Shown: positions 1-64,000 of the stretch, piece by piece
Numbering within the stretch: position 1 is the stretch's first letter
How the letters are laid out: every line of letters starts with the position of its first letter
Assembly (NCBI GenBank): GCA_003402745.1
Contig: QQND01000003.1
Location: forward strand, 1 to 64,000
Direction: 5' to 3'
Source: Verrucomicrobiota bacterium
Lineage (GTDB): Bacteria; Verrucomicrobiota; Verrucomicrobiia; Chthoniobacterales; Chthoniobacteraceae
Length of the DNA stretch: 64,000 nt
The notes under the pieces: model-generated
Told to the model about the DNA's origin: nothing
What the model saw: the letters and a program-made list of their open reading frames with translations, nothing else
The model's database searches: none
Translations under genes and position numbers: made by a program

Positions 1-267
1 GCCGCTCCCCTCACCACCTTTGGTGACAAAGTTTTTAAGCACCCCATTGCTCAAACTCAGATTTCCCCCGGATACAAAATATCCTCCCCCTCCCGCTGTG
101 CCGCCGCCATCACGGGTTCCCCCGTAGAAGTCAAGAGAAGCCTCGCTGGTGATTGCCGCCGGAGCCGCAGCATACGCGAAGGCTGGAAGAATCGCATGCA
201 CCCCGAGATAGGCTCCCAACGTGATGAAACTGGTGAAACGCTTGGCTGTCATTTTGGTGTCAAACAT
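1..267 (-). CDS. Secreted glycine-rich protein, 5' part (runs off window)
   Basis: An open frame runs from ATG at 267 down to base 1 without a stop, so only the first 89 residues are present. They start with a signal peptide (MFDTKMTAKRF, then a hydrophobic stretch ending near AFAYAA). Next comes a Gly/Ser-rich stretch with GGTRDGGGTAGGGG and GNLSLSNGVLKNFVTKGG. The latter resembles one rung of a beta-helix or autotransporter-type repeat. It lies 33 bp downstream of the RCC1/Ig gene on the same strand and may be cotranscribed. The function is not recognised; a surface or adhesin-like role is an inference from the composition. The alternative start is the Met six codons in (MTAKRF). Confidence 0.6.
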   Translation of the reverse strand, partial: MFDTKMTAKRFTSFITLGAYLGVHAILPAFAYAAAPAAITSEASLDFYGGTRDGGGTAGGGGYFVSGGNLSLSNGVLKNFVTKGGEGSG

Positions 268-300
268 GGCCGGAAATTCTTTAAAAATGTCTTACTTTGA

Positions 301-3300
301 TTAGTTAGCCGGCTCGAAGCGAATCGCCTTGCCATCCGTGGTCACTCCCACCCCCAGCAACCCGCCTGTCGGCCGGAAGTCGCCCTGCAGCAGCACTCCA
401 TTAAACTGCTTGTTCACCACAGCGGATGAATTCCCCGTCGAGACCACTCCCGACAGCAGACCCGTGTTGGAGTTGAAGCTCAATGAGAAGCGCCCGCCCA
501 AAGCTGCAAGGGTCGAGGCCCCAGGCAGGAAGCGGTTCCCACTTGGCAAGAACGAGGCCACCTCTGTGCCCTCGAAAAGGACAACCGCCTGATCCCTCGT
601 AGAAACAAAGGGCGCAATCAATTCTCCCACCGCCGCCTTGGAATACTTAGCTCCGACGAGATCAAACTTCGAGGTCTCGGTAGTCCCGGCAGTCACCACA
701 ACCGCATCCCCTGCGTGCGTGGTTGCAGCCAATTCCCAGGTGGCAAAAAGCCGCTTTGTGCTCCCTACTGGAATCACGAAATCAGACAAAGGTGAGGTAA
801 TGATTCCTCTCGCGTCTGCGTACATTTGGGAGGAAGCGCTGAAGCGTTCTCCGGTGGGAAGGGCTCCAGAAACCGTGACGTTTCCGGTGCTCAGGTTCAC
901 CTGAGTGGACAGGTAAGAAAGCAACGCCCCAGTTGTGTTAAGCTTGAAAGCCCCTGTGTAAACCGTGGCCAGCGACTTGTCCCTTGTGCCGATAGGCGAC
1001 AAGGTGACCACCGGGCCTACAACACTGCTCCCTGCAGTGCGTACCACCTGGGCCGTGAGTTTCGGATTTGCAAGGTCGCTGCTCACAGAAAGCCGAAGCT
1101 TGTCGGATCCCGTAAGAGCCGTTTCCGTGGTCTGCACCCCGTTCACGAGCGCAAACCGCCCGCTGAAGCGGTATACCGACATCCCTGCGGTGTAGACGCC
1201 GGAAACTGTGCCTGCGCGACTGACGTTCAAGCGCACATACCCTTCAAGGCTTCCTGGCCCTCCTCCCAATGTCCCGTTTGCGACGATCCGCGAGGCAAAC
1301 AACCCCGCATTCCCGCCGTAGAGCGCGTTGAAGAGGTTTTTGCGGTCATCCGCCGTGGTGTCCACCTTCAGCGAGAGAATGGCCGCTGAACTGACAACCG
1401 ACGACACGGAATTGCTCACCACAACTGAATAAGACGCCGCGTCGACCGCTTGAACGTTCACAAAGCTCAGGAACGCTTCGTTTTTCCCAGGGATGTTTAC
1501 TCCGTTCTTTCTCCACTGATACTGGGTCGCATTCTGCGCCACGACGCTGAAGCTGGCCGAACCGCCAGCGACCACCGTCTGACTCACAGGATTGGACACG
1601 GAAGGAGCACCGCTCACGCCCGTTGGGAGCGACAAGGAGGCACTGGTGCTCTGTGCCACACCGGCACCGTTGCTTGCTATCGCATAGTACTGGCCGGCTT
1701 TCAGCGATGAAAACCCAGAAATATTGAGGGTGTTAGAGGTTTGCCCTGGCAGTAGCTGCCCTTGCAGCAAGATCCCGTCCACCAGACGCGGACCATACCA
1801 CTGGATCGTCGGCGTCGGATAACCAGCCGCCAGGACAGAAAGCGTTGCCGTTTTCCCATCCGCAACAAGCTGGGAAGCCGGTTGCCGAATGAACGTTGGC
1901 GCAGTCAGGACCCGGACGAGGGCTGGTTTGCTGGTCACCGAGGAAGCAGGATTCGAGGCGATGACGTCATACGTCCCACCCGCATTGGCGTCGATAGTGA
2001 TCGTATAGGTCGGCGAAGTGCCGCCGCTCGTGATATTCTGGAAGTCCTTCCTCCATTGGTAGGTTGTCGCGTTAGCTGCGCTCACGCTCAGAGCAACCGT
2101 GCCCCCTACTGCAGGTGTGAAAGTGAGTTCGCTCGTCGAGCCGACTCTATTTCCTGAACTGTCAGCCAGAGTCACTCCCTGGTAAAAACTCACGACAGAT
2201 GCCGTTGACAGCACCGAGATGGGCAGTCCATTTCGACTGTTGGATACCGTCACGCGGTAGGTTCCATTCGCGGCAATGTTGATGCTCCCAGAATTACCCA
2301 GAAAAGGGGCACCATCTTTAGTCCAAGCGTAGCTGACACCTGCCGGCGAAGCCGAAACGGACAAAGATTGTGGCGTGCCTGAGACAAAACTCAGCGAACT
2401 GGAAAGATCCTGAGTAATGCTCGGTGAGATCCAGTAGGAGGCGGCCAAAGCGAGAGACTCCTTGGGATCACCGTAGCTGTTAGAGACGAACACAGTATAG
2501 GCGCCTGCATCGCTGGACCTGGCGGCCGGAATCTCGTAGGTCGGCCCGGTCGCGCCAAAGATGTCCTCTCCTCCCTTGCGCCACTGGTACGTAAATGGAC
2601 CCGTGCCAGAGGTATTCGCGGTGAAAACAATCCTGTCAGCGTCGGCAAAGTCAAAAGAATTGGCTTGGGAATTGGCTTGGGAACTACCAGACAGATCCCC
2701 CTGGGCAGTCACGGTTGCGTCCGGCGCGCCCCCCTGGATAGCAAGCGCAACACGCGTGTCCTCAATGGACTCCCCAAGCTGGCCGTAAGCGTTAGATCCC
2801 CAGCCAAGGAGACTCCCACCCGAGATCCCAAGCCCGCTGGCTCCGCCAATCGCCACTCGCGTCCAACTCGCCGAACCCACGCGAACGGGAATGCTCCGTT
2901 TGGTTGCCGTGCCATCACCGAGACGGGAACTCTCGTTGCTTCCCCACACGTACAAAGATCCCCCAGAGATCCCAGCTGCCGAAGTCGAACTCAGAGAGAC
3001 AGCCGAGAAAGGTGACCCACCTCTGACCAAAACGGGCTTGCTAGAGGGCTGGTTGCCACCATTGCCAAGCTGTCCATTCTGATTGTTTCCCCAAACATAG
3101 AGAGAACCTCCGGTCAGAATCCCAGCGGAGTTAGCCCCGGATGCAGCGATCTGGGCCCACCCACCAGTTGCAATCTTCACAGGGGCGGCGCTCTCCGTGT
3201 TGTTGCCGGTGCCGAGCTGTCCATAGGCGTTCTGCCCCCAGACATAAAGATTGGTCCCCTGCAGCCCCAAAGAGTGCTGATCCCCGGCGGCGACCTTCGT

Positions 3301-3621
3301 CCAAGCCGTGGACGAACCGACGAGGAGCGGCGTCAATTGATTCGTGGAGCTTTTCGTGCGACCAAGCTGTCCGGAACCATTTGCGCCCCAAGAAAACAAA
3401 TTCCCATTGGATTTGACTCCCAACGTATGATTCAAACCAACAGCCACATCCTGCCAAAGGCCGGGAATGAGCACTGGAGAAAGCGCTGTAGCCGTCGAGT
3501 TATTCCCCACCTGACCACAGAAGTTGTTGCCCCACACATAGAGGCTGGTGCCTTTAAGTGCCGCGCTGTGAGTCGGTCCAGCCACCACCTTAGTCCAACT
3601 TGGGTCGCCATTGATCAACAC
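301..3621 (-). CDS. Distal part of a giant RCC1/Ig-like secreted protein (frameshifted)
   Basis: This frame continues the RCC1 protein encoded upstream (3671-5038) after a one-base shift. Coding similarity starts at the G run at 3675-3681, and the nominal GTG start at 3621 is unlikely to be used. Six RCC1 repeats of the form LYVWGxNxxGQLG come first (about residues 1-300). About five Ig-like domains follow, with cores such as YQWRKNG and the ending YTVFVSNSYG. A beta-rich C-terminal region of about 350 residues (GVYTG-, GTLGG- and SGVVSTG-like motifs) is of a kind seen at the end of large verrucomicrobial surface proteins. The product would be extracellular or on the cell surface, perhaps in adhesion or carbohydrate binding (inference). 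The gene for another secreted protein follows directly. Confidence 0.75.
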   Translation of the reverse strand: MLINGDPSWTKVVAGPTHSAALKGTSLYVWGNNFCGQVGNNSTATALSPVLIPGLWQDVAVGLNHTLGVKSNGNLFSWGANGSGQLGRTKSSTNQLTPLLVGSSTAWTKVAAGDQHSLGLQGTNLYVWGQNAYGQLGTGNNTESAAPVKIATGGWAQIAASGANSAGILTGGSLYVWGNNQNGQLGNGGNQPSSKPVLVRGGSPFSAVSLSSTSAAGISGGSLYVWGSNESSRLGDGTATKRSIPVRVGSASWTRVAIGGASGLGISGGSLLGWGSNAYGQLGESIEDTRVALAIQGGAPDATVTAQGDLSGSSQANSQANSFDFADADRIVFTANTSGTGPFTYQWRKGGEDIFGATGPTYEIPAARSSDAGAYTVFVSNSYGDPKESLALAASYWISPSITQDLSSSLSFVSGTPQSLSVSASPAGVSYAWTKDGAPFLGNSGSINIAANGTYRVTVSNSRNGLPISVLSTASVVSFYQGVTLADSSGNRVGSTSELTFTPAVGGTVALSVSAANATTYQWRKDFQNITSGGTSPTYTITIDANAGGTYDVIASNPASSVTSKPALVRVLTAPTFIRQPASQLVADGKTATLSVLAAGYPTPTIQWYGPRLVDGILLQGQLLPGQTSNTLNISGFSSLKAGQYYAIASNGAGVAQSTSASLSLPTGVSGAPSVSNPVSQTVVAGGSASFSVVAQNATQYQWRKNGVNIPGKNEAFLSFVNVQAVDAASYSVVVSNSVSSVVSSAAILSLKVDTTADDRKNLFNALYGGNAGLFASRIVANGTLGGGPGSLEGYVRLNVSRAGTVSGVYTAGMSVYRFSGRFALVNGVQTTETALTGSDKLRLSVSSDLANPKLTAQVVRTAGSSVVGPVVTLSPIGTRDKSLATVYTGAFKLNTTGALLSYLSTQVNLSTGNVTVSGALPTGERFSASSQMYADARGIITSPLSDFVIPVGSTKRLFATWELAATTHAGDAVVVTAGTTETSKFDLVGAKYSKAAVGELIAPFVSTRDQAVVLFEGTEVASFLPSGNRFLPGASTLAALGGRFSLSFNSNTGLLSGVVSTGNSSAVVNKQFNGVLLQGDFRPTGGLLGVGVTTDGKAIRFEPAN

Positions 3622-3670
3622 TGGGACCGAGGAAGGATCGATACCTCCAGTGCCAAGCTGACCGGAGGCG

Positions 3671-5038
3671 TTATCCCCCCCAAGCCCAAAGCGTCCCGTC
3701 CGCTTTAATAGCGAGCGTGTGGGTCAAGCCGACGGAGACTTCCTTCCATGACTCAGAAACCTTTGGAACGGGAGCAGCAAAGATCTGCACCACACCGGAT
3801 CCGAGCTGGCCGTCCACATTCCTGCCGGAGCTGAGAATGTTGCCACCGCGCTCATCAGAATACAGGACTGAAGAAGCTTGGTCTCCCCCTGATACTAAAA
3901 CTGCCCCAGTACCGAATTCCACTAGGGAGGGTGAATACAATGAATTCCGCCCACCCTGGATGAAGAGCTGGCCGCTTGAACCCTGCCCCCAAACGAAAAG
4001 CTCGCTCTCGGAGATCGCGAGACTGTGGCTCTTGCCTGCGGCGATGGCGGATACAGGGCCTGGAAAGTTGGAACGCACGGCAGAAACTCGGTCAATGTTA
4101 GTACCGTCACCCAGCTGGCCACTTTCATTGGCCCCACATGCAATAATAGATCCGTCACCGCGCCGAATCACGAGACTGTGCCTATCGCCCGCGGCGACCG
4201 CCACAGCCTCGATCTGACTCGCCTCATACCGAACTGGGACGATAGTGGACTGCGAAACCGTCGTACCGTCACCGAGTTGCCCTCTGTCGTTTGCCCCGCA
4301 TGCCCAAACCCTGCGATCACCAGCAATAAGCAACGAGTGGTACCCACCGGCCGCTACGTCCGTCCACCCGGTTGAGCCGGCGGTAGACGAGGCGCGCACC
4401 GGCGTCACTGAAGAGGCCGTGATAGGAACGCCATTTGTATCCACACCCCTCCCCAACTGTCCAGAGTCATTCAAGCCCCATGCATACACATAACTGTTAC
4501 CATCGTACTGAATACCGATGGAATGGGCATGTCCGGCAGAAATCCCGCGCCATTGATTACTAGTTCCGACCTGCACGGGCACGAGAGAGTCTGTGGTGCC
4601 ACCGTTCCCTAGCTGGCCTGCTGAATTGTATCCCCAAGCCCACAAGGTCCCGTCTCTCTTGATTGCCAGCGAAAAATTGTATCCTGCGGCCACCGCCACC
4701 CAGGATTCCTCCCCGATCCTTACTGGGGCGTTCTTCGAGCTCGTACTCCCGTCACCGAGCTGTCCCTTGTCATTCCGTCCCCATGCCCAAAGGCTTCCGT
4801 CGACCTTGATCGCCAACGTATGCCCCCCACCGGAGGCCAGCATCACGAGAGTTCCTGCTGTGACCATACTGTTCCCCACACTGACGATACTTCCAGAATT
4901 CCCTCCACTGGCTCCAGCCCCAACATCGAAAGGCTCGTCAGCCGCGAAAGCCGGGAACGAGGCTCCAAGCACCAAACAGAGTGAGAGGAGCGCTTTTAAC
5001 GCGGTCCCTGTGAGCTTCTGAAATAACGACTGATTCAT
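3671..5038 (-). CDS. Proximal part of a giant RCC1-repeat secreted protein (frameshifted)
   Basis: The start is ATG at 5038 ([11 protein letters not shown]); a TTG four codons upstream is less likely. A signal peptide ends near ASFPAFA, so the protein is exported. Seven full RCC1 repeats follow ([26 protein letters not shown] and so on), and an eighth is cut at LWAWGG by TAA at 3671-3673. Removing one G from the run of seven at 3675-3681 restores [16 protein letters not shown] and joins this frame to the 301-3621 frame. The restored protein has 14 RCC1 repeats, enough for two seven-bladed propellers, and then Ig-like domains. As read it is a truncated propeller. It could be a pseudogene, a slippage-controlled gene or a sequencing error. 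Confidence 0.75.
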
Positions 5039-5510
5039 GGGATCTTTCAATGTGCGGATGGATTCTAAAACGGAAAATTTTTCGACAGTCTCTCCGACGA
5101 CCAGCCTTGACTGCCACTTTCTTCAACCTGCCCCTGAGGCGATTGACACGAAACACAGCTTCCAAAACCGACGGCGAAACTCCGGGCACGAACTCCTCTT
5201 GGCCGACTTAAACAGCTGCAATCGAGTGCATTCTGTTGTATTTCAGGGCGGCGAGTTCCCAACCGAAACGGAGCAAAGGCCTCCGAGGGTGGGGAAACCA
5301 GTGAGCTCACCCCGTTACGAATATTGGGCAAAATTGCGTATGTGTATTTTCTGCATTCCGTTTGGTTGATATAAATTACTGAACAAGAACACTTTGGAGG
5401 CACTAGGCAGCATGTAAGGTGTTCACTGACCCGTTATCTATTACTGATCGATTGATATTCAAACACCCCTCCACCGAACAGCGGCGCCCTGGTTTCCCCC
5501 CTACGGCACC
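5039..5510. other. Intergenic stretch between the response regulator and the RCC1 gene
   Basis: This stretch should hold the minus-strand promoter of the RCC1 gene and the 3' end of the two-component operon. I found no convincing hairpin terminator and no well-spaced -35/-10 pair. It is AT-richer than its surroundings around 5330-5460. The short open frames here have no recognisable product and are not called. Confidence 0.5.
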
Positions 5511-6125
5511 TCAGGCGCGGTATCGGCTGCTCAGCTCGGCCCGGGAATTGATCCCAAGGGACCGGTAAAGCCGCTCAATATGTTTCCGGACGGTGCCTTC
5601 GTGGATCCCAAGATGTTCCGCAATCTCCTTGATGGCTCGTCCGGTGTTAATGAGCATGATCCCGATTTCCTTCAACCGAGGAGGAAGATCGCCGGGCAGC
5701 GGCTGCAGGGCTTCCCCTCCGGAGGGGGCGGTATCCCGCAGTCTCCTCGCCAGCGACTCAACGGCAGCCACCAACTCCTCAGGATGAATGGGTTTTGAAA
5801 GATAGAGGTCGGCTCCCGTCCCGTAGCCGATCACCCGGTCCTGCAAGGTGACCCGAGCCGTCACCATCACGATTCCCATCCTTGGGGCGCCAGCGCGCAC
5901 GTGTTCGGCAAGGAAGATGCCGTCTTTGCCCGGAAGGTTGAGGTCAATGATCACCACGTCGAGTGTGCCTGGATCCACGAGTGACAGAAATTCTTCCGTC
6001 GATTCCACCCCCGTGGCCTGATGCCCGCCTTGCTGGAGGGTTTCCAACATGACGGAGCGCAAGGCTGCGTTGTCCTCAACGACCACAATTTTCAGGGCTT
6101 CTGCGTGGGGGTTTTTCAGTTTCAT
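5511..6125 (-). CDS. LuxR-type response regulator (REC-HTH)
   Basis: A 204-residue transcriptional regulator. The N-terminal REC domain (about residues 11-125) has the acidic pair E17/D18, the phospho-acceptor D61 in IIDLNLPGKDG, T89 and K111 in SKP. The C-terminal LuxR/FixJ helix-turn-helix (about 145-204) contains IKEIAEHLGIHEGTVRKHI. The partner is the histidine kinase directly upstream: its stop overlaps this ATG (ATGA, 6122-6125), so the two are translationally coupled. It is the last gene of a four-gene operon that also holds an AbrB-like protein and an outer-membrane protein. Its targets are unknown. Confidence 0.92.
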   Translation of the reverse strand: MKLKNPHAEALKIVVVEDNAALRSVMLETLQQGGHQATGVESTEEFLSLVDPGTLDVVIIDLNLPGKDGIFLAEHVRAGAPRMGIVMVTARVTLQDRVIGYGTGADLYLSKPIHPEELVAAVESLARRLRDTAPSGGEALQPLPGDLPPRLKEIGIMLINTGRAIKEIAEHLGIHEGTVRKHIERLYRSLGINSRAELSSRYRA

Positions 6126-8143
6126 AAGAATGAATCAGGCAGCCAGAGTTTAAACACCGCTTGGTCCGCCGTGGGCCTGTAAGTGATGCTACCCCCAAGA
6201 AGCTGGGTGAGTCCATGAACCAAATACAGGCCAAGTCCAGCACCCGCCGAACGCTGTGCGCCCGGCGCGCGGTAAAACTTTTCGAAGACCCTCAGAGGAT
6301 CCGGCAACCCCGCCACGCCCACAAGGCTGGCTACAACCAAGGAAACCCCTTGTTTTCCGTTCCTGCTTTCCTGCGCAACCGCCACGGTGATCGGCTCCGA
6401 GGGATGTCCGTATTTAAAGGCGTTGTCTATGAGGTTCCCGACAATAATCCGAAAGAGGCTCAGATCGGTTTGGAACCCTGGAAATTCTCGAATCTCGCCC
6501 ACCACCAGCCGGGCCGGTTCCTCCACCCGCTCACGCAACGCAGCGCACTCGCGGGCGAGATCACACGGTTCAAGGAGGACGACCGGCGCCTCGCTTTCCA
6601 GCTCCACGGAGCGGACACAGCGCTCGATGATGCCACTAATGTCCTGGATGGCCTGATCTGCGAAAGCGCGCATCCGCGGAGAGGCGCCCCCCGCCCCGAG
6701 GGAAAGCCGCACCACGGAAAGCGGCGTCTTCAGTTCATGGGCGAGCATCGAGATAAACTGCTGCTGTTCCCTGTTTTTTTCCCGCTGCACCTTGAGCCGC
6801 CGGGAAAACTCGGCCGTTTTATAAACCTTCCGGGCACTCAGCACCTGCGTTTTGTGGGAGCGCCATTGGATGAGCCCGAGCATGACAACTCCCGTCATCA
6901 ATCCCTCAGCACTAAAGCTGTAGCGGACATATCCCTGGCCTATTCCTGCCTTTAACAGCGGCAGCATCGTGGCCCCAACGACAAGGCAAATGAACCCGTA
7001 AAATAACACCACGGCAGAACGGGGCAGGCATTGGTGGGCTCTTTGAATGGCAATCCGCCTCGGAATCCAGAGGGACGCGAGCAAAACAAGCAGCGTCGCT
7101 AAAAGATTCATACACATTCTGGTGTGCAGGGCCGGCCTCGCGTTGTCGTAAAGGATCAGGCCCAGCTCCACAGGATAGGTCAACAGCAGGCCGCACAACA
7201 CCCGCAGCACCCAGACATTTCCCTTGTGCAGACTCAGGAACAGGTAGTGAAACCAAATCGCCCACGCCCCAAGCGTGACGACCGCAAGATTCGTCGCCAG
7301 ATTGAGCCCTCCCAAAGCCGCCCACTCCGGAAACCAAAAGCGGATGTAGCCAAAAAGCAGGCTGAAGTGGAGAAAATGAAGAAGCTGCTTGATCGCAAAT
7401 ACCCAGACCAGGGTGTCTTTTTGCACGAACGCAAGGGTGCCCGCCCAGATGACGCTGCAGAGTAAAAAGCCGAGGTAAAGACTGTTGAAAAAGTCCACTT
7501 TGCCGGAGGCGGCCTGGGTTTGCCCCACAGGATACGCGCTCAACTCCATTAAAACGCTGCTCGTGCTCCGGACCTTCAGCCAGTACTGGCGGCCCTCGGC
7601 ATCCGACGGCTGCAGCGTGAAGTTGCTCAACAACGCGAGGGGTTCCGCTGGATTCGGCGGGTGACAATCCCCCCCGAACACCGGCGCCGCAGCGGGATTT
7701 TGCGGATCAAACAGTGCAATTTCATCGAGAAATTGCGGCCAAACCGAAAGCACGAGGGGCGTCGGCTTGGGCGGCGCCCCGAGCGTCACCCGCACCCACC
7801 AACTCGAGGCGCTGTAGCCGCACGAAAGAAGACCCTGGTAAACGGTCGGCTCTGACTCGAGAACCTGAGCGAACGTCATCTCCCCGGAAGGATCCTCCAG
7901 GAAAGCAACCTCGCGAATTTGATTCTCCACGGCCCAAAGAGGCAACTCACCCGCGAAAGCCAACACAGCCCCCAACGCCCAAGAAACCACACGCCGCCTG
8001 AAAACACCGCTCACTGTTACGGAGACGTGCAGACCCCCGCCCGGAAAAACTCGAAGCGTGCGTTTCCACGAGTTCCAACAAACCGCCGAGATTTTTCCAA
8101 GGTTCCAGGCACCCGTCCGAAAAAGTGATCTCAGAAACGGCAC
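6122..8143 (-). CDS. 7TM-DISM sensor histidine kinase with an atypical G1 box
   Basis: A 673-residue inner-membrane sensor kinase. It starts at GTG 8143, one base after the stop of the upstream gene, behind an AAAGG seven bases away. Residues 1-70 hold a positively charged leader and a hydrophobic segment. An extracytoplasmic 7TMR-DISMED2-like domain (about 75-210) has GYSASSWWVRVTL. A block of about seven TM helices follows (about 215-430). The HisKA box has H469 in FISMLAHELKTPLS. The ATPase N box is GNLIDNAFKYG (N570, N574), and the last glycine box is SAGAGLGLYL (about 632-641). The usual DxGxG (G1) motif is replaced by ASLVGVAG, so the ATP-binding Asp seems absent. The DISM domain suggests a small bound ligand, not identified here. 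Confidence 0.88.
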   Translation of the reverse strand: MPFLRSLFRTGAWNLGKISAVCWNSWKRTLRVFPGGGLHVSVTVSGVFRRRVVSWALGAVLAFAGELPLWAVENQIREVAFLEDPSGEMTFAQVLESEPTVYQGLLSCGYSASSWWVRVTLGAPPKPTPLVLSVWPQFLDEIALFDPQNPAAAPVFGGDCHPPNPAEPLALLSNFTLQPSDAEGRQYWLKVRSTSSVLMELSAYPVGQTQAASGKVDFFNSLYLGFLLCSVIWAGTLAFVQKDTLVWVFAIKQLLHFLHFSLLFGYIRFWFPEWAALGGLNLATNLAVVTLGAWAIWFHYLFLSLHKGNVWVLRVLCGLLLTYPVELGLILYDNARPALHTRMCMNLLATLLVLLASLWIPRRIAIQRAHQCLPRSAVVLFYGFICLVVGATMLPLLKAGIGQGYVRYSFSAEGLMTGVVMLGLIQWRSHKTQVLSARKVYKTAEFSRRLKVQREKNREQQQFISMLAHELKTPLSVVRLSLGAGGASPRMRAFADQAIQDISGIIERCVRSVELESEAPVVLLEPCDLARECAALRERVEEPARLVVGEIREFPGFQTDLSLFRIIVGNLIDNAFKYGHPSEPITVAVAQESRNGKQGVSLVVASLVGVAGLPDPLRVFEKFYRAPGAQRSAGAGLGLYLVHGLTQLLGGSITYRPTADQAVFKLWLPDSFL

Positions 8144-8144
8144 G

Positions 8145-9026
8145 TTAGAACCTTTTTGAAATCACCCAGGTGAGCGCACGCGCCTGTGGTCGGCCTTTTG
8201 CCTCTACCACCTGGATGTAACGCACCGTCCCCGCCATTCTTTTTACAGGCCACGTGACAACAAGCTCGGGGCCCAAGGAAAACTCCGAATCCATAGCTCC
8301 CGAAGCCAACGGACCCGCATCCTTCGTCACCTGCTTCTGGTAGCACCCCACAAAACCCACATCCGCACGGGCTGCCACCTTTTTGCTTAAGCCCCACTCC
8401 ATTGAAATCTGGTCCCCTGGAGTAATGTGAGAATGGCGCTCCTCTTGGTTGGTTTCGTAACGGTTGACGAGCGATGCAGCCCAGCTCTTTCGCTCGTCCA
8501 AATAAACCGTGGCTCCCGCCGAAACCATGTGTCCCCAAAATCCCTTGCCTGGTCGGACGCCGCCCGGTTCGGATTCCCCCGTAGGCACCCAGAGGGTATA
8601 ACCAAAAACCGCGTCCCAACGTTCCCCATGCCAACCGACACCAACCGGTTGTATGTACGAATCTGCCAGCCCGGACCCACTGCGCGTGACACCGTTCAGC
8701 GTGATCGTGGTGGTTTGCGCCACAATCGACGCGTCTATCGCATAATTTCCGCCCAAAAACTTCCCTTCACTCACCCACAGTCCTCGGAGCAGATTGGCGT
8801 ACCCCGATAATTTAAAATCCACGGGCGCCCGTTCCCCGTTGGAAAGGTTCAACCGGTCCGCAGTATAAAAAACACTGCAGTCGCGCAGGTAAAAACCCGG
8901 CGGCGGCAGCGTGCCCCCCAGACTTCCCCGGCCCACAGGAACCGCATGCCCAGTGAACGAGACAGCCTCCCCAGCAGTGGTCATCGAAAGCAGAAAGAAG
9001 CCTGCAATTCCGGGGCGTAAGTTCAT
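8145..9026 (-). CDS. Outer-membrane beta-barrel protein, phenol-MetA-degradation-like (PF13557 type)
   Basis: A protein of about 293 residues from ATG 9026; a TTG at 9044 overlaps the upstream stop but lies before the signal peptide. The signal peptide is MNLRPGIAGFFLLSM to about GEA. The body consists of alternating beta strands with the family pattern seen in PF13557: an early LPPPGFYLRDCSVFYTADRLN, a central YTLWVPTGE and late strands ending in VISKRF with a C-terminal Phe, as in outer-membrane barrels. Members of this family are usually annotated as transporters or MetA-pathway proteins without a proven substrate. It sits between the AbrB-like gene and the sensor kinase in one operon, so it may supply or report the kinase's ligand (inference). 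Confidence 0.75.
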   Translation of the reverse strand: MNLRPGIAGFFLLSMTTAGEAVSFTGHAVPVGRGSLGGTLPPPGFYLRDCSVFYTADRLNLSNGERAPVDFKLSGYANLLRGLWVSEGKFLGGNYAIDASIVAQTTTITLNGVTRSGSGLADSYIQPVGVGWHGERWDAVFGYTLWVPTGESEPGGVRPGKGFWGHMVSAGATVYLDERKSWAASLVNRYETNQEERHSHITPGDQISMEWGLSKKVAARADVGFVGCYQKQVTKDAGPLASGAMDSEFSLGPELVVTWPVKRMAGTVRYIQVVEAKGRPQARALTWVISKRF

Positions 9027-9040
9027 TGAACGGGGCAAGG

Positions 9041-9232
9041 TCAAGTCAGCAGCTTGCGCAGGGTGAGGGTGGCATCAATAACCAAGGGCTCCATCGGCCC
9101 AATGGTGATCGTCCCCCCAGAATGGACTTCGACGTTCCCCTGGTCACCCACCTTCAGACGTGCAAGCTGGAGCAGCGCAGCATCAAAAATGATGCCCTGC
9201 GAGTTGCCGATTTTGGAGATGGTTTTAATCAC
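9041..9232 (-). CDS. AbrB/MazE-type (SpoVT-AbrB) DNA-binding protein without a visible toxin
   Basis: A 63-residue protein from GTG 9232. It opens with IKTISKIGNSQGIIFDAALL, the swapped-hairpin AbrB/MazE fold signature, followed by LKVGDQGNVEVHSGGTITI. Proteins like this are usually antitoxins of MazF- or PIN-type toxins, or small transition-state regulators. The next gene is an outer-membrane protein, not a toxin, and nothing toxin-like lies upstream within 200 bp. It is the first gene of the operon that ends with the two-component pair, so it may regulate that operon itself (inference). Confidence 0.8.
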   Translation of the reverse strand: MIKTISKIGNSQGIIFDAALLQLARLKVGDQGNVEVHSGGTITIGPMEPLVIDATLTLRKLLT

Positions 9233-9279
9233 GCGTAAAACTATGGATTACGAGCCGGTTTATCAAACTCCCGCCGGAC

Positions 9280-9301
9280 AAAAACGGCTCCTCTGGAGCC
9301 G
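9280..9301 (-). terminator. Rho-independent terminator after pdhB (second hairpin)
   Basis: On the minus strand a 7-bp perfect stem (CGGCTCC/GGAGCCG, 3-base loop) is followed directly by five T (9284 to 9280). It lies between pdhB and the AbrB-like gene and would stop read-through from the PDH operon. Confidence 0.65.
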
Positions 9302-9357
9302 CTCAGGCAGCGGGTCAGCCCTTCTCGGACTTCAAACGTCGGTCGCCACACAAGAGA

Positions 9358-9379
9358 GGGCCTCCTAAACAGGAGGCCC
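9358..9379 (-). terminator. Hairpin terminator just after pdhB
   Basis: A 9-bp perfect stem (GGGCCTCCT/AGGAGGCCC) with a 4-base loop lies 43 bp after the pdhB stop. The minus-strand tail is CTCTCTT, a weak U tract; on the plus strand it is TTTCC. It forms a tandem pair with the hairpin at 9280-9301. Confidence 0.6.
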
Positions 9380-9421
9380 TTTCCAATGCCTGCCCCATTT
9401 TTGGGGCCTTCCAAACCCGGC

Positions 9422-10399
9422 CTACCGGCAGATGCTCAGCACCTTTTCTACCACGTCCGTGGGCCGGGGCAGCTGGCGCCGCTCGAGCTCGGGGCTGTAA
9501 ATCGCAGGCGCATCGATCGCGCTAAGACGCAGAATCGGGGCGTCGAGGTCATCGAAGCACTTCTCCGCAATGATGCTCGCAATCTGGGCGTCCACGCCGC
9601 AAAAGGGCTTGTTTTCCTCAACCAAAACCACGCGGTGCGTCTTGCGCACCGTGCGAAGGATCGCCTCCTCATCAAGGGGGCGGATGGACCGGAGATCCAG
9701 CACCTCCGCGCTGATGTCGTGCTCGGCCTGGAGTAGTTCCGCCGCCTTCAACGCCGTGAGCACAGCGCGCCCGTGCGCGATGATGGACACGTCGGTGCCT
9801 TCCCGCTTCACGTCGGCAACCCCGAGCGGAATGATGTATTCCTCCTCCGGCACCTCGCCCTTTTCACCGTAAAGAAGCGTGTTCTCCATGAACATCACCG
9901 GGTCATTGTCCCGTATCGCTGCCTTCAAAAGCCCCTTCGCATCGTACGGTGTCGCAGGACACACGACCTTGATGCCGGGCACGTTGGCGAGCCAGTTCTC
10001 AGGCGTGTGCGAATGTGTGGCCCCCACGTTGGTGCCGCCGTTGGCCGGACCGCGGATGACGATGGGGCAGTTGATCAACCCACCGCTCATGTACCGCACA
10101 AACCCCGCATTATTCACGATCTGGTCCCACGCCACAGAGGAAAAGCTCCAGAACATCAGTTCCATTACGGGCCGCAAACCGAGCATCGAAGCTCCCACCC
10201 CCATGCCAATGAAGGCCGCCTCGCTGATGGGCGTGTCCGCAACGCGCTTGTCTCCAAAGCGTTTCCAGAGCCCTTCGGTGACCTTGTAGGCGCCGTCGTA
10301 CTCGGCGACTTCCTCCCCCAGAAGCACGACGTTTTCGTCGCGCTCGATTTCCTCGGCCATGGCGTGGCGAAGCGCCTCGCGATAAGTAATTTCAGCCAT
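9422..10399 (-). CDS. pdhB: Pyruvate dehydrogenase E1 component, beta subunit
   Basis: A 325-residue transketolase-like E1 beta subunit. The N-terminal pyrimidine-binding domain starts MAEITYREALRHAMAEE and contains LLGEEVAEYDGAYKVTEGL and the typical DTPISEAAFIGMGVGA. The C-terminal transketolase-C domain holds DLRSIRPLDEEAI, THRVVLVEE and DAPILRLSAIDAP. With the alpha subunit it decarboxylates pyruvate on thiamine diphosphate and passes the acetyl group to E2 lipoyl groups. It lies 42 bp downstream of pdhA and two hairpin terminators follow, so E2 and E3 must be encoded elsewhere. A branched-chain 2-oxoacid substrate is less likely given the alpha/beta sequence style. Confidence 0.93.
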   Translation of the reverse strand: MAEITYREALRHAMAEEIERDENVVLLGEEVAEYDGAYKVTEGLWKRFGDKRVADTPISEAAFIGMGVGASMLGLRPVMELMFWSFSSVAWDQIVNNAGFVRYMSGGLINCPIVIRGPANGGTNVGATHSHTPENWLANVPGIKVVCPATPYDAKGLLKAAIRDNDPVMFMENTLLYGEKGEVPEEEYIIPLGVADVKREGTDVSIIAHGRAVLTALKAAELLQAEHDISAEVLDLRSIRPLDEEAILRTVRKTHRVVLVEENKPFCGVDAQIASIIAEKCFDDLDAPILRLSAIDAPAIYSPELERRQLPRPTDVVEKVLSICR

Positions 10400-10441
10400 A
10401 AAAGTTTTTCTAGCCCACCCCGCTGGAGGAGGGACCTAAAT

Positions 10442-11512
10442 TTAGTCGTTAAAGAAATGACGCCCTGTCCGACCGGCGGCCGTCTGGCGGTCCACTTCGA
10501 AATACACGTCCTCGGTGATGGACTCCACAGAGGGAATCGGGCTTTCTTCTGCAAAAATCACGCTGTCGGAGGCCTCCTTCTTGGCCGCATCGTCAATCGC
10601 CTCATACTGTTCTTCGTTCAGCACGCGCTCCTCGAGCAACCTTGCCTTCCAAAGATTGATGGGGTCGTGCTGCGCCTTGTACGTTTCAATCTCTTCTTCG
10701 CTCCGGTACACCTTGTGCTTGGCGTCCGCCACGGAGTGCCCGTAGTACCGGTACGTCGCGATCTCAAGAACCGTCGGACGCGACTCCTGATGAGCCCGGT
10801 CCACCGCCACTTGGATTTTCGCGCGCACTTCGTACACGTCCTCCCCGTTGAGCGTGTCCCATTCAATCCCAAAACCTTCCGCACGCTCCGCCAGGCAGCT
10901 TTTAAACACGCTGGAACGGGCAAGGCTCGTTCCCATCGAATAGCCGTTGTTTTCAATGATGTAGATCACCGGCAGATTCCAGAGCGAAGCCATGTTCATC
11001 GACTCGTAAAAACACCCCTGGTTGACTGCTCCATCCCCCATGAAACACATGGCGGACCCAGTCAACCCCTTATACTTCAGCCCGTAGGCCAGACCCAGGC
11101 CGAGGGGGGTCTGCCCTCCCACAATGCCGTGCCCGCCCCAGTAGTTTTTATCAGGTGCAAAAAAGTGCATCGAGCCGCCCTTGCCCTTGGAACAGCCCGT
11201 GGCTTTCCCAAAAAGCTCTGCCATACACTCGTTCATGTTCATCCCCACAGCCAGGGCGTGGCCATGGTCCCTGTAGGCGGTGATCACATGGTCGTTGGGG
11301 CCCATCAGCGAACAGGCGCCCGCCGCCACGCTTTCCTGCCCGATGTAAAGATGGAGAAACCCCCCCATCTTGCCGCCCTGATACGCTCGGAGCGCCGCCT
11401 GCTCAAACCGGCGGATGCGGAGCATCTCCTTGAGCAGCCGAATTTTGTCAGCGGGTGTGAGGGCCTCGTTGATGGGGGCCGAGGCGAATTCGCAGGTTTT
11501 TAAGGTTTCCAT
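10442..11512 (-). CDS. pdhA: Pyruvate dehydrogenase E1 component, alpha subunit
   Basis: A 356-residue E1 alpha subunit. The thiamine-diphosphate motif runs from GDG at about residue 159 to NN at about 189 (GDGAVNQGCFYESMNMAS and IYIIENN). Other family signatures are GGFLHLYIGQE, GSMHFFAP and YRYYGHSVAD. It forms an alpha2beta2 complex with PdhB and catalyses decarboxylation of pyruvate and reductive acetylation of E2. It begins at ATG 11512, 175 bp after the end of glmS on the same strand; I saw no strong promoter or terminator in that gap. Confidence 0.94.
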   Translation of the reverse strand: METLKTCEFASAPINEALTPADKIRLLKEMLRIRRFEQAALRAYQGGKMGGFLHLYIGQESVAAGACSLMGPNDHVITAYRDHGHALAVGMNMNECMAELFGKATGCSKGKGGSMHFFAPDKNYWGGHGIVGGQTPLGLGLAYGLKYKGLTGSAMCFMGDGAVNQGCFYESMNMASLWNLPVIYIIENNGYSMGTSLARSSVFKSCLAERAEGFGIEWDTLNGEDVYEVRAKIQVAVDRAHQESRPTVLEIATYRYYGHSVADAKHKVYRSEEEIETYKAQHDPINLWKARLLEERVLNEEQYEAIDDAAKKEASDSVIFAEESPIPSVESITEDVYFEVDRQTAAGRTGRHFFND

Positions 11513-11687
11513 GGCAAATGGGCGTGTTGAGCAGACTTGGGTAAGGTACGCGCGCAGGGCAATTCAGGCAACCCCTGAATGGAGGTGGCGAGGCTGATCC
11601 TCAAGGGCCGAAACCCAGAGTCCAAACCGAAAGAAATGAGCCTGTAAAAAATCCTTCCTCGGCCGCCTCCCAGAGAGTCCCCTCCCC

Positions 11688-13538
11688 CTACTCCACCGTC
11701 ACACTTTTGGCCAAGTTGCGCGGCTTGTCCACGTCGCATCCCAGCGCCACCGCTGCGTGGTAGGCCAGTAACTGCAGCGGAATCGCATTCAGGATGGGCG
11801 AAAGATAGTCCGGACAGCGCGGAATCAAAATGGTGTCGTCGCAAACCTGCTCCAAGCGCCGGCTCCCCTCCGAACCAATCCCGATCACAGGCCCCTTGCG
11901 CGCCCGGACCTCCTCGATATTACTCAAGTTTTTCTCAAAAACACTGTCCTCCGGCGCGATAAACACCGAAGGCAGCTCGGGTGTGATCAGGGCGATGATC
12001 CCGTGCTTGAGCTCAGCGCTCGGGTGCCCGCTCGCATGGATGTACGATATCTCCTTCATCTTGAGCGCTCCCTCCAGCGCCACCGGATAGTTAAACTGCC
12101 GCCCCAAAAACATCATGGACTGCGCATGTGCGTACTTCCTGGCGATCTCGCGAATCTGGTCCGAGAGTTTCAAAATTTCCCGCACCTTGTCCGGAATGGC
12201 CTCCAGTTCGTCGATCATCCGCAGCCCTTGCGAGCTGGACAAATGCCGGATGCGCCCGTTTAGAAAAGCCAGCAGGGTCAGCACCACGCACTGGCTGGTG
12301 AAACTCTTGGTCGCCGCCACCCCGATCTCCGTGCCGGCGTGCATGTACACCCCGCCGTCGCTTTCCCGGGCGATTGTGGAGGCCACGTTGTTGCAGATGC
12401 CCAGCGTCCGGTGGCCCTTGCGCTGGCTTTCTCGGACGGCCGCAAGCGTGTCGGCTGTTTCCCCGCTCTGGCTCAGGGCGAACACCAAAACATCTTTGGG
12501 CAGGGGCATGTTCCGGTAGCGGAACTCCGAGGCGAACTCCACCTCCGCTGGGATGTGCGCGAGGTGTTCAATCAAGTGCTCCCCTACCATGGCGGCGTGA
12601 AACGCGGTGCCGCAACCGGTGAGCACCACGCGCTCCACGGCGCGCAGTTCGGCGTTTGTCATGTTCAGGCCCCCCAACTTGGCCGTGGCCTCCTCCCGGG
12701 AAAGCCGGCCGCGCATGGCGTCCCGGATGGTTTCGGGCTGCTCAAAAATCTCCTTCAGCATGAAATGGGGGTAGTCCCCTTTGTCCACGTCCTTTTCCTG
12801 AAACTCCACCGCCTTGACTTCATAGCCGCTCACCCCCCCAAGCAGCGTGGAAAGCTCAAACCCCTCAGCCGTCACGGCGGCAATGTCAAAATCCTTGAGA
12901 TAAACCACCTCCCGCGTGTGGCTGGCGATCGCGCTCACGTCGCTCGCCAGAAAATGCTCCCCTTTTCCAATCCCCAGCACCAGAGGACTCCCCCGACGCG
13001 CCCCCACCAGCACGCCGGGAAGATCCCGGTGGACCACCGCGATCCCATACGTCCCCACCACCTGCCGCAGCGCACTGCGCACCGCCTCCACCAGCCGCGC
13101 CGCCGACGCGCCCGGGCCGCCCTCGGCAAAATGCTTGCCCACCAGGTGAGAAAGCACCTCGGTGTCGGTCTGCGAGACAAAGACATGCCCCTCCCGCAGC
13201 AGTCCCTCCCGCAGCGTCCCGTGGTTTTCAATCACCCCGTTGTGCACCAGCGCGAGCGCCCCGGTCTGGTCCACGTGAGGGTGCGCATTGGCGTCGGTCA
13301 CCGCGCCGTGGGTGGCCCAACGGGTGTGCGAAATCCCGGTTTTCCCCTCCACCGGAGATTCCTGGAGCAGTTCCGCCAGATTCGCGATACGGCCCATCCG
13401 CTTCCGCAGCGCGATTCCATCCGCATTCAATACGGCGAGTCCCGCGCTGTCGTATCCCCGGTACTCAAGGCGGCGCAAGCCCGCCAAAAGAAAGGGAACG
13501 GCCTCCTGATTTCCAATGTATCCAACAATTCCGCACAT
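11688..13538 (-). CDS. glmS: Glutamine--fructose-6-phosphate aminotransferase (isomerizing)
   Basis: A 616-residue enzyme of full family length that makes glucosamine-6-phosphate for peptidoglycan and LPS. The N-terminal glutaminase begins MCGIVGYIG with the catalytic Cys right after Met. It continues with RRLEYRGYDSAG and ISHTRWATHG. Two SIS sugar-isomerase domains follow (about residues 290-610), with TGCGTAFHAAMV, FALSQSGETADT and AELKHGIIAL. The C-terminus LAKSVTVE is the typical ending. Only about 130 bp separate it from the divergent glgC, too little and without the pattern for a glmS ribozyme. Confidence 0.97.
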   Translation of the reverse strand: MCGIVGYIGNQEAVPFLLAGLRRLEYRGYDSAGLAVLNADGIALRKRMGRIANLAELLQESPVEGKTGISHTRWATHGAVTDANAHPHVDQTGALALVHNGVIENHGTLREGLLREGHVFVSQTDTEVLSHLVGKHFAEGGPGASAARLVEAVRSALRQVVGTYGIAVVHRDLPGVLVGARRGSPLVLGIGKGEHFLASDVSAIASHTREVVYLKDFDIAAVTAEGFELSTLLGGVSGYEVKAVEFQEKDVDKGDYPHFMLKEIFEQPETIRDAMRGRLSREEATAKLGGLNMTNAELRAVERVVLTGCGTAFHAAMVGEHLIEHLAHIPAEVEFASEFRYRNMPLPKDVLVFALSQSGETADTLAAVRESQRKGHRTLGICNNVASTIARESDGGVYMHAGTEIGVAATKSFTSQCVVLTLLAFLNGRIRHLSSSQGLRMIDELEAIPDKVREILKLSDQIREIARKYAHAQSMMFLGRQFNYPVALEGALKMKEISYIHASGHPSAELKHGIIALITPELPSVFIAPEDSVFEKNLSNIEEVRARKGPVIGIGSEGSRRLEQVCDDTILIPRCPDYLSPILNAIPLQLLAYHAAVALGCDVDKPRNLAKSVTVE

Positions 13539-13667
13539 AAGCTTTCAAATGTAGGGTCGGTTGGCGCCCCCGTAAAATAACTTCCTACAAAACCCGCTCG
13601 GCAGGGGCCCGCGTGATACGCCATGCTCCCGACGTCATCCCCAACCCGAACCCCCGCACTTCATCTC

Positions 13668-14960
13668 ATGAGCATGCAGAACTGGACCTCCATCACCGAC
13701 AAAACCCTCGCAATCATCATGGGCGGCGGCGCCGGCTCCCGGCTCTTCCCCCTAACCAAGGAACGCTCCAAGCCCGCGGTCCCGCTCGCAGGCAAATACC
13801 GCATCGTCGACATTGCCGTCAGCAATTGCATCAACAGCGGCCTCCGGGGTATTTTTGTGCTCACCCAGTTCAATAGCGTCTCTTTGCACCGCCACATCCA
13901 CGCGGCCTACAAGTTCGACGATTTCTCAAAAGCCTTTGTCGAAATCCTCGCCGCCCAACAGACCCCCAGCGGCGAACGCTGGTATCAGGGCACCGCAGAC
14001 GCCGTGCGCCAGAACCTCCGCGACTTCCTCAACTCCCAGTACGACCACTTCATCATCCTCTCCGGCGACCAACTCTACAGAATGGACTTCCGCGACGTGC
14101 TCGCGCGCCATATCGAAACCGGCGCCGACATCACCATCGCCACCACCCCGGTCTCGCGCCAGGACGCCTCCAGCTTTGGGATCATGCGCACCGACTCCAA
14201 CCGGCGCATCTCCGAGTTCGTAGAGAAACCCACAGACCCCGCCGTTTTGGACGCCCTGCGCATCAGCCCGAAACTGCTCGAAAAACTTGGAAAAGCCGCC
14301 GACGCAGAGCTCTACCAGGCCTCCATGGGCATCTACGTCTTCAACCGCCAGGCCCTCATCCAGGCGCTCGACAACCAGCACGTCGACTTCGGCAAAAACG
14401 TCATCCCCGAACAAATCCACAAGGCCAAAGTCTCCGCCTATATTTTTCAAGGCTACTGGGAGGACATCGGTACGATACGCTCCTTCTTCGACGCAAACCT
14501 CGCACTCGCGCGCACCCTGCCCCCGTTCAACTTCTTTGATTCCGCAGCCCCCATTTTCACCCACGCCCGCTTCCTGCCCGCGAGCAAGATCAACTCCGCA
14601 ACCGTCCGCGAGGCAGTCGTCTCCGATGGCTGCGTCATCACCGAGGCCACCATCGAGCGCGCCGTCATCGGCATCCGCAGCGTCATCGAGGTCGGTAGCG
14701 TCCTGCGCAACTGCGTAATGATGGGTGCCGACTATTTCGACTCCGAACTCGCCCGTCCAGCCGGCGCACCAGCCGTCGGGGTCGGCCGCAACTGCCGTAT
14801 CGAAAACGCGATCATCGACAAAAACGCTCGCATCGGCGACGGCGTGGTGATCAACCCCGCAGGAAAACCCGACACCTTCGACGGCCACAATTTCTTCATC
14901 CGCGATGGCATCGTCGTGATTCCCAAGGACGCCATCATCCCCTCGGGCACCGTCATTTAA
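13668..14960 (+). CDS. glgC: Glucose-1-phosphate adenylyltransferase (ADP-glucose pyrophosphorylase)
   Basis: About 430 residues from ATG 13668 (MSMQNWTS). An in-frame ATG at 13623 would add 15 residues that do not fit the family start. The nucleotidyltransferase domain has IIMGGGAGSRLFPLTKERSKPAVPL, split here as the G-rich loop and the KPAVPL substrate motif. GTADAVRQN, ILSGDQLYRMD, FVEKP and GYWEDIGTI follow. A C-terminal left-handed beta-helix carries the hexapeptide repeats. It makes ADP-glucose for glycogen synthesis. No other glycogen gene is adjacent. It is divergent from glmS. Confidence 0.96.
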   Translation: MSMQNWTSITDKTLAIIMGGGAGSRLFPLTKERSKPAVPLAGKYRIVDIAVSNCINSGLRGIFVLTQFNSVSLHRHIHAAYKFDDFSKAFVEILAAQQTPSGERWYQGTADAVRQNLRDFLNSQYDHFIILSGDQLYRMDFRDVLARHIETGADITIATTPVSRQDASSFGIMRTDSNRRISEFVEKPTDPAVLDALRISPKLLEKLGKAADAELYQASMGIYVFNRQALIQALDNQHVDFGKNVIPEQIHKAKVSAYIFQGYWEDIGTIRSFFDANLALARTLPPFNFFDSAAPIFTHARFLPASKINSATVREAVVSDGCVITEATIERAVIGIRSVIEVGSVLRNCVMMGADYFDSELARPAGAPAVGVGRNCRIENAIIDKNARIGDGVVINPAGKPDTFDGHNFFIRDGIVVIPKDAIIPSGTVI

Positions 14961-15007
14961 AACGCGAGCCAAGGCCGCTAGGGGCGCTAGGGGCGCCTAA
15001 AACAGGC

Positions 15008-15041
15008 AGCCCCGCCCGCCATTTCCTGCGCCAGCGGGGCT
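15008..15041. terminator. Possible bidirectional terminator between glgC and the heme protein gene
   Basis: An 8-bp perfect inverted repeat (AGCCCCGC/GCGGGGCT) with an 18-base spacer lies between two convergent genes. There is no clear T tract, so termination is an inference from position and stem. Confidence 0.35.
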
Positions 15042-15060
15042 CGGGCCACTTTCCCCTCGC

Positions 15061-17751
15061 CTACTTTATTTCCCCGGACTTCAAATACGCGACAATGTCG
15101 GCGATCGACTGCGCCGTGAGTCCCAACGTCTCCGGACTCGCCATCAGGGAGCGATCAAACCGAGTCACCGATTTGATTTTATCCTCGGCAATCGACTGGA
15201 CCAACCCGCCCACGCAACGGATGACCGTAGGGTCGCCCTTGGCCAAAATAATCCCGTCCACACGGACGCCATCGGTGGTTTCAATGCGGCTGCCCTCATA
15301 GTTGAAGGCAATGTCAGCCGAAGGATTTAAAATCGCTTTTGCGATCACCTCTCTCGGCTGCGTCGCCCCATAGGCTGTCAGGTCCGGACCAAACGCCGCG
15401 CCTTGAGCGCCGATTTTGTGACACGAATAACAGACCGCAGCGGCGGCTTGCCCGCGGGCGGCATCACCAACAAGGACGGTGACATCCGCCAACGTGGGGA
15501 AGCCTGCTTCACGCACCGGTGGCTCTGGAGAAAGTACTTCCTGCAGCTCTTTTTCCTCCAGCAAACCGCGCTCCCGCATAAGCTGGGTGAGGCCAACCGA
15601 TTTCCAAAGACTCCCACGGCGGTTGTTGAGCCACCAGAGGAGCTCCTTGGCCACAGGCAAGTTTTTGTCCGCAGCCAGCCCGATCATCGCCTCGGCTGCC
15701 TCCCGACCCGGAGTGAACGCAATGGTGTCCAGCGCCAGTCTGCGTTGCGCGTCCGAAAGGCCGGAATCCAGCACCCTAGCGCTCAAGAGCGGAAGCGCCG
15801 CCGGCACGTGCAGCCGCCAGGCAAGCCTCGCAAAAGCCTCGCTCCACTGGGCCGAAGGCGCCCCCAAAGCCGCTTGCACCGCAGCAAAAACCTCCGTCTC
15901 CTTCCCCTGCGCTCCCGTCCCGAACGCCTCGAGGTAGGCCCGGTCAAGACCGTCATAGCCGCGCGCGATCTGCAGCAGCAGAGGCACACTGTGGGGCGCA
16001 GCCACATCCCGCAAAGCAATGGCCACGTCACGCCGAACCGCCGCCGAAACATCCGAGGCAAGCCTCTCCGCCATCCCCACAATGTCGCCCCCAGAACGAC
16101 GCAACGCGCGGAACGCCACAATCCGCTTGGCCTCCTCCTTCGACTCCAACCACTCCGCCGCCTTCGCTTTCCCGGGCGCGCCCATCTGCGCCAACAGCCA
16201 CACTGCGCGCGATGCGATGTACGGATTTTCATCCGAAAGCAACTCCGCCACCGCCGGAACCGCGGCCTCTCCCTGCGCCCTCAGCCGGATGAATCCGCCG
16301 TAGCGCACGTTCACCGCAGGACTTTTGAGCGCCAAGATCTGGCCCTCAGTCCGCGAGAGCTCCAACTTCGGAACCTTGGAGACAAACCCCTTCGGTGCGA
16401 TCCGATAAATCGTGCCCAGCCAGCCCTTGTCGAGCGTGCCATGCCCACCCACCTGAGGATCAAACCAGTCCGCCACGTAAAGAGCCCCATCCGGCCCCAC
16501 GCACGCATCAGAAGGCCGAAACAGCGTGGGTAACTCATGGGAAGCGCTTTTTCCACCCCCCGTGAAATCCGAACCCGCAAAGTTTTTCTCCTTGTTGGAG
16601 GTCAAAAAATCAAAGCGCTCCAGCTTCCAGTCCGCGCCTTCCAGTTTGGGTTTGTACCCGAACACCACATTGCGGCCCGCTTCACACGCAAATAGCGTAC
16701 CCCTCCACTCCTCCCCCAACGCCCCGTTTTCATAAAACGCAACACCCGTCGGAGAGCCCCCCCCGTAGACGTCGCCAGCCGGCATCGAGCCGGGATCTTC
16801 CTGGCGCCACTCCGCCACCGGCGTGGCTTGCCCCGGCCGCGCATCCGCACCCCAGGAACGCTTGCCATCGCTCGAGGCGAATCCCGCGTTGCCGTATTCC
16901 ATGACGGCGCTCACGCGGCACGCCGGTGGATCGTCGTTGTCGCTTTGAAAAATGTCGCCAAAGGACGTCACCGCCTGCTCGAAACTGTTCCGGTAATTGT
17001 GCCCGATCATCTCCACCCGGGACCCATCAGGCTGCATCCGCGCCGTAAACCCTCCGACCCATACCCGCCCGTCATCGCTCTTTTGGCCAGCAACTTCCGT
17101 CGGGTTTATCAACTGCGGTTTGAGCGGGTTTTTCCGGCCGTTCGTCGGGTCGTACGGACTCCCAATACGAAAGGTTTTTCCTGACTTGTCCGTAAACACC
17201 GCGCCCGTATTGCCATGGTTGATATACCACAGGCCGTCCGGACCGGCCGTCACTGCGTGAAGACTGTGGTCGTGGTTGCGCCCGTTAAACCCGGTGAGAA
17301 GCACCTCCCTTTTGTCGGTTGCAGGGTCGAATTTCCGGTCCCCGTTGACATCGGTAAAAATCAACAAATCCGGCGGCTGGGACACCACAATCTTGTTGTC
17401 CAAAACAGCGATTCCCAAAGGCGCAACCAGCTCCGGATCCTGCAGGAAAACCCGGCTCAAATCCGCCTTCCCGTCCTGGTCGGTATCCTCGAGGACCACG
17501 ATTCTGTCCCCCTCAGGCCGCACCGGAGACTTCCGGTAATTCACCCCTTCGGCGACCCAAAGGCGCCCCTCCGCGTCGAAATCAATGTTCGTCGGATTGT
17601 AGAGCAGCGGTGTGGTCGCCCAAACCGTGACCTCCAAACCAGCGGGAAGTGCAAACAACTCGGGGGGGACCATTTTTGGAGCCTCCTCCAAAGCCGGAGC
17701 CGCCAGAGTGAACAGAGCCAAGGGAAAGACAGAAAACGCGATTCGTTTCAT
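15061..17751 (-). CDS. PVC-type heme-binding CxxCH membrane-bound dehydrogenase-like protein
   Basis: About 896 residues from ATG 17751 (MKRIAFSVFPLALF), chosen because a clean signal peptide follows; an upstream in-frame start would place 29 residues before it. A beta-propeller sugar-dehydrogenase-like domain of the TIGR02604 kind comes first (about residues 40-440), with FDAEGRLWVAEGVNYRKSP, NDDPPACR and GPDGALYVADW. HEAT-like helical repeats follow (about 470-730). A C-terminal cytochrome-type heme domain (TIGR02603 kind) has CYSCHK with C774, C777 and H778, then GPDLTAYG. It is periplasmic and binds one c-type heme. The electron donor and the true substrate of this large PVC family are not established; sugar oxidation is commonly assumed. 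Confidence 0.88.
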   Translation of the reverse strand: MKRIAFSVFPLALFTLAAPALEEAPKMVPPELFALPAGLEVTVWATTPLLYNPTNIDFDAEGRLWVAEGVNYRKSPVRPEGDRIVVLEDTDQDGKADLSRVFLQDPELVAPLGIAVLDNKIVVSQPPDLLIFTDVNGDRKFDPATDKREVLLTGFNGRNHDHSLHAVTAGPDGLWYINHGNTGAVFTDKSGKTFRIGSPYDPTNGRKNPLKPQLINPTEVAGQKSDDGRVWVGGFTARMQPDGSRVEMIGHNYRNSFEQAVTSFGDIFQSDNDDPPACRVSAVMEYGNAGFASSDGKRSWGADARPGQATPVAEWRQEDPGSMPAGDVYGGGSPTGVAFYENGALGEEWRGTLFACEAGRNVVFGYKPKLEGADWKLERFDFLTSNKEKNFAGSDFTGGGKSASHELPTLFRPSDACVGPDGALYVADWFDPQVGGHGTLDKGWLGTIYRIAPKGFVSKVPKLELSRTEGQILALKSPAVNVRYGGFIRLRAQGEAAVPAVAELLSDENPYIASRAVWLLAQMGAPGKAKAAEWLESKEEAKRIVAFRALRRSGGDIVGMAERLASDVSAAVRRDVAIALRDVAAPHSVPLLLQIARGYDGLDRAYLEAFGTGAQGKETEVFAAVQAALGAPSAQWSEAFARLAWRLHVPAALPLLSARVLDSGLSDAQRRLALDTIAFTPGREAAEAMIGLAADKNLPVAKELLWWLNNRRGSLWKSVGLTQLMRERGLLEEKELQEVLSPEPPVREAGFPTLADVTVLVGDAARGQAAAAVCYSCHKIGAQGAAFGPDLTAYGATQPREVIAKAILNPSADIAFNYEGSRIETTDGVRVDGIILAKGDPTVIRCVGGLVQSIAEDKIKSVTRFDRSLMASPETLGLTAQSIADIVAYLKSGEIK

Positions 17752-17876
17752 GAAAGAGTAGAAGGGGCGATGCTCGACAGATTCAATTTTTTGGAGACGA
17801 CAGTCTTGCAGACTCACGTCTAAGTTCCCAGTTTGCAACGCAGGACAGACCGCACCCTCTTTTTTGCCAGCACTAG

Positions 17877-18585
17877 GAGTCTGTCGGGCTTAAGGATGGC
17901 TCGGTTTGCCTACCGCCCCATACACCTGTCCGCCCAATGACTCTTCGGTCTCCTTGACAGCTTTTTCACTATAAAATCCGCTGTCCACTATCCAGCGGTT
18001 CGGTGTCCCAATATCTTTGTTTACCACCTGTGCTGTAGGCATTAACTACTTCATTTCGTTTGCAGATGCACATACCCTTGCGCTTAAAATAAGCATGGAT
18101 CCATCTGCGTCTACGGCCGCCTGCGCATTATAGCATTGCTCGAAATGCTTTCCATTTCCCACCTTCATAAGGCGACTTTCAGGATCCGTGAAATTATACG
18201 GCTCACGGCCGCTGGTCGTATCACTGGGTGGCTTGGGCTCACGGCCACTTACACGCTTTCCCTGCTCTTTTTAGCGGCACGTTCAATCTCTCTGGAGCTG
18301 AAGCGCCCGGTGGCATCCCCGTAAATGAGCAAGCCGAGTAGCATCCTTGGAGGATACTGTGCGCTACCGTTGCCTCTGTGATTGATGGAGGCTTGACTGA
18401 AATCAAAGCCGTTTGAAGCATCAATGACGAAATGCACTAAATGACCGCCTGGCACCCAGTCTCCTAAGTCTGGGGGCAGACGCAGTGCGTGTTTCTGTCT
18501 ACATTTACTAGTCGTTCAGCCATAGATGAATATCGGACAAAATTGGCTTTTTCTTTAGCCCGGAAAAGCCAATTCCGACAGCCTC
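17877..18585 (-). mobile_element. Decayed IS1182-like insertion sequence with broken transposase
   Basis: The minus strand reads pieces of an IS1182-type transposase. From ATG 18523 comes MAERLVNVDR, then after a frameshift LPPDLGDWVPGGHLVHFVIDA, INHRGNGSAQYPPRMLLGLL and ATGRFSSREIERA. The frame then jumps to SGREPYNFTDPESRLMKVGN and YNAQAAVDADGSM. A stop is followed by IVDSGFYSEKAV. The second half of the N-terminal domain and the C-terminus are missing, and several frameshifts and stops are present. Imperfect inverted ends GAGTCTGTCGG (17877) and GAGGCTGTCGG (18585) bracket it. It cannot encode an active transposase. It sits 160 bp upstream of the ECF sigma gene, at the edge of the accessory island. 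Confidence 0.8.
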
Positions 18586-18675
18586 CCAGTCACATCGCAG
18601 CGCAGCGAGCAAGACCGCTCCTGCTGTGCCAGTGAGCCAGAATAAGCTAGACGCATCAGAATCCTTCTTGCCTCC

Positions 18676-18703
18676 GGAACCCAGGAAAACTCACTTTCCT
18701 CAT
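18676..18703 (+). promoter_or_regulatory. Possible ECF-type promoter upstream of the sigma factor gene
   Basis: GGAACC, a 16-base spacer and CCTCAT lie 41 bp before the GTG start of the ECF sigma gene. GGAACC matches the common ECF -35 box; the -10 is less certain. It would fit autoregulation. Confidence 0.3.
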
Positions 18704-18744
18704 AAAACTTCGTAACGCTGGCACGGCTCGGGGTGTAGTTACAT

Positions 18745-19272
18745 GTGAATTCTCACTCCCCAGATTATCAGTGGTTCATCGAACAGGTCCGTCTGGAGCA
18801 GGCGGGCCTCCGGGTGTTTGTGCGCACCTTAGGGTTGCGCGCGGAGGCTGCGGATGATGTCGCGCAGGAGGCGTTCGTCGTGGCCTTCGAGAAACTCCAG
18901 ATATTTGAGCGGGGCACCAATTTCGGGGCGTGGGTGCGAACCATTGCCCGTTTTCTAGTCGGCAAGGAACTGCGTCGCGAAGATCGGCGTCAGCGACTGC
19001 TGGCGGAACATGTGGCCGAGATTCTATCCGCCGAAAATATCCCCGCCCCAGACGATACAACGGCGAAGGCCGAGGCGCTGAAGCTCTGCCTCAGAGAACT
19101 GCCAGAGCGCTGGCGAACTCTGGTCCAGCAGCGCTACTTTGAAAACCTCGCTCCCAGCGTGATCGCAAGCCACGAGGGCCGCTCGGCCAATGAGATTCGA
19201 CAGGCGCTCTTCCGCTTGCGCTCGGCGCTTCACGACTGCATCACCCGCCGAATCACCCGGCAAACAATCTGA
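18745..19272 (+). CDS. ECF sigma factor (Rhodopirellula/Verrucomicrobium type)
   Basis: A 175-residue RNA polymerase sigma factor from GTG 18745; the nearby ATG is out of frame and followed at once by TGA. Region 2 has DDVAQEAFVVAFEKL and FGAWVRTIARFLV. The linker is acidic. Region 4 has LPERWRTLVQQRYFENL and an HTH with IASHEGRSANEIRQALFRLR. It recruits RNA polymerase to a small set of promoters. The next gene, five bases away, encodes its likely membrane anti-sigma partner. The genes that follow make up a glycan-degradation cluster that is the probable regulon (inference). Confidence 0.9.
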   Translation: MNSHSPDYQWFIEQVRLEQAGLRVFVRTLGLRAEAADDVAQEAFVVAFEKLQIFERGTNFGAWVRTIARFLVGKELRREDRRQRLLAEHVAEILSAENIPAPDDTTAKAEALKLCLRELPERWRTLVQQRYFENLAPSVIASHEGRSANEIRQALFRLRSALHDCITRRITRQTI

Positions 19273-19277
19273 CATCT

Positions 19278-20321
19278 ATGGACCCGCACCCTATCCCCGA
19301 AGACTTGAACGTGTCCCTGACACGCGTGATCGAAGGAGAGACCGAGCCAAACGACGATGTACTCGTGGCGGAGCTTTTGCGGACCCGGGAAGACCAGCGC
19401 AACCAACTCCGGCAACAGCTTGAAATGGACGCGCTCCTGCGTCTGGAAGCTGAGCCGGCAGCGGAGGCCTTTGTGGAAGCCGTTTTCGACCGCACAAAGG
19501 GCTCGGCGGATGACGAGGCGTTTCTGCAGCGTGTAAAAAGGGCACTCCCTGGCTCGAGTGAAGTATCCGACGCTGCTCGCGCTTGGTCGGGTTGGCTGCA
19601 ATGGCGTCCGCTTGCGGCTGCGGTTACGGGACTGGTGCTCGGAACGCTTTGCACTTCAGTGGTGTTTGCCTATGCCGCGCCTTCACTGGGGAAAGTGATT
19701 ACGCTTTTGCAGGAGGGCTTTGAATCCGGGCCTGCGCCGTTGGTGACGGGTGTGCCGCTTGAAGCGGGAAAGTGGAGCGGGGACTACACGGAGGTCGTGC
19801 GCGAGCAGCTGGGAGTGAAGCCGGCGAGCGGAAAGAAGATGCTGCGCTTTTTGCGGGCGGACTTTGAGGGCAAGGTGAAGCCGGAGGGGAGTTACATCTC
19901 AGATGTCTATCAACTCATCGACCTGCGGCCTTATCGGCGGGAGTTCGCGGATGGCGGGGCGGTGGTGCAGCTGTCGGCGGCGTTCAATGCGTTCGCGTTT
20001 CCGGCGGAGGAAGCCTTTGGGTGCTCGGTGTCGATTCATGCCCTGAACGCAGAGACCGCGATGAATGGTTCCACGCGGATCGGAGAAATATTACTCACCG
20101 ATTGCCTTGCGATGGCCCGCAACAGCCGTTTGAAAATGGATCGCGACCCCGCGACATGGCAGGGCTTGAACGCGGAGTTGAGGCTGCCGTTTGATACGGA
20201 GTTCCTGCTCATCCGAATCGGTCTGGAGCACTCGAACAAAGCCAAACGCCGCGTGACCTTTGACGGCCATTACCTGGACGGTGTCCGCCTGACTCTGGCT
20301 CGGCGCGCGCAACTGCCTTGA
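19278..20321 (+). CDS. One-TM anti-sigma/FecR-like protein with periplasmic jelly-roll domain
   Basis: A 347-residue protein. A cytoplasmic N-terminus (1-109) has the helical pattern LVAELLRTREDQRNQLRQQL and MDALLRLE, typical of the short domain that pairs with PVC ECF sigmas; no zinc-binding HxxxCxxC is present. One TM helix covers about 110-132. The periplasmic part (about 140-345) begins LLQEGFESG and ends HYLDGVRLTLARR. It contains GKWSGDYTEVV and GKKMLRFLRADF, the pattern of a CBM/concanavalin-like jelly roll. No FecR domain is seen. I infer that it holds the sigma factor and senses a sugar polymer or its fragments outside. The glycan link comes from the fold and the downstream genes. 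Confidence 0.7.
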   Translation: MDPHPIPEDLNVSLTRVIEGETEPNDDVLVAELLRTREDQRNQLRQQLEMDALLRLEAEPAAEAFVEAVFDRTKGSADDEAFLQRVKRALPGSSEVSDAARAWSGWLQWRPLAAAVTGLVLGTLCTSVVFAYAAPSLGKVITLLQEGFESGPAPLVTGVPLEAGKWSGDYTEVVREQLGVKPASGKKMLRFLRADFEGKVKPEGSYISDVYQLIDLRPYRREFADGGAVVQLSAAFNAFAFPAEEAFGCSVSIHALNAETAMNGSTRIGEILLTDCLAMARNSRLKMDRDPATWQGLNAELRLPFDTEFLLIRIGLEHSNKAKRRVTFDGHYLDGVRLTLARRAQLP

Positions 20322-20353
20322 GGTCAAGAACTCAGCTCAAACGCATTTTGGAT

Positions 20354-20413
20354 ATGCACATGAAACAGAAAGTCCTTACCAAGCAAATTATCCCTCTTTT
20401 GATTTTCAAATGA
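20354..20413 (+). CDS. Possible 19-residue upstream ORF coupled to the DUF1552 gene
   Basis: A short frame ATG-CAC-ATG-AAA to TGA encodes MHMKQKVLTKQIIPLLIFK. Its stop overlaps the ATG of the DUF1552 gene (ATGA, 20410-20413). It lacks a strong ribosome site. It may be a leader peptide for translational coupling, or chance. Confidence 0.3.
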   Translation: MHMKQKVLTKQIIPLLIFK

Positions 20414-21687
20414 ACCTTGCAAAAATCATTCATCGTCGCCAATTCCTGCGCGCCGCGGGCGCATTCATCGCGCTGCCGATGCTCGAGTCATTTCAATCAC
20501 GAGCCGTTGCCTCTGCGGCGGGCAGCGTGCCGAAGGCCAGCCGGCTTGTCTGTATTGGTGCCGAACTCGGCATGCACACGCCGGCCCTGTATCCAAAGAA
20601 CGTGGGCGCTGATTACGAGATGACTCGCACGTTGCAGCCCCTGGAGGCTATGCGCGAGGATTTCACGCTCTTTTCCGGCCTCGATCATCGCGCTAGCGGT
20701 GCCCATGGCGGCTGGCGCAACTACCTGCTCGGGCCGAAGCTGGTCGGCTCAGTATCACTGGACCAGCAGGTAGCCGCGAAGATCGGGGATGCCACGCGTT
20801 TCTCCTCCTTTGTGCTCTCCGCAGGTGGCGGTCCTCAGATGTGCTTCACCCAGAACGGCGTGGCTTTGCCTGCGATCGACCGGCCCAGTTTGTTTTACAA
20901 AAAAATGTTCGCCTCGGACTCGGACCGCAAGCGCACCGAGCATCTGCTAACGAGCGGACGCAGTGCCTTGGATTACGTGCTGGAGGATGCCAGGTCGCTC
21001 CAGCGACAGGTCTCGGGTGCCGACAAGGACAAGCTGGAGGAATATTTCACGTCCCTGCGCGAAGTCGAACACCGGATCGGCAAGCACCTCAGCCACGCCA
21101 ATGATCCCGTGCCGAAGGTGGACTACAAACTGCCCGACGCCGATCCGCTCGCCTCAAATCTGCTCATCGAGTGTGAGTCAGTGATGTATGACCTCATCGC
21201 CCTGGCGTTGCAGACAGACTCATCCCGCGTGCTCTCGATGAGTCTGCGCGGCGGCGGCGAGGTCTTCACCATTGGCGGGGAGATGCTGCGCTTCGGCTAC
21301 CACGCGCTGTCGCATCATGGCAATGACCCCGAAAAGATCGCGGAACTCACCAAGATCGATGCCGAGCACATGAAGTCCTTCGCGAAGTTCATCGCGCAGC
21401 TCAAGACGAAGACCGATGCCGAGGGCCGTCCGCTGCTGGATAGCACCATCGTCATGTGGGGCACCGGGATGGGCGATGCGAGCCGGCACTCAAACCAGGA
21501 TCTCCCCATCGTCATCGCAGGCGGCGGCTTCAAGCATGGGCGTCACCTCAACTTTCAGCGCACCGACTCGGCGGAAAAGGATCTGCTGCTAGGGGATTTG
21601 TTCATCAGTCTGCAGCGGCAACTTGGCATCGAATGCCAGAGCTTTGCGCAGGCCAAACGAGGATTGGATGAGGTCCTCTATGTTTAA
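20410..21687 (+). CDS. DUF1552 protein with Tat-like signal
   Basis: A 425-residue protein. The N-terminus HRRQFLRAAGAFIALPMLES resembles a twin-arginine signal, so it is probably exported folded with a cofactor or metal. The body matches the DUF1552 family: RLVCIGAELGMHTPALYP, MREDFTLFSGLDHRASGAHGG, LDQQVAAKIG, STIVMWGTGMGDASRHSNQDLPIVIAGGG (given here in part) and a distal HGRHLNFQ. The family is common in PVC and myxobacterial genomes, nearly always beside a DUF1592 protein. The arrangement resembles an alkaline-phosphatase/DUF1501-like fold, but no reaction is established. The downstream DUF1592 gene overlaps its 3' end by 8 bp. Confidence 0.88.
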   Translation: MNLAKIIHRRQFLRAAGAFIALPMLESFQSRAVASAAGSVPKASRLVCIGAELGMHTPALYPKNVGADYEMTRTLQPLEAMREDFTLFSGLDHRASGAHGGWRNYLLGPKLVGSVSLDQQVAAKIGDATRFSSFVLSAGGGPQMCFTQNGVALPAIDRPSLFYKKMFASDSDRKRTEHLLTSGRSALDYVLEDARSLQRQVSGADKDKLEEYFTSLREVEHRIGKHLSHANDPVPKVDYKLPDADPLASNLLIECESVMYDLIALALQTDSSRVLSMSLRGGGEVFTIGGEMLRFGYHALSHHGNDPEKIAELTKIDAEHMKSFAKFIAQLKTKTDAEGRPLLDSTIVMWGTGMGDASRHSNQDLPIVIAGGGFKHGRHLNFQRTDSAEKDLLLGDLFISLQRQLGIECQSFAQAKRGLDEVLYV

Positions 21688-24352
21688 CCGATTGACCTCC
21701 CTCGCGCTGCCCTTATTGGGACTGGCGTCCGTGCAGCTCACTGCTGCCGAGCCGCTTCCAGAGGCCGCGCTCACGTTCTTCAGCAACTACTGCCTCGACT
21801 GCCACGATAGCTCATCCGCCAAGGGCGAGATCAATCTGGACATCGCCACCGCAGCCTGGACCAAGCCGGACTTCGCGCGCCTCATGGAACGGGTCCATCA
21901 GGCGATCAGCAAAGGGGAAATGCCGCCGAAGAAAAAACAGCGCCCACCTCAGGCCGACAGCCACGCGCTGCTCGCGTGGTTGGATGACAGCCTGGTCCGG
22001 CAGGTGCCGCCCCACCGCACCACCTTTCGCCGCCTGAGCCGCGCCGAATATGCCAGCACAATTCGCAAAACGCTCGGCATCCAGTTCGTGCTGCCGCCCG
22101 GATTCCCCGAAGACACGTTATCGCACGGCTTCGACAATGTGGCCGAGGCCTTGGTGCTTTCGCCACCGTTGCTGGAAGCGTATGCGGAAAGCGCCGCGCT
22201 CGTCGCGGATCAGTTCTTTCCACCACCGAAGCCGCCCCTGCCACCGAGTCGTCTCGTGCGGGTCACTCCGCAAGGCATGTCCGGCGGAGATGCATACGGC
22301 CCAAAGAATTTGATCGTCGATGGCCGGATGCGGCTCGCTCTGGCTGGCTATCATGGCTCGACCACGGCGGCCCAATTCGAAGCCAAAGGGTCGGGCGTGT
22401 ACCGCATCAAGCTCACGGGGTCCGCCTTCAAGCCCGAGGCGGGACAGCCGATGACGCTCGAGATTGTCTCTGGCACCTACCCAAACTTGCGCAAGCTCAT
22501 GAGCTTTCCGATCACCTCGGAAAAGACTCAGGAGTTCACGGTGGAAGCGCCGATTTATGACGGTCACAGTGTCACCCTCATGTTTGCTGATTCCCCGAAC
22601 AAGGGCATCAATGCGAACTTCCCCACCCCGAAATTGCCCGACGAACTGCGCACCAGACTCGCGCGGTATCCCCGTCTCTGCGCGGCCTTGCTCACCTTGC
22701 ACGACGAGGTCGCCGGGGCCGATGGAAAGGCGGAGTTGTCGCTGCGCTTTCCTCCTGGCGTCTCGTTCGAGACAAAAAAAGTCATCGTCATCAGGGGAAT
22801 GGAGCAAGCCATGGCCCGCAGCGATCTCGACACCAGCAAGGCCACCAACGAGAACATCGAACGGCTCGTGGAAGCGATCATGGCGTCGGACGGGAGTGGG
22901 AATTTCAAGCTGCACTCCTATGTGGAGTCGTGGATTCGCCAGTGCTACAGCGAAGGCCCGGCCATCGACATTCACGCGCTGGAAATCGAAGGCCCCTTCG
23001 CGCCCGTCGAAGATGATCGCGACCAACTCGCCCGTCGGCTGCAAATGAAACTCTTCGGCAAGCGGCCACCTAAGATGGAAGACGCAGCGTGGCTGGAAGC
23101 CTGCGTCACGCGGATGCTGCGCGCCGCCTACCGCCGTGACGCCGCGCCCGAGGAAACGCGGCGTTTGCTCTCCCAATTAGCCTCCACTCGCGCGGGCGGC
23201 GGCTCGCTCGACGACGCCTTCCATCTGGCATTACGGACCGTCTTGATTTCACCGCACTTCCTCTATCGCGAGACCGCCGACCGCAGCTTTGACAGCTACG
23301 AACTCGCCGCGCGTCTGTCTTACATGCTCACCCAAGGACCGCCGGATGAACCGCTGCGAGCCGCTGCTGGTGACGGCAGCCTCGCCAAGCCAGATACGCT
23401 TCGATCCCACGCCACGCGCCTGCTCACGAGCGCGGATGCTGCGGTCTTCATCGACAGCTTCACCAGCCAGTGGCTCGGCACCCGCGCGCTGCCGAGCATC
23501 ATGCCCGATCCTTCGCTCTCCCGTTCCTTTTCCTCCAATCACTCCACCGGCATGGCGCAGGAAGCGAATCTCTTCGTGGCGGAGATGCTACGCGATAATC
23601 TGCCGCTCACCGACTTCATCAAGCCGGACTTTACCCATGTGAACCCGCCCCTCGGCCACCAGCTCTACAAACTCCCGGACATTCCCAAGCCCGACAGGCG
23701 GAACTCGAGCACGATGATGCGCGTGAGCCTGCCTCGCGACGGGCGTCCCGGCGGCCTTCTGGGCATGGCCGGAGTGATGATGGCCACCGCGAATGGCGTG
23801 GACACCCAACCCGTCGTGCGTGGGAAATGGGTGCTGGAAAACATCCTCGGCGATGCGCCGCCACCCCCACCGGCATCGGTGCCCGCCATCACGCCTGACA
23901 CGCGCGGTGCAAAAACAATCCGCGACCTCATGAAGGCGCACACCAGCGAGGAGAAGTGCGCCGGCTGCCACAAAAAACTCGATCCCATCGGCTTCGTGCT
24001 GGAGAACTACGACGCCATCGGCCAATGGCGCGATGTTTACCCCATCCACACGGCTGGCCCCAAAGGTAGCACCGTCATCAAGCCCGGCCCACCCGTAGAC
24101 GCCACCTCGACGATGCCTGACGGCACCCCGCTCAAGGATGTGCTCGACCTCAAAAACTATGTCGTCGCGCACATCGACCAGTTTTCCGGCTGTCTCGCTG
24201 AGAAGCTCTTCCTCTACGGCACCGGTCGAGTTCCCGACTACGCCGAGCGCAAGTCGCTCCATCTCGCCGCCAACAAAGTGCTGCAGGAAAAAGGCGGCTT
24301 CCGCGGTCTACTGCTCGCCGTGATTGAGAGCGAAGCCTTCAGGACAAGGTAA
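21680..24352 (+). CDS. DUF1592/DUF1588/DUF1585 planctomycete-type diheme cytochrome protein
   Basis: About 890 residues from ATG 21680, behind GAGG six bases upstream; ATG 21668 is an alternative. A signal peptide ends near LTAAEP. A first heme motif CLDCHD (C38, C41, H42) sits in a PSCyt-type domain. The DUF1587/1595/1592/1588 region follows, with FRRLSRAEYASTIRKTLG, ISPHFLYRE, LAARLSYML and GGLLGMAGVMMATANG. A second motif CAGCHKKLDP (C760, C763, H764) precedes a DUF1585 end with CLAEKLFLYGTGR. It is a secreted or periplasmic c-type cytochrome that works with the overlapping DUF1552 protein. The physiological role of the pair is unknown. Confidence 0.9.
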   Translation: MFNRLTSLALPLLGLASVQLTAAEPLPEAALTFFSNYCLDCHDSSSAKGEINLDIATAAWTKPDFARLMERVHQAISKGEMPPKKKQRPPQADSHALLAWLDDSLVRQVPPHRTTFRRLSRAEYASTIRKTLGIQFVLPPGFPEDTLSHGFDNVAEALVLSPPLLEAYAESAALVADQFFPPPKPPLPPSRLVRVTPQGMSGGDAYGPKNLIVDGRMRLALAGYHGSTTAAQFEAKGSGVYRIKLTGSAFKPEAGQPMTLEIVSGTYPNLRKLMSFPITSEKTQEFTVEAPIYDGHSVTLMFADSPNKGINANFPTPKLPDELRTRLARYPRLCAALLTLHDEVAGADGKAELSLRFPPGVSFETKKVIVIRGMEQAMARSDLDTSKATNENIERLVEAIMASDGSGNFKLHSYVESWIRQCYSEGPAIDIHALEIEGPFAPVEDDRDQLARRLQMKLFGKRPPKMEDAAWLEACVTRMLRAAYRRDAAPEETRRLLSQLASTRAGGGSLDDAFHLALRTVLISPHFLYRETADRSFDSYELAARLSYMLTQGPPDEPLRAAAGDGSLAKPDTLRSHATRLLTSADAAVFIDSFTSQWLGTRALPSIMPDPSLSRSFSSNHSTGMAQEANLFVAEMLRDNLPLTDFIKPDFTHVNPPLGHQLYKLPDIPKPDRRNSSTMMRVSLPRDGRPGGLLGMAGVMMATANGVDTQPVVRGKWVLENILGDAPPPPPASVPAITPDTRGAKTIRDLMKAHTSEEKCAGCHKKLDPIGFVLENYDAIGQWRDVYPIHTAGPKGSTVIKPGPPVDATSTMPDGTPLKDVLDLKNYVVAHIDQFSGCLAEKLFLYGTGRVPDYAERKSLHLAANKVLQEKGGFRGLLLAVIESEAFRTR

Positions 24353-24378
24353 ACAAAACACATTCCAAAGAACATTGT

Positions 24379-25500
24379 ATGAAACACACCCTCGCCCTCC
24401 TCACCACCCTCCTTCTCGCACCGCTGGCCGCGCTGCAGGCCGCCGACATTGAACTCACCGAGACGGTCCAGCTTCCGGAATGTCATAGTGTCAACTGGGT
24501 GCGTGACTGGGTGAAAGATCATCCCGAGTTAGTCGGTGCAGGCTGGGAGCAATTGCACGATGCCTCCAGGCCGGCGGCGGAGAAGCCAGCTCCTCGGAGT
24601 TGGGTCTGGAATATCTCCGAGGCTCAATGGACCGAGGCCGTAAAACAAAAGGGCGAAGGCAAACGCGAGGAGGTGAAACTCCAGCTCTGGCTGCCCTCTG
24701 GCGTGGAGGTGATCAGGGGCGTCGTCGCGGTCTCCGGCCACGGTAGCGGCGAGGCACTTTACCGACATCCCGCACTGCGGAAGCTCGCGGGCGAACTCCA
24801 CCTCGCCATCTTCAAGTTCAACGGCAACCCGATGCAACGCGGCTTTTGGCCGACGAGCTTGCTTTACCAGCAGCTCAAAGATTTTGGCGTGAAGACGAAT
24901 CATCCGGAGTTGGAACACGCGCCGTTGTTCCTCTACGGCCATTCCAGCGCCGTCGGTTTCTCCGCGCTGTTCGCCGCCGAGCAGAGTGATCGTATCTGGG
25001 GCTGGGTGGCCATGCGCGCGGGCTACACCTTTCAAATCTATCAGCCTGGCGCGGCGAAGGCGCCTGGGCTGGTTATGTTCGGCGAGGAAGACAAATTCTT
25101 CGCCAATGATCATCGGGCCGAAACGCTCGCCCTCGTGCCGATGATGCGAAAGCATCACAACGCAGCATGGAATCTCGTGGTTGAGCCGAAGACCGGTCAC
25201 GGTCCCAGCGAGAAAACCTGGCCGCTGGTGTTTTCGTTTCTGCGGCATACGTTCGAAGCAAGAATCCCGGCGGCTGCCGATGCGCGCAAGGGGCCGGTCA
25301 AGCTCAACACGCTCGCCATGGAGAACGGCCATCTCGGCCAAAACTGGGATGCGGCCAAAGGCGGCTATCAGAATCTGTCCACCAAGCCATTTGCCACATT
25401 CGTCGGCGACAAGGCGACCGCCTCATGGCTCATCAACGCCGCCTACGCCGCCGACTGGCTGGCGTTTCAGCGCGATGGCGAAGTCAGGAACTCGAAATAA
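24379..25500 (+). CDS. Secreted alpha/beta hydrolase
   Basis: A 373-residue exported protein. The signal peptide MKHTLALLTTLLLAPLAALQ is nearly the same as in the next gene. The alpha/beta-hydrolase core has GVVAVSGHGSGEALY, the nucleophile elbow YGHSSAVGFS (S189), LVMFGEEDKFF as the likely acid strand and EPKTGHGPS as the histidine loop. It resembles secreted esterase or dienelactone-hydrolase-like proteins of PVC bacteria. An esterase acting on acyl groups of a polysaccharide is plausible given its place between the DUF1592 gene (26 bp before) and a SASA-type esterase (9 bp after), but the substrate is not shown. Confidence 0.75.
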   Translation: MKHTLALLTTLLLAPLAALQAADIELTETVQLPECHSVNWVRDWVKDHPELVGAGWEQLHDASRPAAEKPAPRSWVWNISEAQWTEAVKQKGEGKREEVKLQLWLPSGVEVIRGVVAVSGHGSGEALYRHPALRKLAGELHLAIFKFNGNPMQRGFWPTSLLYQQLKDFGVKTNHPELEHAPLFLYGHSSAVGFSALFAAEQSDRIWGWVAMRAGYTFQIYQPGAAKAPGLVMFGEEDKFFANDHRAETLALVPMMRKHHNAAWNLVVEPKTGHGPSEKTWPLVFSFLRHTFEARIPAAADARKGPVKLNTLAMENGHLGQNWDAAKGGYQNLSTKPFATFVGDKATASWLINAAYAADWLAFQRDGEVRNSK

Positions 25501-25509
25501 AATAATCAC

Positions 25510-27327
25510 ATGAAACACGCTCTCACCGTTGCCTGTATCTTTTTGAAATCAGCTTGGCAGGCTGTTTGCCGCCCTTTTTCGGAACAGTTTCGTCGTCTAT
25601 CTACGCTGCGCTCCGGTTCCCTTCGGTCGGCCCTCACCGCCCTGCTGCTGGCGCCGCTGGCCTCGACCCAAGGGGCGCCGCCTGATGGCGCAATCTTCCT
25701 GGGAGCCGAGCAGGCGAATATGCTCAAGCCTGGGGCCGAAAGTGCTCCAGTGAAAGCCAAGCCCGTGCCAGTGCTCGATGGCGATGGGTTTCCGGTGCAT
25801 CAAGTGGTGCAGTCCTTCGCGCCGGAGGCGGGAGCGTTGTCTTGGGAGGTGGAGGTTCCCAAGGCCGGCCGCTATCTTGCGACGCTGGAGTTCAGTCACA
25901 CGAGACATGGCAATGCCTTCGAGTTGCGGTGCGGGACGCAGAAGCTTGCGGGCTTCGTGCCGGACACGAGAGGCGGTCTGGCTTTGTTTGAAATGGGAAC
26001 ATTGGACCTCGCCGCAGGTTTGCAAACGGTGGCGCTGCTGAACACCACGACCGTGGACAAGACATGGATGGCCGTCGGTTCCGTCTATCTGCGCCCCATC
26101 GACCAGCAGGCGATGACGAAGCCGCAGATTCGCGCGGCCATTGCGAAGCTGAAGCCGCGCAAGCTGCCGACAGAACTGCTCATGCCAATCGTGTTCAGCG
26201 ATCACATGGTGCTCCAGCGCGACATGCCAGTGCCAGTGTGGGGCCGCACGGTGCCCGGTGCAGACATCTCCGTGAAGTTTGCCGGACAAACAAAGCAGGT
26301 CAGGACCGATGCCGAAGGCCGCTGGACAGTGAAGCTCGACCCGCTGAAGGCGGGCGGTCCGTTTGAACTCGAAGTGGGTGATGGCACCAAAACCTTGCAT
26401 TTCACCGATGTGCTCGTCGGCGAGGTGTGGTTCGGCTCGGGCCAGTCGAACATGGAAGTGGCGGTCAAGTTCCTGCCGCAATTTACCAAATCCGGCGCCC
26501 CCTTCGAATGCGACGAGGACACGAAGCAAGTGCTCGAGAATGGCGTGCATCCACAGATCCGCATCTCGGCCATCACCCGCGACCGCAACAAGACTCCGGC
26601 GTGGTTCGCGCTCACCCGCGAGAACTGTCTCGATGTGCCCGCCTTGATGTCCTGCGCCGCCGTCTTGCTGCGGCAGAAGCTCAACGTGCCTATCGGTATC
26701 GTCGTGCGGTGCGAGAGTTCATCCTCCTCGGGCATCTGGCTCAGCCGCGACACCGTGGAGGGCGATGCGGAGATTCAGCGCCAGATTCGCGAGTATACGG
26801 AGAACCTGTATCCACAGCTCGCAGCTGATTATCCTGATAAGGTGAAGGCGTGGGAAGCGGCTGTGATTCAGGCGCAAGCTCAAGGCAAAGGTCTGCCCGC
26901 TAAACCCTGGGCACCGGCGCTTCCTGGCGGTCTTCCCGCGTCGTTCTTCAGCGAAGGACACTTCGAAAATTATGGTGCGAATTATCCTTTGCGCATCGCC
27001 AACCTGGCTCCGTTCGCCGTGCGCGGCATCGTGTGGGATCAGGGCGAAAGTGGCACGGGCATCGCAGGCGCGGATCAAACCGCCGTGATGCCCGCTCTCG
27101 TGAGATCATGGAGAACTGCGTGGGGAATGAGCGCTTTGCCTTTCATCTATGTGAACAAAAAGAATTTCACCACCGCGCACCGTGATGCGTTGGCAATGCT
27201 CCCGCACACAGCACGCGCCGAACACGAGGGCTTGAGCACAATCAACCACCCACCCGACAAAGCCGCGTATGCGCGGCGCATCGTCGAGCAGATGGAACAA
27301 CTCGTTTATCAGCCCGCGACGCGGTGA
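25510..27327 (+). CDS. Sialate O-acetylesterase-like (SASA) protein with N-terminal CBM-like domain
   Basis: A 605-residue protein. Its signal peptide is interrupted by an in-frame insert of 37 codons (see 25519-25639). A CBM-like beta domain (about 62-195) has WEVEVPKAGRYLATLEF. The SASA/SGNH esterase begins at LMPIVFSDHMVLQRDMPVPVWG (given in part) with WGRTVPGADISV, and the catalytic serine is S313 in FGSGQSNMEV. WDQGESGTGIAGAD is the block with the conserved QGE. The last block reads TINHPPDKAAYARR; the usual Asp two before the His of DxHP is not there. The likely role is removing acetyl groups from a polysaccharide ahead of the lyase encoded next. Confidence 0.82.
   Translation: MKHALTVACIFLKSAWQAVCRPFSEQFRRLSTLRSGSLRSALTALLLAPLASTQGAPPDGAIFLGAEQANMLKPGAESAPVKAKPVPVLDGDGFPVHQVVQSFAPEAGALSWEVEVPKAGRYLATLEFSHTRHGNAFELRCGTQKLAGFVPDTRGGLALFEMGTLDLAAGLQTVALLNTTTVDKTWMAVGSVYLRPIDQQAMTKPQIRAAIAKLKPRKLPTELLMPIVFSDHMVLQRDMPVPVWGRTVPGADISVKFAGQTKQVRTDAEGRWTVKLDPLKAGGPFELEVGDGTKTLHFTDVLVGEVWFGSGQSNMEVAVKFLPQFTKSGAPFECDEDTKQVLENGVHPQIRISAITRDRNKTPAWFALTRENCLDVPALMSCAAVLLRQKLNVPIGIVVRCESSSSSGIWLSRDTVEGDAEIQRQIREYTENLYPQLAADYPDKVKAWEAAVIQAQAQGKGLPAKPWAPALPGGLPASFFSEGHFENYGANYPLRIANLAPFAVRGIVWDQGESGTGIAGADQTAVMPALVRSWRTAWGMSALPFIYVNKKNFTTAHRDALAMLPHTARAEHEGLSTINHPPDKAAYARRIVEQMEQLVYQPATR
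25519..25639 (+). repeat. 111-bp in-frame insertion flanked by 10-bp near-identical direct repeats
   Basis: GCTCTCACCG (25519-25528) and GCCCTCACCG (25630-25639) match at 9 of 10 bases and are exactly 111 bp apart. Deleting one copy and the sequence between leaves MKHALTALLLAPLASTQGA. That is a clean signal peptide close to the one of the preceding gene. The insert codes for a charged stretch without similarity to the rest of the protein. It looks like a small mobile or REP-like repeat with a target duplication. Confidence 0.55.
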
Positions 27328-27356
27328 GACTCACATTATTTTACCTTGGACTCATC

Positions 27357-30300
27357 ATGAACAAACGCACCCAACCAACGACACTGGCCCTCCTTGGCAC
27401 GGCCATGCTTGCCGGCACCCTCCATGCCGAGCCGCCGATGGCTCCGCCTGCCAAACTGCCCACCACACCGGCGGAAGTCGCGGTTCTCATCAAGACCACT
27501 GACGAAGCCAGGCTATGGCATGATCAACTGATCCAGCGTCGCAGTCAGGCGTCGAATGATCGTAACCTCGCGGTGAATGCATTGCGCAATGGCGCTTTCA
27601 AGAAAGCGGGCGGCTTGGACGATCCGACTTATAAAGCGTTGCTGGCAAAGGTGACCGACCTCGATACGCAGATGAAGGCCAAGAGCGATGCCGCCGCCGT
27701 AGCCGATAAGGCAGGTGACAAGGATGAGAAGATGGCTCTAGAAATCGAGGCGCAGAGATTGCGGGTCACCAAGGATATGACGCAGGCGGAGGCGGAGGCA
27801 TTCGTGATCCAGCGTTGTCTTGCGCTGCCGGACGGAAAAGAGGCTGCGGAGCAGGCGCGCTTGCTTATGCAGCAAGCGAAAGAGGCCGATGAGGCGGTGC
27901 TGCCCTATTGGGAGAACGTCCGGTCCAAGTGGAACAGCCTCGCAGCCGTATATCAGCAGAAGGCGCAAGGCATGGACTACAAAAAGACGCGTAGCATCAC
28001 CCTCCCCCCGCCAGCGGATGCGGCCCGGCGCAGGACGGAGTTTACGAATCGCAATGATCCGGCCGAACTCGAGCAACTCGCGCACCGGCTATTCAACGCG
28101 CTCGATGAGAAAGCGCCAGGGGTGGACAAGGCGTTCGCACTCTATCGGGAAAGGAAGTTCGCGGAGGCTCTGGATGCTTTTCGCGATCACTTCCTGCATA
28201 AGCTCACACACTTTGAGCAGTTCGGCATCCCCGCCGAGGCAATCATCACCGATGGATTTGCTCCGCTCTCTCCAGTCCTGTTCCCCGATGCATGGCTCGA
28301 CGACGCGATGCGCGGCATCGGTACCACGGCGAATCCCTCCGTAGGCCGCGAGGAGCTGCTGAAGATCGACTTCGGACCGCCGGGAACGGTCAACTGGACG
28401 CATCTGCCACCGGAGCCCCTGAACGCACAGAAGCAGCCGGAGTCACTGCACCTCATGCGCCCGCTGCATTTGCTCGAAAGCGAGAGTCTGACGAACGGAC
28501 TGCTCGGCTGGCTGTTGCAGGGTTACCAGAGGACGGGCGAGGCGAAGTGCCTGCACCGCTGGTCCGAGTATGCGGATGATTGGGCGCTGAACGTGCAGCG
28601 TTCCTTGAATGCGCTTCCGGCGAGCGAACTCGAAGCCGCGTCTTATCAGCCAAATCTGCCGTTGATGTGGAATGAGCGCTGGTATCACACGCTGAGCCCG
28701 CGCGTGCTCGCCACCTTCGTTACGCGGGTGCGCGCGACCGCGTTGACGCATCCCGGTTTCGCCAAAGAAATGCCCGCGCCGACCCTTGCGCGAGTCCTGC
28801 TCACGGGGCTGGAGGAATACGCCACGCCGAACATCCTGGTGGCGCGTGCCACGCGCTTCAATTGGAACCACATGGGCCTGAGCTTCAACATGCGCAACGC
28901 ACTGATGCTCGGTGAATTCAAGACAGGACAGTGGCTCGGGCGCGAGACGGCGCGGACGCTGCAGAATCATGCGCTGTTCTCGATCATGCCCGACGGCGGC
29001 TACGTCGAATACTCCGACGAGGGGCATCAGGGCGTATGGCTGCAGTTCGGACTCGCCGGCTATGAACTATTGCAAGCGAGCCACCCGGCCTGGTTCGACG
29101 CCGCGCTCGACGCCGATCTGCGCTGGAGCCTCGAGCAGAACGGCATGTTTTTCTTACGACACCTGAAACCCGACGGCCTTCGGCATCGCGACAGCTATCG
29201 CGATGCGCGCAGCGCCTATGTCGGCAAGACCCAGAGCGTCTTCGCCAAGTACTCGCTCGACCTCCAATTGCCTGGACTTACATCGCAAGAAGAGCCCGCC
29301 CGGATGCTCGACACGGTGTTTGGCAAGGGGACCTTGGGAGCGCCACGGCATCGCTCGGATGTCATGCCGTATCTCGGCGAGTTCATGCTACGTGGCGGCT
29401 GGGGCAAGACGGATGCGTTTTTCTACATGCACTCCGGCCGCATCCCGAACAGCAATCCCGACGAGGACTGCAACGCATTCAAGCTGCACAACCACGGCCA
29501 GCACCTGCTCACTGCCCAACCCGTGTACGTGGACGGCCGCACGCAAAACATGCACTTCAAACACGTCGACAACGTGGGAGCAAAGACGGCCTTCCTCACG
29601 CACAGTGATGGCATTCCCACCCAGGGCCGCTGGCACACCAGCGACCGATTCGACCTCGCCGAAGGAGTCTACGAAGGCGCCTATGAGGACCGCAGCGGAC
29701 GCACGTATTGGTCGCCGTTTCACACCGGCGGGTACGACTTGAAGCATCAGCAACGCAGCCTCGGCCTGCCCGCCGTGACCGACGTGCAGCGCCACACACG
29801 GCAGGTATTCTTCGTGCGCGAGCCCGAGTGCTGGGTCGTCGTGGATCGCATCCGCTGCGACGCGCGCCATGATTACGAAATTCCGTACGAAGTCTATACC
29901 CCAGTGCAACGCCTTGACTGGCTGCGCCGGACAAAGACACCGGTCCCGAATGCGGACAAGCGGGCGGTGATCGAGGAAAACCGCGTGCGCACGGACAATC
30001 CTGGTTATCCGAAAATCACCATTCGGCACTTTGGCAACGACGCGCTGAAGATCGAGTTCGACCCGAAGTCGCACGACCTCGCGCACAAGGATCGCAACGA
30101 GGTCCAAGACGCCGACGGCGAATGGAAAACCAGCACGGTCCAGTTGCGGAACTGGATGGCCTTCGTCCGCCGCGTGCTGGTGAAATGGAACGGCGCGGGG
30201 GACCAGGTGCTCGTCACTTTCATCACGACCGCGCCCGAGAATGGCGAGCCGAGCTGGGCCGTGAAGGCCAGCGGCACGACCTTCACGGCCACTGCTCCAG

Positions 30301-31346
30301 ACGGAGGCAGCGTGCATTTCGCCGCGAGTGCCAAACCAGCCGCGCTGAACCTCAGCGGCGTCACCACCGATGCCGATACGCTTTTGATCGCAAAGCCCAA
30401 GTCGGGCAACGCTCAAGGCATCGTGCTCGGCGCGCGCTCCCTCAAGGTTGGCGCTCAATCGCTTTCCCTGAATACCGATAGCGCCGAGTTCACCCTCGGC
30501 AAGCAGCCCGCCATTACACGCGAAATCCACGCCCCCATCCAGCCGGTCGCCTTCAAGCCCGACGTGAATGTCTTCACCGACCACGCCGACGTGACGATGA
30601 CCAGCGCCACGCCGGACGTGAGCATCCGCTACACCCTCGACGGCACCGAGCCGACCCTCGCATCTCCGCTCTACACGAAACCCATGCGCATCGATCAGAG
30701 CGCCCAGGTGCGGGCGATCGCCGTTCGCGCTGGAGCGAAGGAACTGCATTGGCCGCTTGATCCCGGCTTCGCCACGCTGCCCACACGCGCCGTCTTCACC
30801 AAGCAGACCGCCTCACCGGCCCTGAAAATCAAGGCGACAGCGCCCGGACTCGCATGGGAATACATCGAAGGGCAGTCGTTTGCGCTCGTCGCCGCCAGTG
30901 GCTTCGTCCCGGCCCGGAAGGTCGGCACCACCACGAGGCTCCTCGATGCTTCCATGCATCAAAGCGGCAGCGCTTTCACCGCGCGCTACAGCAGCTATCT
31001 CGACGTGCCCGCCGACGGCGTCTATACCTTCCATGCCCCGCGCGAGTTCATCATACCCGATATCGACCCAGGCTACGACCTGCGCGTCATCCTCGATGGT
31101 GAAGAATGGTGGCCCGCCATGCGGCAGCATGCCCTCGGCACTTGGTCGCGCGCGCTCGCCAAAGGCCTGCACAAACTTCAGGTCGTCTACACCGACACTC
31201 GGACCAAGCCCTTCAAACACGAGACGTGGATGAACTGGCCCAACCCCGCCGTGCTCTGGAAAGGCGAAGCGCCCGTGCTCGAAATCAGTGGGCCTGGCTT
31301 GTCGAAACAACCGATACCGGATGCATGGCTGCGGAAGGAGAAGTGA
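27357..31346 (+). CDS. Giant heparinase-II/III-like polysaccharide lyase with CHB_HEX_C and PA14-like domains
   Basis: 1,329 residues from ATG 27357 (MNKRTQPTTLALLG, signal peptide to LHAE). A GTG at 27324 overlaps the previous stop and would add 11 residues. A helical, partly coiled-coil N-terminal region (about 30-230) precedes an alpha/alpha-toroid lyase domain (about 240-640) with LLQGYQRTGEAKCL and FNWNHMGLSFNMRNALM. The heparinase-II/III beta-sandwich follows (about 680-960) with GEFMLRGGWGKTDAFFYM and FKLHNHGQHLL. A chitobiase-C-like segment has SIRYTLDGTEPTLASPLY. A PA14-like end has YSSYLDVPADGVYTFHAP. It probably cleaves a uronic-acid polysaccharide outside the cytoplasm. The exact substrate cannot be read from sequence. 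Confidence 0.82.
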   Translation: MNKRTQPTTLALLGTAMLAGTLHAEPPMAPPAKLPTTPAEVAVLIKTTDEARLWHDQLIQRRSQASNDRNLAVNALRNGAFKKAGGLDDPTYKALLAKVTDLDTQMKAKSDAAAVADKAGDKDEKMALEIEAQRLRVTKDMTQAEAEAFVIQRCLALPDGKEAAEQARLLMQQAKEADEAVLPYWENVRSKWNSLAAVYQQKAQGMDYKKTRSITLPPPADAARRRTEFTNRNDPAELEQLAHRLFNALDEKAPGVDKAFALYRERKFAEALDAFRDHFLHKLTHFEQFGIPAEAIITDGFAPLSPVLFPDAWLDDAMRGIGTTANPSVGREELLKIDFGPPGTVNWTHLPPEPLNAQKQPESLHLMRPLHLLESESLTNGLLGWLLQGYQRTGEAKCLHRWSEYADDWALNVQRSLNALPASELEAASYQPNLPLMWNERWYHTLSPRVLATFVTRVRATALTHPGFAKEMPAPTLARVLLTGLEEYATPNILVARATRFNWNHMGLSFNMRNALMLGEFKTGQWLGRETARTLQNHALFSIMPDGGYVEYSDEGHQGVWLQFGLAGYELLQASHPAWFDAALDADLRWSLEQNGMFFLRHLKPDGLRHRDSYRDARSAYVGKTQSVFAKYSLDLQLPGLTSQEEPARMLDTVFGKGTLGAPRHRSDVMPYLGEFMLRGGWGKTDAFFYMHSGRIPNSNPDEDCNAFKLHNHGQHLLTAQPVYVDGRTQNMHFKHVDNVGAKTAFLTHSDGIPTQGRWHTSDRFDLAEGVYEGAYEDRSGRTYWSPFHTGGYDLKHQQRSLGLPAVTDVQRHTRQVFFVREPECWVVVDRIRCDARHDYEIPYEVYTPVQRLDWLRRTKTPVPNADKRAVIEENRVRTDNPGYPKITIRHFGNDALKIEFDPKSHDLAHKDRNEVQDADGEWKTSTVQLRNWMAFVRRVLVKWNGAGDQVLVTFITTAPENGEPSWAVKASGTTFTATAPDGGSVHFAASAKPAALNLSGVTTDADTLLIAKPKSGNAQGIVLGARSLKVGAQSLSLNTDSAEFTLGKQPAITREIHAPIQPVAFKPDVNVFTDHADVTMTSATPDVSIRYTLDGTEPTLASPLYTKPMRIDQSAQVRAIAVRAGAKELHWPLDPGFATLPTRAVFTKQTASPALKIKATAPGLAWEYIEGQSFALVAASGFVPARKVGTTTRLLDASMHQSGSAFTARYSSYLDVPADGVYTFHAPREFIIPDIDPGYDLRVILDGEEWWPAMRQHALGTWSRALAKGLHKLQVVYTDTRTKPFKHETWMNWPNPAVLWKGEAPVLEISGPGLSKQPIPDAWLRKEK

Positions 31347-31366
31347 ATCCAGAACCGAAATTTGGA

Positions 31367-31840
31367 ATGAAACACACCTTGAAATTCCTCATCATCGGCG
31401 CGCTCCTCCTCGGCAGACATCTGCAAGCCGCCGAACCCCACCGCTATGACCTCACCAAACGGGCCAGCGAGATCGATCCTCAAGCTAGGGAGCACCCGGA
31501 GATCAAGTTCACCTTCACAGATGACAAAGGGAAACCCGCCGACCTCCAACATGCGGTGGTAGACACCCGCGTGCCCTCGCAGGGGAAGCTCGTGATCTGG
31601 CTCATGGGCCACAATCAAGGGCTTTTTGAGCGCATCTCCAGCTATGGCTATCACGGCATCCAGCCTCATTACTCGAACGGCTGGTTCGCAGGCCATCGTT
31701 GTGCCCGGCGGCAAGGATGCGCTAGGCCAGTGGGTTTACGACGAGGTCTTACGCTATCTCTTCACGCATCCCGTGGACCAAAGCGGCCCCGCTGTGCCGA
31801 TGGACGCCGACTGTGATATGGGGCAGCGTGCGAAGTGCTG
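31367..31840 (+). pseudogene. Secreted hydrolase gene with internal deletion
   Basis: The frame from ATG 31367 has a signal peptide (MKHTLKFLIIGALLL) and then YDLTKRASEIDPQAREHPE, VDTRVPSQGKLVIWLMGHN and SYGYHGIQPHYSNGWFA. These match the N-terminus of the intact paralogue at 34007-35092. At about 31694 the sequence jumps, in another frame, to DALGQWVYDEVLRYLFTHPVDQ, which matches the paralogue's last 40 residues. The middle, including the GSSHG nucleophile elbow, is gone. It lies 20 bp after the lyase gene and would have been the next gene of that operon. Confidence 0.75.
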
Positions 31841-31909
31841 GAGCAAAAACCTGCCATTCTCATCATCCTCGCAGACGACATGGGTTATCCTAGAAACGGC
31901 AATGGCTGA
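31841..31909 (+). pseudogene. Stub of a sulfatase gene (N-terminal signature only)
   Basis: In the frame starting at 31841 the sequence reads EQKPAILIILADDMGYPRNGNG and stops at TGA 31907. (K/R)PxILxILADDMGY is the N-terminal signature of type-I sulfatases, with the paired Asp that binds calcium. The CxPSR active-site region and everything else is absent. It directly follows the deleted hydrolase. Confidence 0.55.
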
Positions 31910-32174
31910 TACCCTCTCTTTTAGGTTTATGGATGATTCAAAGAGTTCAGCACCTGGGACCGCGGTGCCCCAGCTCCGCTTTGACGCTCCAAAAACTCAG
32001 GAAGTCATTGCGGAATAGAGTAGCCTGTTCTCCGTTTCGTTATGGCCTGCTGGTTCAGCCGATGTCCCGCTTGCGGCTTCGGCCTCACGGCTTCATTCCG
32101 GACATCGCTTTCGGTCGTGAACCGTCTAATTCGACCGGTGGGACTTTCACCCACGTGGACTTCAGCTTTCCCAA
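31910..32174. other. Non-coding remnant region
   Basis: No gene, RNA or clear repeat recognised. Short open frames in all directions lack family signatures. The base use is unlike the coding genes around it. It probably formed during the same decay that removed the hydrolase and sulfatase. Confidence 0.4.
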
Positions 32175-32516
32175 CGCACGCTGGGGTTTCGCGGAGGCTA
32201 CATTTTTTGGGCCCTCTTGCTTTTGATGTGCCTGCTCAACGGCGTGCTATTTTTGGGAAGTTCCACCTGGCTGCCGGCGGCTACGCTGCCTGACCGCTAG
32301 GCGCTGCTTTGGTGCGCTGTTTGTGTCGCGATTGTCAGCTGGGCCCTTTCCATCAGGTTCCGGACCCATGATGGACGCTGGCACTGGATCAACTACCTTG
32401 GTTCCATTGTCTGGAAGGCCTCCCGCCGCGGACCCGACTCCCAGGCTTCCCCGGCAAGCCGAGCCGCAGAGCCCCTCACTGACCCCCAAAAACCACACAC
32501 CCCCTTTTCGCCTTAG
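32175..32516 (+). pseudogene. Possible broken membrane protein
   Basis: One frame reads RTLGFRGGYIFWALLLLMCL and continues to STWLPAATLPDR. It meets TAG at 32298, and carries on in the same frame with ALLWCAVCVAIVSWALSIRF, GRWHWINYLGSIVWKASRRG and a stop at 32514. Two hydrophobic helices separated by an in-frame stop look like a decayed small membrane protein. No family is recognised and no start codon can be assigned. Confidence 0.3.
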
Positions 32517-32644
32517 CGCACCAACCCTCTCTTCTCCACCGACCTTCCCACAAAAGCAGAATACGCTGCATTCGCCCCCGCGGAGTCGGCGCAAACCCGC
32601 GATTCCGCTTTCCATCGGCCACGGCCTTCCCTTCCCTGTGAGGG

Positions 32645-33367
32645 ATGAGCGCCTCTTTTGAAGAATTGGATTACCGTCAGACGCCCCTTGGAGAGCTGAC
32701 TCTCCGCCGCAGGCGCGTGCGGGAACTCGAAGACCTTGAAGTTTTTGAGGTGAAACTCGGCGACGCCTTCCTCATGTCCAGCCTATTTCACAAAGTCGAA
32801 GTCGCCCTCGCAGACCTCGGCCTCGCTCTGCTCGACGCCCCGCATCTCGACGTCGTCGTCGGTGGCCTCGGACTTGGATACACCGCTCGCGCCGCCCTCA
32901 AACATCCCGCCCTCGGCTCTCTTCTCGTGGTCGACTTCATGGCTGCCGTCATCGAGTGGCACGAAAAGGGCCTGGTGCCTCTCGGCCCCGAACTCACCGC
33001 CGACCCCCGCTGCCGATTCGTCCTCGGCGATTTCTTCGCGCTCGCCGCCGCTCCCGAACTAGGATTCGACCCGAACGCCCCTGGCCGCCTCTTCCACGCG
33101 GTTCTTCTGGATATCGACCACTCCCCGAAGAACCTGCTCCACCTCCGTCACGGAGCCTTTTACAGCGAAGCCGGACTCCGAAAACTCGCTCTTCAGTTGC
33201 ATCCAAGGGGCATTTTTGCACTTTGGTCAGACGATCCCCCAGACGCCGATTTTCTCGCAACGCTGGGCCTGGTCTTCGAAGAGTGTGAGGCCAAGGTCGT
33301 CAGCTTTTTCAACCCTCTCCTCGAGCGCAATTCCTCAAGCACCGTCTACCTGGCGCGCAATTCGTAG
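32645..33367 (+). CDS. Spermidine-synthase-like SAM-dependent transferase fold protein
   Basis: A 240-residue cytoplasmic protein with a Rossmann-like class I methyltransferase fold. The glycine-rich motif I is VVVGGLGLGYTARAAL (about 70-86), followed by the acidic motif LVVDFMAAVIEWHE (about 93-106), DPRCRFVLGDFF and AVLLDIDHSPKNLL. The order and spacing resemble the spermidine-synthase/polyamine-aminopropyltransferase group. The polyamine-site residues cannot be confirmed by eye, so a methyltransferase is equally possible. It is a single gene; the neighbour at 33454 is convergent. Confidence 0.7.
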   Translation: MSASFEELDYRQTPLGELTLRRRRVRELEDLEVFEVKLGDAFLMSSLFHKVEVALADLGLALLDAPHLDVVVGGLGLGYTARAALKHPALGSLLVVDFMAAVIEWHEKGLVPLGPELTADPRCRFVLGDFFALAAAPELGFDPNAPGRLFHAVLLDIDHSPKNLLHLRHGAFYSEAGLRKLALQLHPRGIFALWSDDPPDADFLATLGLVFEECEAKVVSFFNPLLERNSSSTVYLARNS

Positions 33368-33453
33368 CCGGCCCTCTGCAAAAGAAGACGCCAGGCAGAC
33401 CGTTGCCATGGCCCGCCAGATGTTCGACGCTGCCTAAGAACCTGCAGCTTCGC

Positions 33454-33885
33454 TCAAAAGAAATCCGGCCCATCCGTGTCTGAGGGAAAACTGCTCCCGA
33501 GTTGCTCGCGAATCCGTTCGTAGTCGCTCACGAGCAAATCCCACTCCTCGCGATCTTCCTCGGGAAGACCGTCGACGGCCGCTTCAATCCACGCCTGCAT
33601 CTCCGCCATCCGCGAGGTGATCGAGTCAAACAGCGCGCGGAGCATGTCCGCTCGGTCCGCCACATTGTGGATGACATCCTCCATGCGCTCCTCATAAACG
33701 CGCTGGAGTTCCTGTGCTTCAAGAATGCCGTTTTCGATCCTCGCTAATAAAAAAGGGCCGTCGGGATCCGCTCCCGCTTCGCCCTCCTCTGCACCAGAAA
33801 GACGGGCACGCTTCGCCTCGAGGATGCCTATCACTGAGACAACTTCGAGGTAGCCTGCAAACGGATCAAGGGGTGGTAGCTCCAT
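33454..33885 (-). CDS. Acidic helical hypothetical protein
   Basis: A 143-residue protein, strongly acidic and predicted mostly helical (ERMEDVIHNVADRADMLRAL, MAEMQAWIEAAVDGLPEEDR). It has no signal peptide, TM segment or recognised domain. The start MELPPLDPFAGYLEVV is at ATG 33885. An AT-rich inverted repeat lies 39 bp upstream. The base pattern and length support a real gene, but I do not know its function. Confidence 0.55.
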   Translation of the reverse strand: MELPPLDPFAGYLEVVSVIGILEAKRARLSGAEEGEAGADPDGPFLLARIENGILEAQELQRVYEERMEDVIHNVADRADMLRALFDSITSRMAEMQAWIEAAVDGLPEEDREEWDLLVSDYERIREQLGSSFPSDTDGPDFF

Positions 33886-33923
33886 GCGGAAACCTACACG
33901 GACTCGTCGGCACCGCTAGTGGG

Positions 33924-33944
33924 ATTGCAATTTTTCTTTGCAAT
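33924..33944. promoter_or_regulatory. AT-rich inverted repeat upstream of the hypothetical gene
   Basis: ATTGCAA and TTGCAAT, separated by seven bases, form a perfect inverted repeat 39 bp before the gene at 33885 and 62 bp after the end of the hydrolase gene at 34007. It could be an operator or a weak terminator stem. Confidence 0.3.
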
Positions 33945-34006
33945 AAACACAGAAGCAGCAAACGACACAGCGAAACAGCGCCCCACGCCCCCCAGCCACG
34001 CGTCTG

Positions 34007-35092
34007 CTACTTGCCGCGCAAATTCATCCGCGTCACACCTTCCGGCGCCACAGGCTGCCCGACTTCGTCCACAGACGAGGTGAACAAGTAACGCCAGACA
34101 TCGTCCTGAATGTATTTTCCGGAGGCGTCCCGCGGCGAGCTCTTGGCGTTGGGCGTCACAAATCCGTGAGCCTTGGCGGCGTCGCCTTTAACGTCCGACG
34201 ACGTAATCAACCGCCGGGAAAACCCATAGGGCGCCTTCGCCTCATCGGCATTCACAATCGGCCCAAACTTGTTCAACCCAAGCATAATCCATGAACGGGG
34301 GTAGTGATCTCCAGACCAACCGCTGTCCAAAACGTGGCTGTACCCAAAGAAACGATTCGCCGGGGTCGCCGAGGGAAGACCCTGCCAAGATTCATACTGA
34401 TCCCTGGGCCCGCAAAACATCACGCACCGGGCGACCTTCTGCTGGATCGCAAAACGGGCGGAGGAAGTCGCCCCATGGGACGAACCTGAAATAATCACTT
34501 TTTCCCAATCCAACCCCTTGCCATCGGCCGCAAAGAAAAACTCCCACCTGCCCTCGGGATGGGTTTTCGCAAGCCACTTCACGAACTGATAGGCACGCTC
34601 CATCATGCAATCAGGCTGCGGAATCGCCACGGCCTCGCTTGCATTCATTCCTGTTGTGGCTTCGAGCCGGATATTCCCCAGATGCTGCTCGTCCGCGGGC
34701 GCCGGTTCCTTGTTGAGTTTGGCAAACCAACCGTTGGCGTAACTCACTTGGATCGCATGCAGGCCGTAGCTATTCACTCGCTCAAAAAGCGCCGGATTGT
34801 AACCCATCAACCAAATCACAAGCCTGCCCTGCGCCGGCACCCTTGTGTCCACGGAGGCCCGCTCGGTGTCCGCCGGCTTACCGTTTTTTTCAAACACAAA
34901 GTCAAGCTCCGGATGCGACTGCGCTCTTGGATCGATCTCACTTGCGCGCGCCGTAAAATCATACGCCTTAGGAGCTTGATCGCTATACTTTAGCAACGGT
35001 GCACCGGTGGCGAACGCGGCTCCAGGGCCGCAAACGAAAATAAGAGCTCCGGCAAAAACAAGGCCCAACGGGGAATACAGGGATGGCTTCAT
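34007..35092 (-). CDS. Secreted alpha/beta-hydrolase-like protein (paralogue of the pseudogene at 31367)
   Basis: 361 residues from ATG 35092 (MKPSLYSPLGLVFAG, signal peptide to about AAFA). Conserved blocks are YDFTARASEIDPRA, VDTRVPAQGRLVIWLMGYN and FERVNSYGLHAIQVSYANGW. A nucleophile elbow GSSHGATSSARFA (S205) and VMFCGPRDQYESWQGLP follow. It resembles a PVC family sometimes labelled BPSS1187, a name recalled and not checked. It should be a periplasmic or extracellular hydrolase; the substrate is unknown. A decayed copy of the same family ends the glycan operon, so the intact copy may serve the same pathway. An in-frame GTG/ATG extension upstream precedes the signal peptide and is rejected. 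Confidence 0.7.
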   Translation of the reverse strand: MKPSLYSPLGLVFAGALIFVCGPGAAFATGAPLLKYSDQAPKAYDFTARASEIDPRAQSHPELDFVFEKNGKPADTERASVDTRVPAQGRLVIWLMGYNPALFERVNSYGLHAIQVSYANGWFAKLNKEPAPADEQHLGNIRLEATTGMNASEAVAIPQPDCMMERAYQFVKWLAKTHPEGRWEFFFAADGKGLDWEKVIISGSSHGATSSARFAIQQKVARCVMFCGPRDQYESWQGLPSATPANRFFGYSHVLDSGWSGDHYPRSWIMLGLNKFGPIVNADEAKAPYGFSRRLITSSDVKGDAAKAHGFVTPNAKSSPRDASGKYIQDDVWRYLFTSSVDEVGQPVAPEGVTRMNLRGK

Positions 35093-35319
35093 AGGGGGTA
35101 CTACATTCAACCTAGCGCCAAAAAGCAGAAATTGAAAGTAATCCGCCCTCCTTCGGCAACCTAGGCGCAACCGAAAAATCTTTGGCCCCTGCGAGCCTCC
35201 CAGTTCCACACGCGCCCCATAGCCCGCGAAAGCGGAGTCCGAACCCGGCTCCACGCACGCAGCGAGAGCCGCCTCGGGGCGTTGAAAGGGGCGCTTAAAC
35301 GCTCCCTGCCGGTTTCTAT

Positions 35320-35760
35320 TTAGACCACGACTTCGAAAATCGCCTCCACCTCCACCGCGGCCCCGGTAGGCAACTGCGCGAACCCAAGAGCGCTGCGGGC
35401 GTGAAAGCCGTTGCCTTCTTTCCCAAAAATTTGGTGCAGCAAATCCGAACAGCCATTGATCACCAGGTGCTGGTCAGTGTAGTCCAGCGTGGAATTGACG
35501 CACCCCAAGACCTTGAGCACCCGCAAACCGTCCAATGTCCCGTGCGTGTTCCAGACGGAATTGAGTACTTTTTCGGCGCAATTCCGGGCGGCTGCGTAGC
35601 CGGCCTCCGTGGAGACGTCGGCCCCCAGCTTGCCCTTCAAATCGCTCACATGTCCCGAAGTCAGCAGCTGGTTTCCAGAACGAATGCAAAGATTTAAATA
35701 GCCGGGGGTCTGTGGGGCGAAAACGATTCCAAGGCTTTCAGCAATGTTTTGAGGTGTCAT
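35320..35760 (-). CDS. RidA (YjgF/YER057c) family protein
   Basis: A 146-residue protein. RidA features are GYLNLCIRSGNQLLTSGHVS near the start, the central NCAEKVLNSVWNTHGTLDG, VLKVLGCVNS and the C-terminal HARSALGFAQLPTGAAVEVEA. The last block contains the Arg that in RidA binds the carboxylate of imine substrates. Family members deaminate reactive enamines or imines such as 2-aminoacrylate. This is the longer YjgF-like subgroup of about 150 residues, in which activity is less certain. It lies 75 bp downstream of a 2OG-Fe(II) oxygenase on the same strand. Confidence 0.88.
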   Translation of the reverse strand: MTPQNIAESLGIVFAPQTPGYLNLCIRSGNQLLTSGHVSDLKGKLGADVSTEAGYAAARNCAEKVLNSVWNTHGTLDGLRVLKVLGCVNSTLDYTDQHLVINGCSDLLHQIFGKEGNGFHARSALGFAQLPTGAAVEVEAIFEVVV

Positions 35761-35835
35761 CCACGGTTTGATGCCCCCAAAGCGCCGCGCAGGTCAACCT
35801 TCCTCTTCAAACGCACAGAATCCCCTCCCCTCCAC

Positions 35836-36432
35836 TCAGCGTTCCCGAAACCAGCCAGTGATGCTCATCCGTGTCTTGTGCGCCGGAAGAACCTCGTGCC
35901 AGAAATCTTCTGAAAGAAAACAAACGAGCGTCCCCAGCCTCGGTTCGATGAGGACAAACTCCCCCGTCTTATCTCCAACGGTCGTCCACAGTTTCAATTC
36001 CCCGCCGTCGCCGGGCTGCCAGTTCGGGTTGAGGTAGAGAATCACCGTCACAACCCGTTCCCGCGTTCCGGAGTGCCTGTCCAAATGCGCCTTATAAAAT
36101 GCCCCCTCCGGATAAATGGCAAAGTGGCCTTCAAATTCAAACAGACCAAGAAAGAAGCGCTGGTTGAGAGCCAGTCGCAGCCTCTCCAGCTTGTCCAAAT
36201 AGCGCTGCTGTTCCTGCGTGGCTTCCCCCGGCACCATCCACAAAACGTGGTCCCGCCGAATATCCTCGTGTACCACCAAACCCACGCCGCGGCCCACGCC
36301 GGCCCTTCGGAATGCTCCCTTTTGGCAGGCCTCCTCGCATTCACGGCCCAACAAAAGACCTTCGTCCTCATCCAGACACCCGGCCATGGTTGCCCACCCA
36401 AATTGATCCATCGCGTTGATGAGGCCAGTCAT
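35836..36432 (-). CDS. 2-Oxoglutarate/Fe(II)-dependent oxygenase (prolyl-4-hydroxylase-like)
   Basis: A 198-residue double-stranded beta-helix enzyme. The iron ligands are visible as HLD in YKAHLDRHSGTRERVVTVIL and the distal His in FWHEVLPAHKTRMSITGWFR. The Arg of KTRMSITGW is placed to bind 2-oxoglutarate. LYLNPNWQPGDGGELKLW is typical of prolyl-hydroxylase-like bacterial members. It would hydroxylate a protein or small molecule; no substrate can be assigned. It starts at ATG 36432, divergent from the alpha/beta hydrolase at 36741, and may be cotranscribed with the RidA gene after it. Confidence 0.85.
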   Translation of the reverse strand: MTGLINAMDQFGWATMAGCLDEDEGLLLGRECEEACQKGAFRRAGVGRGVGLVVHEDIRRDHVLWMVPGEATQEQQRYLDKLERLRLALNQRFFLGLFEFEGHFAIYPEGAFYKAHLDRHSGTRERVVTVILYLNPNWQPGDGGELKLWTTVGDKTGEFVLIEPRLGTLVCFLSEDFWHEVLPAHKTRMSITGWFRER

Positions 36433-36740
36433 CCATTTAAAAGCGCCTGCTGCGCCCCAATAGCCAGCGAAATTCCAGCCTTTCCCAAATTAACGCCCGC
36501 TGCAAAGTGCCCACCTCCCGCGAGGCAGCCCGCGGTTCCCGCAGAAGAAAAATCTGTCGCTGCTCCTCAAAAAAAAGATGAACCGATGAAAAACATCACG
36601 AAACGCGGGACGATAAAGTTCTGGTGCCACAAAAGATCCCCAGCTTGCACATCCGCAGGTGTTGCGTTTTCGATCTCGTATGCTCCCGATCTTTGCCGGA
36701 GTCTTTCCGGCGCTCCAAACGCCGTAAAAACAACACCCCC
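36433..36740. other. Divergent intergenic region
   Basis: A 308-bp gap between the minus-strand oxygenase gene and the plus-strand hydrolase gene. It must hold both promoters. An A-rich stretch is at about 36568-36580. No clear -35/-10 pair, riboswitch or repeat was recognised. An in-frame upstream extension of the hydrolase ORF crosses part of it but lacks coding character. Confidence 0.4.
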
Positions 36741-38654
36741 ATGGCCTCTCCTCAAGAAAATAACTCTCCCTTCCGGCCGGCATCGCATGCATCGCTTGCC
36801 CTCAGCCTTTGCCTGCTGTCCGCCTCCGTCCTGACCGCGCCCGCGGCCGTAGTCAAGATGGAGATCTCCGAACGCCTGGACCTCGATAAAACAGGTTATG
36901 AACAGATAAACGGCCGGTTGCATTTCCAAATCGATCCGACGCACAAGGGGAATACCGTCATCGCCGATGTCGACCTGGCGCCGCTGGACGCGGACCGCAA
37001 AGTGAGTTTCACTGCGGACTTTCGACTGCTCAAACCGAAGGACTTTTCCAAAAGTAACGGAGCCGCGTGGATCGAAATCCCCAACCGCGGAGGCAAAGCC
37101 AAACCGCCCTCCGCTTTGATCGCGCAGGGCTTCACCCTACTGAGTGTCGGCTGGGAGTTCGACGTACCTGCCGGACCCGATAAACTACGCTTGGAAGTGC
37201 CGGCCGCGCGAAACAAAGATGGAAGCCCAATTCGTGGCGTAGTCAAAGCGACTTTCACCCCAGACAAGCTTCTAGAAGAACACACCATCAACGAGTTAGG
37301 CGCCTATCCCGCCGTGGATATCGAAGGAGCCGATAGTAAGCTGATCGTCAGAACACGGGCGGAGTTTCCATCGGGAATCGAATTACCGAGGGAGCGCTGG
37401 AGCTTAAAGGGGAATAGGATTCGACTTGAAGGTGGATTAACTCCCGGGTGCACGTATGAGATCTCCTACTTGGCTGAGGGACCGCCTGTCGCTGGTTTGG
37501 GCTACGCTGCCATTCGTGATGCAGCGGCTTGGCTAAAGCACAACGGAGATTCGCCGGCGCCGGTGAAAAATGCTTATGCCTTCGGATCTTCGCAATGCGG
37601 GCGTTTCCTGCGAGATTTTCTCTACCTTGGATTCAATGCGGACGAACAAGAACGCCTGACGCTGGACGGCATCATCGCACATGTTGCCGGAGCAGGACGC
37701 CTTGTTTTAAATCAGCGCTGGTCTACACCGCTCAGCGAAGCCGGCTACTACACTGCTTCCTATCCTTTCGCGGATACTGCTCAGATGGATCCACGGAGCG
37801 GCCATACGGAAGGAGTTTTAGAAAATTCAAGGGCTCAAAATGCCCCGAAAATTTTCTATACGAACACCGCCTCTGAATACTGGGGAGCGGGTCGCGTTGC
37901 CGCACTCACCCACACCGACCCGGCCGGAACACGCGATATTTCTTTGCCAGAGAATGTGCGTTCTTATTTCTTTGCGGCCACTTCACACGGCGCGGCGCCC
38001 TTTCCTCCCACTTCGCAAGCAAAGGGCTCTCCATTAGCAAATCCCGTAAATACAGGAGCTTCCATGGAGGCCCTGCGAGAGGCCATGCACCGTTGGGTGA
38101 CTCAAAGCATCGCACCTCCACCAAGTGTATTTCCGAAGCTGAGCGAGGGAACGCTGACAGGGCCCGCGGAGGTGCGCTTTCCAAAAATTCCGGGCCTCGC
38201 CTCACCCAACGCGGTGCAGGCAGGCATTCGGGTGCGCAATCCCCAGTGGGCTGATGGAGCAGGAGAGGGCGCTGAACTGCCTCTGCTGGTGCCCCAGGTG
38301 GATGCAGACGGCAACGACCTCGGGGGCATTCGAATGCCAGATATCGCAGTGCCTTTGGGCACGGCTACGGGCTGGGTATTTCGGCCGCCTGCGTTCGGAG
38401 CCGCGCACAATTTTTATCTGCTGCGCGGAGCGTGGGTCCCTTTCGCTAAAACCAGGGATCAACGAGAAGCAAACAACGACCCCCGGCCCTCGATACAAGA
38501 ACGCTACTCTTGCAAAACCGAGTACCTCGCAAAAGTAAAGGAGGCGCTCCAAAAACTCATGGACGAAAAATTCTTGCTTTCAAGGGACTTAGAACCACAA
38601 CTCAAGCAGGCCGGTGAACGCTGGGATTGGGTCGTGGAACCCACAACGCCATAA
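36741..38654 (+). CDS. Secreted alpha/beta hydrolase domain protein (Abhydrolase_10 type)
   Basis: 637 residues from ATG 36741 (MASPQENNSPFRPASH), whose hydrophobic segment SLALSLCLLSASVLTAP serves as signal peptide. The next block is KMEISERLDLDKTGYEQING. The catalytic part has YAFGSSQCGRFLRDFLYLGFN with the elbow GSSQCG (S284) and LDGIIAHVAGAGR. Later blocks are FFAATSHGAAPFPP and PDIAVPLGTATGWVFR. This is the layout of PF20091-type large alpha/beta-hydrolase proteins, whose substrates are unknown. It is exported, stands alone, and converges with the trypsin/SirB1 gene 15 bp away. Confidence 0.78.
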   Translation: MASPQENNSPFRPASHASLALSLCLLSASVLTAPAAVVKMEISERLDLDKTGYEQINGRLHFQIDPTHKGNTVIADVDLAPLDADRKVSFTADFRLLKPKDFSKSNGAAWIEIPNRGGKAKPPSALIAQGFTLLSVGWEFDVPAGPDKLRLEVPAARNKDGSPIRGVVKATFTPDKLLEEHTINELGAYPAVDIEGADSKLIVRTRAEFPSGIELPRERWSLKGNRIRLEGGLTPGCTYEISYLAEGPPVAGLGYAAIRDAAAWLKHNGDSPAPVKNAYAFGSSQCGRFLRDFLYLGFNADEQERLTLDGIIAHVAGAGRLVLNQRWSTPLSEAGYYTASYPFADTAQMDPRSGHTEGVLENSRAQNAPKIFYTNTASEYWGAGRVAALTHTDPAGTRDISLPENVRSYFFAATSHGAAPFPPTSQAKGSPLANPVNTGASMEALREAMHRWVTQSIAPPPSVFPKLSEGTLTGPAEVRFPKIPGLASPNAVQAGIRVRNPQWADGAGEGAELPLLVPQVDADGNDLGGIRMPDIAVPLGTATGWVFRPPAFGAAHNFYLLRGAWVPFAKTRDQREANNDPRPSIQERYSCKTEYLAKVKEALQKLMDEKFLLSRDLEPQLKQAGERWDWVVEPTTP

Positions 38655-38669
38655 GCCGGCCGGCGTTTC

Positions 38670-40934
38670 TCAGCGGGTCAACCGTTCCAGCCACTGTTCG
38701 AGCATTTCGCGCTGCCCCTCTCGGCCCACCTCGGGAAGATGCTCCAATAAACATCCCACGTCAGAACGAGCCCCCGGCCGGTCCCCAGCACGCTCCCTCA
38801 ACATCGCTCGGCTCACCCGCTCCCGAGAGGCTTCCGGGTCAAGCTCCAGCACAAGGTCCAAATAGGGGAGTGCTTCCCTCGTCGGACTGCGGCTCTCAAG
38901 CAGCGGCCCCAATAAATTGCGGATCATCCGCAAAATTATGTCTCGGTCCGCGGCGGGCATCCGTGCCTTTTTGGAAATCACCCCATCTTCGCTGACCAGC
39001 GCCGCCGCCTGCTCCAGCGTGAGTTCCTTCCCTCCATCGTAAACATCCAGAAAAGAAAACTCTTCTTCCCCGCTTTCACGGAACCCCACCATGAAACGAC
39101 CGGGCAAAGGGATCCCTTCAACCCCCTTGATTCCCAACTGCCTGGCCAGCTCGAGGTAAACCACGGAAAGGGTAATAGGCAGTCCCTCCCGGTCATCCAG
39201 CACCTCGTTCACATAACTGTTAGAGCGGCTCCCATAGTCACTTCGGCTGCCATGAAACCCGTTTTCCTCAAAAAGATACCGGCTCAACCGCCGCACAGCC
39301 ACACCCGTCCCAGCCCCGAACTCGGGCTGTCCTCTCAGCTCCTGAACCATCTGCGCAAACCCCCGCTCATAACTCTCCACATCCAATTCCGGGTTGTCAT
39401 GTTTGGACAAAAGCAAGGCACACTTCAGCAAGTCCGACTTCCCGCCCGCAAGCCCGAGTTCCGCCACGAGTTGCTCCCGCACCGCCCTCCGGTGCACCTC
39501 AACTCCCAATTCCTTGAGCCGCCCCGCATCCCTTTCCAAACTACGGCGCCGCTCCTCCAAAAGCCGCCGACTCGTTTCCGGGTTCCGTGATAACTCCGAT
39601 ATCACCCCTTCCTTTTCCCTCTCCGTCTGCGCCCCAAGTGCAATTTCTAAAAACTTTCCAAGCCGGTCAGTGTCTTCGTTTGAGGGGCTCTTTTCCGCAA
39701 GATCCAAGCCCACCTTGAATTTCTTGAACCCCGCCTCCGTCGTGCGGAATTTGCACAGACCAGCCCGGCCCCCACGCAACCCCCCATCTTCCAAATCAAA
39801 GATCAGCGTTTCATTCACAAAGCATTGCAGCCGTTCTCCCTGCACTCGCACCCGCAGCGTGTTCCAATCCCCTGGATGATACGCGCTTGAATCTTGTTCC
39901 TTCAAAATCTTCCACGAAAAAACGTCGGGACCATCAAACCGCGTGAGCCGCATTTTGCCTCCCGTGGGATAAAAACCATAGTGTCGGTCTTGACCGTCGG
40001 CACAAAAAGCGAGCCCCGCAGCCCCAGATTCCTCCTGCAGGCGGACTACCACCGAGGCCTCAAAAACATCCTGCGGAAGTTCTTCGTGCCACAAACACAA
40101 GGCGCGCCCGCCAAAACCAGACCCCGTCTGGGAGACATTCACCACCCCCGCACGCTGGCTCCACTGCGCGCCCATAAGCGTTTTCCAAAAACGCGAATTG
40201 AGCACGCCGATAGTCAGCCATCGCTCCATTGGAATCGGGTTCGGCCTCGCCTGTAGCAACCTCAAGGCATTCACCGGCATCGCAAAGCCAAGATTTTCTG
40301 AAAGCGCCGATTTCAGCGTCAGCAGTCCAAGCACCCGCCCGCGTCTGTCCAAAAGCGGCCCCCCGCTGTTGCCCTGCTCGATGGGAACAGCCACTTGCAA
40401 CATCGGCTGGCCTTCGATTTCACGCTGCGGCTCGGAAATAACCCCCTCTACCACGCTGTAGGTCATGCCCATGGGATTACCCATCGCCACAATTGCCTGG
40501 CCTTGCGTGGCCTTGTCGGAATCTCCCAGCTCGAGCGGCTTAAGTCCTTTAGTCCCGACGCGTAAAATGGCAAGGTCCAAGCGTGAATCACTCGCAACCA
40601 CCTCGCTCACCTCGTGCTTGCGGCCGTCGCTCGTTTCAACCCTGATCCGGCGCCCCTCCCCAATCACGTGCCGGTTGGTCGCAATCAATCCCTCAGCGCT
40701 GATCACAAACCCACTGCCGATCCCGTACGGGCCCTCACGCCCCTCCTGCGTGATCTTCACAAGCGAGGGGCGCACCAACTCCGCGATTTGAGAAACACTC
40801 CAATCTCCCGAACGGGCCTCAGCCCCCGCAAGCGCGGCCGGGGACGCAGAAGCTTCCTCACGATTGGCAAAGCCTCTCGAGGTAAAAACGTTGACCAAAA
40901 CTGCCACCACTAAAAAGTACGGCACGGTTCGCAT
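38670..40934 (-). CDS. Secreted trypsin-like protease fused to a LamG-like and a SirB1-type domain
   Basis: 754 residues from ATG 40934 (MRTVPYFLVVAVLVNVF, signal peptide). An earlier in-frame start adds 15 residues. An HtrA-like serine protease domain (about 40-240) has the triad H89 (ATNRHVIG), D120 (LDLAILRV) and S190 (EQGNSGGPLL). No PDZ domain follows; instead comes a DUF1080/LamG-like sandwich (about 245-430) with WNTLRVRVQGERLQCFVNE. The C-terminal part (about 530-754) has a SirB1 transglutaminase-like region, GSRSNSYVNEVLDDREGLP and ITLSVVYLELARQLGI, then a TPR-like tail. It may process or guard envelope proteins. I know no characterised protein with this order. Confidence 0.78.
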   Translation of the reverse strand: MRTVPYFLVVAVLVNVFTSRGFANREEASASPAALAGAEARSGDWSVSQIAELVRPSLVKITQEGREGPYGIGSGFVISAEGLIATNRHVIGEGRRIRVETSDGRKHEVSEVVASDSRLDLAILRVGTKGLKPLELGDSDKATQGQAIVAMGNPMGMTYSVVEGVISEPQREIEGQPMLQVAVPIEQGNSGGPLLDRRGRVLGLLTLKSALSENLGFAMPVNALRLLQARPNPIPMERWLTIGVLNSRFWKTLMGAQWSQRAGVVNVSQTGSGFGGRALCLWHEELPQDVFEASVVVRLQEESGAAGLAFCADGQDRHYGFYPTGGKMRLTRFDGPDVFSWKILKEQDSSAYHPGDWNTLRVRVQGERLQCFVNETLIFDLEDGGLRGGRAGLCKFRTTEAGFKKFKVGLDLAEKSPSNEDTDRLGKFLEIALGAQTEREKEGVISELSRNPETSRRLLEERRRSLERDAGRLKELGVEVHRRAVREQLVAELGLAGGKSDLLKCALLLSKHDNPELDVESYERGFAQMVQELRGQPEFGAGTGVAVRRLSRYLFEENGFHGSRSDYGSRSNSYVNEVLDDREGLPITLSVVYLELARQLGIKGVEGIPLPGRFMVGFRESGEEEFSFLDVYDGGKELTLEQAAALVSEDGVISKKARMPAADRDIILRMIRNLLGPLLESRSPTREALPYLDLVLELDPEASRERVSRAMLRERAGDRPGARSDVGCLLEHLPEVGREGQREMLEQWLERLTR

Positions 40935-41059
40935 GCTTAGAGTCTGCCATTTTTTAGACTGGGGCCAAGCATTCGCCAACGAAGAACCAATTTCGGGCTG
41001 TAACCCCCTTTTGATTTCCTATTCTTTCCAAGGCAGGTTTGTGCGATCACTCTCATTCT

Positions 41060-41578
41060 ATGACACCCGACTGGCTCACCTCTCCTTTCGCTCTTGGCGT
41101 TTATGCGGGTCTCGTTCCCGCCGCCCTTTTCCGCGCCCAGCTCTTTCTTTCCCGCCGCGACCTAGACAAAGCAAGCCACTCCCAGTTGGCTCAGCTTAAA
41201 ACCTTGACTGAGGCCTTCCAAAAAATCCAAGACGAACTCAAGGACGCCAGCACCGAAAAAGAAAACCTCCGCGTTAAAATCCAAGGGCTCCTTCAATCTC
41301 CCGACCGGCAGAAGCTGCGCCTGCTCGAAGTCCTAAACCGCGCGGAACAACGTCTCACTGTCACCGCCCCCGGGTTTGCCCCAGCCTGGCAAACTGCCAA
41401 AAACGAGGCTCTCGCCGAACTCGAAGCCGAAGAACGCGGCCGAATCGCGCCCAAACAGGTGCTTCACCAAATCATGAGCTCCGGCTCCGCCCTCCTCGAC
41501 CGACTCAAAAACGGAAATCCCCAGTCCGAGGCGAAGTCACCTCAAACTGGGGATTCCAGTCAAACCATCGGTTCCTAA
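41060..41578 (+). CDS. Small membrane-anchored coiled-coil protein
   Basis: 172 residues from ATG 41060 (MTPDWLTSPFALGVYAG). A hydrophobic N-terminal segment, FALGVYAGLVPAALF, can anchor it in the inner membrane. A long charged coiled coil follows (about 35-85: LKTLTEAFQKIQDELKDAST). A helical C-terminus (NRAEQRLTVTAPGFAP, IMSSGSALLDRLKNG) comes last. No family recognised. Divergent from the protease gene and convergent with transketolase. Confidence 0.6.
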   Translation: MTPDWLTSPFALGVYAGLVPAALFRAQLFLSRRDLDKASHSQLAQLKTLTEAFQKIQDELKDASTEKENLRVKIQGLLQSPDRQKLRLLEVLNRAEQRLTVTAPGFAPAWQTAKNEALAELEAEERGRIAPKQVLHQIMSSGSALLDRLKNGNPQSEAKSPQTGDSSQTIGS

Positions 41579-41582
41579 CAAC

Positions 41583-41618
41583 TCGGCGCCAGCCTCGCTT
41601 CGTCCTCGCCGGCACCGA
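41583..41618. terminator. Possible terminator between convergent genes
   Basis: TCGGCGCCAGC and GCCGGCACCGA can pair over 11 positions with two mismatches and a 14-base loop, followed on the plus strand by TGTTTTGC. It sits between two convergent stops. Confidence 0.35.
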
Positions 41619-41641
41619 TGTTTTGCAAGAGGGATCGACGC

Positions 41642-43639
41642 CTACTTCAAAGAGTGCACCGCATCAACAACTGCCTGCGCCGTGATACCCAGCTTTTCCA
41701 TCACGTAGTTTCCCGGAGCGCTGAAACCAAACCGCTCCAGCCCAATCACAATGCCGTCCAAACCCACGTAACGGAACCAGGCGTCTTTCACGCCCGCTTC
41801 GATCGCAACGCGCCGGCGCACCGAGGTGGGAAGAACGCTTTCTTTGTAAGCCGCCGGCTGGCTGTTAAAAATTTCCATACAAGGCACAGATACAACACGC
41901 ACGCCCTCTCCCAGGGTCTTTGAAGCCGCCAACACATGCTGCAACTCGCTGCCGCTGGCCATCAGAATTGTATGCAGCGTCCCGACCTCGTGTTGCGCGA
42001 TGTACGCCCCGTGAAGGGTCCCTTCACGCCGCGTTTCCACGGAAATATCGTTCAGTAACGGCAACGCCTGTCGGGAAAGTGCCAGCAGCGTCGGACCATC
42101 TTTACGTGCAAATGCAGCGGCAAAAGCACCCGCAGTCTCTTCCGGATCCCCGGGTCGTATCACGTGCAAATTGGGAATCACGCGCAACCCGCTCACCGTT
42201 TCCACAGGTTGGTGCGTCGGCCCGTCTTCACCCACACCCACAGAATCGTGGGTGAAAATGTAAACTACAGGCAACTTTGAAAGCGCAGCAATGCGGATGG
42301 AGGGCCGGGCGTAATCTGCAAAAACAAGGAACGTCGCGCCGCTGGCATGAAAGATCCCATCGTACGCAATGCCGTTCATGATCGCCGCCATTCCGTGCTC
42401 GCGAATCCCGTACCGGATGTTGCGCCCGTTATAATCCGCCGGCGTCACATCCTTGGCCCCGTTGATGTAATTCAGCGTGGATCCGTACAGGTCGGCACTT
42501 CCTGAAACCGCGAGCGGAATCGCCTGCGCCACGGGTTGAAGCACGTCGGAACCTGCCTTGCGCGTCGCAATTTTCGAATCCACCGCGAACTTTGGAATCG
42601 CTGAAAGCAACTCGTGTTCCGTGGGCGTTTTCTTCGAGATACCGTCCTGGAGAACCTGCGCCAGAGCTGGATTAGAGGCCTCCCAAGCAGCAAAAGTCAC
42701 TTTCCAAGCCGCGTGCGTCTTGGACAACTCCGCACGGTGCGCGGCGAAATAAGCATGGGTTTCTGCCGAGACAAAAAAGTGCTCGTTTTCGGGCAATCCA
42801 AGCGCCTTGCGCGCTCCGTCGATAAACTTGGCGCCGCCTTCGCCATGAGCCTTGGCGGTTCCGGCAACTTCCGGAATCCCTTTTCCAATCAAAGTTTTTG
42901 CGACAATGAGGTGCGGTTTGCCCTTGGTGACTCGGGCATTCCCCAGTGCGGTGGCAATCGCTGCAAAATCATGCCCGTCGACCGTCTGGACGTGCCAACC
43001 ATAAGCCTCGTAACGCTTAGCCGTGTCCTCGCTCTGAGAGGCATTGGCCATGGCGTCAAGAGTAACGCCGTTGGAGTCGTAAATCAAAATCAGGTTGTCC
43101 AACTGATTGTGACCGGCATACGACGAGGCCTCCGCAGAAACCCCCTCCTGCAAGCAGCCATCCCCAGCAAGGCAGACAACATGGTTGTCAAAAATCGTGT
43201 GCGCCGAAGTGTTAAACCGCGCGGCCGCCATCTTCTGCGACAAAGCAATCCCAACCGCATTGGCAACGCCCTGCCCCAAGGGACCCGTCGTACACTCCAC
43301 ACCTTCCGTTTCAAAACTTTCAGGATGCCCCGGGGTGTGCGATCCCGCAGCACGGAACGCCTTCACTTGGTCAATCCCAACCTGCTGATATCCAGAAAGA
43401 TGAAGCCATCCATACAGAAACATCGAACCATGCCCGGCAGACAGGACGAAACGGTCCCGGTTCAACCAGCGGGGTTCCGCGGGGTCATAGCTCAGAGTGT
43501 TCCCGAAAAGAACTGCGCCAATCTCGGCACAACCCAGAGGCAGGCCGAGGTGGCCGGAGGAACAAGCGTGGACGGCATCCATGGCAAGACCACGGGCTTC
43601 ATTTGCGGCGCGCTGCAAGGCATCGGTCGGGAGATTCAT
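41642..43639 (-). CDS. tkt: Transketolase
   Basis: 665 residues from ATG 43639 ([17 protein letters not shown]), preferred over an upstream in-frame start because the family begins here. The TPP domain has [25 protein letters not shown] and [18 protein letters not shown] with [13 protein letters not shown]. The pyrimidine domain has [38 protein letters not shown] and [10 protein letters not shown] near the end. It moves two-carbon units between sugar phosphates in the pentose-phosphate pathway. A plausible sigma-70 promoter lies 18 bp upstream. The gene is divergent from recO. Confidence 0.96.
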
Positions 43640-43656
43640 AACGTTTAAAGTGCAGC

Positions 43657-43684
43657 AGGTTAGAAAGTGGCCAGCAACTGTCAA
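43657..43684 (-). promoter_or_regulatory. Putative sigma-70 promoter of transketolase
   Basis: On the minus strand TTGACA (43684-43679), a 16-base spacer and TAACCT (43662-43657) lie just upstream of the tkt ATG. The -35 is perfect and the -10 matches 4 of 6. The leader would be about 10 bases. Confidence 0.45.
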
Positions 43685-43754
43685 GGCATCCCCCCGAAAG
43701 TTGCACAACCTTTACTGAAGCCGAAACCCGCTTTATCATTCCCCCCTCAAGTCA

Positions 43755-44309
43755 GTGAACCAAACCCACGCCATCCTTCTGCGCCGCACCCGCCTCACAG
43801 AGACAAGCCTCATTGTCACCTGGCTTACCCCGGAATACGGCCGCATCAAAACCGTTGCTAAAGGAGCCTTGCGTCCAAAGAGCCAAATGGCCGGGATTCT
43901 CGACCTCTTTCATCTCTGCGATATTCAATTCCAACCCGCCCGCTCGGGCGACTTGCACGGCCTGCGGGAGGCTCTCCTGCTCAATCCCTACGCAGGTGTT
44001 CGCACCGAATACCCCAGAATTGCACTCGGTGCTTACGCCGTCGAACTCATCGAACGTTGCACCGAAACAAACGCCCCCCTGCCCGAAATCTTTGATCTTC
44101 TCGAACGAGCACTGCGTTTTTTGGACAGCCATGCTGCCTCTCAAAGAGCCCTCCTTCACTTTGAATCGGAGCTTGTTCGCCTCCTGGGAATCACCCAGCC
44201 CGGCGTGCTCCCGGAAATCTCCCTCGAGGGCCTGCTTCACAGGCTGCCACGTGCTCGCAACGAACTGCTCGGTCGCCTCGCGCCTCCTGCCAGTCAGGCG
44301 AGGACCTGA
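43755..44309 (+). CDS. recO: DNA repair protein RecO, short form
   Basis: A 184-residue protein from GTG 43755. The N-terminal OB fold has THAILLRRTRLTETSLIVTWL and YGRIKTVAKGALRPKSQMAG, the standard RecO start. A helical domain follows (ALGAYAVELIERCTETN, ALLHFESELVRLLGI). Typical RecO proteins have about 240 residues and often a CxxC zinc site after the helices. Here the protein ends soon after GITQPGVLP with no Cys pair. It helps RecF/RecR load RecA on single-stranded DNA. The downstream ABC gene starts 96 bp later. Confidence 0.85.
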   Translation: MNQTHAILLRRTRLTETSLIVTWLTPEYGRIKTVAKGALRPKSQMAGILDLFHLCDIQFQPARSGDLHGLREALLLNPYAGVRTEYPRIALGAYAVELIERCTETNAPLPEIFDLLERALRFLDSHAASQRALLHFESELVRLLGITQPGVLPEISLEGLLHRLPRARNELLGRLAPPASQART

Positions 44310-44405
44310 CCCGAAATGCGTCCTCCCCCTGAAAATGACAGGCACCGCACCCCTCAGGCTTTGAGTTGGATTACAAATCCAGCGTGTTAAGGTAGCCGAC
44401 TTCTT

Positions 44406-46262
44406 ATGGAACTTGGATCGAAAGTTGAAGAGTCAGACGGCGGCGTGGCGCAATTATACCGCCGTATTTTCAGCTTCATTTACCCCTACCGTTTTCGTTT
44501 CGCGCTCGGACTTGCCACCGCCCTGCTCGCAGGCGCCAGCACAGGCACGCTCTATGTAGCGCTCAAAACCGTCACCGCTCTCGTCCTGCGCGGAACTGCC
44601 GACTTTTCCCTCACGGTCCCAGTGCTCGGCAAGTTGGACCTCTCCCAAATTCTGGGCTTCCAACAATGGCTCGCCCTTGGCGAAAACTGGCAGACCACTT
44701 CAAAAATCGCCGCGCTGTGCCTCATCGTCCCTTGTTTTGTGTTGCTCAGGGGGATCCTTGATTTTCTCACCAGCTACCAACTGGCCTGGATTGAACAACG
44801 CGTCACCCTGGACCTTCGACGCAAGGTATTCTCCAGAATCATGGACCGTTCCCTGGAATTTTTTAACAAGCGCCGCGCCTCAGACCTTATCCAAACCGTG
44901 TTCGGCATGACGGCAGCCTGCGCCAACGCCTCCATGACCTTGGCTCAGGACATGGTACGACGCCCAGCCGCCGTTCTCGCTGTGGTCACCGTTTTGTTCA
45001 TCAGCGATCCCGTTTTCATGGGCTTCAGTTTCGTTGTTTTTCCAATCTGCATGCTGCCTGTGATCATTTTCAGCCGCCGCGTCCGCAAGAGCGGCAAAAA
45101 CGAGCAGAAGTTTGCCGGCCAGATCATGGGGATCCTCCAGGAAGCCCTCGCGGGCATTCGGGTCGTCAAGTCCCACGCCCGCGAGCGGTTTGAAATGGAC
45201 CGATTCACCCGCTCCGCACAGGACGTAAACAAGACGGCCCTGAAACTGACTATTTTAGTCGAAGTCGTCGGCCCACTCGTCGAGTCCACCGCTTCGCTCG
45301 GCATCGCCGGTGGCTTGTTTTATTGCTGGTGGCGGGGCGTTCCCTTCGACGAATTCATGGCGCGCTGTCTCGCCTTGGTGGCCATTTATCCCGACGTCAA
45401 AGCACTCAGCCGCACCCAAATGGTGATGTCCAGGTGCAGAGCTGCCTCGGACGGCATCTTTGAAATGCTCAATGAACCCATTGAAATCCAAGACGCACCA
45501 GGCGCTCTCGTCCTCACTCGCGTTTCCGGTGAAATCGAATTTGAAAACGTCACCTTCGGCTATCTCCCAGGCGCTGCGCCCGCCGTCCGTGGCCTCAATT
45601 TGAAGTTTGCTCCCGGCAAATTCTACGCGCTGGTCGGAGAAAGCGGCGCCGGTAAAAGCACAACACTCTCCCTGCTTCTTCGCTTTTACGACCCCCAGGA
45701 TGGCCGACTCCTCATCGACGGGCACGACCTTAAGCAGGTAGCCCAAACCTCCCTCCGAGAACAGATCGGGATCGTCAACCAAGACCTGTTTTTGTTCCAC
45801 GACACCATCGAAAATAACATCCGCTACGGCCGCCTCAACGCAACACACGAGGAAGTGCGGGAAGCCGCTAAAATAGCACGCGCCGACGATTTTATTCTCA
45901 AACAACCTCAAGGCTACGCAACCCTAGTCGGAGACAAAGGCTGCAATCTTTCTGGGGGTCAGCTCCAGCGCGTGACCATCGCCAGGGCCCTTCTGCGCGA
46001 CTCTCCCATCCTGCTGCTGGACGAGGCCACCTCAAATCTCGATCCGGAAACCGAACAGGCCTTCAAGGACGCACTTCGAGTCCTGCGCCAGGGGCGCACC
46101 GTCGTCGCCATCGCCCACCGTTTCTCAACGATTCTCGAGGCCGATCAAATCGTCGTTATGGACCAGGGCGCCGTCTTGGATTCTGGAACTCATGACGAAC
46201 TGCTCGGGCGCTGCCCGGTCTATGAACGGCTTTTCCGCTTGCAGTTTTCCTCCGCTGCCTAA
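44406..46262 (+). CDS. ABC exporter, fused permease and ATPase (MsbA-like)
   Basis: A 618-residue half-transporter working as a homodimer in the inner membrane. Six TM helices cover about residues 25-330. The ATPase domain (about 375-610) has the Walker A GESGAGKST, Q-loop IGIVNQDLFLFHDTI, signature LSGGQLQRV, Walker B ILLLDEATSNLD and H-loop AIAHRFST. The layout fits MsbA-type lipid or drug exporters. An LPS-core-flipping role is possible but the lipid substrate cannot be proved. It sits between recO and serS in a same-strand run. Confidence 0.88.
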   Translation: MELGSKVEESDGGVAQLYRRIFSFIYPYRFRFALGLATALLAGASTGTLYVALKTVTALVLRGTADFSLTVPVLGKLDLSQILGFQQWLALGENWQTTSKIAALCLIVPCFVLLRGILDFLTSYQLAWIEQRVTLDLRRKVFSRIMDRSLEFFNKRRASDLIQTVFGMTAACANASMTLAQDMVRRPAAVLAVVTVLFISDPVFMGFSFVVFPICMLPVIIFSRRVRKSGKNEQKFAGQIMGILQEALAGIRVVKSHARERFEMDRFTRSAQDVNKTALKLTILVEVVGPLVESTASLGIAGGLFYCWWRGVPFDEFMARCLALVAIYPDVKALSRTQMVMSRCRAASDGIFEMLNEPIEIQDAPGALVLTRVSGEIEFENVTFGYLPGAAPAVRGLNLKFAPGKFYALVGESGAGKSTTLSLLLRFYDPQDGRLLIDGHDLKQVAQTSLREQIGIVNQDLFLFHDTIENNIRYGRLNATHEEVREAAKIARADDFILKQPQGYATLVGDKGCNLSGGQLQRVTIARALLRDSPILLLDEATSNLDPETEQAFKDALRVLRQGRTVVAIAHRFSTILEADQIVVMDQGAVLDSGTHDELLGRCPVYERLFRLQFSSAA

Positions 46263-46313
46263 CCCAAGGGCTTGCCCTTCCGAGCGCCCTCTGAAAACTC
46301 TTCTCTCTATCCT

Positions 46314-47585
46314 ATGCTAGATATCCGCCTCATCCGAGAACAGTCCGACCAAGTTATTGCCCGCCTCGCCGCGCGCGGAGGCGACGCTCATTTGCGCATC
46401 CACGATATTCTCGACTGCGACAAAGACCGGCGCGCTGCTGAAACAAAACTTCAGCACCTCCAGTCCGACCGGAAACGCATCAGCAAAGAAATCGGAATGC
46501 GCAAAGCAAAGGGCGAAGACACTTCGAGTGTCGAAGCCGAGGTCCGTGCCTTGGGTGACGAAGTGGCTCGTTTGAATGAACTGAGCGCGCTGCTGGACGA
46601 AAAACAAAGAGACCTGCTTCTGCAGTTGCCCAACCTTCCCCATGAGAGCTGTCCCGTTGGCGCGGATGCAGAAGCAAACCCAGAAGTGCGAGTTTGGGGG
46701 GAACGGCCGACTTTCCAGTTCACCCCAAAAAGCCACGTCGAACTGGGAGAAACGCTGGGCCTTTTTGATTTTGAAAGGGCCGCAAAAATCAGCGGAAGCG
46801 CATTTGTCTGCTTCACCGGAGCCGGCGCGCGACTGGAACGGGCACTGCTCAACTTTCTCTTGGACCTCCACACAAGCCGCCACGGCTACACCGAACTGAG
46901 CACTCCTTTTGTCGTCCGGCCTGAGGCGCTGTTTGGAACCTCCCAACTGCCCAAGTTTGAAGAACAGCTTTATCGCTGTGAGCGAGACGAACTTTACCTC
47001 GCTCCAACCGCTGAAGTCCCAGTGACCAACCTTCACCGGGAAGAAATCGTTTCGCTGGAACAGCTGCCGATCCGCTACGCAGCATATACCCCGTGCTTCC
47101 GCAGGGAAGCGGGCTCCGCTGGTCTGGGCACGCGCGGCCTCATTCGCATGCACCAGTTCGACAAGGTCGAGCTCGTCAAAATCACCACTCCTGATCAATC
47201 CGCACCCGAGCTGGAGGCCCTCACCGCCGATGCCGAGCGGGTGCTTCAAATCCTAGGCCTCCACTACCGGACGATCGAACTCTGTACAGGCGACATCGGC
47301 TTCGGTGCGACTCGCACTTACGATATCGAAGTCTGGGCGCCCGGCCAAAATGGATACCTGGAGGTCTCCAGTTGCTCCAGTTTCGGGGACTTCCAAGCGC
47401 GCCGTATGAATCTCCGGTTTAAGGATAAAGACGGTAAAAATCATTTCTGTCACACCCTCAACGGTTCCGGCACTGCCCTGCCTCGGCTAATGGTTGCCCT
47501 TCTGGAGACCTACCAGCAACCCGATGGCACTGTGCTTCTGCCCGAAATCCTCCGCCCCTATTTCGGCTCGGAGCGCATCGGCTAA
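46314..47585 (+). CDS. serS: Serine--tRNA ligase
   Basis: 423 residues from ATG 46314 (MLDIRLIREQSDQV). The N-terminal coiled-coil arm that binds the long tRNA-Ser variable loop covers about 30-100 (KLQHLQSDRKRISKEIGMRK). The class II catalytic core has motif 2, PCFRREAGSAGLGTRGLIRMHQF (shown in part), with FDKVELVKI. Motif 3 is NGSGTALPRLMVALLE. It charges tRNA-Ser (and tRNA-Sec if present). Full length; no anomalies seen. tilS starts 9 bp after it. Confidence 0.96.
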   Translation: MLDIRLIREQSDQVIARLAARGGDAHLRIHDILDCDKDRRAAETKLQHLQSDRKRISKEIGMRKAKGEDTSSVEAEVRALGDEVARLNELSALLDEKQRDLLLQLPNLPHESCPVGADAEANPEVRVWGERPTFQFTPKSHVELGETLGLFDFERAAKISGSAFVCFTGAGARLERALLNFLLDLHTSRHGYTELSTPFVVRPEALFGTSQLPKFEEQLYRCERDELYLAPTAEVPVTNLHREEIVSLEQLPIRYAAYTPCFRREAGSAGLGTRGLIRMHQFDKVELVKITTPDQSAPELEALTADAERVLQILGLHYRTIELCTGDIGFGATRTYDIEVWAPGQNGYLEVSSCSSFGDFQARRMNLRFKDKDGKNHFCHTLNGSGTALPRLMVALLETYQQPDGTVLLPEILRPYFGSERIG

Positions 47586-47594
47586 TCTGCTGCG

Positions 47595-48608
47595 ATGGCC
47601 CCCGACTTCACCAAATGTATTGTCGGAGCCCTCGCCGCCGCAGGACTTTCCACCACAGATCCCCTGCTGGTGGGCTTCTCGGGCGGCCGCGACTCGGTAG
47701 CGCTCACGGCCGCCCTCCTCTTGGCCGGATTCTCCAACGTCACCCTCATCCATCTCGACCACGCGCTACGGCCTGAAAGCGCCGCTGAAGCAGAATGGGT
47801 AGCCTCATTCGCTCAGACGCGAAACTTGGATGTGGTGATCGATCGCGTCGCCGTCGCTGAACTGGCAGCGCAAATGGGCGCCGGCATCGAGGAAACGGCT
47901 CGACATGCTCGGCATGCTTTTTTCGCGACTGTCGCTCGAGAACGCGCATGCTCCAGCGTTCTCCTTGCCCACCATGCCAACGACCAAATTGAGACCCTCG
48001 TGTTCAGGCTTCTGCGGGGCGCAGGCCCGGGCGGTCTCTCGGCCATGGCGCCAAAAAGCGAGCGCCATGAAGAGCGCCGCTCCTATTCTCTTCTGCGCCC
48101 CATGCTGGGAATCTGGCGCGCCGAAATAGACGCCTTTGTAAAAAAACAAGGCCTTCCCTTTTTAGAGGATCCTTCCAACGCACTCCCCGATTTCACAAGA
48201 AACAGGATCAGGCATTCCTTGCTGGCCGAAATGGAACGCTGCATGCGCAGGCCGGTCCACGAAGCCCTTTGGAGAACGGCAGAAGTTCTTCGAGCGGAAG
48301 CTGATTTTGTCAAAACTGCAGAACTCTTACTAGGGCCCGTTCCGGAACAATTAGACGTCTTCGAGCTCAGGCAACTCCCGCTTGCCCTCCTACGGAGACG
48401 CGTAGCACGCTGGCTTTCAGAGCGAGGCGTATCCGACATTGGCTTTGACCTTGTCGAATCGGTCTCGCATCTCGCATTGCGCATCGCGCCAGCAAAGGTG
48501 AACCTTCCAAAGGGAGCACACGCACGCCGCAAAGCGGGCCGGATTTTTTTTGAAGGCCCTCCTCTCCTCCTCTGTCTCATCCTACTCAGCCTCCGACTTT
48601 TGTTTTAG
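47595..48608 (+). CDS. tilS: tRNA(Ile)-lysidine synthetase
   Basis: A 337-residue N-type ATP pyrophosphatase that makes lysidine at C34 of the tRNA-Ile reading AUA. The PP-loop is VGFSGGRDSVAL (about 26-37). IHLDHALRPES, GIEETARHARH and LLAHHANDQIETLVFRLLRG are the usual TilS blocks. FLEDPSNALPDFTRNRIRH binds the tRNA end. The short C-terminal part ends with a hydrophobic tail read from GRIFFEGPP. The run of T near 48545 could hide a frameshift, but the family end varies. The gene directly follows serS, and MscS starts 20 bp later. Confidence 0.93.
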   Translation: MAPDFTKCIVGALAAAGLSTTDPLLVGFSGGRDSVALTAALLLAGFSNVTLIHLDHALRPESAAEAEWVASFAQTRNLDVVIDRVAVAELAAQMGAGIEETARHARHAFFATVARERACSSVLLAHHANDQIETLVFRLLRGAGPGGLSAMAPKSERHEERRSYSLLRPMLGIWRAEIDAFVKKQGLPFLEDPSNALPDFTRNRIRHSLLAEMERCMRRPVHEALWRTAEVLRAEADFVKTAELLLGPVPEQLDVFELRQLPLALLRRRVARWLSERGVSDIGFDLVESVSHLALRIAPAKVNLPKGAHARRKAGRIFFEGPPLLLCLILLSLRLLF

Positions 48609-48627
48609 ACGTTACCCGTTATATCCC

Positions 48628-49752
48628 ATGGACATCTCCCGTCTGTATACCCTGGAGCTCATTAGTGCGCTTGTCTCAGTACCCTCGTTACTGCTGATCA
48701 CGCTCTCCTTGGGCCGCTGGTTCGTGCGCCATTTCCGCGCTCCCTTGGGAGTGCGTTATCGTATCGCCTGCTCTGCCTTCTGCTCCTGGCTGCCGCTTGC
48801 CATCTATCAATCTGTCGTGTCTGCGCAACTCGCAGCCCACTCCAAAGCCCCCACGGACGTGCGCGTTGACGGTGCTGCCGCTACACCCGAACCATTTTTA
48901 TTTCCCGAAGAACTCCTCCAGGGGCTTCTTGCCCTCTCCATCCTTTTTAGCGCCTTCGTCGCCGTCCAGCTCGTACGCAAATATTTCTGGGACGGCTGGT
49001 TCGAACGCACTCAGGACGCTGAAGCCCCAAAGTTTCTCAGCGACATTGGAAGTGCCTGCATCATAGGCATCTCCATTGTCCTCATCCTGACCGGCGTCTA
49101 CCACAAGGACCTCAGCGGCCTGCAACTCGGATCCACGGTGTCCGTTGCCGTCCTTGGATTTGCCAGTCAGGACCTTTTGGGAAACCTTCTCTCCGGCGTT
49201 GCCCTTCAAATCGGAAGCCCCTTTCGCAAGGGAGACTGGTTGCTCTTGGAGGGCAAACGTCTCCAAGTGCAGGAAGTCAACTGGCGCTCCACCCGGATGC
49301 GCTCCCCAGACAACGTGCTCGTGGACGTCCCCAACAAAACTATCGCCGGGGGGACCATCGTCAATCTGTCCGCACCCACCCCCGAACGTGCGTCCACCGT
49401 CCTCGTGGGGTTTGAGTACACGGCTCCTCCTGAGCAGGTGAAGGCCTGTCTCATTTTCGCCGCAAGCACCGCAAAACTGGTCATGGCCACCCCTCCTCCA
49501 AGCGCTTTGCTCAAAGATTTCGGCGATTCTGCCGTTCATTATGAAGTCGCTTTCTGGGTGGCAAAAGAGGAGGACTTGACGGAGGCCTGCGATGCAGTGC
49601 GCACTTCCATCTGGTATGAGGCCCAAAGAAAAAACCTTAAGATGCCATTCCCGATGAGAACATTGCGCATTGAGCGCACTGGGAAAAAACAAGCTGATGA
49701 TGCGCAGGAAAATATTTTTCAGGACCCTCTCGCTAAATCTCGGGAAGGTTGA
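48628..49752 (+). CDS. MscS-family mechanosensitive ion channel
   Basis: 374 residues from ATG 48628 (MDISRLYTLELISAL); an upstream in-frame extension overlaps tilS and is not used. Four or more TM helices lie in the first 190 residues. The pore-lining TM3 and beta-domain signature reads VAVLGFASQDLLGNLLSGVAL followed by IGSPFRKGDWLLLEG. The soluble part has VNWRSTRMRSPDNVLVDVPN. It opens under membrane tension on osmotic downshift and sits in the inner membrane. Its C-terminus is longer than in small MscS but without an added recognised domain. Confidence 0.92.
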   Translation: MDISRLYTLELISALVSVPSLLLITLSLGRWFVRHFRAPLGVRYRIACSAFCSWLPLAIYQSVVSAQLAAHSKAPTDVRVDGAAATPEPFLFPEELLQGLLALSILFSAFVAVQLVRKYFWDGWFERTQDAEAPKFLSDIGSACIIGISIVLILTGVYHKDLSGLQLGSTVSVAVLGFASQDLLGNLLSGVALQIGSPFRKGDWLLLEGKRLQVQEVNWRSTRMRSPDNVLVDVPNKTIAGGTIVNLSAPTPERASTVLVGFEYTAPPEQVKACLIFAASTAKLVMATPPPSALLKDFGDSAVHYEVAFWVAKEEDLTEACDAVRTSIWYEAQRKNLKMPFPMRTLRIERTGKKQADDAQENIFQDPLAKSREG

Positions 49753-49899
49753 CGGACCTATTTTTTCTATGGCCCGACAATACTGTCTCTTTCCCCTCGT
49801 CCAAGAGCGCCACAGCTTCGCGCAGCGCGCCTGCCTGCATAGATTTCCGAACTGCATTCTCTCAAACACCCCACCCCGGTTGAGCGCAAGGAGCACCCG

Positions 49900-50832
49900 A
49901 TGAACGCGGCGATCTCGCAAGAGATTCCCCCTTGGGTTCCGCTCAGCGCGGGGGTCTGGCTTCTGACAAGCACTTGGCTGGGCTGGAGGCGCGGCGTGGT
50001 CCGGCAGGCAGCCTCTCTTGTGGGCCTCGCTCTCGCCATCGCCGCCGGATTCTGGCTCGGTCCGCTGATCGAACCTATCGTTCCAGCCCTCGGATTACCG
50101 AATTTTTTAAGACCCCTGCTGGGCGGTTGTCTTGTCGGTGTTCTCATCTGGGGCGGTGTGTCAACCCTCTCGCATATCATCTTTAGAAAAACCGAAGATC
50201 AGGGCTTCGGCCTTATCAGGCTCTTCTACGGTTTTTCAGGCGCTGTATTGGGACTCCTCTCCGGTCTCACCGTGCTTGCGCTTGCCGCGTGGGGGGTGCG
50301 CTTTTTTGGAAGTTTTGCCGAAGGGCTCCACCAGGGAACGAAATCGGTAATCCAGGCAAAAGGCAGGCCCCATTTGGCCGCGGAACCCGCACCGTTGGTT
50401 TTCCTTAAAAAGTCCATCGAAGATTCCGCTGCAGGAGCCCTCCTTTGGAAACTGGACCCCCTGTCTCCCGCTGTTTATCCAAGGATTCAAAAAATGGGAC
50501 AGGTGCTCACCAACCCTGCCGCCCGGGATCGCTTGCTGGCAGATCCCAGCATGGACGCTCTCTCCAGAAACGCGAAGATTCTAGCACTCAAGTCAGATCC
50601 AGAACTTCAGGAGGCTTTGAGGGCGGGCAATGTTTGGGAGGTTCTTCGTCATCCCAAAGTGCAACTCGCCGCAGCCGACGCTCAGCTCCTTACGCAGTTT
50701 CGCACCATTGACTTAGACAAAATCTTGGATCGTGCCCTTGGCGTTGCCTTGCCGGGCACGCCCCCTCCCGGGACACCCGCCGAAAAAGCGACTCCTCCAA
50801 CCCGGCAGGGTGGCGGCCGCTCGAAACCCTAG
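49900..50832 (+). CDS. CvpA-like inner-membrane protein
   Basis: 310 residues from ATG 49900, behind a perfect AAGGAG six bases upstream. Four TM helices fill the first 145 residues. The pattern GWRRGVVRQAASLVGLALAI and FLRPLLGGCLVGVLIWGG is that of CvpA (colicin V production) proteins. The soluble C-terminal half (about 150-310) is helical and ends in a Pro-rich tail (GTPPPGTPAEKATPP). CvpA has been linked to envelope and stress traits; its mechanism is unclear. gatB follows 40 bp later. Confidence 0.72.
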   Translation: MNAAISQEIPPWVPLSAGVWLLTSTWLGWRRGVVRQAASLVGLALAIAAGFWLGPLIEPIVPALGLPNFLRPLLGGCLVGVLIWGGVSTLSHIIFRKTEDQGFGLIRLFYGFSGAVLGLLSGLTVLALAAWGVRFFGSFAEGLHQGTKSVIQAKGRPHLAAEPAPLVFLKKSIEDSAAGALLWKLDPLSPAVYPRIQKMGQVLTNPAARDRLLADPSMDALSRNAKILALKSDPELQEALRAGNVWEVLRHPKVQLAAADAQLLTQFRTIDLDKILDRALGVALPGTPPPGTPAEKATPPTRQGGGRSKP

Positions 50833-50872
50833 CCAAGAGCCACAACTTCTTTCACAATTCCCAAACACGTTC

Positions 50873-52330
50873 ATGGCTACCCGCTACATTCCTACCATCG
50901 GCCTCGAAGTTCACGTGCAGCTCAAAACACGCAGCAAAATGTTCTGCGGCTGCCCAGTGGAATATGGGGCGGAACCCAATTCCCACACCTGTCCGGTTTG
51001 CCTCGGCTACCCGGGGGCGCTTCCGGTGATGAACGAAACCGCGCTGCGCATGACGGCCCTTACGGGACTGATGCTCAACTGCAAGGTTGCTGAAATCTGC
51101 AAGTTCGATCGGAAAAATTATTTTTATCCGGACATGCCCAAGAACTACCAGATATCGCAGTACGACCAGCCCATCTGCGACGGCGGGGGCGTTCCGCTAC
51201 ACGATCTGGCCTATCCCAAAGATGCTCAAAAAAACATTTTGGAGCCGGGAAAGGTGGTGAGACTCACCCGCATCCACCTGGAAGAAGACGTCGCGAAAAG
51301 CACCCATTTTGAAAACTCCACGGGCATCGACTTCAATCGCGCTGGCACACCCCTGATGGAGATCGTTTCCGAACCCGACATTAATTCACCGGAGGAAGCC
51401 TTTGCCTATCTCACTGCACTCCAACAGATCCTGATCTACGGGGGCGTCAGCGACGCAGACATGGAAAAAGGGCAGATGCGTTGTGATTGCAACGTTTCCG
51501 TGCGTCCGGAAGGCGCTACCGAACTGGGAATGAAGATCGAGATCAAAAATATGAACACGATCTCCGGGGTTCGGCGCGCACTGGCTTTTGAAATCGAAAG
51601 ACAAATTGAGGCCGTTTCCAAAGGCATCTCACTCGCTCAAGAAACCCGCCGCTGGGACGACACTTTGGGCCAAACCAGTCTCATGCGCATCAAAGAGTCC
51701 GCCCATGACTACCGCTATTTCCCAGAACCCGACCTGCTCCCCGTCGACACCCGAGTCTTCATGGAGGACGTTCGTAAACAGCGCCCGGAACTCCCGGCGG
51801 AAAAGCGCGAGCGTTTTGTAAAAAATTATGGTGTAACGGACTACGATGCCGCGGTTCTCGCCTCCGACCGGGCTTTGGCGGACTACTTCGAAGCAGCAGC
51901 CCGCACCTCTGCAAAGCCAAAAACGCTGGCCAACTGGATCCTGAACGATCTGCTCAGCGCGCTGAGCGAGTCCGCTCAGACAATTTCAGAATGCAAAGTC
52001 TCAGCACTCGAACTTGGCGAACTCCTTGCGATCATCGACGCAGGAAGTATCAATACGCGCCAGGGTAAGGAAGTCTTCGCAGAAATGCTCGCCACAGGAA
52101 AAAGTGCAGCAGCCATTGTCGAAGAAAAAGGCCTCAAACAGGAAAGCGATTTGGGAGCGATCGAGGCCCTGTGCCAGAATGCGATCGATGCCCACCCAAA
52201 GGCGGTCGAAGAGTACCGGGCAGGTAAAATGGCCTCCATCAACTTTCTGAAAGGACAGGTGATGAAACTTTCCCAAGGCAAGGCGAACCCGGCTCTTGTG
52301 GGGGATATTCTTGTGCGCCTGCTAGGTTAA
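50873..52330 (+). CDS. gatB: Aspartyl/glutamyl-tRNA(Asn/Gln) amidotransferase subunit B
   Basis: 485 residues from ATG 50873 (MATRYIPTIGLEVHVQLKT). The kinase-like core has GLEVHVQLKTRSKMFCGC, NSHTCPVCLGYPGALPVMN, FDRKNYFYPDMPKNYQISQY and MRCDCNVSVRP, with the Cys residues of the zinc site. The C-terminal YqeY-like tail (about 330-485) binds tRNA (NTRQGKEVFAEML, NFLKGQVMKLSQGKANP). It phosphorylates and amidates mischarged Glu-tRNA-Gln and/or Asp-tRNA-Asn with GatA and GatC, which are not here. Confidence 0.97.
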   Translation: MATRYIPTIGLEVHVQLKTRSKMFCGCPVEYGAEPNSHTCPVCLGYPGALPVMNETALRMTALTGLMLNCKVAEICKFDRKNYFYPDMPKNYQISQYDQPICDGGGVPLHDLAYPKDAQKNILEPGKVVRLTRIHLEEDVAKSTHFENSTGIDFNRAGTPLMEIVSEPDINSPEEAFAYLTALQQILIYGGVSDADMEKGQMRCDCNVSVRPEGATELGMKIEIKNMNTISGVRRALAFEIERQIEAVSKGISLAQETRRWDDTLGQTSLMRIKESAHDYRYFPEPDLLPVDTRVFMEDVRKQRPELPAEKRERFVKNYGVTDYDAAVLASDRALADYFEAAARTSAKPKTLANWILNDLLSALSESAQTISECKVSALELGELLAIIDAGSINTRQGKEVFAEMLATGKSAAAIVEEKGLKQESDLGAIEALCQNAIDAHPKAVEEYRAGKMASINFLKGQVMKLSQGKANPALVGDILVRLLG

Positions 52331-52354
52331 GCCGCTTTACAGAGGGCTTTTGGA

Positions 52355-52370
52355 CGACTCTTTGGAGTCG
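52355..52370. terminator. Small hairpin between gatB and the STT3-like gene
   Basis: CGACTC and GAGTCG pair perfectly with a 4-base loop in the 72-bp convergent gap. There is no T tract, so this is a weak candidate. Confidence 0.25.
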
Positions 52371-52402
52371 CAGGAAGAACAATTGAGAACCCGCAGAAGC
52401 CG

Positions 52403-54037
52403 TCATTCTACACGGAGCACACGGAATGTCGTGACGTTGCTCTCGCCCTGAAGCCCCCACACCCCAGGCAGGATGGACTGCCACAACCGCTCGGCCAACG
52501 GTTTTTCCTTGGGCAAATGCCCAAGAATAGCGACCGAGTTCTCCACCGCTCGCGCACTGTCACTTGCGACAACCAGACGAACGCCGCGACGCTCAAGAAT
52601 TTCACGCGCTTCAAGCGGTTCAGTGCAGAGAAAAAACCGGGCGGAATCAACGATTCCCGAAATACCTTCATGACCGCTGCCTGCCACGGCTGGCTGGCCA
52701 GACCAGTAGGCCAAAGCCGGGGATTGCCACCAGACCGCTATGAATGGCATCCGCTCCGGCGAACGCATTCTTTCCGCCGCAAGCCGCGCGTTCAGGCGTT
52801 CTGAACGCTCCATATAGCGCCGCTCAAAAGTCTGAGCATCTGGAAAAATACGGTGTTCCCACTCTGTCACGACCGGCCACAACGAAAGCGTAAAGACAAC
52901 CCCGGCTCGCAAAGGCGTTGCTGCAATTGACAAAAGGAAAGGCAGACAAACCAAGAATACGAGGACGAAATAAGGGCTCCAGCGCACCTGCCAAAGCGTC
53001 AGCCCCGCCGTCAAAACAAGCATGGCCAGCCATCCCAAAACCACCCTCCCTTCGCGCCGCGCCAGCCAAAGTAATCCCATGGGGGCAACCCACACCAACA
53101 ACCCCGTCCACTGGCTGATAGTCTCGGGGCTAGCTACTTTCTGCAATTCACCAATCGTACTCGCCCAGCGTTTCAGCGCCTCCGTCCAAACCGAGTCCGG
53201 GCGAACAATGCGGATGCCGTCCACGAACCAGCCGCTCGCGAGGGGGAGCGCCAATGCCGCTGCCCAGTGCGCGCGCTCTCGCAGCGTCCAACTGGGCCGC
53301 CACGGCCAGAGGCCCATCAAAAAAACTGCTCCCAGCAAAACCAGCGGCTCATACAGGGACACCCACAGAGCCCCGCCCCATGCTAACCCCCCGCCCCATG
53401 CCCATCTTAGCGAGGGAGCACTCTGCATCCGCTGCTCCGCCCCCAGTGCAACCGCCAAGAGCAACAACAGCAGCGATTGATGGTCGGGACGACCAAAAAC
53501 GGTCGCGTGCACCAAGGGCGGGCTCAGCGCAGCAAGCAGCGCCACAGCCCACCAAGCGCTGGCTGAAATTCGTCCTCCACGCTGGATACCCGCGGACCAC
53601 ATTGCCAGAAAAACCGATAACAAAACTCCCAGCAAAGGAGAGATCAGCGCTCCCGCCAAATCCAAGGTGGAGTCCCGCAACACGCCAAGACGCCCGCCCT
53701 CCGGCCACAGCACCCTTAACACCCTCTCCAACGCAACGATCGCGTAATCCATTGGCGCGGTAGCATGGGAAACCACACCTTCCGGCCAATTTTCAATATC
53801 TTGATGCCGTATCACCGTTCCAAGCACTTCAGAAACTCGCAGAACACGGCTCATCCGGGAATAGCAGTCGGCATCTACGAAATAAAAACGTCCTCCCACA
53901 AGGACCTCGGTGAGATTATGAAACCTGATCCCCACCCCGAGAAGGAGAAGGCCAAAGAACGCCAACCAATAGCGGACACTGCGACGGCTGGGGCTGATTG
54001 GGCTGCCGAGTGAGGCTGCCTGGATCGGAGGGTTCAC
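52403..54037 (-). CDS. STT3/AglB-like (GT66, GT-C fold) membrane glycosyltransferase
   Basis: 544 residues from GTG 54037, overlapping the STAS stop by 4 bp. About 11 TM helices cover residues 22-390, then a soluble C-terminal domain. The motif set of oligosaccharyltransferases is visible in order: VDADCYSRM (D55, D57) in the first loop, GRPDHQS (D185, H186), ASPE (302-305) where STT3 has SVSE/TIxE, and IAVWWQSPALAYWS (436-438) where STT3 has WWDYG. Downstream GSGHEGISGI and ARFFLCTEPLEAREILER match the archaeal/bacterial pattern. It should move a lipid-linked glycan to a protein or lipid acceptor on the outer face of the inner membrane. The Asp of WWD is Gln, which is unusual. Confidence 0.72.
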   Translation of the reverse strand: MNPPIQAASLGSPISPSRRSVRYWLAFFGLLLLGVGIRFHNLTEVLVGGRFYFVDADCYSRMSRVLRVSEVLGTVIRHQDIENWPEGVVSHATAPMDYAIVALERVLRVLWPEGGRLGVLRDSTLDLAGALISPLLGVLLSVFLAMWSAGIQRGGRISASAWWAVALLAALSPPLVHATVFGRPDHQSLLLLLLAVALGAEQRMQSAPSLRWAWGGGLAWGGALWVSLYEPLVLLGAVFLMGLWPWRPSWTLRERAHWAAALALPLASGWFVDGIRIVRPDSVWTEALKRWASTIGELQKVASPETISQWTGLLVWVAPMGLLWLARREGRVVLGWLAMLVLTAGLTLWQVRWSPYFVLVFLVCLPFLLSIAATPLRAGVVFTLSLWPVVTEWEHRIFPDAQTFERRYMERSERLNARLAAERMRSPERMPFIAVWWQSPALAYWSGQPAVAGSGHEGISGIVDSARFFLCTEPLEAREILERRGVRLVVASDSARAVENSVAILGHLPKEKPLAERLWQSILPGVWGLQGESNVTTFRVLRVE

Positions 54038-54558
54038 TGCCGCGCCTGGATATCCTGGCGCAGAAACTCCAGAACATCCTTAAATTTCGTGACGTTTTCT
54101 GGCGCAACGGCAACCACCGCTTCGTGTGCCTCGAGCATGGTCGTGGCCTCGGTAAGTTTGTCCGTTGCTGCCGCCGTTAACGCGTGAGTTTGCACCTGCG
54201 TTTCAACAGCAGACCCCTGGCTGTTCTCCACTTTGAGCAACTGATCCAGCCCCAGATTACACAACAATGAATGATTGCGCTCATTCAAGTTGATGACTTG
54301 GATTTCACCCGTGCCCTCGGTCCGGATCTTGAGCGCCAAACCAGCAAGCGTCCCCATAAACGTCGAATCCATCACTGGACAAGCGTTCAGATCGATCACG
54401 AAATGACGATGCCCGCGGGCCACCATCTCTTTCGAAAACTCCTTGAGTGAAGTGCTATTTTGAAAACTGCCCTTTCCTTCCACCTTGATCCAAACGGCGC
54501 CTTGCGCAACTCCCACCTGGATGGACGAAGGGTTAGTCACAAAAAAATGGGTTACCAA
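54034..54558 (-). CDS. STAS-domain protein (anti-anti-sigma-like)
   Basis: 174 residues from a TTG at 54558 overlapping the previous stop; GTG 54540 is an alternative. The STAS fold covers about 10-110: VWIKVEGKGSFQNSTSLKEF, HFVIDLNACPVMDSTFMGTLAG and GEIQVINLNERNHSLLCNLGL. The Ser of VMDSTFMG is where anti-sigma-factor antagonists are phosphorylated. A helical tail follows (TDKLTEATTMLEAHEAVVAV). Such proteins bind an anti-sigma or kinase; none is adjacent. The gene is translationally coupled to the STT3-like gene, so the two may act in one process (inference). Confidence 0.8.
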   Translation of the reverse strand: MVTHFFVTNPSSIQVGVAQGAVWIKVEGKGSFQNSTSLKEFSKEMVARGHRHFVIDLNACPVMDSTFMGTLAGLALKIRTEGTGEIQVINLNERNHSLLCNLGLDQLLKVENSQGSAVETQVQTHALTAAATDKLTEATTMLEAHEAVVAVAPENVTKFKDVLEFLRQDIQARQ

Positions 54559-55088
54559 AGAAAGCTCTGCTGCAGCCCCACCACGCGGCCTGCCTCAATA
54601 AGAAGCACCCGCCAAGCTGTCACTGAACCGTCTTGATGGTACTCGTCGCCCTGCACCGCAAACTCCGTTCTCATAGAGCCACTCGCTTTGGAATAAACAA
54701 CGTCCTTGGTTTGCACGTGCGAACCCAGTTTCTGCTGGCGGTACTCAAACCTTACGGTCATTTCACCCTTGGTCTCGTATCGCACGCGCCAGTGAATCGT
54801 ATAAGCGTGTCCATCGCGCAGCCGCTGCTCGAAGGAGTTGATCGCTCCAAAATACCGACGTGCAGTCTCCATCTGCAACCACGTCGAATTCAAAGCACCC
54901 GTGACGGCCGGATCAATCAACACCGAAAAAACTTTTTCCACCTGAAAGTCGTCGTCCAAGGCCAGAGGAAGGGGTGCGGCCACGGGCACAGACTTCACCA
55001 CAGCAGGAGTTGCCTTGGACGCCTCCACTGCGGAATGCGGCGCAAAACAAAAACTGACAGCAGTGAGTGCAAGCGGAATGAATCTCAT
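54552..55088 (-). CDS. Secreted protein of unknown function
   Basis: 178 residues from ATG 55088 (MRFIPLALTAVSFCFAPHSA, signal peptide). The mature part starts with a short Ala/Pro-rich stretch, then VEKVFSVLIDPAVTGALNST, YAYTIHWRVRYETKGEMTV-like strands (read HAYTIHWRVRYETKGEMTV) and VTAWRVLLIEAGRVVGLQQS. It looks like a beta-rich periplasmic protein. No family recognised. It is the first gene of the operon with STAS and STT3-like genes, under a strong promoter 12 bp upstream. Confidence 0.7.
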   Translation of the reverse strand: MRFIPLALTAVSFCFAPHSAVEASKATPAVVKSVPVAAPLPLALDDDFQVEKVFSVLIDPAVTGALNSTWLQMETARRYFGAINSFEQRLRDGHAYTIHWRVRYETKGEMTVRFEYRQQKLGSHVQTKDVVYSKASGSMRTEFAVQGDEYHQDGSVTAWRVLLIEAGRVVGLQQSFLW

Positions 55089-55099
55089 CAAGAGCGCTT

Positions 55100-55129
55100 A
55101 TTGTAGGCCCGATGTGCACAGGGTGTCAA
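55100..55129 (-). promoter_or_regulatory. Strong sigma-70 promoter giving a nearly leaderless mRNA
   Basis: On the minus strand TTGACA (55129-55124), an 18-base spacer and TACAAT (55105-55100). Only 11 bases separate the -10 from the ATG at 55088, so the transcript would start about five bases before the gene. Confidence 0.6.
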
Positions 55130-55193
55130 CGGCCAGCGGCTAGAATGGAATCGGTCTGATCCCCCGTAAAAAAAGGTCGCACCCCCCGTTTCC

Positions 55194-56354
55194 TTAACGT
55201 AACGCGCGTCCAAGCGCCCCCGCATATCCCGTGAGCTCCACGTATGCCGAACCCACCTCCCGGCCTTCCCGCAGCACCCGGCAAGCCCCCTCCCAATAGG
55301 GCACTCCGCTCACCGCCCCGTCCAACTCCTGCTGGTTCGAAAGCGGCTCCAAAATCCACTCCACCAAACTCCCGGTCACCGGATCCGGCGCCTTCAGCCG
55401 CACCGGCAACGGATACTTCGCTCCACTCTCAGAACTACGCCACACCCCGTTCGTCTCCCACTGAAACTCCGAAGCCCCGTAATAAGTCGCTTTACCTTCC
55501 CGATCCACCCACGACAAAGCGGACGCCGAGTCGGTCGCCCCATCCTTTCTTCTCAAACGATACACCATGATTTCACGGCCATCCTCGAACTGGATGCCAG
55601 CCCAATCCCAGCCGGCCTGCTCCTCTGTGAGCTGACTGCTGCTAATCTCATGGTCCATCCACACCAGGCCCTCCACCGGAATCAGACGCTCCTTCACCCG
55701 CACTTCCCCCCGCGCCTGCATTCTAGGAAACGTGAGATACCAACTCGCCGCCGTTGCCGACTCGCCCTTGCGTGAAACCCCGTCTTTTCCAAAAACCACC
55801 ACCGGCTTCTGCGCCTCCAGCTTGAGCGAAAAGCCCGCCTCCGCGCGGATGGAGGCATCTAACGTAAAACGATCCTCCTGCCCGTCAACCGCACTCAAAC
55901 GGGCCTCTCCCACCCGAACAGAAAGCCCGCTGGAGGACGCGTTCGCATCCCATCCAGAACGTGCCAGCCGTTCGGTGTGAATGAAGCGACCGCTCTCCAC
56001 CTCCAAAAGAGCAGCATGAAACAGAAACACCTCATCTGATCGAAACGTTTTCGATCCCCCAGAGCCTTGCTCCCGCGGCGGCGTATTTGCCTTCCGAAAA
56101 AAAGTCGCCTGGAACCCGAACCTTTCCTTGTCCGGACCAAACAGGTGGCCCGTTAAATACCACCATTCCACCTTGAAATCGGGGTGTGAGCCATGATCCC
56201 TCGGAAACACAAACTGATACCCCGGCTGCGGCACGCGGAAACCATCCTCGGTTTCCTTCAACAGAGGCTGGGGTAAAAAATTAACGGGTGCAGCCGCCAG
56301 CGGGTATCCCCAGGCGGACGCGATGGCAAACAGAAGAGGAAGACTGATTTTCAT
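55194..56354 (-). CDS. AttH-like lipocalin-type secreted protein
   Basis: 386 residues from ATG 56354, overlapping the permease stop (ATGA). A signal peptide MKISLPLLFAIASAWGYPLA comes first. Two calycin-like halves follow: FVFPRDHGSHPDFKVEWWYLT with FGFQATFFR, then SWYLTFPRMQARGEV and GLVWMDHEISSSQL with WDWAGIQFEDGREIMVYRL. These are signatures of the AttH/CrtC (carotenoid-hydratase-like) fold. In Agrobacterium, AttH is encoded with an ABC exporter in the same order as here. The function may be binding or processing a lipophilic molecule moved by the transporter (inference). Confidence 0.85.
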   Translation of the reverse strand: MKISLPLLFAIASAWGYPLAAAPVNFLPQPLLKETEDGFRVPQPGYQFVFPRDHGSHPDFKVEWWYLTGHLFGPDKERFGFQATFFRKANTPPREQGSGGSKTFRSDEVFLFHAALLEVESGRFIHTERLARSGWDANASSSGLSVRVGEARLSAVDGQEDRFTLDASIRAEAGFSLKLEAQKPVVVFGKDGVSRKGESATAASWYLTFPRMQARGEVRVKERLIPVEGLVWMDHEISSSQLTEEQAGWDWAGIQFEDGREIMVYRLRRKDGATDSASALSWVDREGKATYYGASEFQWETNGVWRSSESGAKYPLPVRLKAPDPVTGSLVEWILEPLSNQQELDGAVSGVPYWEGACRVLREGREVGSAYVELTGYAGALGRALR

Positions 56355-59041
56355 TTCGTAACGTCCGAGGGAAGCTCCGCGCCATAGCGACCCACAACCC
56401 ATGCCACAGCTGCCCCGGAGACAGGAACAACCACCCCCAGCAACAACAAGGCACGCAGGGGAATCGCCGGCTGCAGCGTCCAGCCAAAAGTCTGTTTGTT
56501 AATCACGAAAATCAAGAGCGCCCCGAGCCCGAGACTGCTTATCAATCCTCCCGCAGTCCCTCCCAAAGCCAGAATTGCACCCTCCCAAGCCGCGACTCCT
56601 GCAATACCCGTCCTCGACATTCCCAGCGCTCTGAGGGTGGTGAGTTCAGCTCGCCGCTCGGCTAAAATGCTCGCCAGCGTAATTCCCAGCCCCGCCAGAG
56701 CCACGGCCACACCAATGGCTTCCAGCGCGTACGTGATCGCAAAAGTCTGCCTGAAAATCCGCATCACTTCACCTCGCAAATGCACGTTCGTGAACACTGC
56801 AAGCCCCGGGTGACTGGCCCGCATTTGAGCCCTCACCGCCTCCGGATCTTCGCCGGCCTTCAAAACCAAGGAAAGCGAGCTCACCGCGCTGGTCCCAAAC
56901 CACTCCTGAAGATGCCCCCGCTCCACCATCACAATTCCCTGGTCGTCTCCGTAATCCGTGTAGATGCCCTCGATTTCAAGCGCCCGCTCGCCCTTCGGAG
57001 TCGGCAGACGGATTCGTGCGCCGCGCCCGACCCGAAAGCGTTCCGCAAAAGACTCGCTTACCACACAACGGCCCTCATTTTGTTTACGGTCAAACACCTC
57101 CGCAGAAAGAGGCTCCTTGAGCCAGCTGAACTGACGGCGACGTTGGTAAAAATCAAGACTGGTCCCCGCGACCCGAATGCTCCCGCCTCCGAACTCAACC
57201 GGTACAAGTAACATTGCGTCCCAGTCCGAAACGGCGGGATCGCTTGTAATCTTCCGCCAGCTCGAGGATGAAATTCTGTTGTATGCCGTGGCGGCCTGAT
57301 TCGAGTCGCTTGTCAGGTAGACGTCAGCCTGCAGAAGGTGGGCGATCCATTCGCTAACGCTGCGCTCAAAACTACCCACAAGCACGGACATCCCGCCTGT
57401 CATCGAAACAGCACACAGCAACCCAGCTGCCGCCCACCTGTGGCGACTCGTCGGCACCCGCAAGTGGCTTTGAGCAAGTTGGCGCGGTGCTGAATGCCGA
57501 GAAAATCGCGCAGCTAGCCAGGCCACCAAACGCAACGAATCTCCAGCGAGAATTCCAGCTCCAATCACCCCAAAAAACGCGCTCAAATAGCCTCCGAGCG
57601 CGAACCTGGATCCTCCCGAAAACGTCAGCGGCGAACAAAACGCCAAGCCCACAGCTCCAAATAACAACCCGCACCCCACCCACGTGCGTAACGCTGAGTC
57701 CGCTTCCGCCCCCCCTGGCCCCGCTCCCTGCGCCCAGAGCTGGGCGGGCGGCGTGGCCGCCGCACGCTTCGCTGGGAACCAGCCCGCCAAAACACTGCAC
57801 CCCACCGCCAGTAAAAACGCCCCGGCGGCCTCCCCCGGGTGCAGGCCCGCCGCCTCCGTGTTATTTGCGTAATACAAAGAATTCACCGTTTGAGATACCG
57901 CCCGCACCGTTCCCTGAGCCAGCGCCCAGCCCCCCAGCACACCCACCGCACCTCCAGCCACGCCCAGCAAAGCCGCCTCCCACAACCAAGCCCGCCTCAC
58001 CTCCGACCCCCGCACCCCAAGCGCTCGTAGCACCGCAATTTCACTCCGCCTCCGAACCACAGCAGCGTCCAGCGCCTGGAAAATCAGATACAGACCCACC
58101 AAAAGTGCAAGGAGCGATAGAATCGTCAGATTCAGCCGAAACCCCCTCGTCATTAATTCCGCAGCAGCCAAGCGCGATTCCCCAGTCCTAACCGACCCAG
58201 CCTCACCCACCGCCGCCCGCAGCCTCGTCAACAACGCGTCACGGCTCGCCCCCTGCCGAGCCCCCTTGGGAAAAAGACACTCAATCCGGTCAAGCAGCCC
58301 CACTTTTCCAGAAAGCTCCTGCAGCGCCGGAAGGTCCATCACCAGCAGACCCGCCGGAGACTCCGGTTGGTCCGAGCGGCCGGGAATAATCCCCGCAATC
58401 TCAAGGGATACAGGCTGATCGTTCACCACTAAGACCAGCAAAGAGCCCACCCTCAGCCCCTCCTTCGCCGCCAGTTTCCCCGAACAATACACCGCATTTC
58501 GCCGCCCCAAGAGCCTGCCAAGCGCCCCCCCTCCGTTCTGCTCATCAGCTTGTGAAGCTTCCTCAAACCAGCGCCTCTCCATCTTCTGGTCCGCCGCGAA
58601 ATTCTGCAACGCGACCAGGTCGACGCCTATCAGCGTAAAGCTTCCTCTCGCTCCAATCCCTCCGTCCTCTCCGCTGCGCGGCGGAGCGCAAACAACTTCC
58701 ACGATGGGAATGAGCTCCATACCCGCAGAAATATCGGTCCCCTTGACTGCCATGTTCTGACGTAACGTCTCCAAAACCGAATCTGGGAGCAGCCCGGCTG
58801 GCGCCCCGATCGTAGCGTCCGCCTGCGTGGAAAGAACGCTGGCGAAGTTCGTGAAGCTGGCCACTGCGGCTCTGTTGGCCAGGCGAATCGACAGAAAAAC
58901 AGCCACCCCCAGAGAAAGCAAAAGCACCAAAAGAAGGGCCCGCAGCGGCTGCCCCCGCCAGTGGCGCAGAGTAAACTGGCGCAAAAGCACTCCACTCACA
59001 CGCGCCGTTCCTCCCCGGTCTTCGACGGGCTTTAAATTCAC
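56351..59041 (-). CDS. FtsX-type ABC transporter permease (LolC/E- or AttF/G-like, fused)
   Basis: About 896 residues from GTG 59041, which overlaps the ATPase stop (GTGA); a longer in-frame ORF upstream is antisense-like and rejected. One N-terminal TM helix (about 25-45) is followed by a large periplasmic domain. Two FtsX blocks are visible: AAVVRRRSEIAVLRALGVRG with following TM helices at about 320-500, and LASILAERRAELTTLRALGM at about 790-890. Between them is a second periplasmic domain. The double FtsX layout makes one chain do the work of two permeases. It should pull lipids or lipoproteins out of the inner membrane toward AttH-like or outer-membrane acceptors. Confidence 0.85.
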   Translation of the reverse strand: MNLKPVEDRGGTARVSGVLLRQFTLRHWRGQPLRALLLVLLLSLGVAVFLSIRLANRAAVASFTNFASVLSTQADATIGAPAGLLPDSVLETLRQNMAVKGTDISAGMELIPIVEVVCAPPRSGEDGGIGARGSFTLIGVDLVALQNFAADQKMERRWFEEASQADEQNGGGALGRLLGRRNAVYCSGKLAAKEGLRVGSLLVLVVNDQPVSLEIAGIIPGRSDQPESPAGLLVMDLPALQELSGKVGLLDRIECLFPKGARQGASRDALLTRLRAAVGEAGSVRTGESRLAAAELMTRGFRLNLTILSLLALLVGLYLIFQALDAAVVRRRSEIAVLRALGVRGSEVRRAWLWEAALLGVAGGAVGVLGGWALAQGTVRAVSQTVNSLYYANNTEAAGLHPGEAAGAFLLAVGCSVLAGWFPAKRAAATPPAQLWAQGAGPGGAEADSALRTWVGCGLLFGAVGLAFCSPLTFSGGSRFALGGYLSAFFGVIGAGILAGDSLRLVAWLAARFSRHSAPRQLAQSHLRVPTSRHRWAAAGLLCAVSMTGGMSVLVGSFERSVSEWIAHLLQADVYLTSDSNQAATAYNRISSSSWRKITSDPAVSDWDAMLLVPVEFGGGSIRVAGTSLDFYQRRRQFSWLKEPLSAEVFDRKQNEGRCVVSESFAERFRVGRGARIRLPTPKGERALEIEGIYTDYGDDQGIVMVERGHLQEWFGTSAVSSLSLVLKAGEDPEAVRAQMRASHPGLAVFTNVHLRGEVMRIFRQTFAITYALEAIGVAVALAGLGITLASILAERRAELTTLRALGMSRTGIAGVAAWEGAILALGGTAGGLISSLGLGALLIFVINKQTFGWTLQPAIPLRALLLLGVVVPVSGAAVAWVVGRYGAELPSDVTK

Positions 59042-59718
59042 CCGCGCACCTCCTCCAATACCCCGTCCCTCATTCGCACCTCGCGCTGGCAAATCCGCGC
59101 CGCCTCCTCGCTGTGTGTCACAAGAACCAACGCCGTCTCCATCTCCCCACTCAACTCCTGCAGCAGTTCCAGAATGTTGGCGCTGTTCACCGAATCTAAG
59201 TTGCCCGTGGGTTCGTCGGCCAGAATCACACGGGGCGAATGCACCAGCGCACGCGCAATCGCACACCGCTGCATCTCCCCGCCGGAAAGCCGAGACGGTA
59301 GCGCCTCCGCCCGATGCCCCATCTTCACTCGCTCCAAAAGAGACCCCGCACGTTCCCGGCGCTGTGCGGGCGCAACCCCCAGCAACAAAAGTGGAAACTC
59401 CACATTCTCACGCACGCTAAGCGTCGGCAGCAGATGGAAAAACTGAAAGACATTGCCGATCTTGCGGCGCCGTAACATCGCCAACTCCTCCCCGTCGATG
59501 CGCGTAAGGTCTTCGCCACCAATCAGCACGGAGCCGCTGTCCGGCCGATCAATCCCTCCTAAACAATTGAGAAGCGTCGTCTTACCACTCCCAGAAGGAC
59601 CCGTGAGCGCAAGCCTCTCCCCTGAAAAAAGCCGCAGTGAGACATCCCGCAGCACAGGACTCAGATCGTATTTCCGGCTCACAGACCGACATTCTAAGAC
59701 GGGAGCAGAATTGTACAC
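59038..59718 (-). CDS. LolD-like ABC transporter ATPase
   Basis: 226 residues from GTG 59718. Walker A GPSGSGKTT (about 40-48), IGNVFQFFHLLPTLSV as the Q-loop region, signature RLSGGEMQRCAIARAL, Walker B VILADEPTGNLDS and H-loop VTHSEEAA are all present. The set is typical of the LolD/MacB/AttE group that pairs with FtsX permeases. It powers the permease encoded next and is overlapped by it at the GTGA. First gene of the operon. Confidence 0.92.
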   Translation of the reverse strand: MYNSAPVLECRSVSRKYDLSPVLRDVSLRLFSGERLALTGPSGSGKTTLLNCLGGIDRPDSGSVLIGGEDLTRIDGEELAMLRRRKIGNVFQFFHLLPTLSVRENVEFPLLLLGVAPAQRRERAGSLLERVKMGHRAEALPSRLSGGEMQRCAIARALVHSPRVILADEPTGNLDSVNSANILELLQELSGEMETALVLVTHSEEAARICQREVRMRDGVLEEVRG

Positions 59719-59952
59719 GGTTTGATCCTAGCCGTTGCGTCCATCCCACGCCACTGCACGTTTTCGCAATCCAACGGCTTTGAGCCCTCCCGTCTTATGA
59801 AGCCACCCAACCCCATCCTCGAAATTTCGAACCCTCCTCAGGCAGGATCGGCCAGTATCTCCTTCCAGCCACAAGAAAGCCTGCCTCCGATGGGAAATGT
59901 TTTCATGCTTTGCCCGCCTTGCAGGCCCCCGCAGGTTTGATAGAGTCGCACC

Positions 59953-60879
59953 GTGTCATTCCGCCCTACAGTCACCGTCTGCCTCTGCGCGCTTGCCCTG
60001 CTGTCCTTGCAGAAAGGGCCTGCACAGACCGATGACGAGGACAGGAGGCGCAAATTTTTAAAGACCCGCGAGGAATCCGTCCAACCCTCTCGCTCCAAAC
60101 CTTCTTCCAAGCCTAAACCCAAGCCCAAACCAAAACCCCATCCGGGCCTGCAAAAAACTCCCGCTCGCAAGCCCCCTTCACCAACCTTGCAGGAGTCCCC
60201 GACCGAGCCGTCCAAGCCCGTCCCCGCGGCGCCGACCCGAAAAGAATTGCCCCCCGAACCGGGTGCGAAAAGTGCCCCCCCTAAAGAAGAGGCCCCACTT
60301 TTAATCGAAAAATCCGGCTTCGATTCAAAAGCGGGCATGCAGCCTCCGGCATTCTTCGGTTGGTTTTCCCGCTGGAAATATTTGCCAAAGTCGCTTCGAG
60401 AACAAATCGACCGGGCACCCGTTCAAAAGTCGCGCTGGCGCTACCTGGTTGTGCACAACAGCGGAACGCGTCAGGGCAACGCCAAAGCCTTCGATTTTTA
60501 CCATACCAACGTCCGAAAAATGCCGAACGGCCTAGCCTACCAGTTCGTGATCGGCAACGGAACATCTTCAGGAGATGGCGAGATAGAAGTCGGGAGCCGC
60601 TGGCGCAAACAGATCAACGGAGGCCACGTCCACAGCGATTATTTAAATAATATCGCTCTCGGCATCTGTCTGGTAGGCGATTTCAATCAGGGGAAACCCA
60701 CCCAAAAGCAGCTCGAGTCTCTCGACGAACTTCTCCGCTATCTGCGCCAACGCGTGGGCAAAGTTGACAACAAATGGGCCGTCGTGAAAGCGCACCGCGA
60801 AATCAACCCTCCACGCTGGCCCACGGACTGTCCAGGAAACGACTTTCCTTATACTTGGCTTCATAACCGGTTTGATTAG
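59953..60879 (+). CDS. Secreted N-acetylmuramoyl-L-alanine amidase (PGRP/amidase-2 type)
   Basis: 308 residues from GTG 59953. A signal peptide (VTVCLCALALLSLQ) is followed by a Lys/Pro-rich linker (about 45-115), e.g. SKPKPKPKPKPHPG, suited to crossing or binding the cell wall. The catalytic domain (about 160-308) has the zinc ligand H168 in YLVVHNSGTRQGNA, GGHVHSDYLNNIALGICLVG and AHREINPPRWPTDCPGNDFP with the second His and Cys. It cleaves the bond between MurNAc and the peptide. It is divergent from the ABC operon. Confidence 0.85.
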   Translation: MSFRPTVTVCLCALALLSLQKGPAQTDDEDRRRKFLKTREESVQPSRSKPSSKPKPKPKPKPHPGLQKTPARKPPSPTLQESPTEPSKPVPAAPTRKELPPEPGAKSAPPKEEAPLLIEKSGFDSKAGMQPPAFFGWFSRWKYLPKSLREQIDRAPVQKSRWRYLVVHNSGTRQGNAKAFDFYHTNVRKMPNGLAYQFVIGNGTSSGDGEIEVGSRWRKQINGGHVHSDYLNNIALGICLVGDFNQGKPTQKQLESLDELLRYLRQRVGKVDNKWAVVKAHREINPPRWPTDCPGNDFPYTWLHNRFD

Positions 60880-60926
60880 CGCCACACACAGCGAAACCAA
60901 CACCGGTGGAAACGCACACATTCTGG

Positions 60927-61613
60927 CTACCGCCAGAATTCACGCACCACTCGCTCCCACTCATCCGCCATCAACTGGTGCCCACGATAAGTAGGGTGCA
61001 CGTTGTCCCAAATCCAATACGCGGCAGGCGCCCGTTTGCTTGCATCGTCGAAAACCGGCTGGAAACGAACCACGGCGGCACCGTGTTTTTGCGCAAGGCG
61101 GGAAACAATCTCCCGGCGCTTGAGGATGCCTTCACTTACTACGGCCGATGGCCTTACGAAAGGCTCGCAGAGCACCACTTTTAACTTCGGATTCGCCTCC
61201 CTTGAGGCCGTTAGCAACCTGTCGTAGACCTCCTCGTAAACATCCAAGGCAACGCCCTTCCCCTCGTCGTTCACCCCAATCATGACGCTAAGCAAGTCGG
61301 GTTTGAGTTCCAGCGCGTCTTTCTCCCAACGTTTCTCCAGGTCCAAGACCGTGTTCCCGCTCACACCCCGGTTCATAAACTCAACCGCATCACCCGGAAA
61401 TGCGGCACCATGACGGGCCGCGATTACAAACACATAGCCGTGCCCTAGAATGTGGTTCGGGTCGGAACTCCGCCCGCGGTTCCCATCCGTGATGGAATCT
61501 CCCTGAAACAAAACTCGCGTTCCAGAAGCAAAAGCCGGAATCGGTTCGACCGCGTGAGACGCAGAGACGACCGCCATAAAAACGGCGCTCAAAATCGGGT
61601 TCCGTAAGTTCAT
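60927..61613 (-). CDS. SGNH/GDSL-type secreted hydrolase
   Basis: 228 residues. Signal peptide to SASHA. SGNH blocks are visible: block I FQGDSITDGNR (S40), block III SVMIGVNDEGKG and block V DNVHPTYRGH (D203, H206). It is an esterase, probably a carbohydrate deacetylase. It lies 22 bp downstream of a second SGNH gene and behind the sugar-acid genes. Confidence 0.9.
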   Translation of the reverse strand: MNLRNPILSAVFMAVVSASHAVEPIPAFASGTRVLFQGDSITDGNRGRSSDPNHILGHGYVFVIAARHGAAFPGDAVEFMNRGVSGNTVLDLEKRWEKDALELKPDLLSVMIGVNDEGKGVALDVYEEVYDRLLTASREANPKLKVVLCEPFVRPSAVVSEGILKRREIVSRLAQKHGAAVVRFQPVFDDASKRAPAAYWIWDNVHPTYRGHQLMADEWERVVREFWR

Positions 61614-61635
61614 CCAAAACAGAGAAACAAGAGCT

Positions 61636-62463
61636 TTACTTCAAGGCCGCCTGCACCGATTCCGCAACGCGTCCGCCCAAAAACTCGTATCCTTTGCCGC
61701 TGAAATGGACGTCGTTTGGATTCTGTAATTCAGCCAGATGCGGACTAATTGCGCCAAAAAGGTCATCACTAAGAACCCCAGCCATTTTCATGACCTCCTC
61801 TGCGGTCCTATTACGCTCCACTATCGAAGAAGCTCTTTGGTTTTTCGGCAGATCATCTGGAATCGGAGTAGTGCTGGCCCAAATGAGTTTCGCGCCCGTC
61901 TTGGACATTCTCTCCACCAGTTGTTCCAGCCGCTGCTTATAGTCGGCCAGTGGTGTATTCTTGTCGTGAATTCCAAAATTAAAATGGATGACATCCCACT
62001 TCCCCTCCCCCAGCCACACCTCAATTTTCTTCAGGCCGTTTGCCGGCGGTCCGCAATTCTCAGGGGCACGATGCACGTTCATTTTACCCGCCAAAGCCGC
62101 CCGCACCGCCTGCGTGTAACCGCGTGAAACAGAGTCCCCGATCAGCAAAACGCGGGGAAGGCCCGGAGCATCAACCACAAAATCCCATGCATTCGACTTT
62201 CCGGAAGCTTTCTCCTTTTTGTGAATCGGGAGGTAAAATCCCCCTAGATTCTCCCGGAGCACCTTTTCCCACGCCTGCGCCTCAGGAGACTGAGCGCTCA
62301 ACCAGACATTGTACTTCTCCTCCACTACGGCCTCGCTCACTGCTTTCTGAGCCGCGGCCTCGGCAGCATTCGTTGGCTCCCCTTTCGGCGGCTGAACGGG
62401 TTGCTGCGCACAAAGTGTGAATGCGGCAGAAAGAAAACCAAGTGATGTGAGTAAACGTTTCAT
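61636..62463 (-). CDS. SGNH/GDSL-type secreted hydrolase with N-terminal helical extension
   Basis: 275 residues. Signal peptide MKRLLTSLGFLSAAFTLC. An extra segment of about 80 residues (Ala-rich helix, then WLSAQSPEAQAWEKVLREN) precedes the catalytic part. Block I is LLIGDSVSRGY (S111), block III HFNFGIHD and block V DVHFSGKGYEF (D251, H253). The class resembles carbohydrate acetylesterases near sugar-acid catabolic genes. It starts at ATG 62463, 60 bp after the dehydratase gene. Confidence 0.88.
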   Translation of the reverse strand: MKRLLTSLGFLSAAFTLCAQQPVQPPKGEPTNAAEAAAQKAVSEAVVEEKYNVWLSAQSPEAQAWEKVLRENLGGFYLPIHKKEKASGKSNAWDFVVDAPGLPRVLLIGDSVSRGYTQAVRAALAGKMNVHRAPENCGPPANGLKKIEVWLGEGKWDVIHFNFGIHDKNTPLADYKQRLEQLVERMSKTGAKLIWASTTPIPDDLPKNQRASSIVERNRTAEEVMKMAGVLSDDLFGAISPHLAELQNPNDVHFSGKGYEFLGGRVAESVQAALK

Positions 62464-62523
62464 GGAAGGAGACAGGAAGATCGACTGCTAAATTGCTGAG
62501 CCTTGGTGAAAAACGGGAGATTT

Positions 62524-63810
62524 CTACCAACGCGTCGCCTTAAACTTCCAACCTGGAACCTTCTTTTGCATCTCCGGTTCATCGTCTCGCTCCTTGAGTC
62601 CACACCGCAGGTAATTCTGATGTGCACGTTCCAAAGCGACCCGATCCAACTCCACACCAAGCCCCGGCCCCTTGGGCAGAGTCACGCAACCGTCTTCAAT
62701 TTTCATCCGCCCCCCTACGATGATCTCCTCCCACTGCCAAGGGTAGTGAGTGTCGAGAGCGTAACTTAGATTTGGCATGGCGGCCCCCAAGTGCGTCATC
62801 GCGGCCATGGAGATCCCCGCATGGTTGTTGGAGTGCATCGAAACACCCAAGCCGAAGGACCGACAGAAAGACGCCAGCTCCATCGAGGAATGCAGTCCCC
62901 CCCAGTAATGATGGTCCGTCAGAATGATATCTTCCGACCCGTGCCGAACGCTTCCCGGAAGATCCGCAAACGAAGTAGTGCACATGTTGGTCGCCAGAGG
63001 CAATTTAACACTGTGCCGTACTTCGGCCATTGCGACCTGTCCACGCACAGGATCTTCAAAATATTCAAGAACGTTTTCAAGTTCCCGCCCCCAGCGTACC
63101 GCCGTTTCAACCGACCACAGCGCATTCGGGTCGTACCGGATTGGAATTTCGGGACCAAACGCGGAACGGAGCGCCTTCAATGCAGCGACTTCCTGCTCTG
63201 GTTCGAAAACACCTCCCTTGAGCTTGATGGAACGAAACCCAAACTCATCCACCATTGCCTTCGCTTGGACCACAATTCCCTCCGGATCGAGGGCCGCCCG
63301 CTGCCGGGCAGCGTCCCAACCCGTCGCCCCAGGATCCACGTCAAAGGCAAGAGAGCCGCCAGCTCCCTCGTATTTGTAGAAAAGGTACGCCGAGTAGGGC
63401 ACCATCTCTCGCACGACACCTCCGAGCAGATTAGCCACGGGGACTCCATAGGCTTTGCCAGCAATGTCCAGGCAGGCGACGTCAAGAGCACTGAAAACCT
63501 GCACGATTTTGCGTTGGTCCCAAGGGGCATCCCCCCGGGCAGCAGACGATTCAGGCTTGAAGTGCCTCTCCAGAGAACCCTTCAGCGAATGCCAGTTGCG
63601 AGGATCAGCTCCCACCACAACCGCGCGCGCTTCCTCCAACACAGCGTCCACGGCCGCGCTGCCGGGAACCTCCGCCAGTCCGGTGATTCCACACGCGGTG
63701 ACAAGCTCCACAACCGTCCGCAGCGCAAAGGGTGCGTGCAAGCCGGCCGCGTTTAAAAGAGGCGGATCCCCCAAGGCGATCGGGGTGATGTGCATTTCAA
63801 CGATACGCAT
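62524..63810 (-). CDS. Glucarate-dehydratase-like enolase-superfamily enzyme
   Basis: 428 residues, the full family length. Active-site residues of the glucarate dehydratase subgroup are visible: SIKLKGG (K196, K198), IRYDPN (D227, N229), EYFEDPV (E252, D253) and MHSNNHAG near residue 330 with the His base. LATNMCTTSF and TDHHYWGGL hold the third metal ligand and a distal His. Such enzymes dehydrate D-glucarate (or a related aldarate) to 5-dehydro-4-deoxy-D-glucarate. The upstream gene is the 3' end of an aldolase of the kind that cleaves that product. The exact sugar acid is not settled by sequence. Confidence 0.85.
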   Translation of the reverse strand: MRIVEMHITPIALGDPPLLNAAGLHAPFALRTVVELVTACGITGLAEVPGSAAVDAVLEEARAVVVGADPRNWHSLKGSLERHFKPESSAARGDAPWDQRKIVQVFSALDVACLDIAGKAYGVPVANLLGGVVREMVPYSAYLFYKYEGAGGSLAFDVDPGATGWDAARQRAALDPEGIVVQAKAMVDEFGFRSIKLKGGVFEPEQEVAALKALRSAFGPEIPIRYDPNALWSVETAVRWGRELENVLEYFEDPVRGQVAMAEVRHSVKLPLATNMCTTSFADLPGSVRHGSEDIILTDHHYWGGLHSSMELASFCRSFGLGVSMHSNNHAGISMAAMTHLGAAMPNLSYALDTHYPWQWEEIIVGGRMKIEDGCVTLPKGPGLGVELDRVALERAHQNYLRCGLKERDDEPEMQKKVPGWKFKATRW

Positions 63811-63841
63811 AAGTCAGGTAATTCCTTCGGTTGTGTTTCTG

Positions 63842-64000
63842 TTACCCAGCCCGAAGCGCCGCAAGGGACTGGGCAAGCCCGGCTGTCACGGCTCCGCCGT
63901 CAGAGCCAAAAGCAATCACAGTATAACCCTCAGACCTTAAAACAGGGATCTGAGCTGCCGCAGTCGCCAGAATCCCGGCAGCCTTGCCCGCGCGTTTCGC
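63842..64000 (-). CDS. HpcH/HpaI-type aldolase, 3' end (runs off window)
   Basis: The last 52 residues before TAA at 63842 read KRAGKAAGILA, LRSEGYTVIAFGSDGGAV and AQSLAALRAG. The pattern GKxxGILA, then G(Y/F)xxxAxGSD, then ALAALR is the end of HpcH/HpaI aldolases such as 2-dehydro-3-deoxyglucarate aldolase. It lies 31 bp upstream of the dehydratase, consistent with consecutive steps. The rest is outside the window. Confidence 0.65.
   Translation of the reverse strand, partial: AKRAGKAAGILATAAAQIPVLRSEGYTVIAFGSDGGAVTAGLAQSLAALRAG

Follow-up and report, generated by a model that had tools for sequence, protein, structure and literature searches.

The window analysed here comprises 64,000 nucleotides (positions 1 to 64,000, forward strand) of contig QQND01000003.1 from GCA_003402745.1, a 69% complete genome of the Verrucomicrobiota (order Chthoniobacterales, family Chthoniobacteraceae). 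On its reverse strand lies a run of three genes encoding a secreted protein, a STAS-domain protein and an STT3-like GT-C glycosyltransferase, preceded by a candidate promoter recognised by its match to the consensus (Table 1). As the preliminary description of this locus had noted, neighbouring genes of the run overlap: the transferase gene meets the STAS gene at a GTGA junction, and the STAS ORF in turn overlaps that of the secreted protein. The transferase gene is an intact ORF of 544 codons. It does not represent a chance pattern, because 39 of the 40 family genomes, counting that of the window, encode the protein, and its DAD Asp residues, DH and WW are near-invariant among 53 homologues.

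Table 1. Features of the transferase locus and residues of the predicted active site (positions in the window)
Feature	Position	Strand	Remarks
STT3-like GT-C glycosyltransferase gene	52403..54037	-	544 aa, GTG start, uninterrupted ORF
WWQ, residues 436-438, WWD position, then S439-P440	52724..52732	-	W437 and P440 53/53; aligned with WWD of 3vgp
R352	52982..52984	-	53/53; equivalent to AfAglB phosphate-site Arg426
TIGE, residues 294-297, TIXE motif of EL5	53147..53158	-	E297 53/53; equivalent to AfAglB TIAE, Glu360
DHQ, residues 185-187, second DXD motif	53477..53485	-	D185 52/52, H186 51/52, Q187 52/52
H91	53765..53767	-	52/52; equivalent to AfAglB phosphate-site His81
DAD, residues 55-57, first DXD motif	53867..53875	-	D55 and D57 52/52; D57 equivalent to AfAglB Asp47
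STAS-domain protein gene	54034..54558	-	Pfam STAS E 4.5e-9; neighbour of transferase in window's genus only
Secreted protein gene, family unknown, paired with STAS gene	54552..55091	-	ORF overlaps STAS ORF
Sigma-70-like promoter, TTGACA-18-TACAAT	55100..55129	-	11/12; upstream of three-gene run; consensus match only

A structural model of the transferase was generated with AlphaFold2 from a 23-member alignment (pLDDT 90.5, pTM 0.90). In the model, residues 21 to approximately 400 form a series of long helices, and the chain ends in a small alpha/beta domain of approximately 120 residues. When the model was compared with the PDB using Foldseek, the best 19 matches were eukaryotic STT3, archaeal AglB and bacterial PglB (E 7.8e-13 to 3e-7, TM up to 0.71), followed by DPY19 (4.7e-7), ArnT (2.7e-4) and PMT4 (8.5e-3). 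Profile comparisons agreed with this ranking, with the family scoring E 2.2e-13 against OST-type proteins and E 8.7e-8 against ArnT-like proteins. At the sequence level the relevant matches fell in the C-terminal domain of each of two AglB proteins; the match to 3vgp (AglB C-terminal domain) had an E-value of 7.4e-4 in a single-sequence search and improved to 2.8e-5 in a profile search. Searched as a single sequence against Pfam and NCBIfam, the protein returned sub-threshold matches only. It falls below the curated cut-off of Pfam STT3 (PF02516), which is matched by one of 23 homologues (E 1.3e-4), and nine of the 23 weakly match Pfam AglB_core. Together, the predicted fold and the sequence profiles support the earlier placement of the window protein among the GT-C enzymes of the STT3/GT66 superfamily, nearer to oligosaccharyltransferases than to ArnT or PMT. 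A search of the literature turned up no publication that deals with the family.

Motif conservation was counted over 53 homologues, at each position among the rows that cover it, and equivalences to residues of characterised enzymes were taken from alignments at 13-25% identity. The AfAglB row of the motif alignment lacks one His after TIAEVYPFFFT, which does not affect the motifs quoted here. Residues D55, D57, H91, D185, Q187, E297, R352, W437, P440 and H456 were invariant wherever covered. The DAD, DH and WW- motifs reported previously were recovered in the same order (residues 55-57, 185-186 and 436-438), with the Asp residues of DAD, the DH and the WW pair invariant or nearly so, whereas the ASPE string (residues 302-305), which had been counted as an STT3 motif, is unconserved and was dropped as a candidate TIXE motif; it is TIGE, just upstream, that aligns with TIAE of AfAglB and carries the invariant Glu.

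In AfAglB, Asp47, Asp161 and His163 are the direct ligands of the metal, and His81 and Arg426 belong to the phosphate site (PMC8342417). In the alignment D185 corresponds to Asp161 and Q187 to His163, such that the family keeps two of the three direct protein ligands of the metal and has an invariant glutamine at the position of the third. The second metal motif thus reads D-H-Q, compared to D-H-H in AfAglB and D-T-D in PglB, and the forms of this motif that supply two metal ligands (DXD, DXH, DXE) are not found in the family. This glutamine is a change that the preliminary description had missed. No DGGK string was found in the window transferase, and DK/MI was not recognised there, the region being too diverged for a clear assignment.

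Studied oligosaccharyltransferases read the N-X-S/T sequon via WWDYG. The corresponding region of the family was aligned by profiles to 3vgp and 3vu0, because plain MAFFT with AfAglB misplaced it, and residue 438 aligns with the WWD aspartate of AfAglB (Asp552). Among the 53 homologues this residue is Leu in 24, Gln in eight, Ile in five, Phe in five, His in four, Val in two and other residues in the remainder, and in none of the 53 is it Asp or Glu. The signature of the site is WW-x-[SC]-P, with Thr at the fourth position in two members and YW in place of WW in one. An ungapped alternative, aligned against another Verrucomicrobiota protein (L059, described below), sets W437 at the Asp site and again places no acid there. 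The earlier reading of Gln at the WWD Asp therefore stands insofar as WWQ is present and the acid is absent; since position 438 is variable, Gln as a meaningful substitution was dropped, and the change is a loss of Asp. In addition, the C-terminal domain of the window transferase is reduced to the approximately 120 residues seen in the model. The Ser/Thr pocket is formed by WWDYG and DK/MI (PMC8342417), and because the WWDYG Asp of this pocket has been lost, the acceptor rule is likely to have changed; the earlier suggestion of a different acceptor is a fair inference from the loss of the acid throughout the homologues.

L059, from another Verrucomicrobiota family, provides a bridge to accepted STT3 proteins: it clears the cut-off of Pfam STT3, aligns with AfAglB along most of its sequence (E 1.4e-14), and is 25% identical to the window's family over residues 26-197, with GRPDH and neighbouring residues in common. 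L059 has no WWD and carries SWPYG instead, and other STT3-like proteins of the phylum (L058, L060, L084) have degenerate forms (WGYG, WWDNG), indicating that WWD erosion is not unique to the window's family. Two further Verrucomicrobiota membrane proteins of approximately 705 residues (L035:686-2800 (-) and L036:1-2121 (-)) contain DND...HW...RPDH and no WW pair. The L035 protein has no Pfam match, and profile similarity to the window's family is weak; these two proteins are perhaps another undescribed GT-C branch.

The Chthoniobacterales are soil and freshwater bacteria. The transferase was found in 135 of 197 genomes of the order, usually as a single copy; it was present in 79 of the 112 genomes of good quality and in 32 of 45 genera. 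A sample of the phylum (n=388) yielded five clear members, four of them in the order (the window's included) and one elsewhere in the class, together with three weak matches. In a tree of 52 homologues and one STT3 the number of label changes was the least possible, and therefore inheritance has been mainly vertical through most of this one order, with the gene rare outside it.

Comparison with characterised enzymes delimits what has been kept and what has been lost. The family has the fold of AfAglB (Archaeoglobus fulgidus, GT66; 3waj, 5gmy, 7e9s) and keeps the equivalents of its Asp47, Asp161, His162, TIXE Glu360, Arg426 and His81, but differs in having Gln for His163, no Asp at WWD552 and a far smaller C-terminal domain, at approximately 13% identity. 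With PglB (bacterial GT66; 3rce, 5ogl) it has in common the GT-C fold and the WW pair, but not the DTD second motif or WWDYG. Eukaryotic STT3 (OST complexes 8age, 6s7o) gave the best fold match (TM 0.69-0.71); relative to it the same motifs are lost, and no complex partners are known for the window family. DPY19 C-mannosyltransferase (7zlh) is the next-best fold. Both it and the window family depart from the OST metal site, but the window family retains the OST D/D/E residues and DPY19 has a lower fold score than the OSTs. ArnT and PMT (5ezm, 9i5k) belong to the same GT-C superfamily, with much weaker fold and profile scores.

We consider it rather probable that the window protein is an STT3-derived transferase that takes a sugar from a polyprenyl carrier and attaches it to an acceptor other than the sequon, probably a protein. 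Transfer to protein by a different rule is favoured because the contact to the +2 Ser/Thr has been lost, along with one metal ligand, while D57, E297, H91 and R352 are kept. Extrapolating from the conserved residues, the most likely site of action would be the periplasmic side of the membrane, and the donor would be a sugar linked to polyprenyl phosphate or pyrophosphate and held by H91 and R352; retention of this pair suggests that the phosphate side is probably intact. D57 and D185, perhaps with Q187, would hold a divalent metal, and D57 together with E297 would activate the acceptor nucleophile; as both carboxylates are kept, the part of OST chemistry that activates the acceptor has probably been preserved as well. 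The N-X-S/T sequon is probably not used via the +2 contact, because the Asp is lost and the C-terminal domain reduced. The acceptor would thus probably be a protein recognised by another or looser rule, with a lipid or glycan less probable. Because one direct metal ligand is replaced, metal dependence may have been lost, by analogy with DPY19, which is metal independent (PMC10154233) and so indicates that an enzyme of the GT-C fold can remain active with an altered metal site.

In the OST mechanism, carboxylates of the D57 and TIXE-Glu type are linked to the step in which the Asn amide is activated. Both being invariant here, the family could be a true N-oligosaccharyltransferase acting on Asn, perhaps within N-X-S/T, with the +2 residue recognised by other contacts, and Verrucomicrobiota STT3-like proteins that lie over the Pfam cut-off likewise have SWPYG, WGYG or WWDNG. 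We regard this as unlikely, given the missing acid at the WWD position in all homologues, the lack of a DGGK string or recognisable DK/MI in the window protein, and the Gln in place of a metal ligand. The same Gln would suit an ArnT/PMT/DPY19-type enzyme that has lost full metal dependence and transfers a monosaccharide from polyprenyl phosphate onto a lipid, lipid A, a cell-wall glycan or a protein side chain. Such a reading draws on the fold match to metal-independent DPY19 (PMC10154233) and on the general relatedness of GT-C profiles, including that to ArnT-like proteins; it is nevertheless improbable, as STT3 leads ArnT, PMT and DPY19 in fold and profile scores and the two Asp and the TIXE Glu are kept. 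Least probable of all is a catalytically dead relative that serves as a structural element or scaffold: loss of the WWD Asp and of one metal ligand would fit, but the order shows no variation in the catalytic Asp, the TIXE Glu, the Arg and the His.

It had also been proposed that a STAS switch controls the transferase, and the secreted protein could then be a partner or substrate in a STAS-switched glycosylation operon. Within the window's genus the arrangement agrees with this, since the three genes overlap or abut behind one promoter-like site and stand in a row in 11 of 12 genomes. The linkage, however, is confined to that genus, and STAS control was therefore dropped. The STAS-secreted pair is present in 38 of the 40 family genomes, and in the loci read from other genera its members adjoin each other with the transferase elsewhere; grpE and dnaJ come after the pair in nine of the 12 pair loci read, and in seven a GAF-SpoIIE phosphatase gene separates them from it. 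One genome of the family (G004) has the pair with no transferase detected, and we judge an operon of this kind very improbable. The pair together with the SpoIIE phosphatase, grpE and dnaJ is probably a partner-switching stress module, in which the secreted member is unexplained. It looks as though the transferase came to lie beside this module in one lineage, which fits the arrangements in G004 and in a genome of the window's genus (G010) that has no transferase beside the pair.

Returning to the preferred reading of an STT3-derived transferase with a non-sequon acceptor, we tentatively suggest that the family might form a branch of the OST superfamily that is inherited vertically throughout the order, has kept the catalytic Asp/Glu/Arg/His set, no longer reads the sequon and has one metal ligand fewer. 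It might then serve a glycosylation of the envelope or of proteins that is as yet undescribed and follows a novel acceptor rule. A largely single-copy relative without the WWD Asp in a bacterial order offers a natural test of the residues that determine acceptor choice. The glycosylation step to which it points is overlooked by current family models, under whose cut-offs its members score.

None of the genes beside that of the transferase was recognisable as a sugar-lipid or flippase gene. One O-antigen ligase-like gene was found in the window's genome, which argues neither for nor against a partner pathway. In loci of other genera (L004, L047-L049, L052, L056, L057) the transferase gene precedes an FAD disulfide reductase gene and a pair of bactofilin genes, and in several it lies opposite gyrB/gyrA; these neighbours point to no clear pathway and were dropped as a clue to one. 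Upstream in the window (55194-59718), genes for a CrtC-type lipocalin, an FtsX permease and an ABC ATPase stand in a row, which we take to resemble an Att-like export set.
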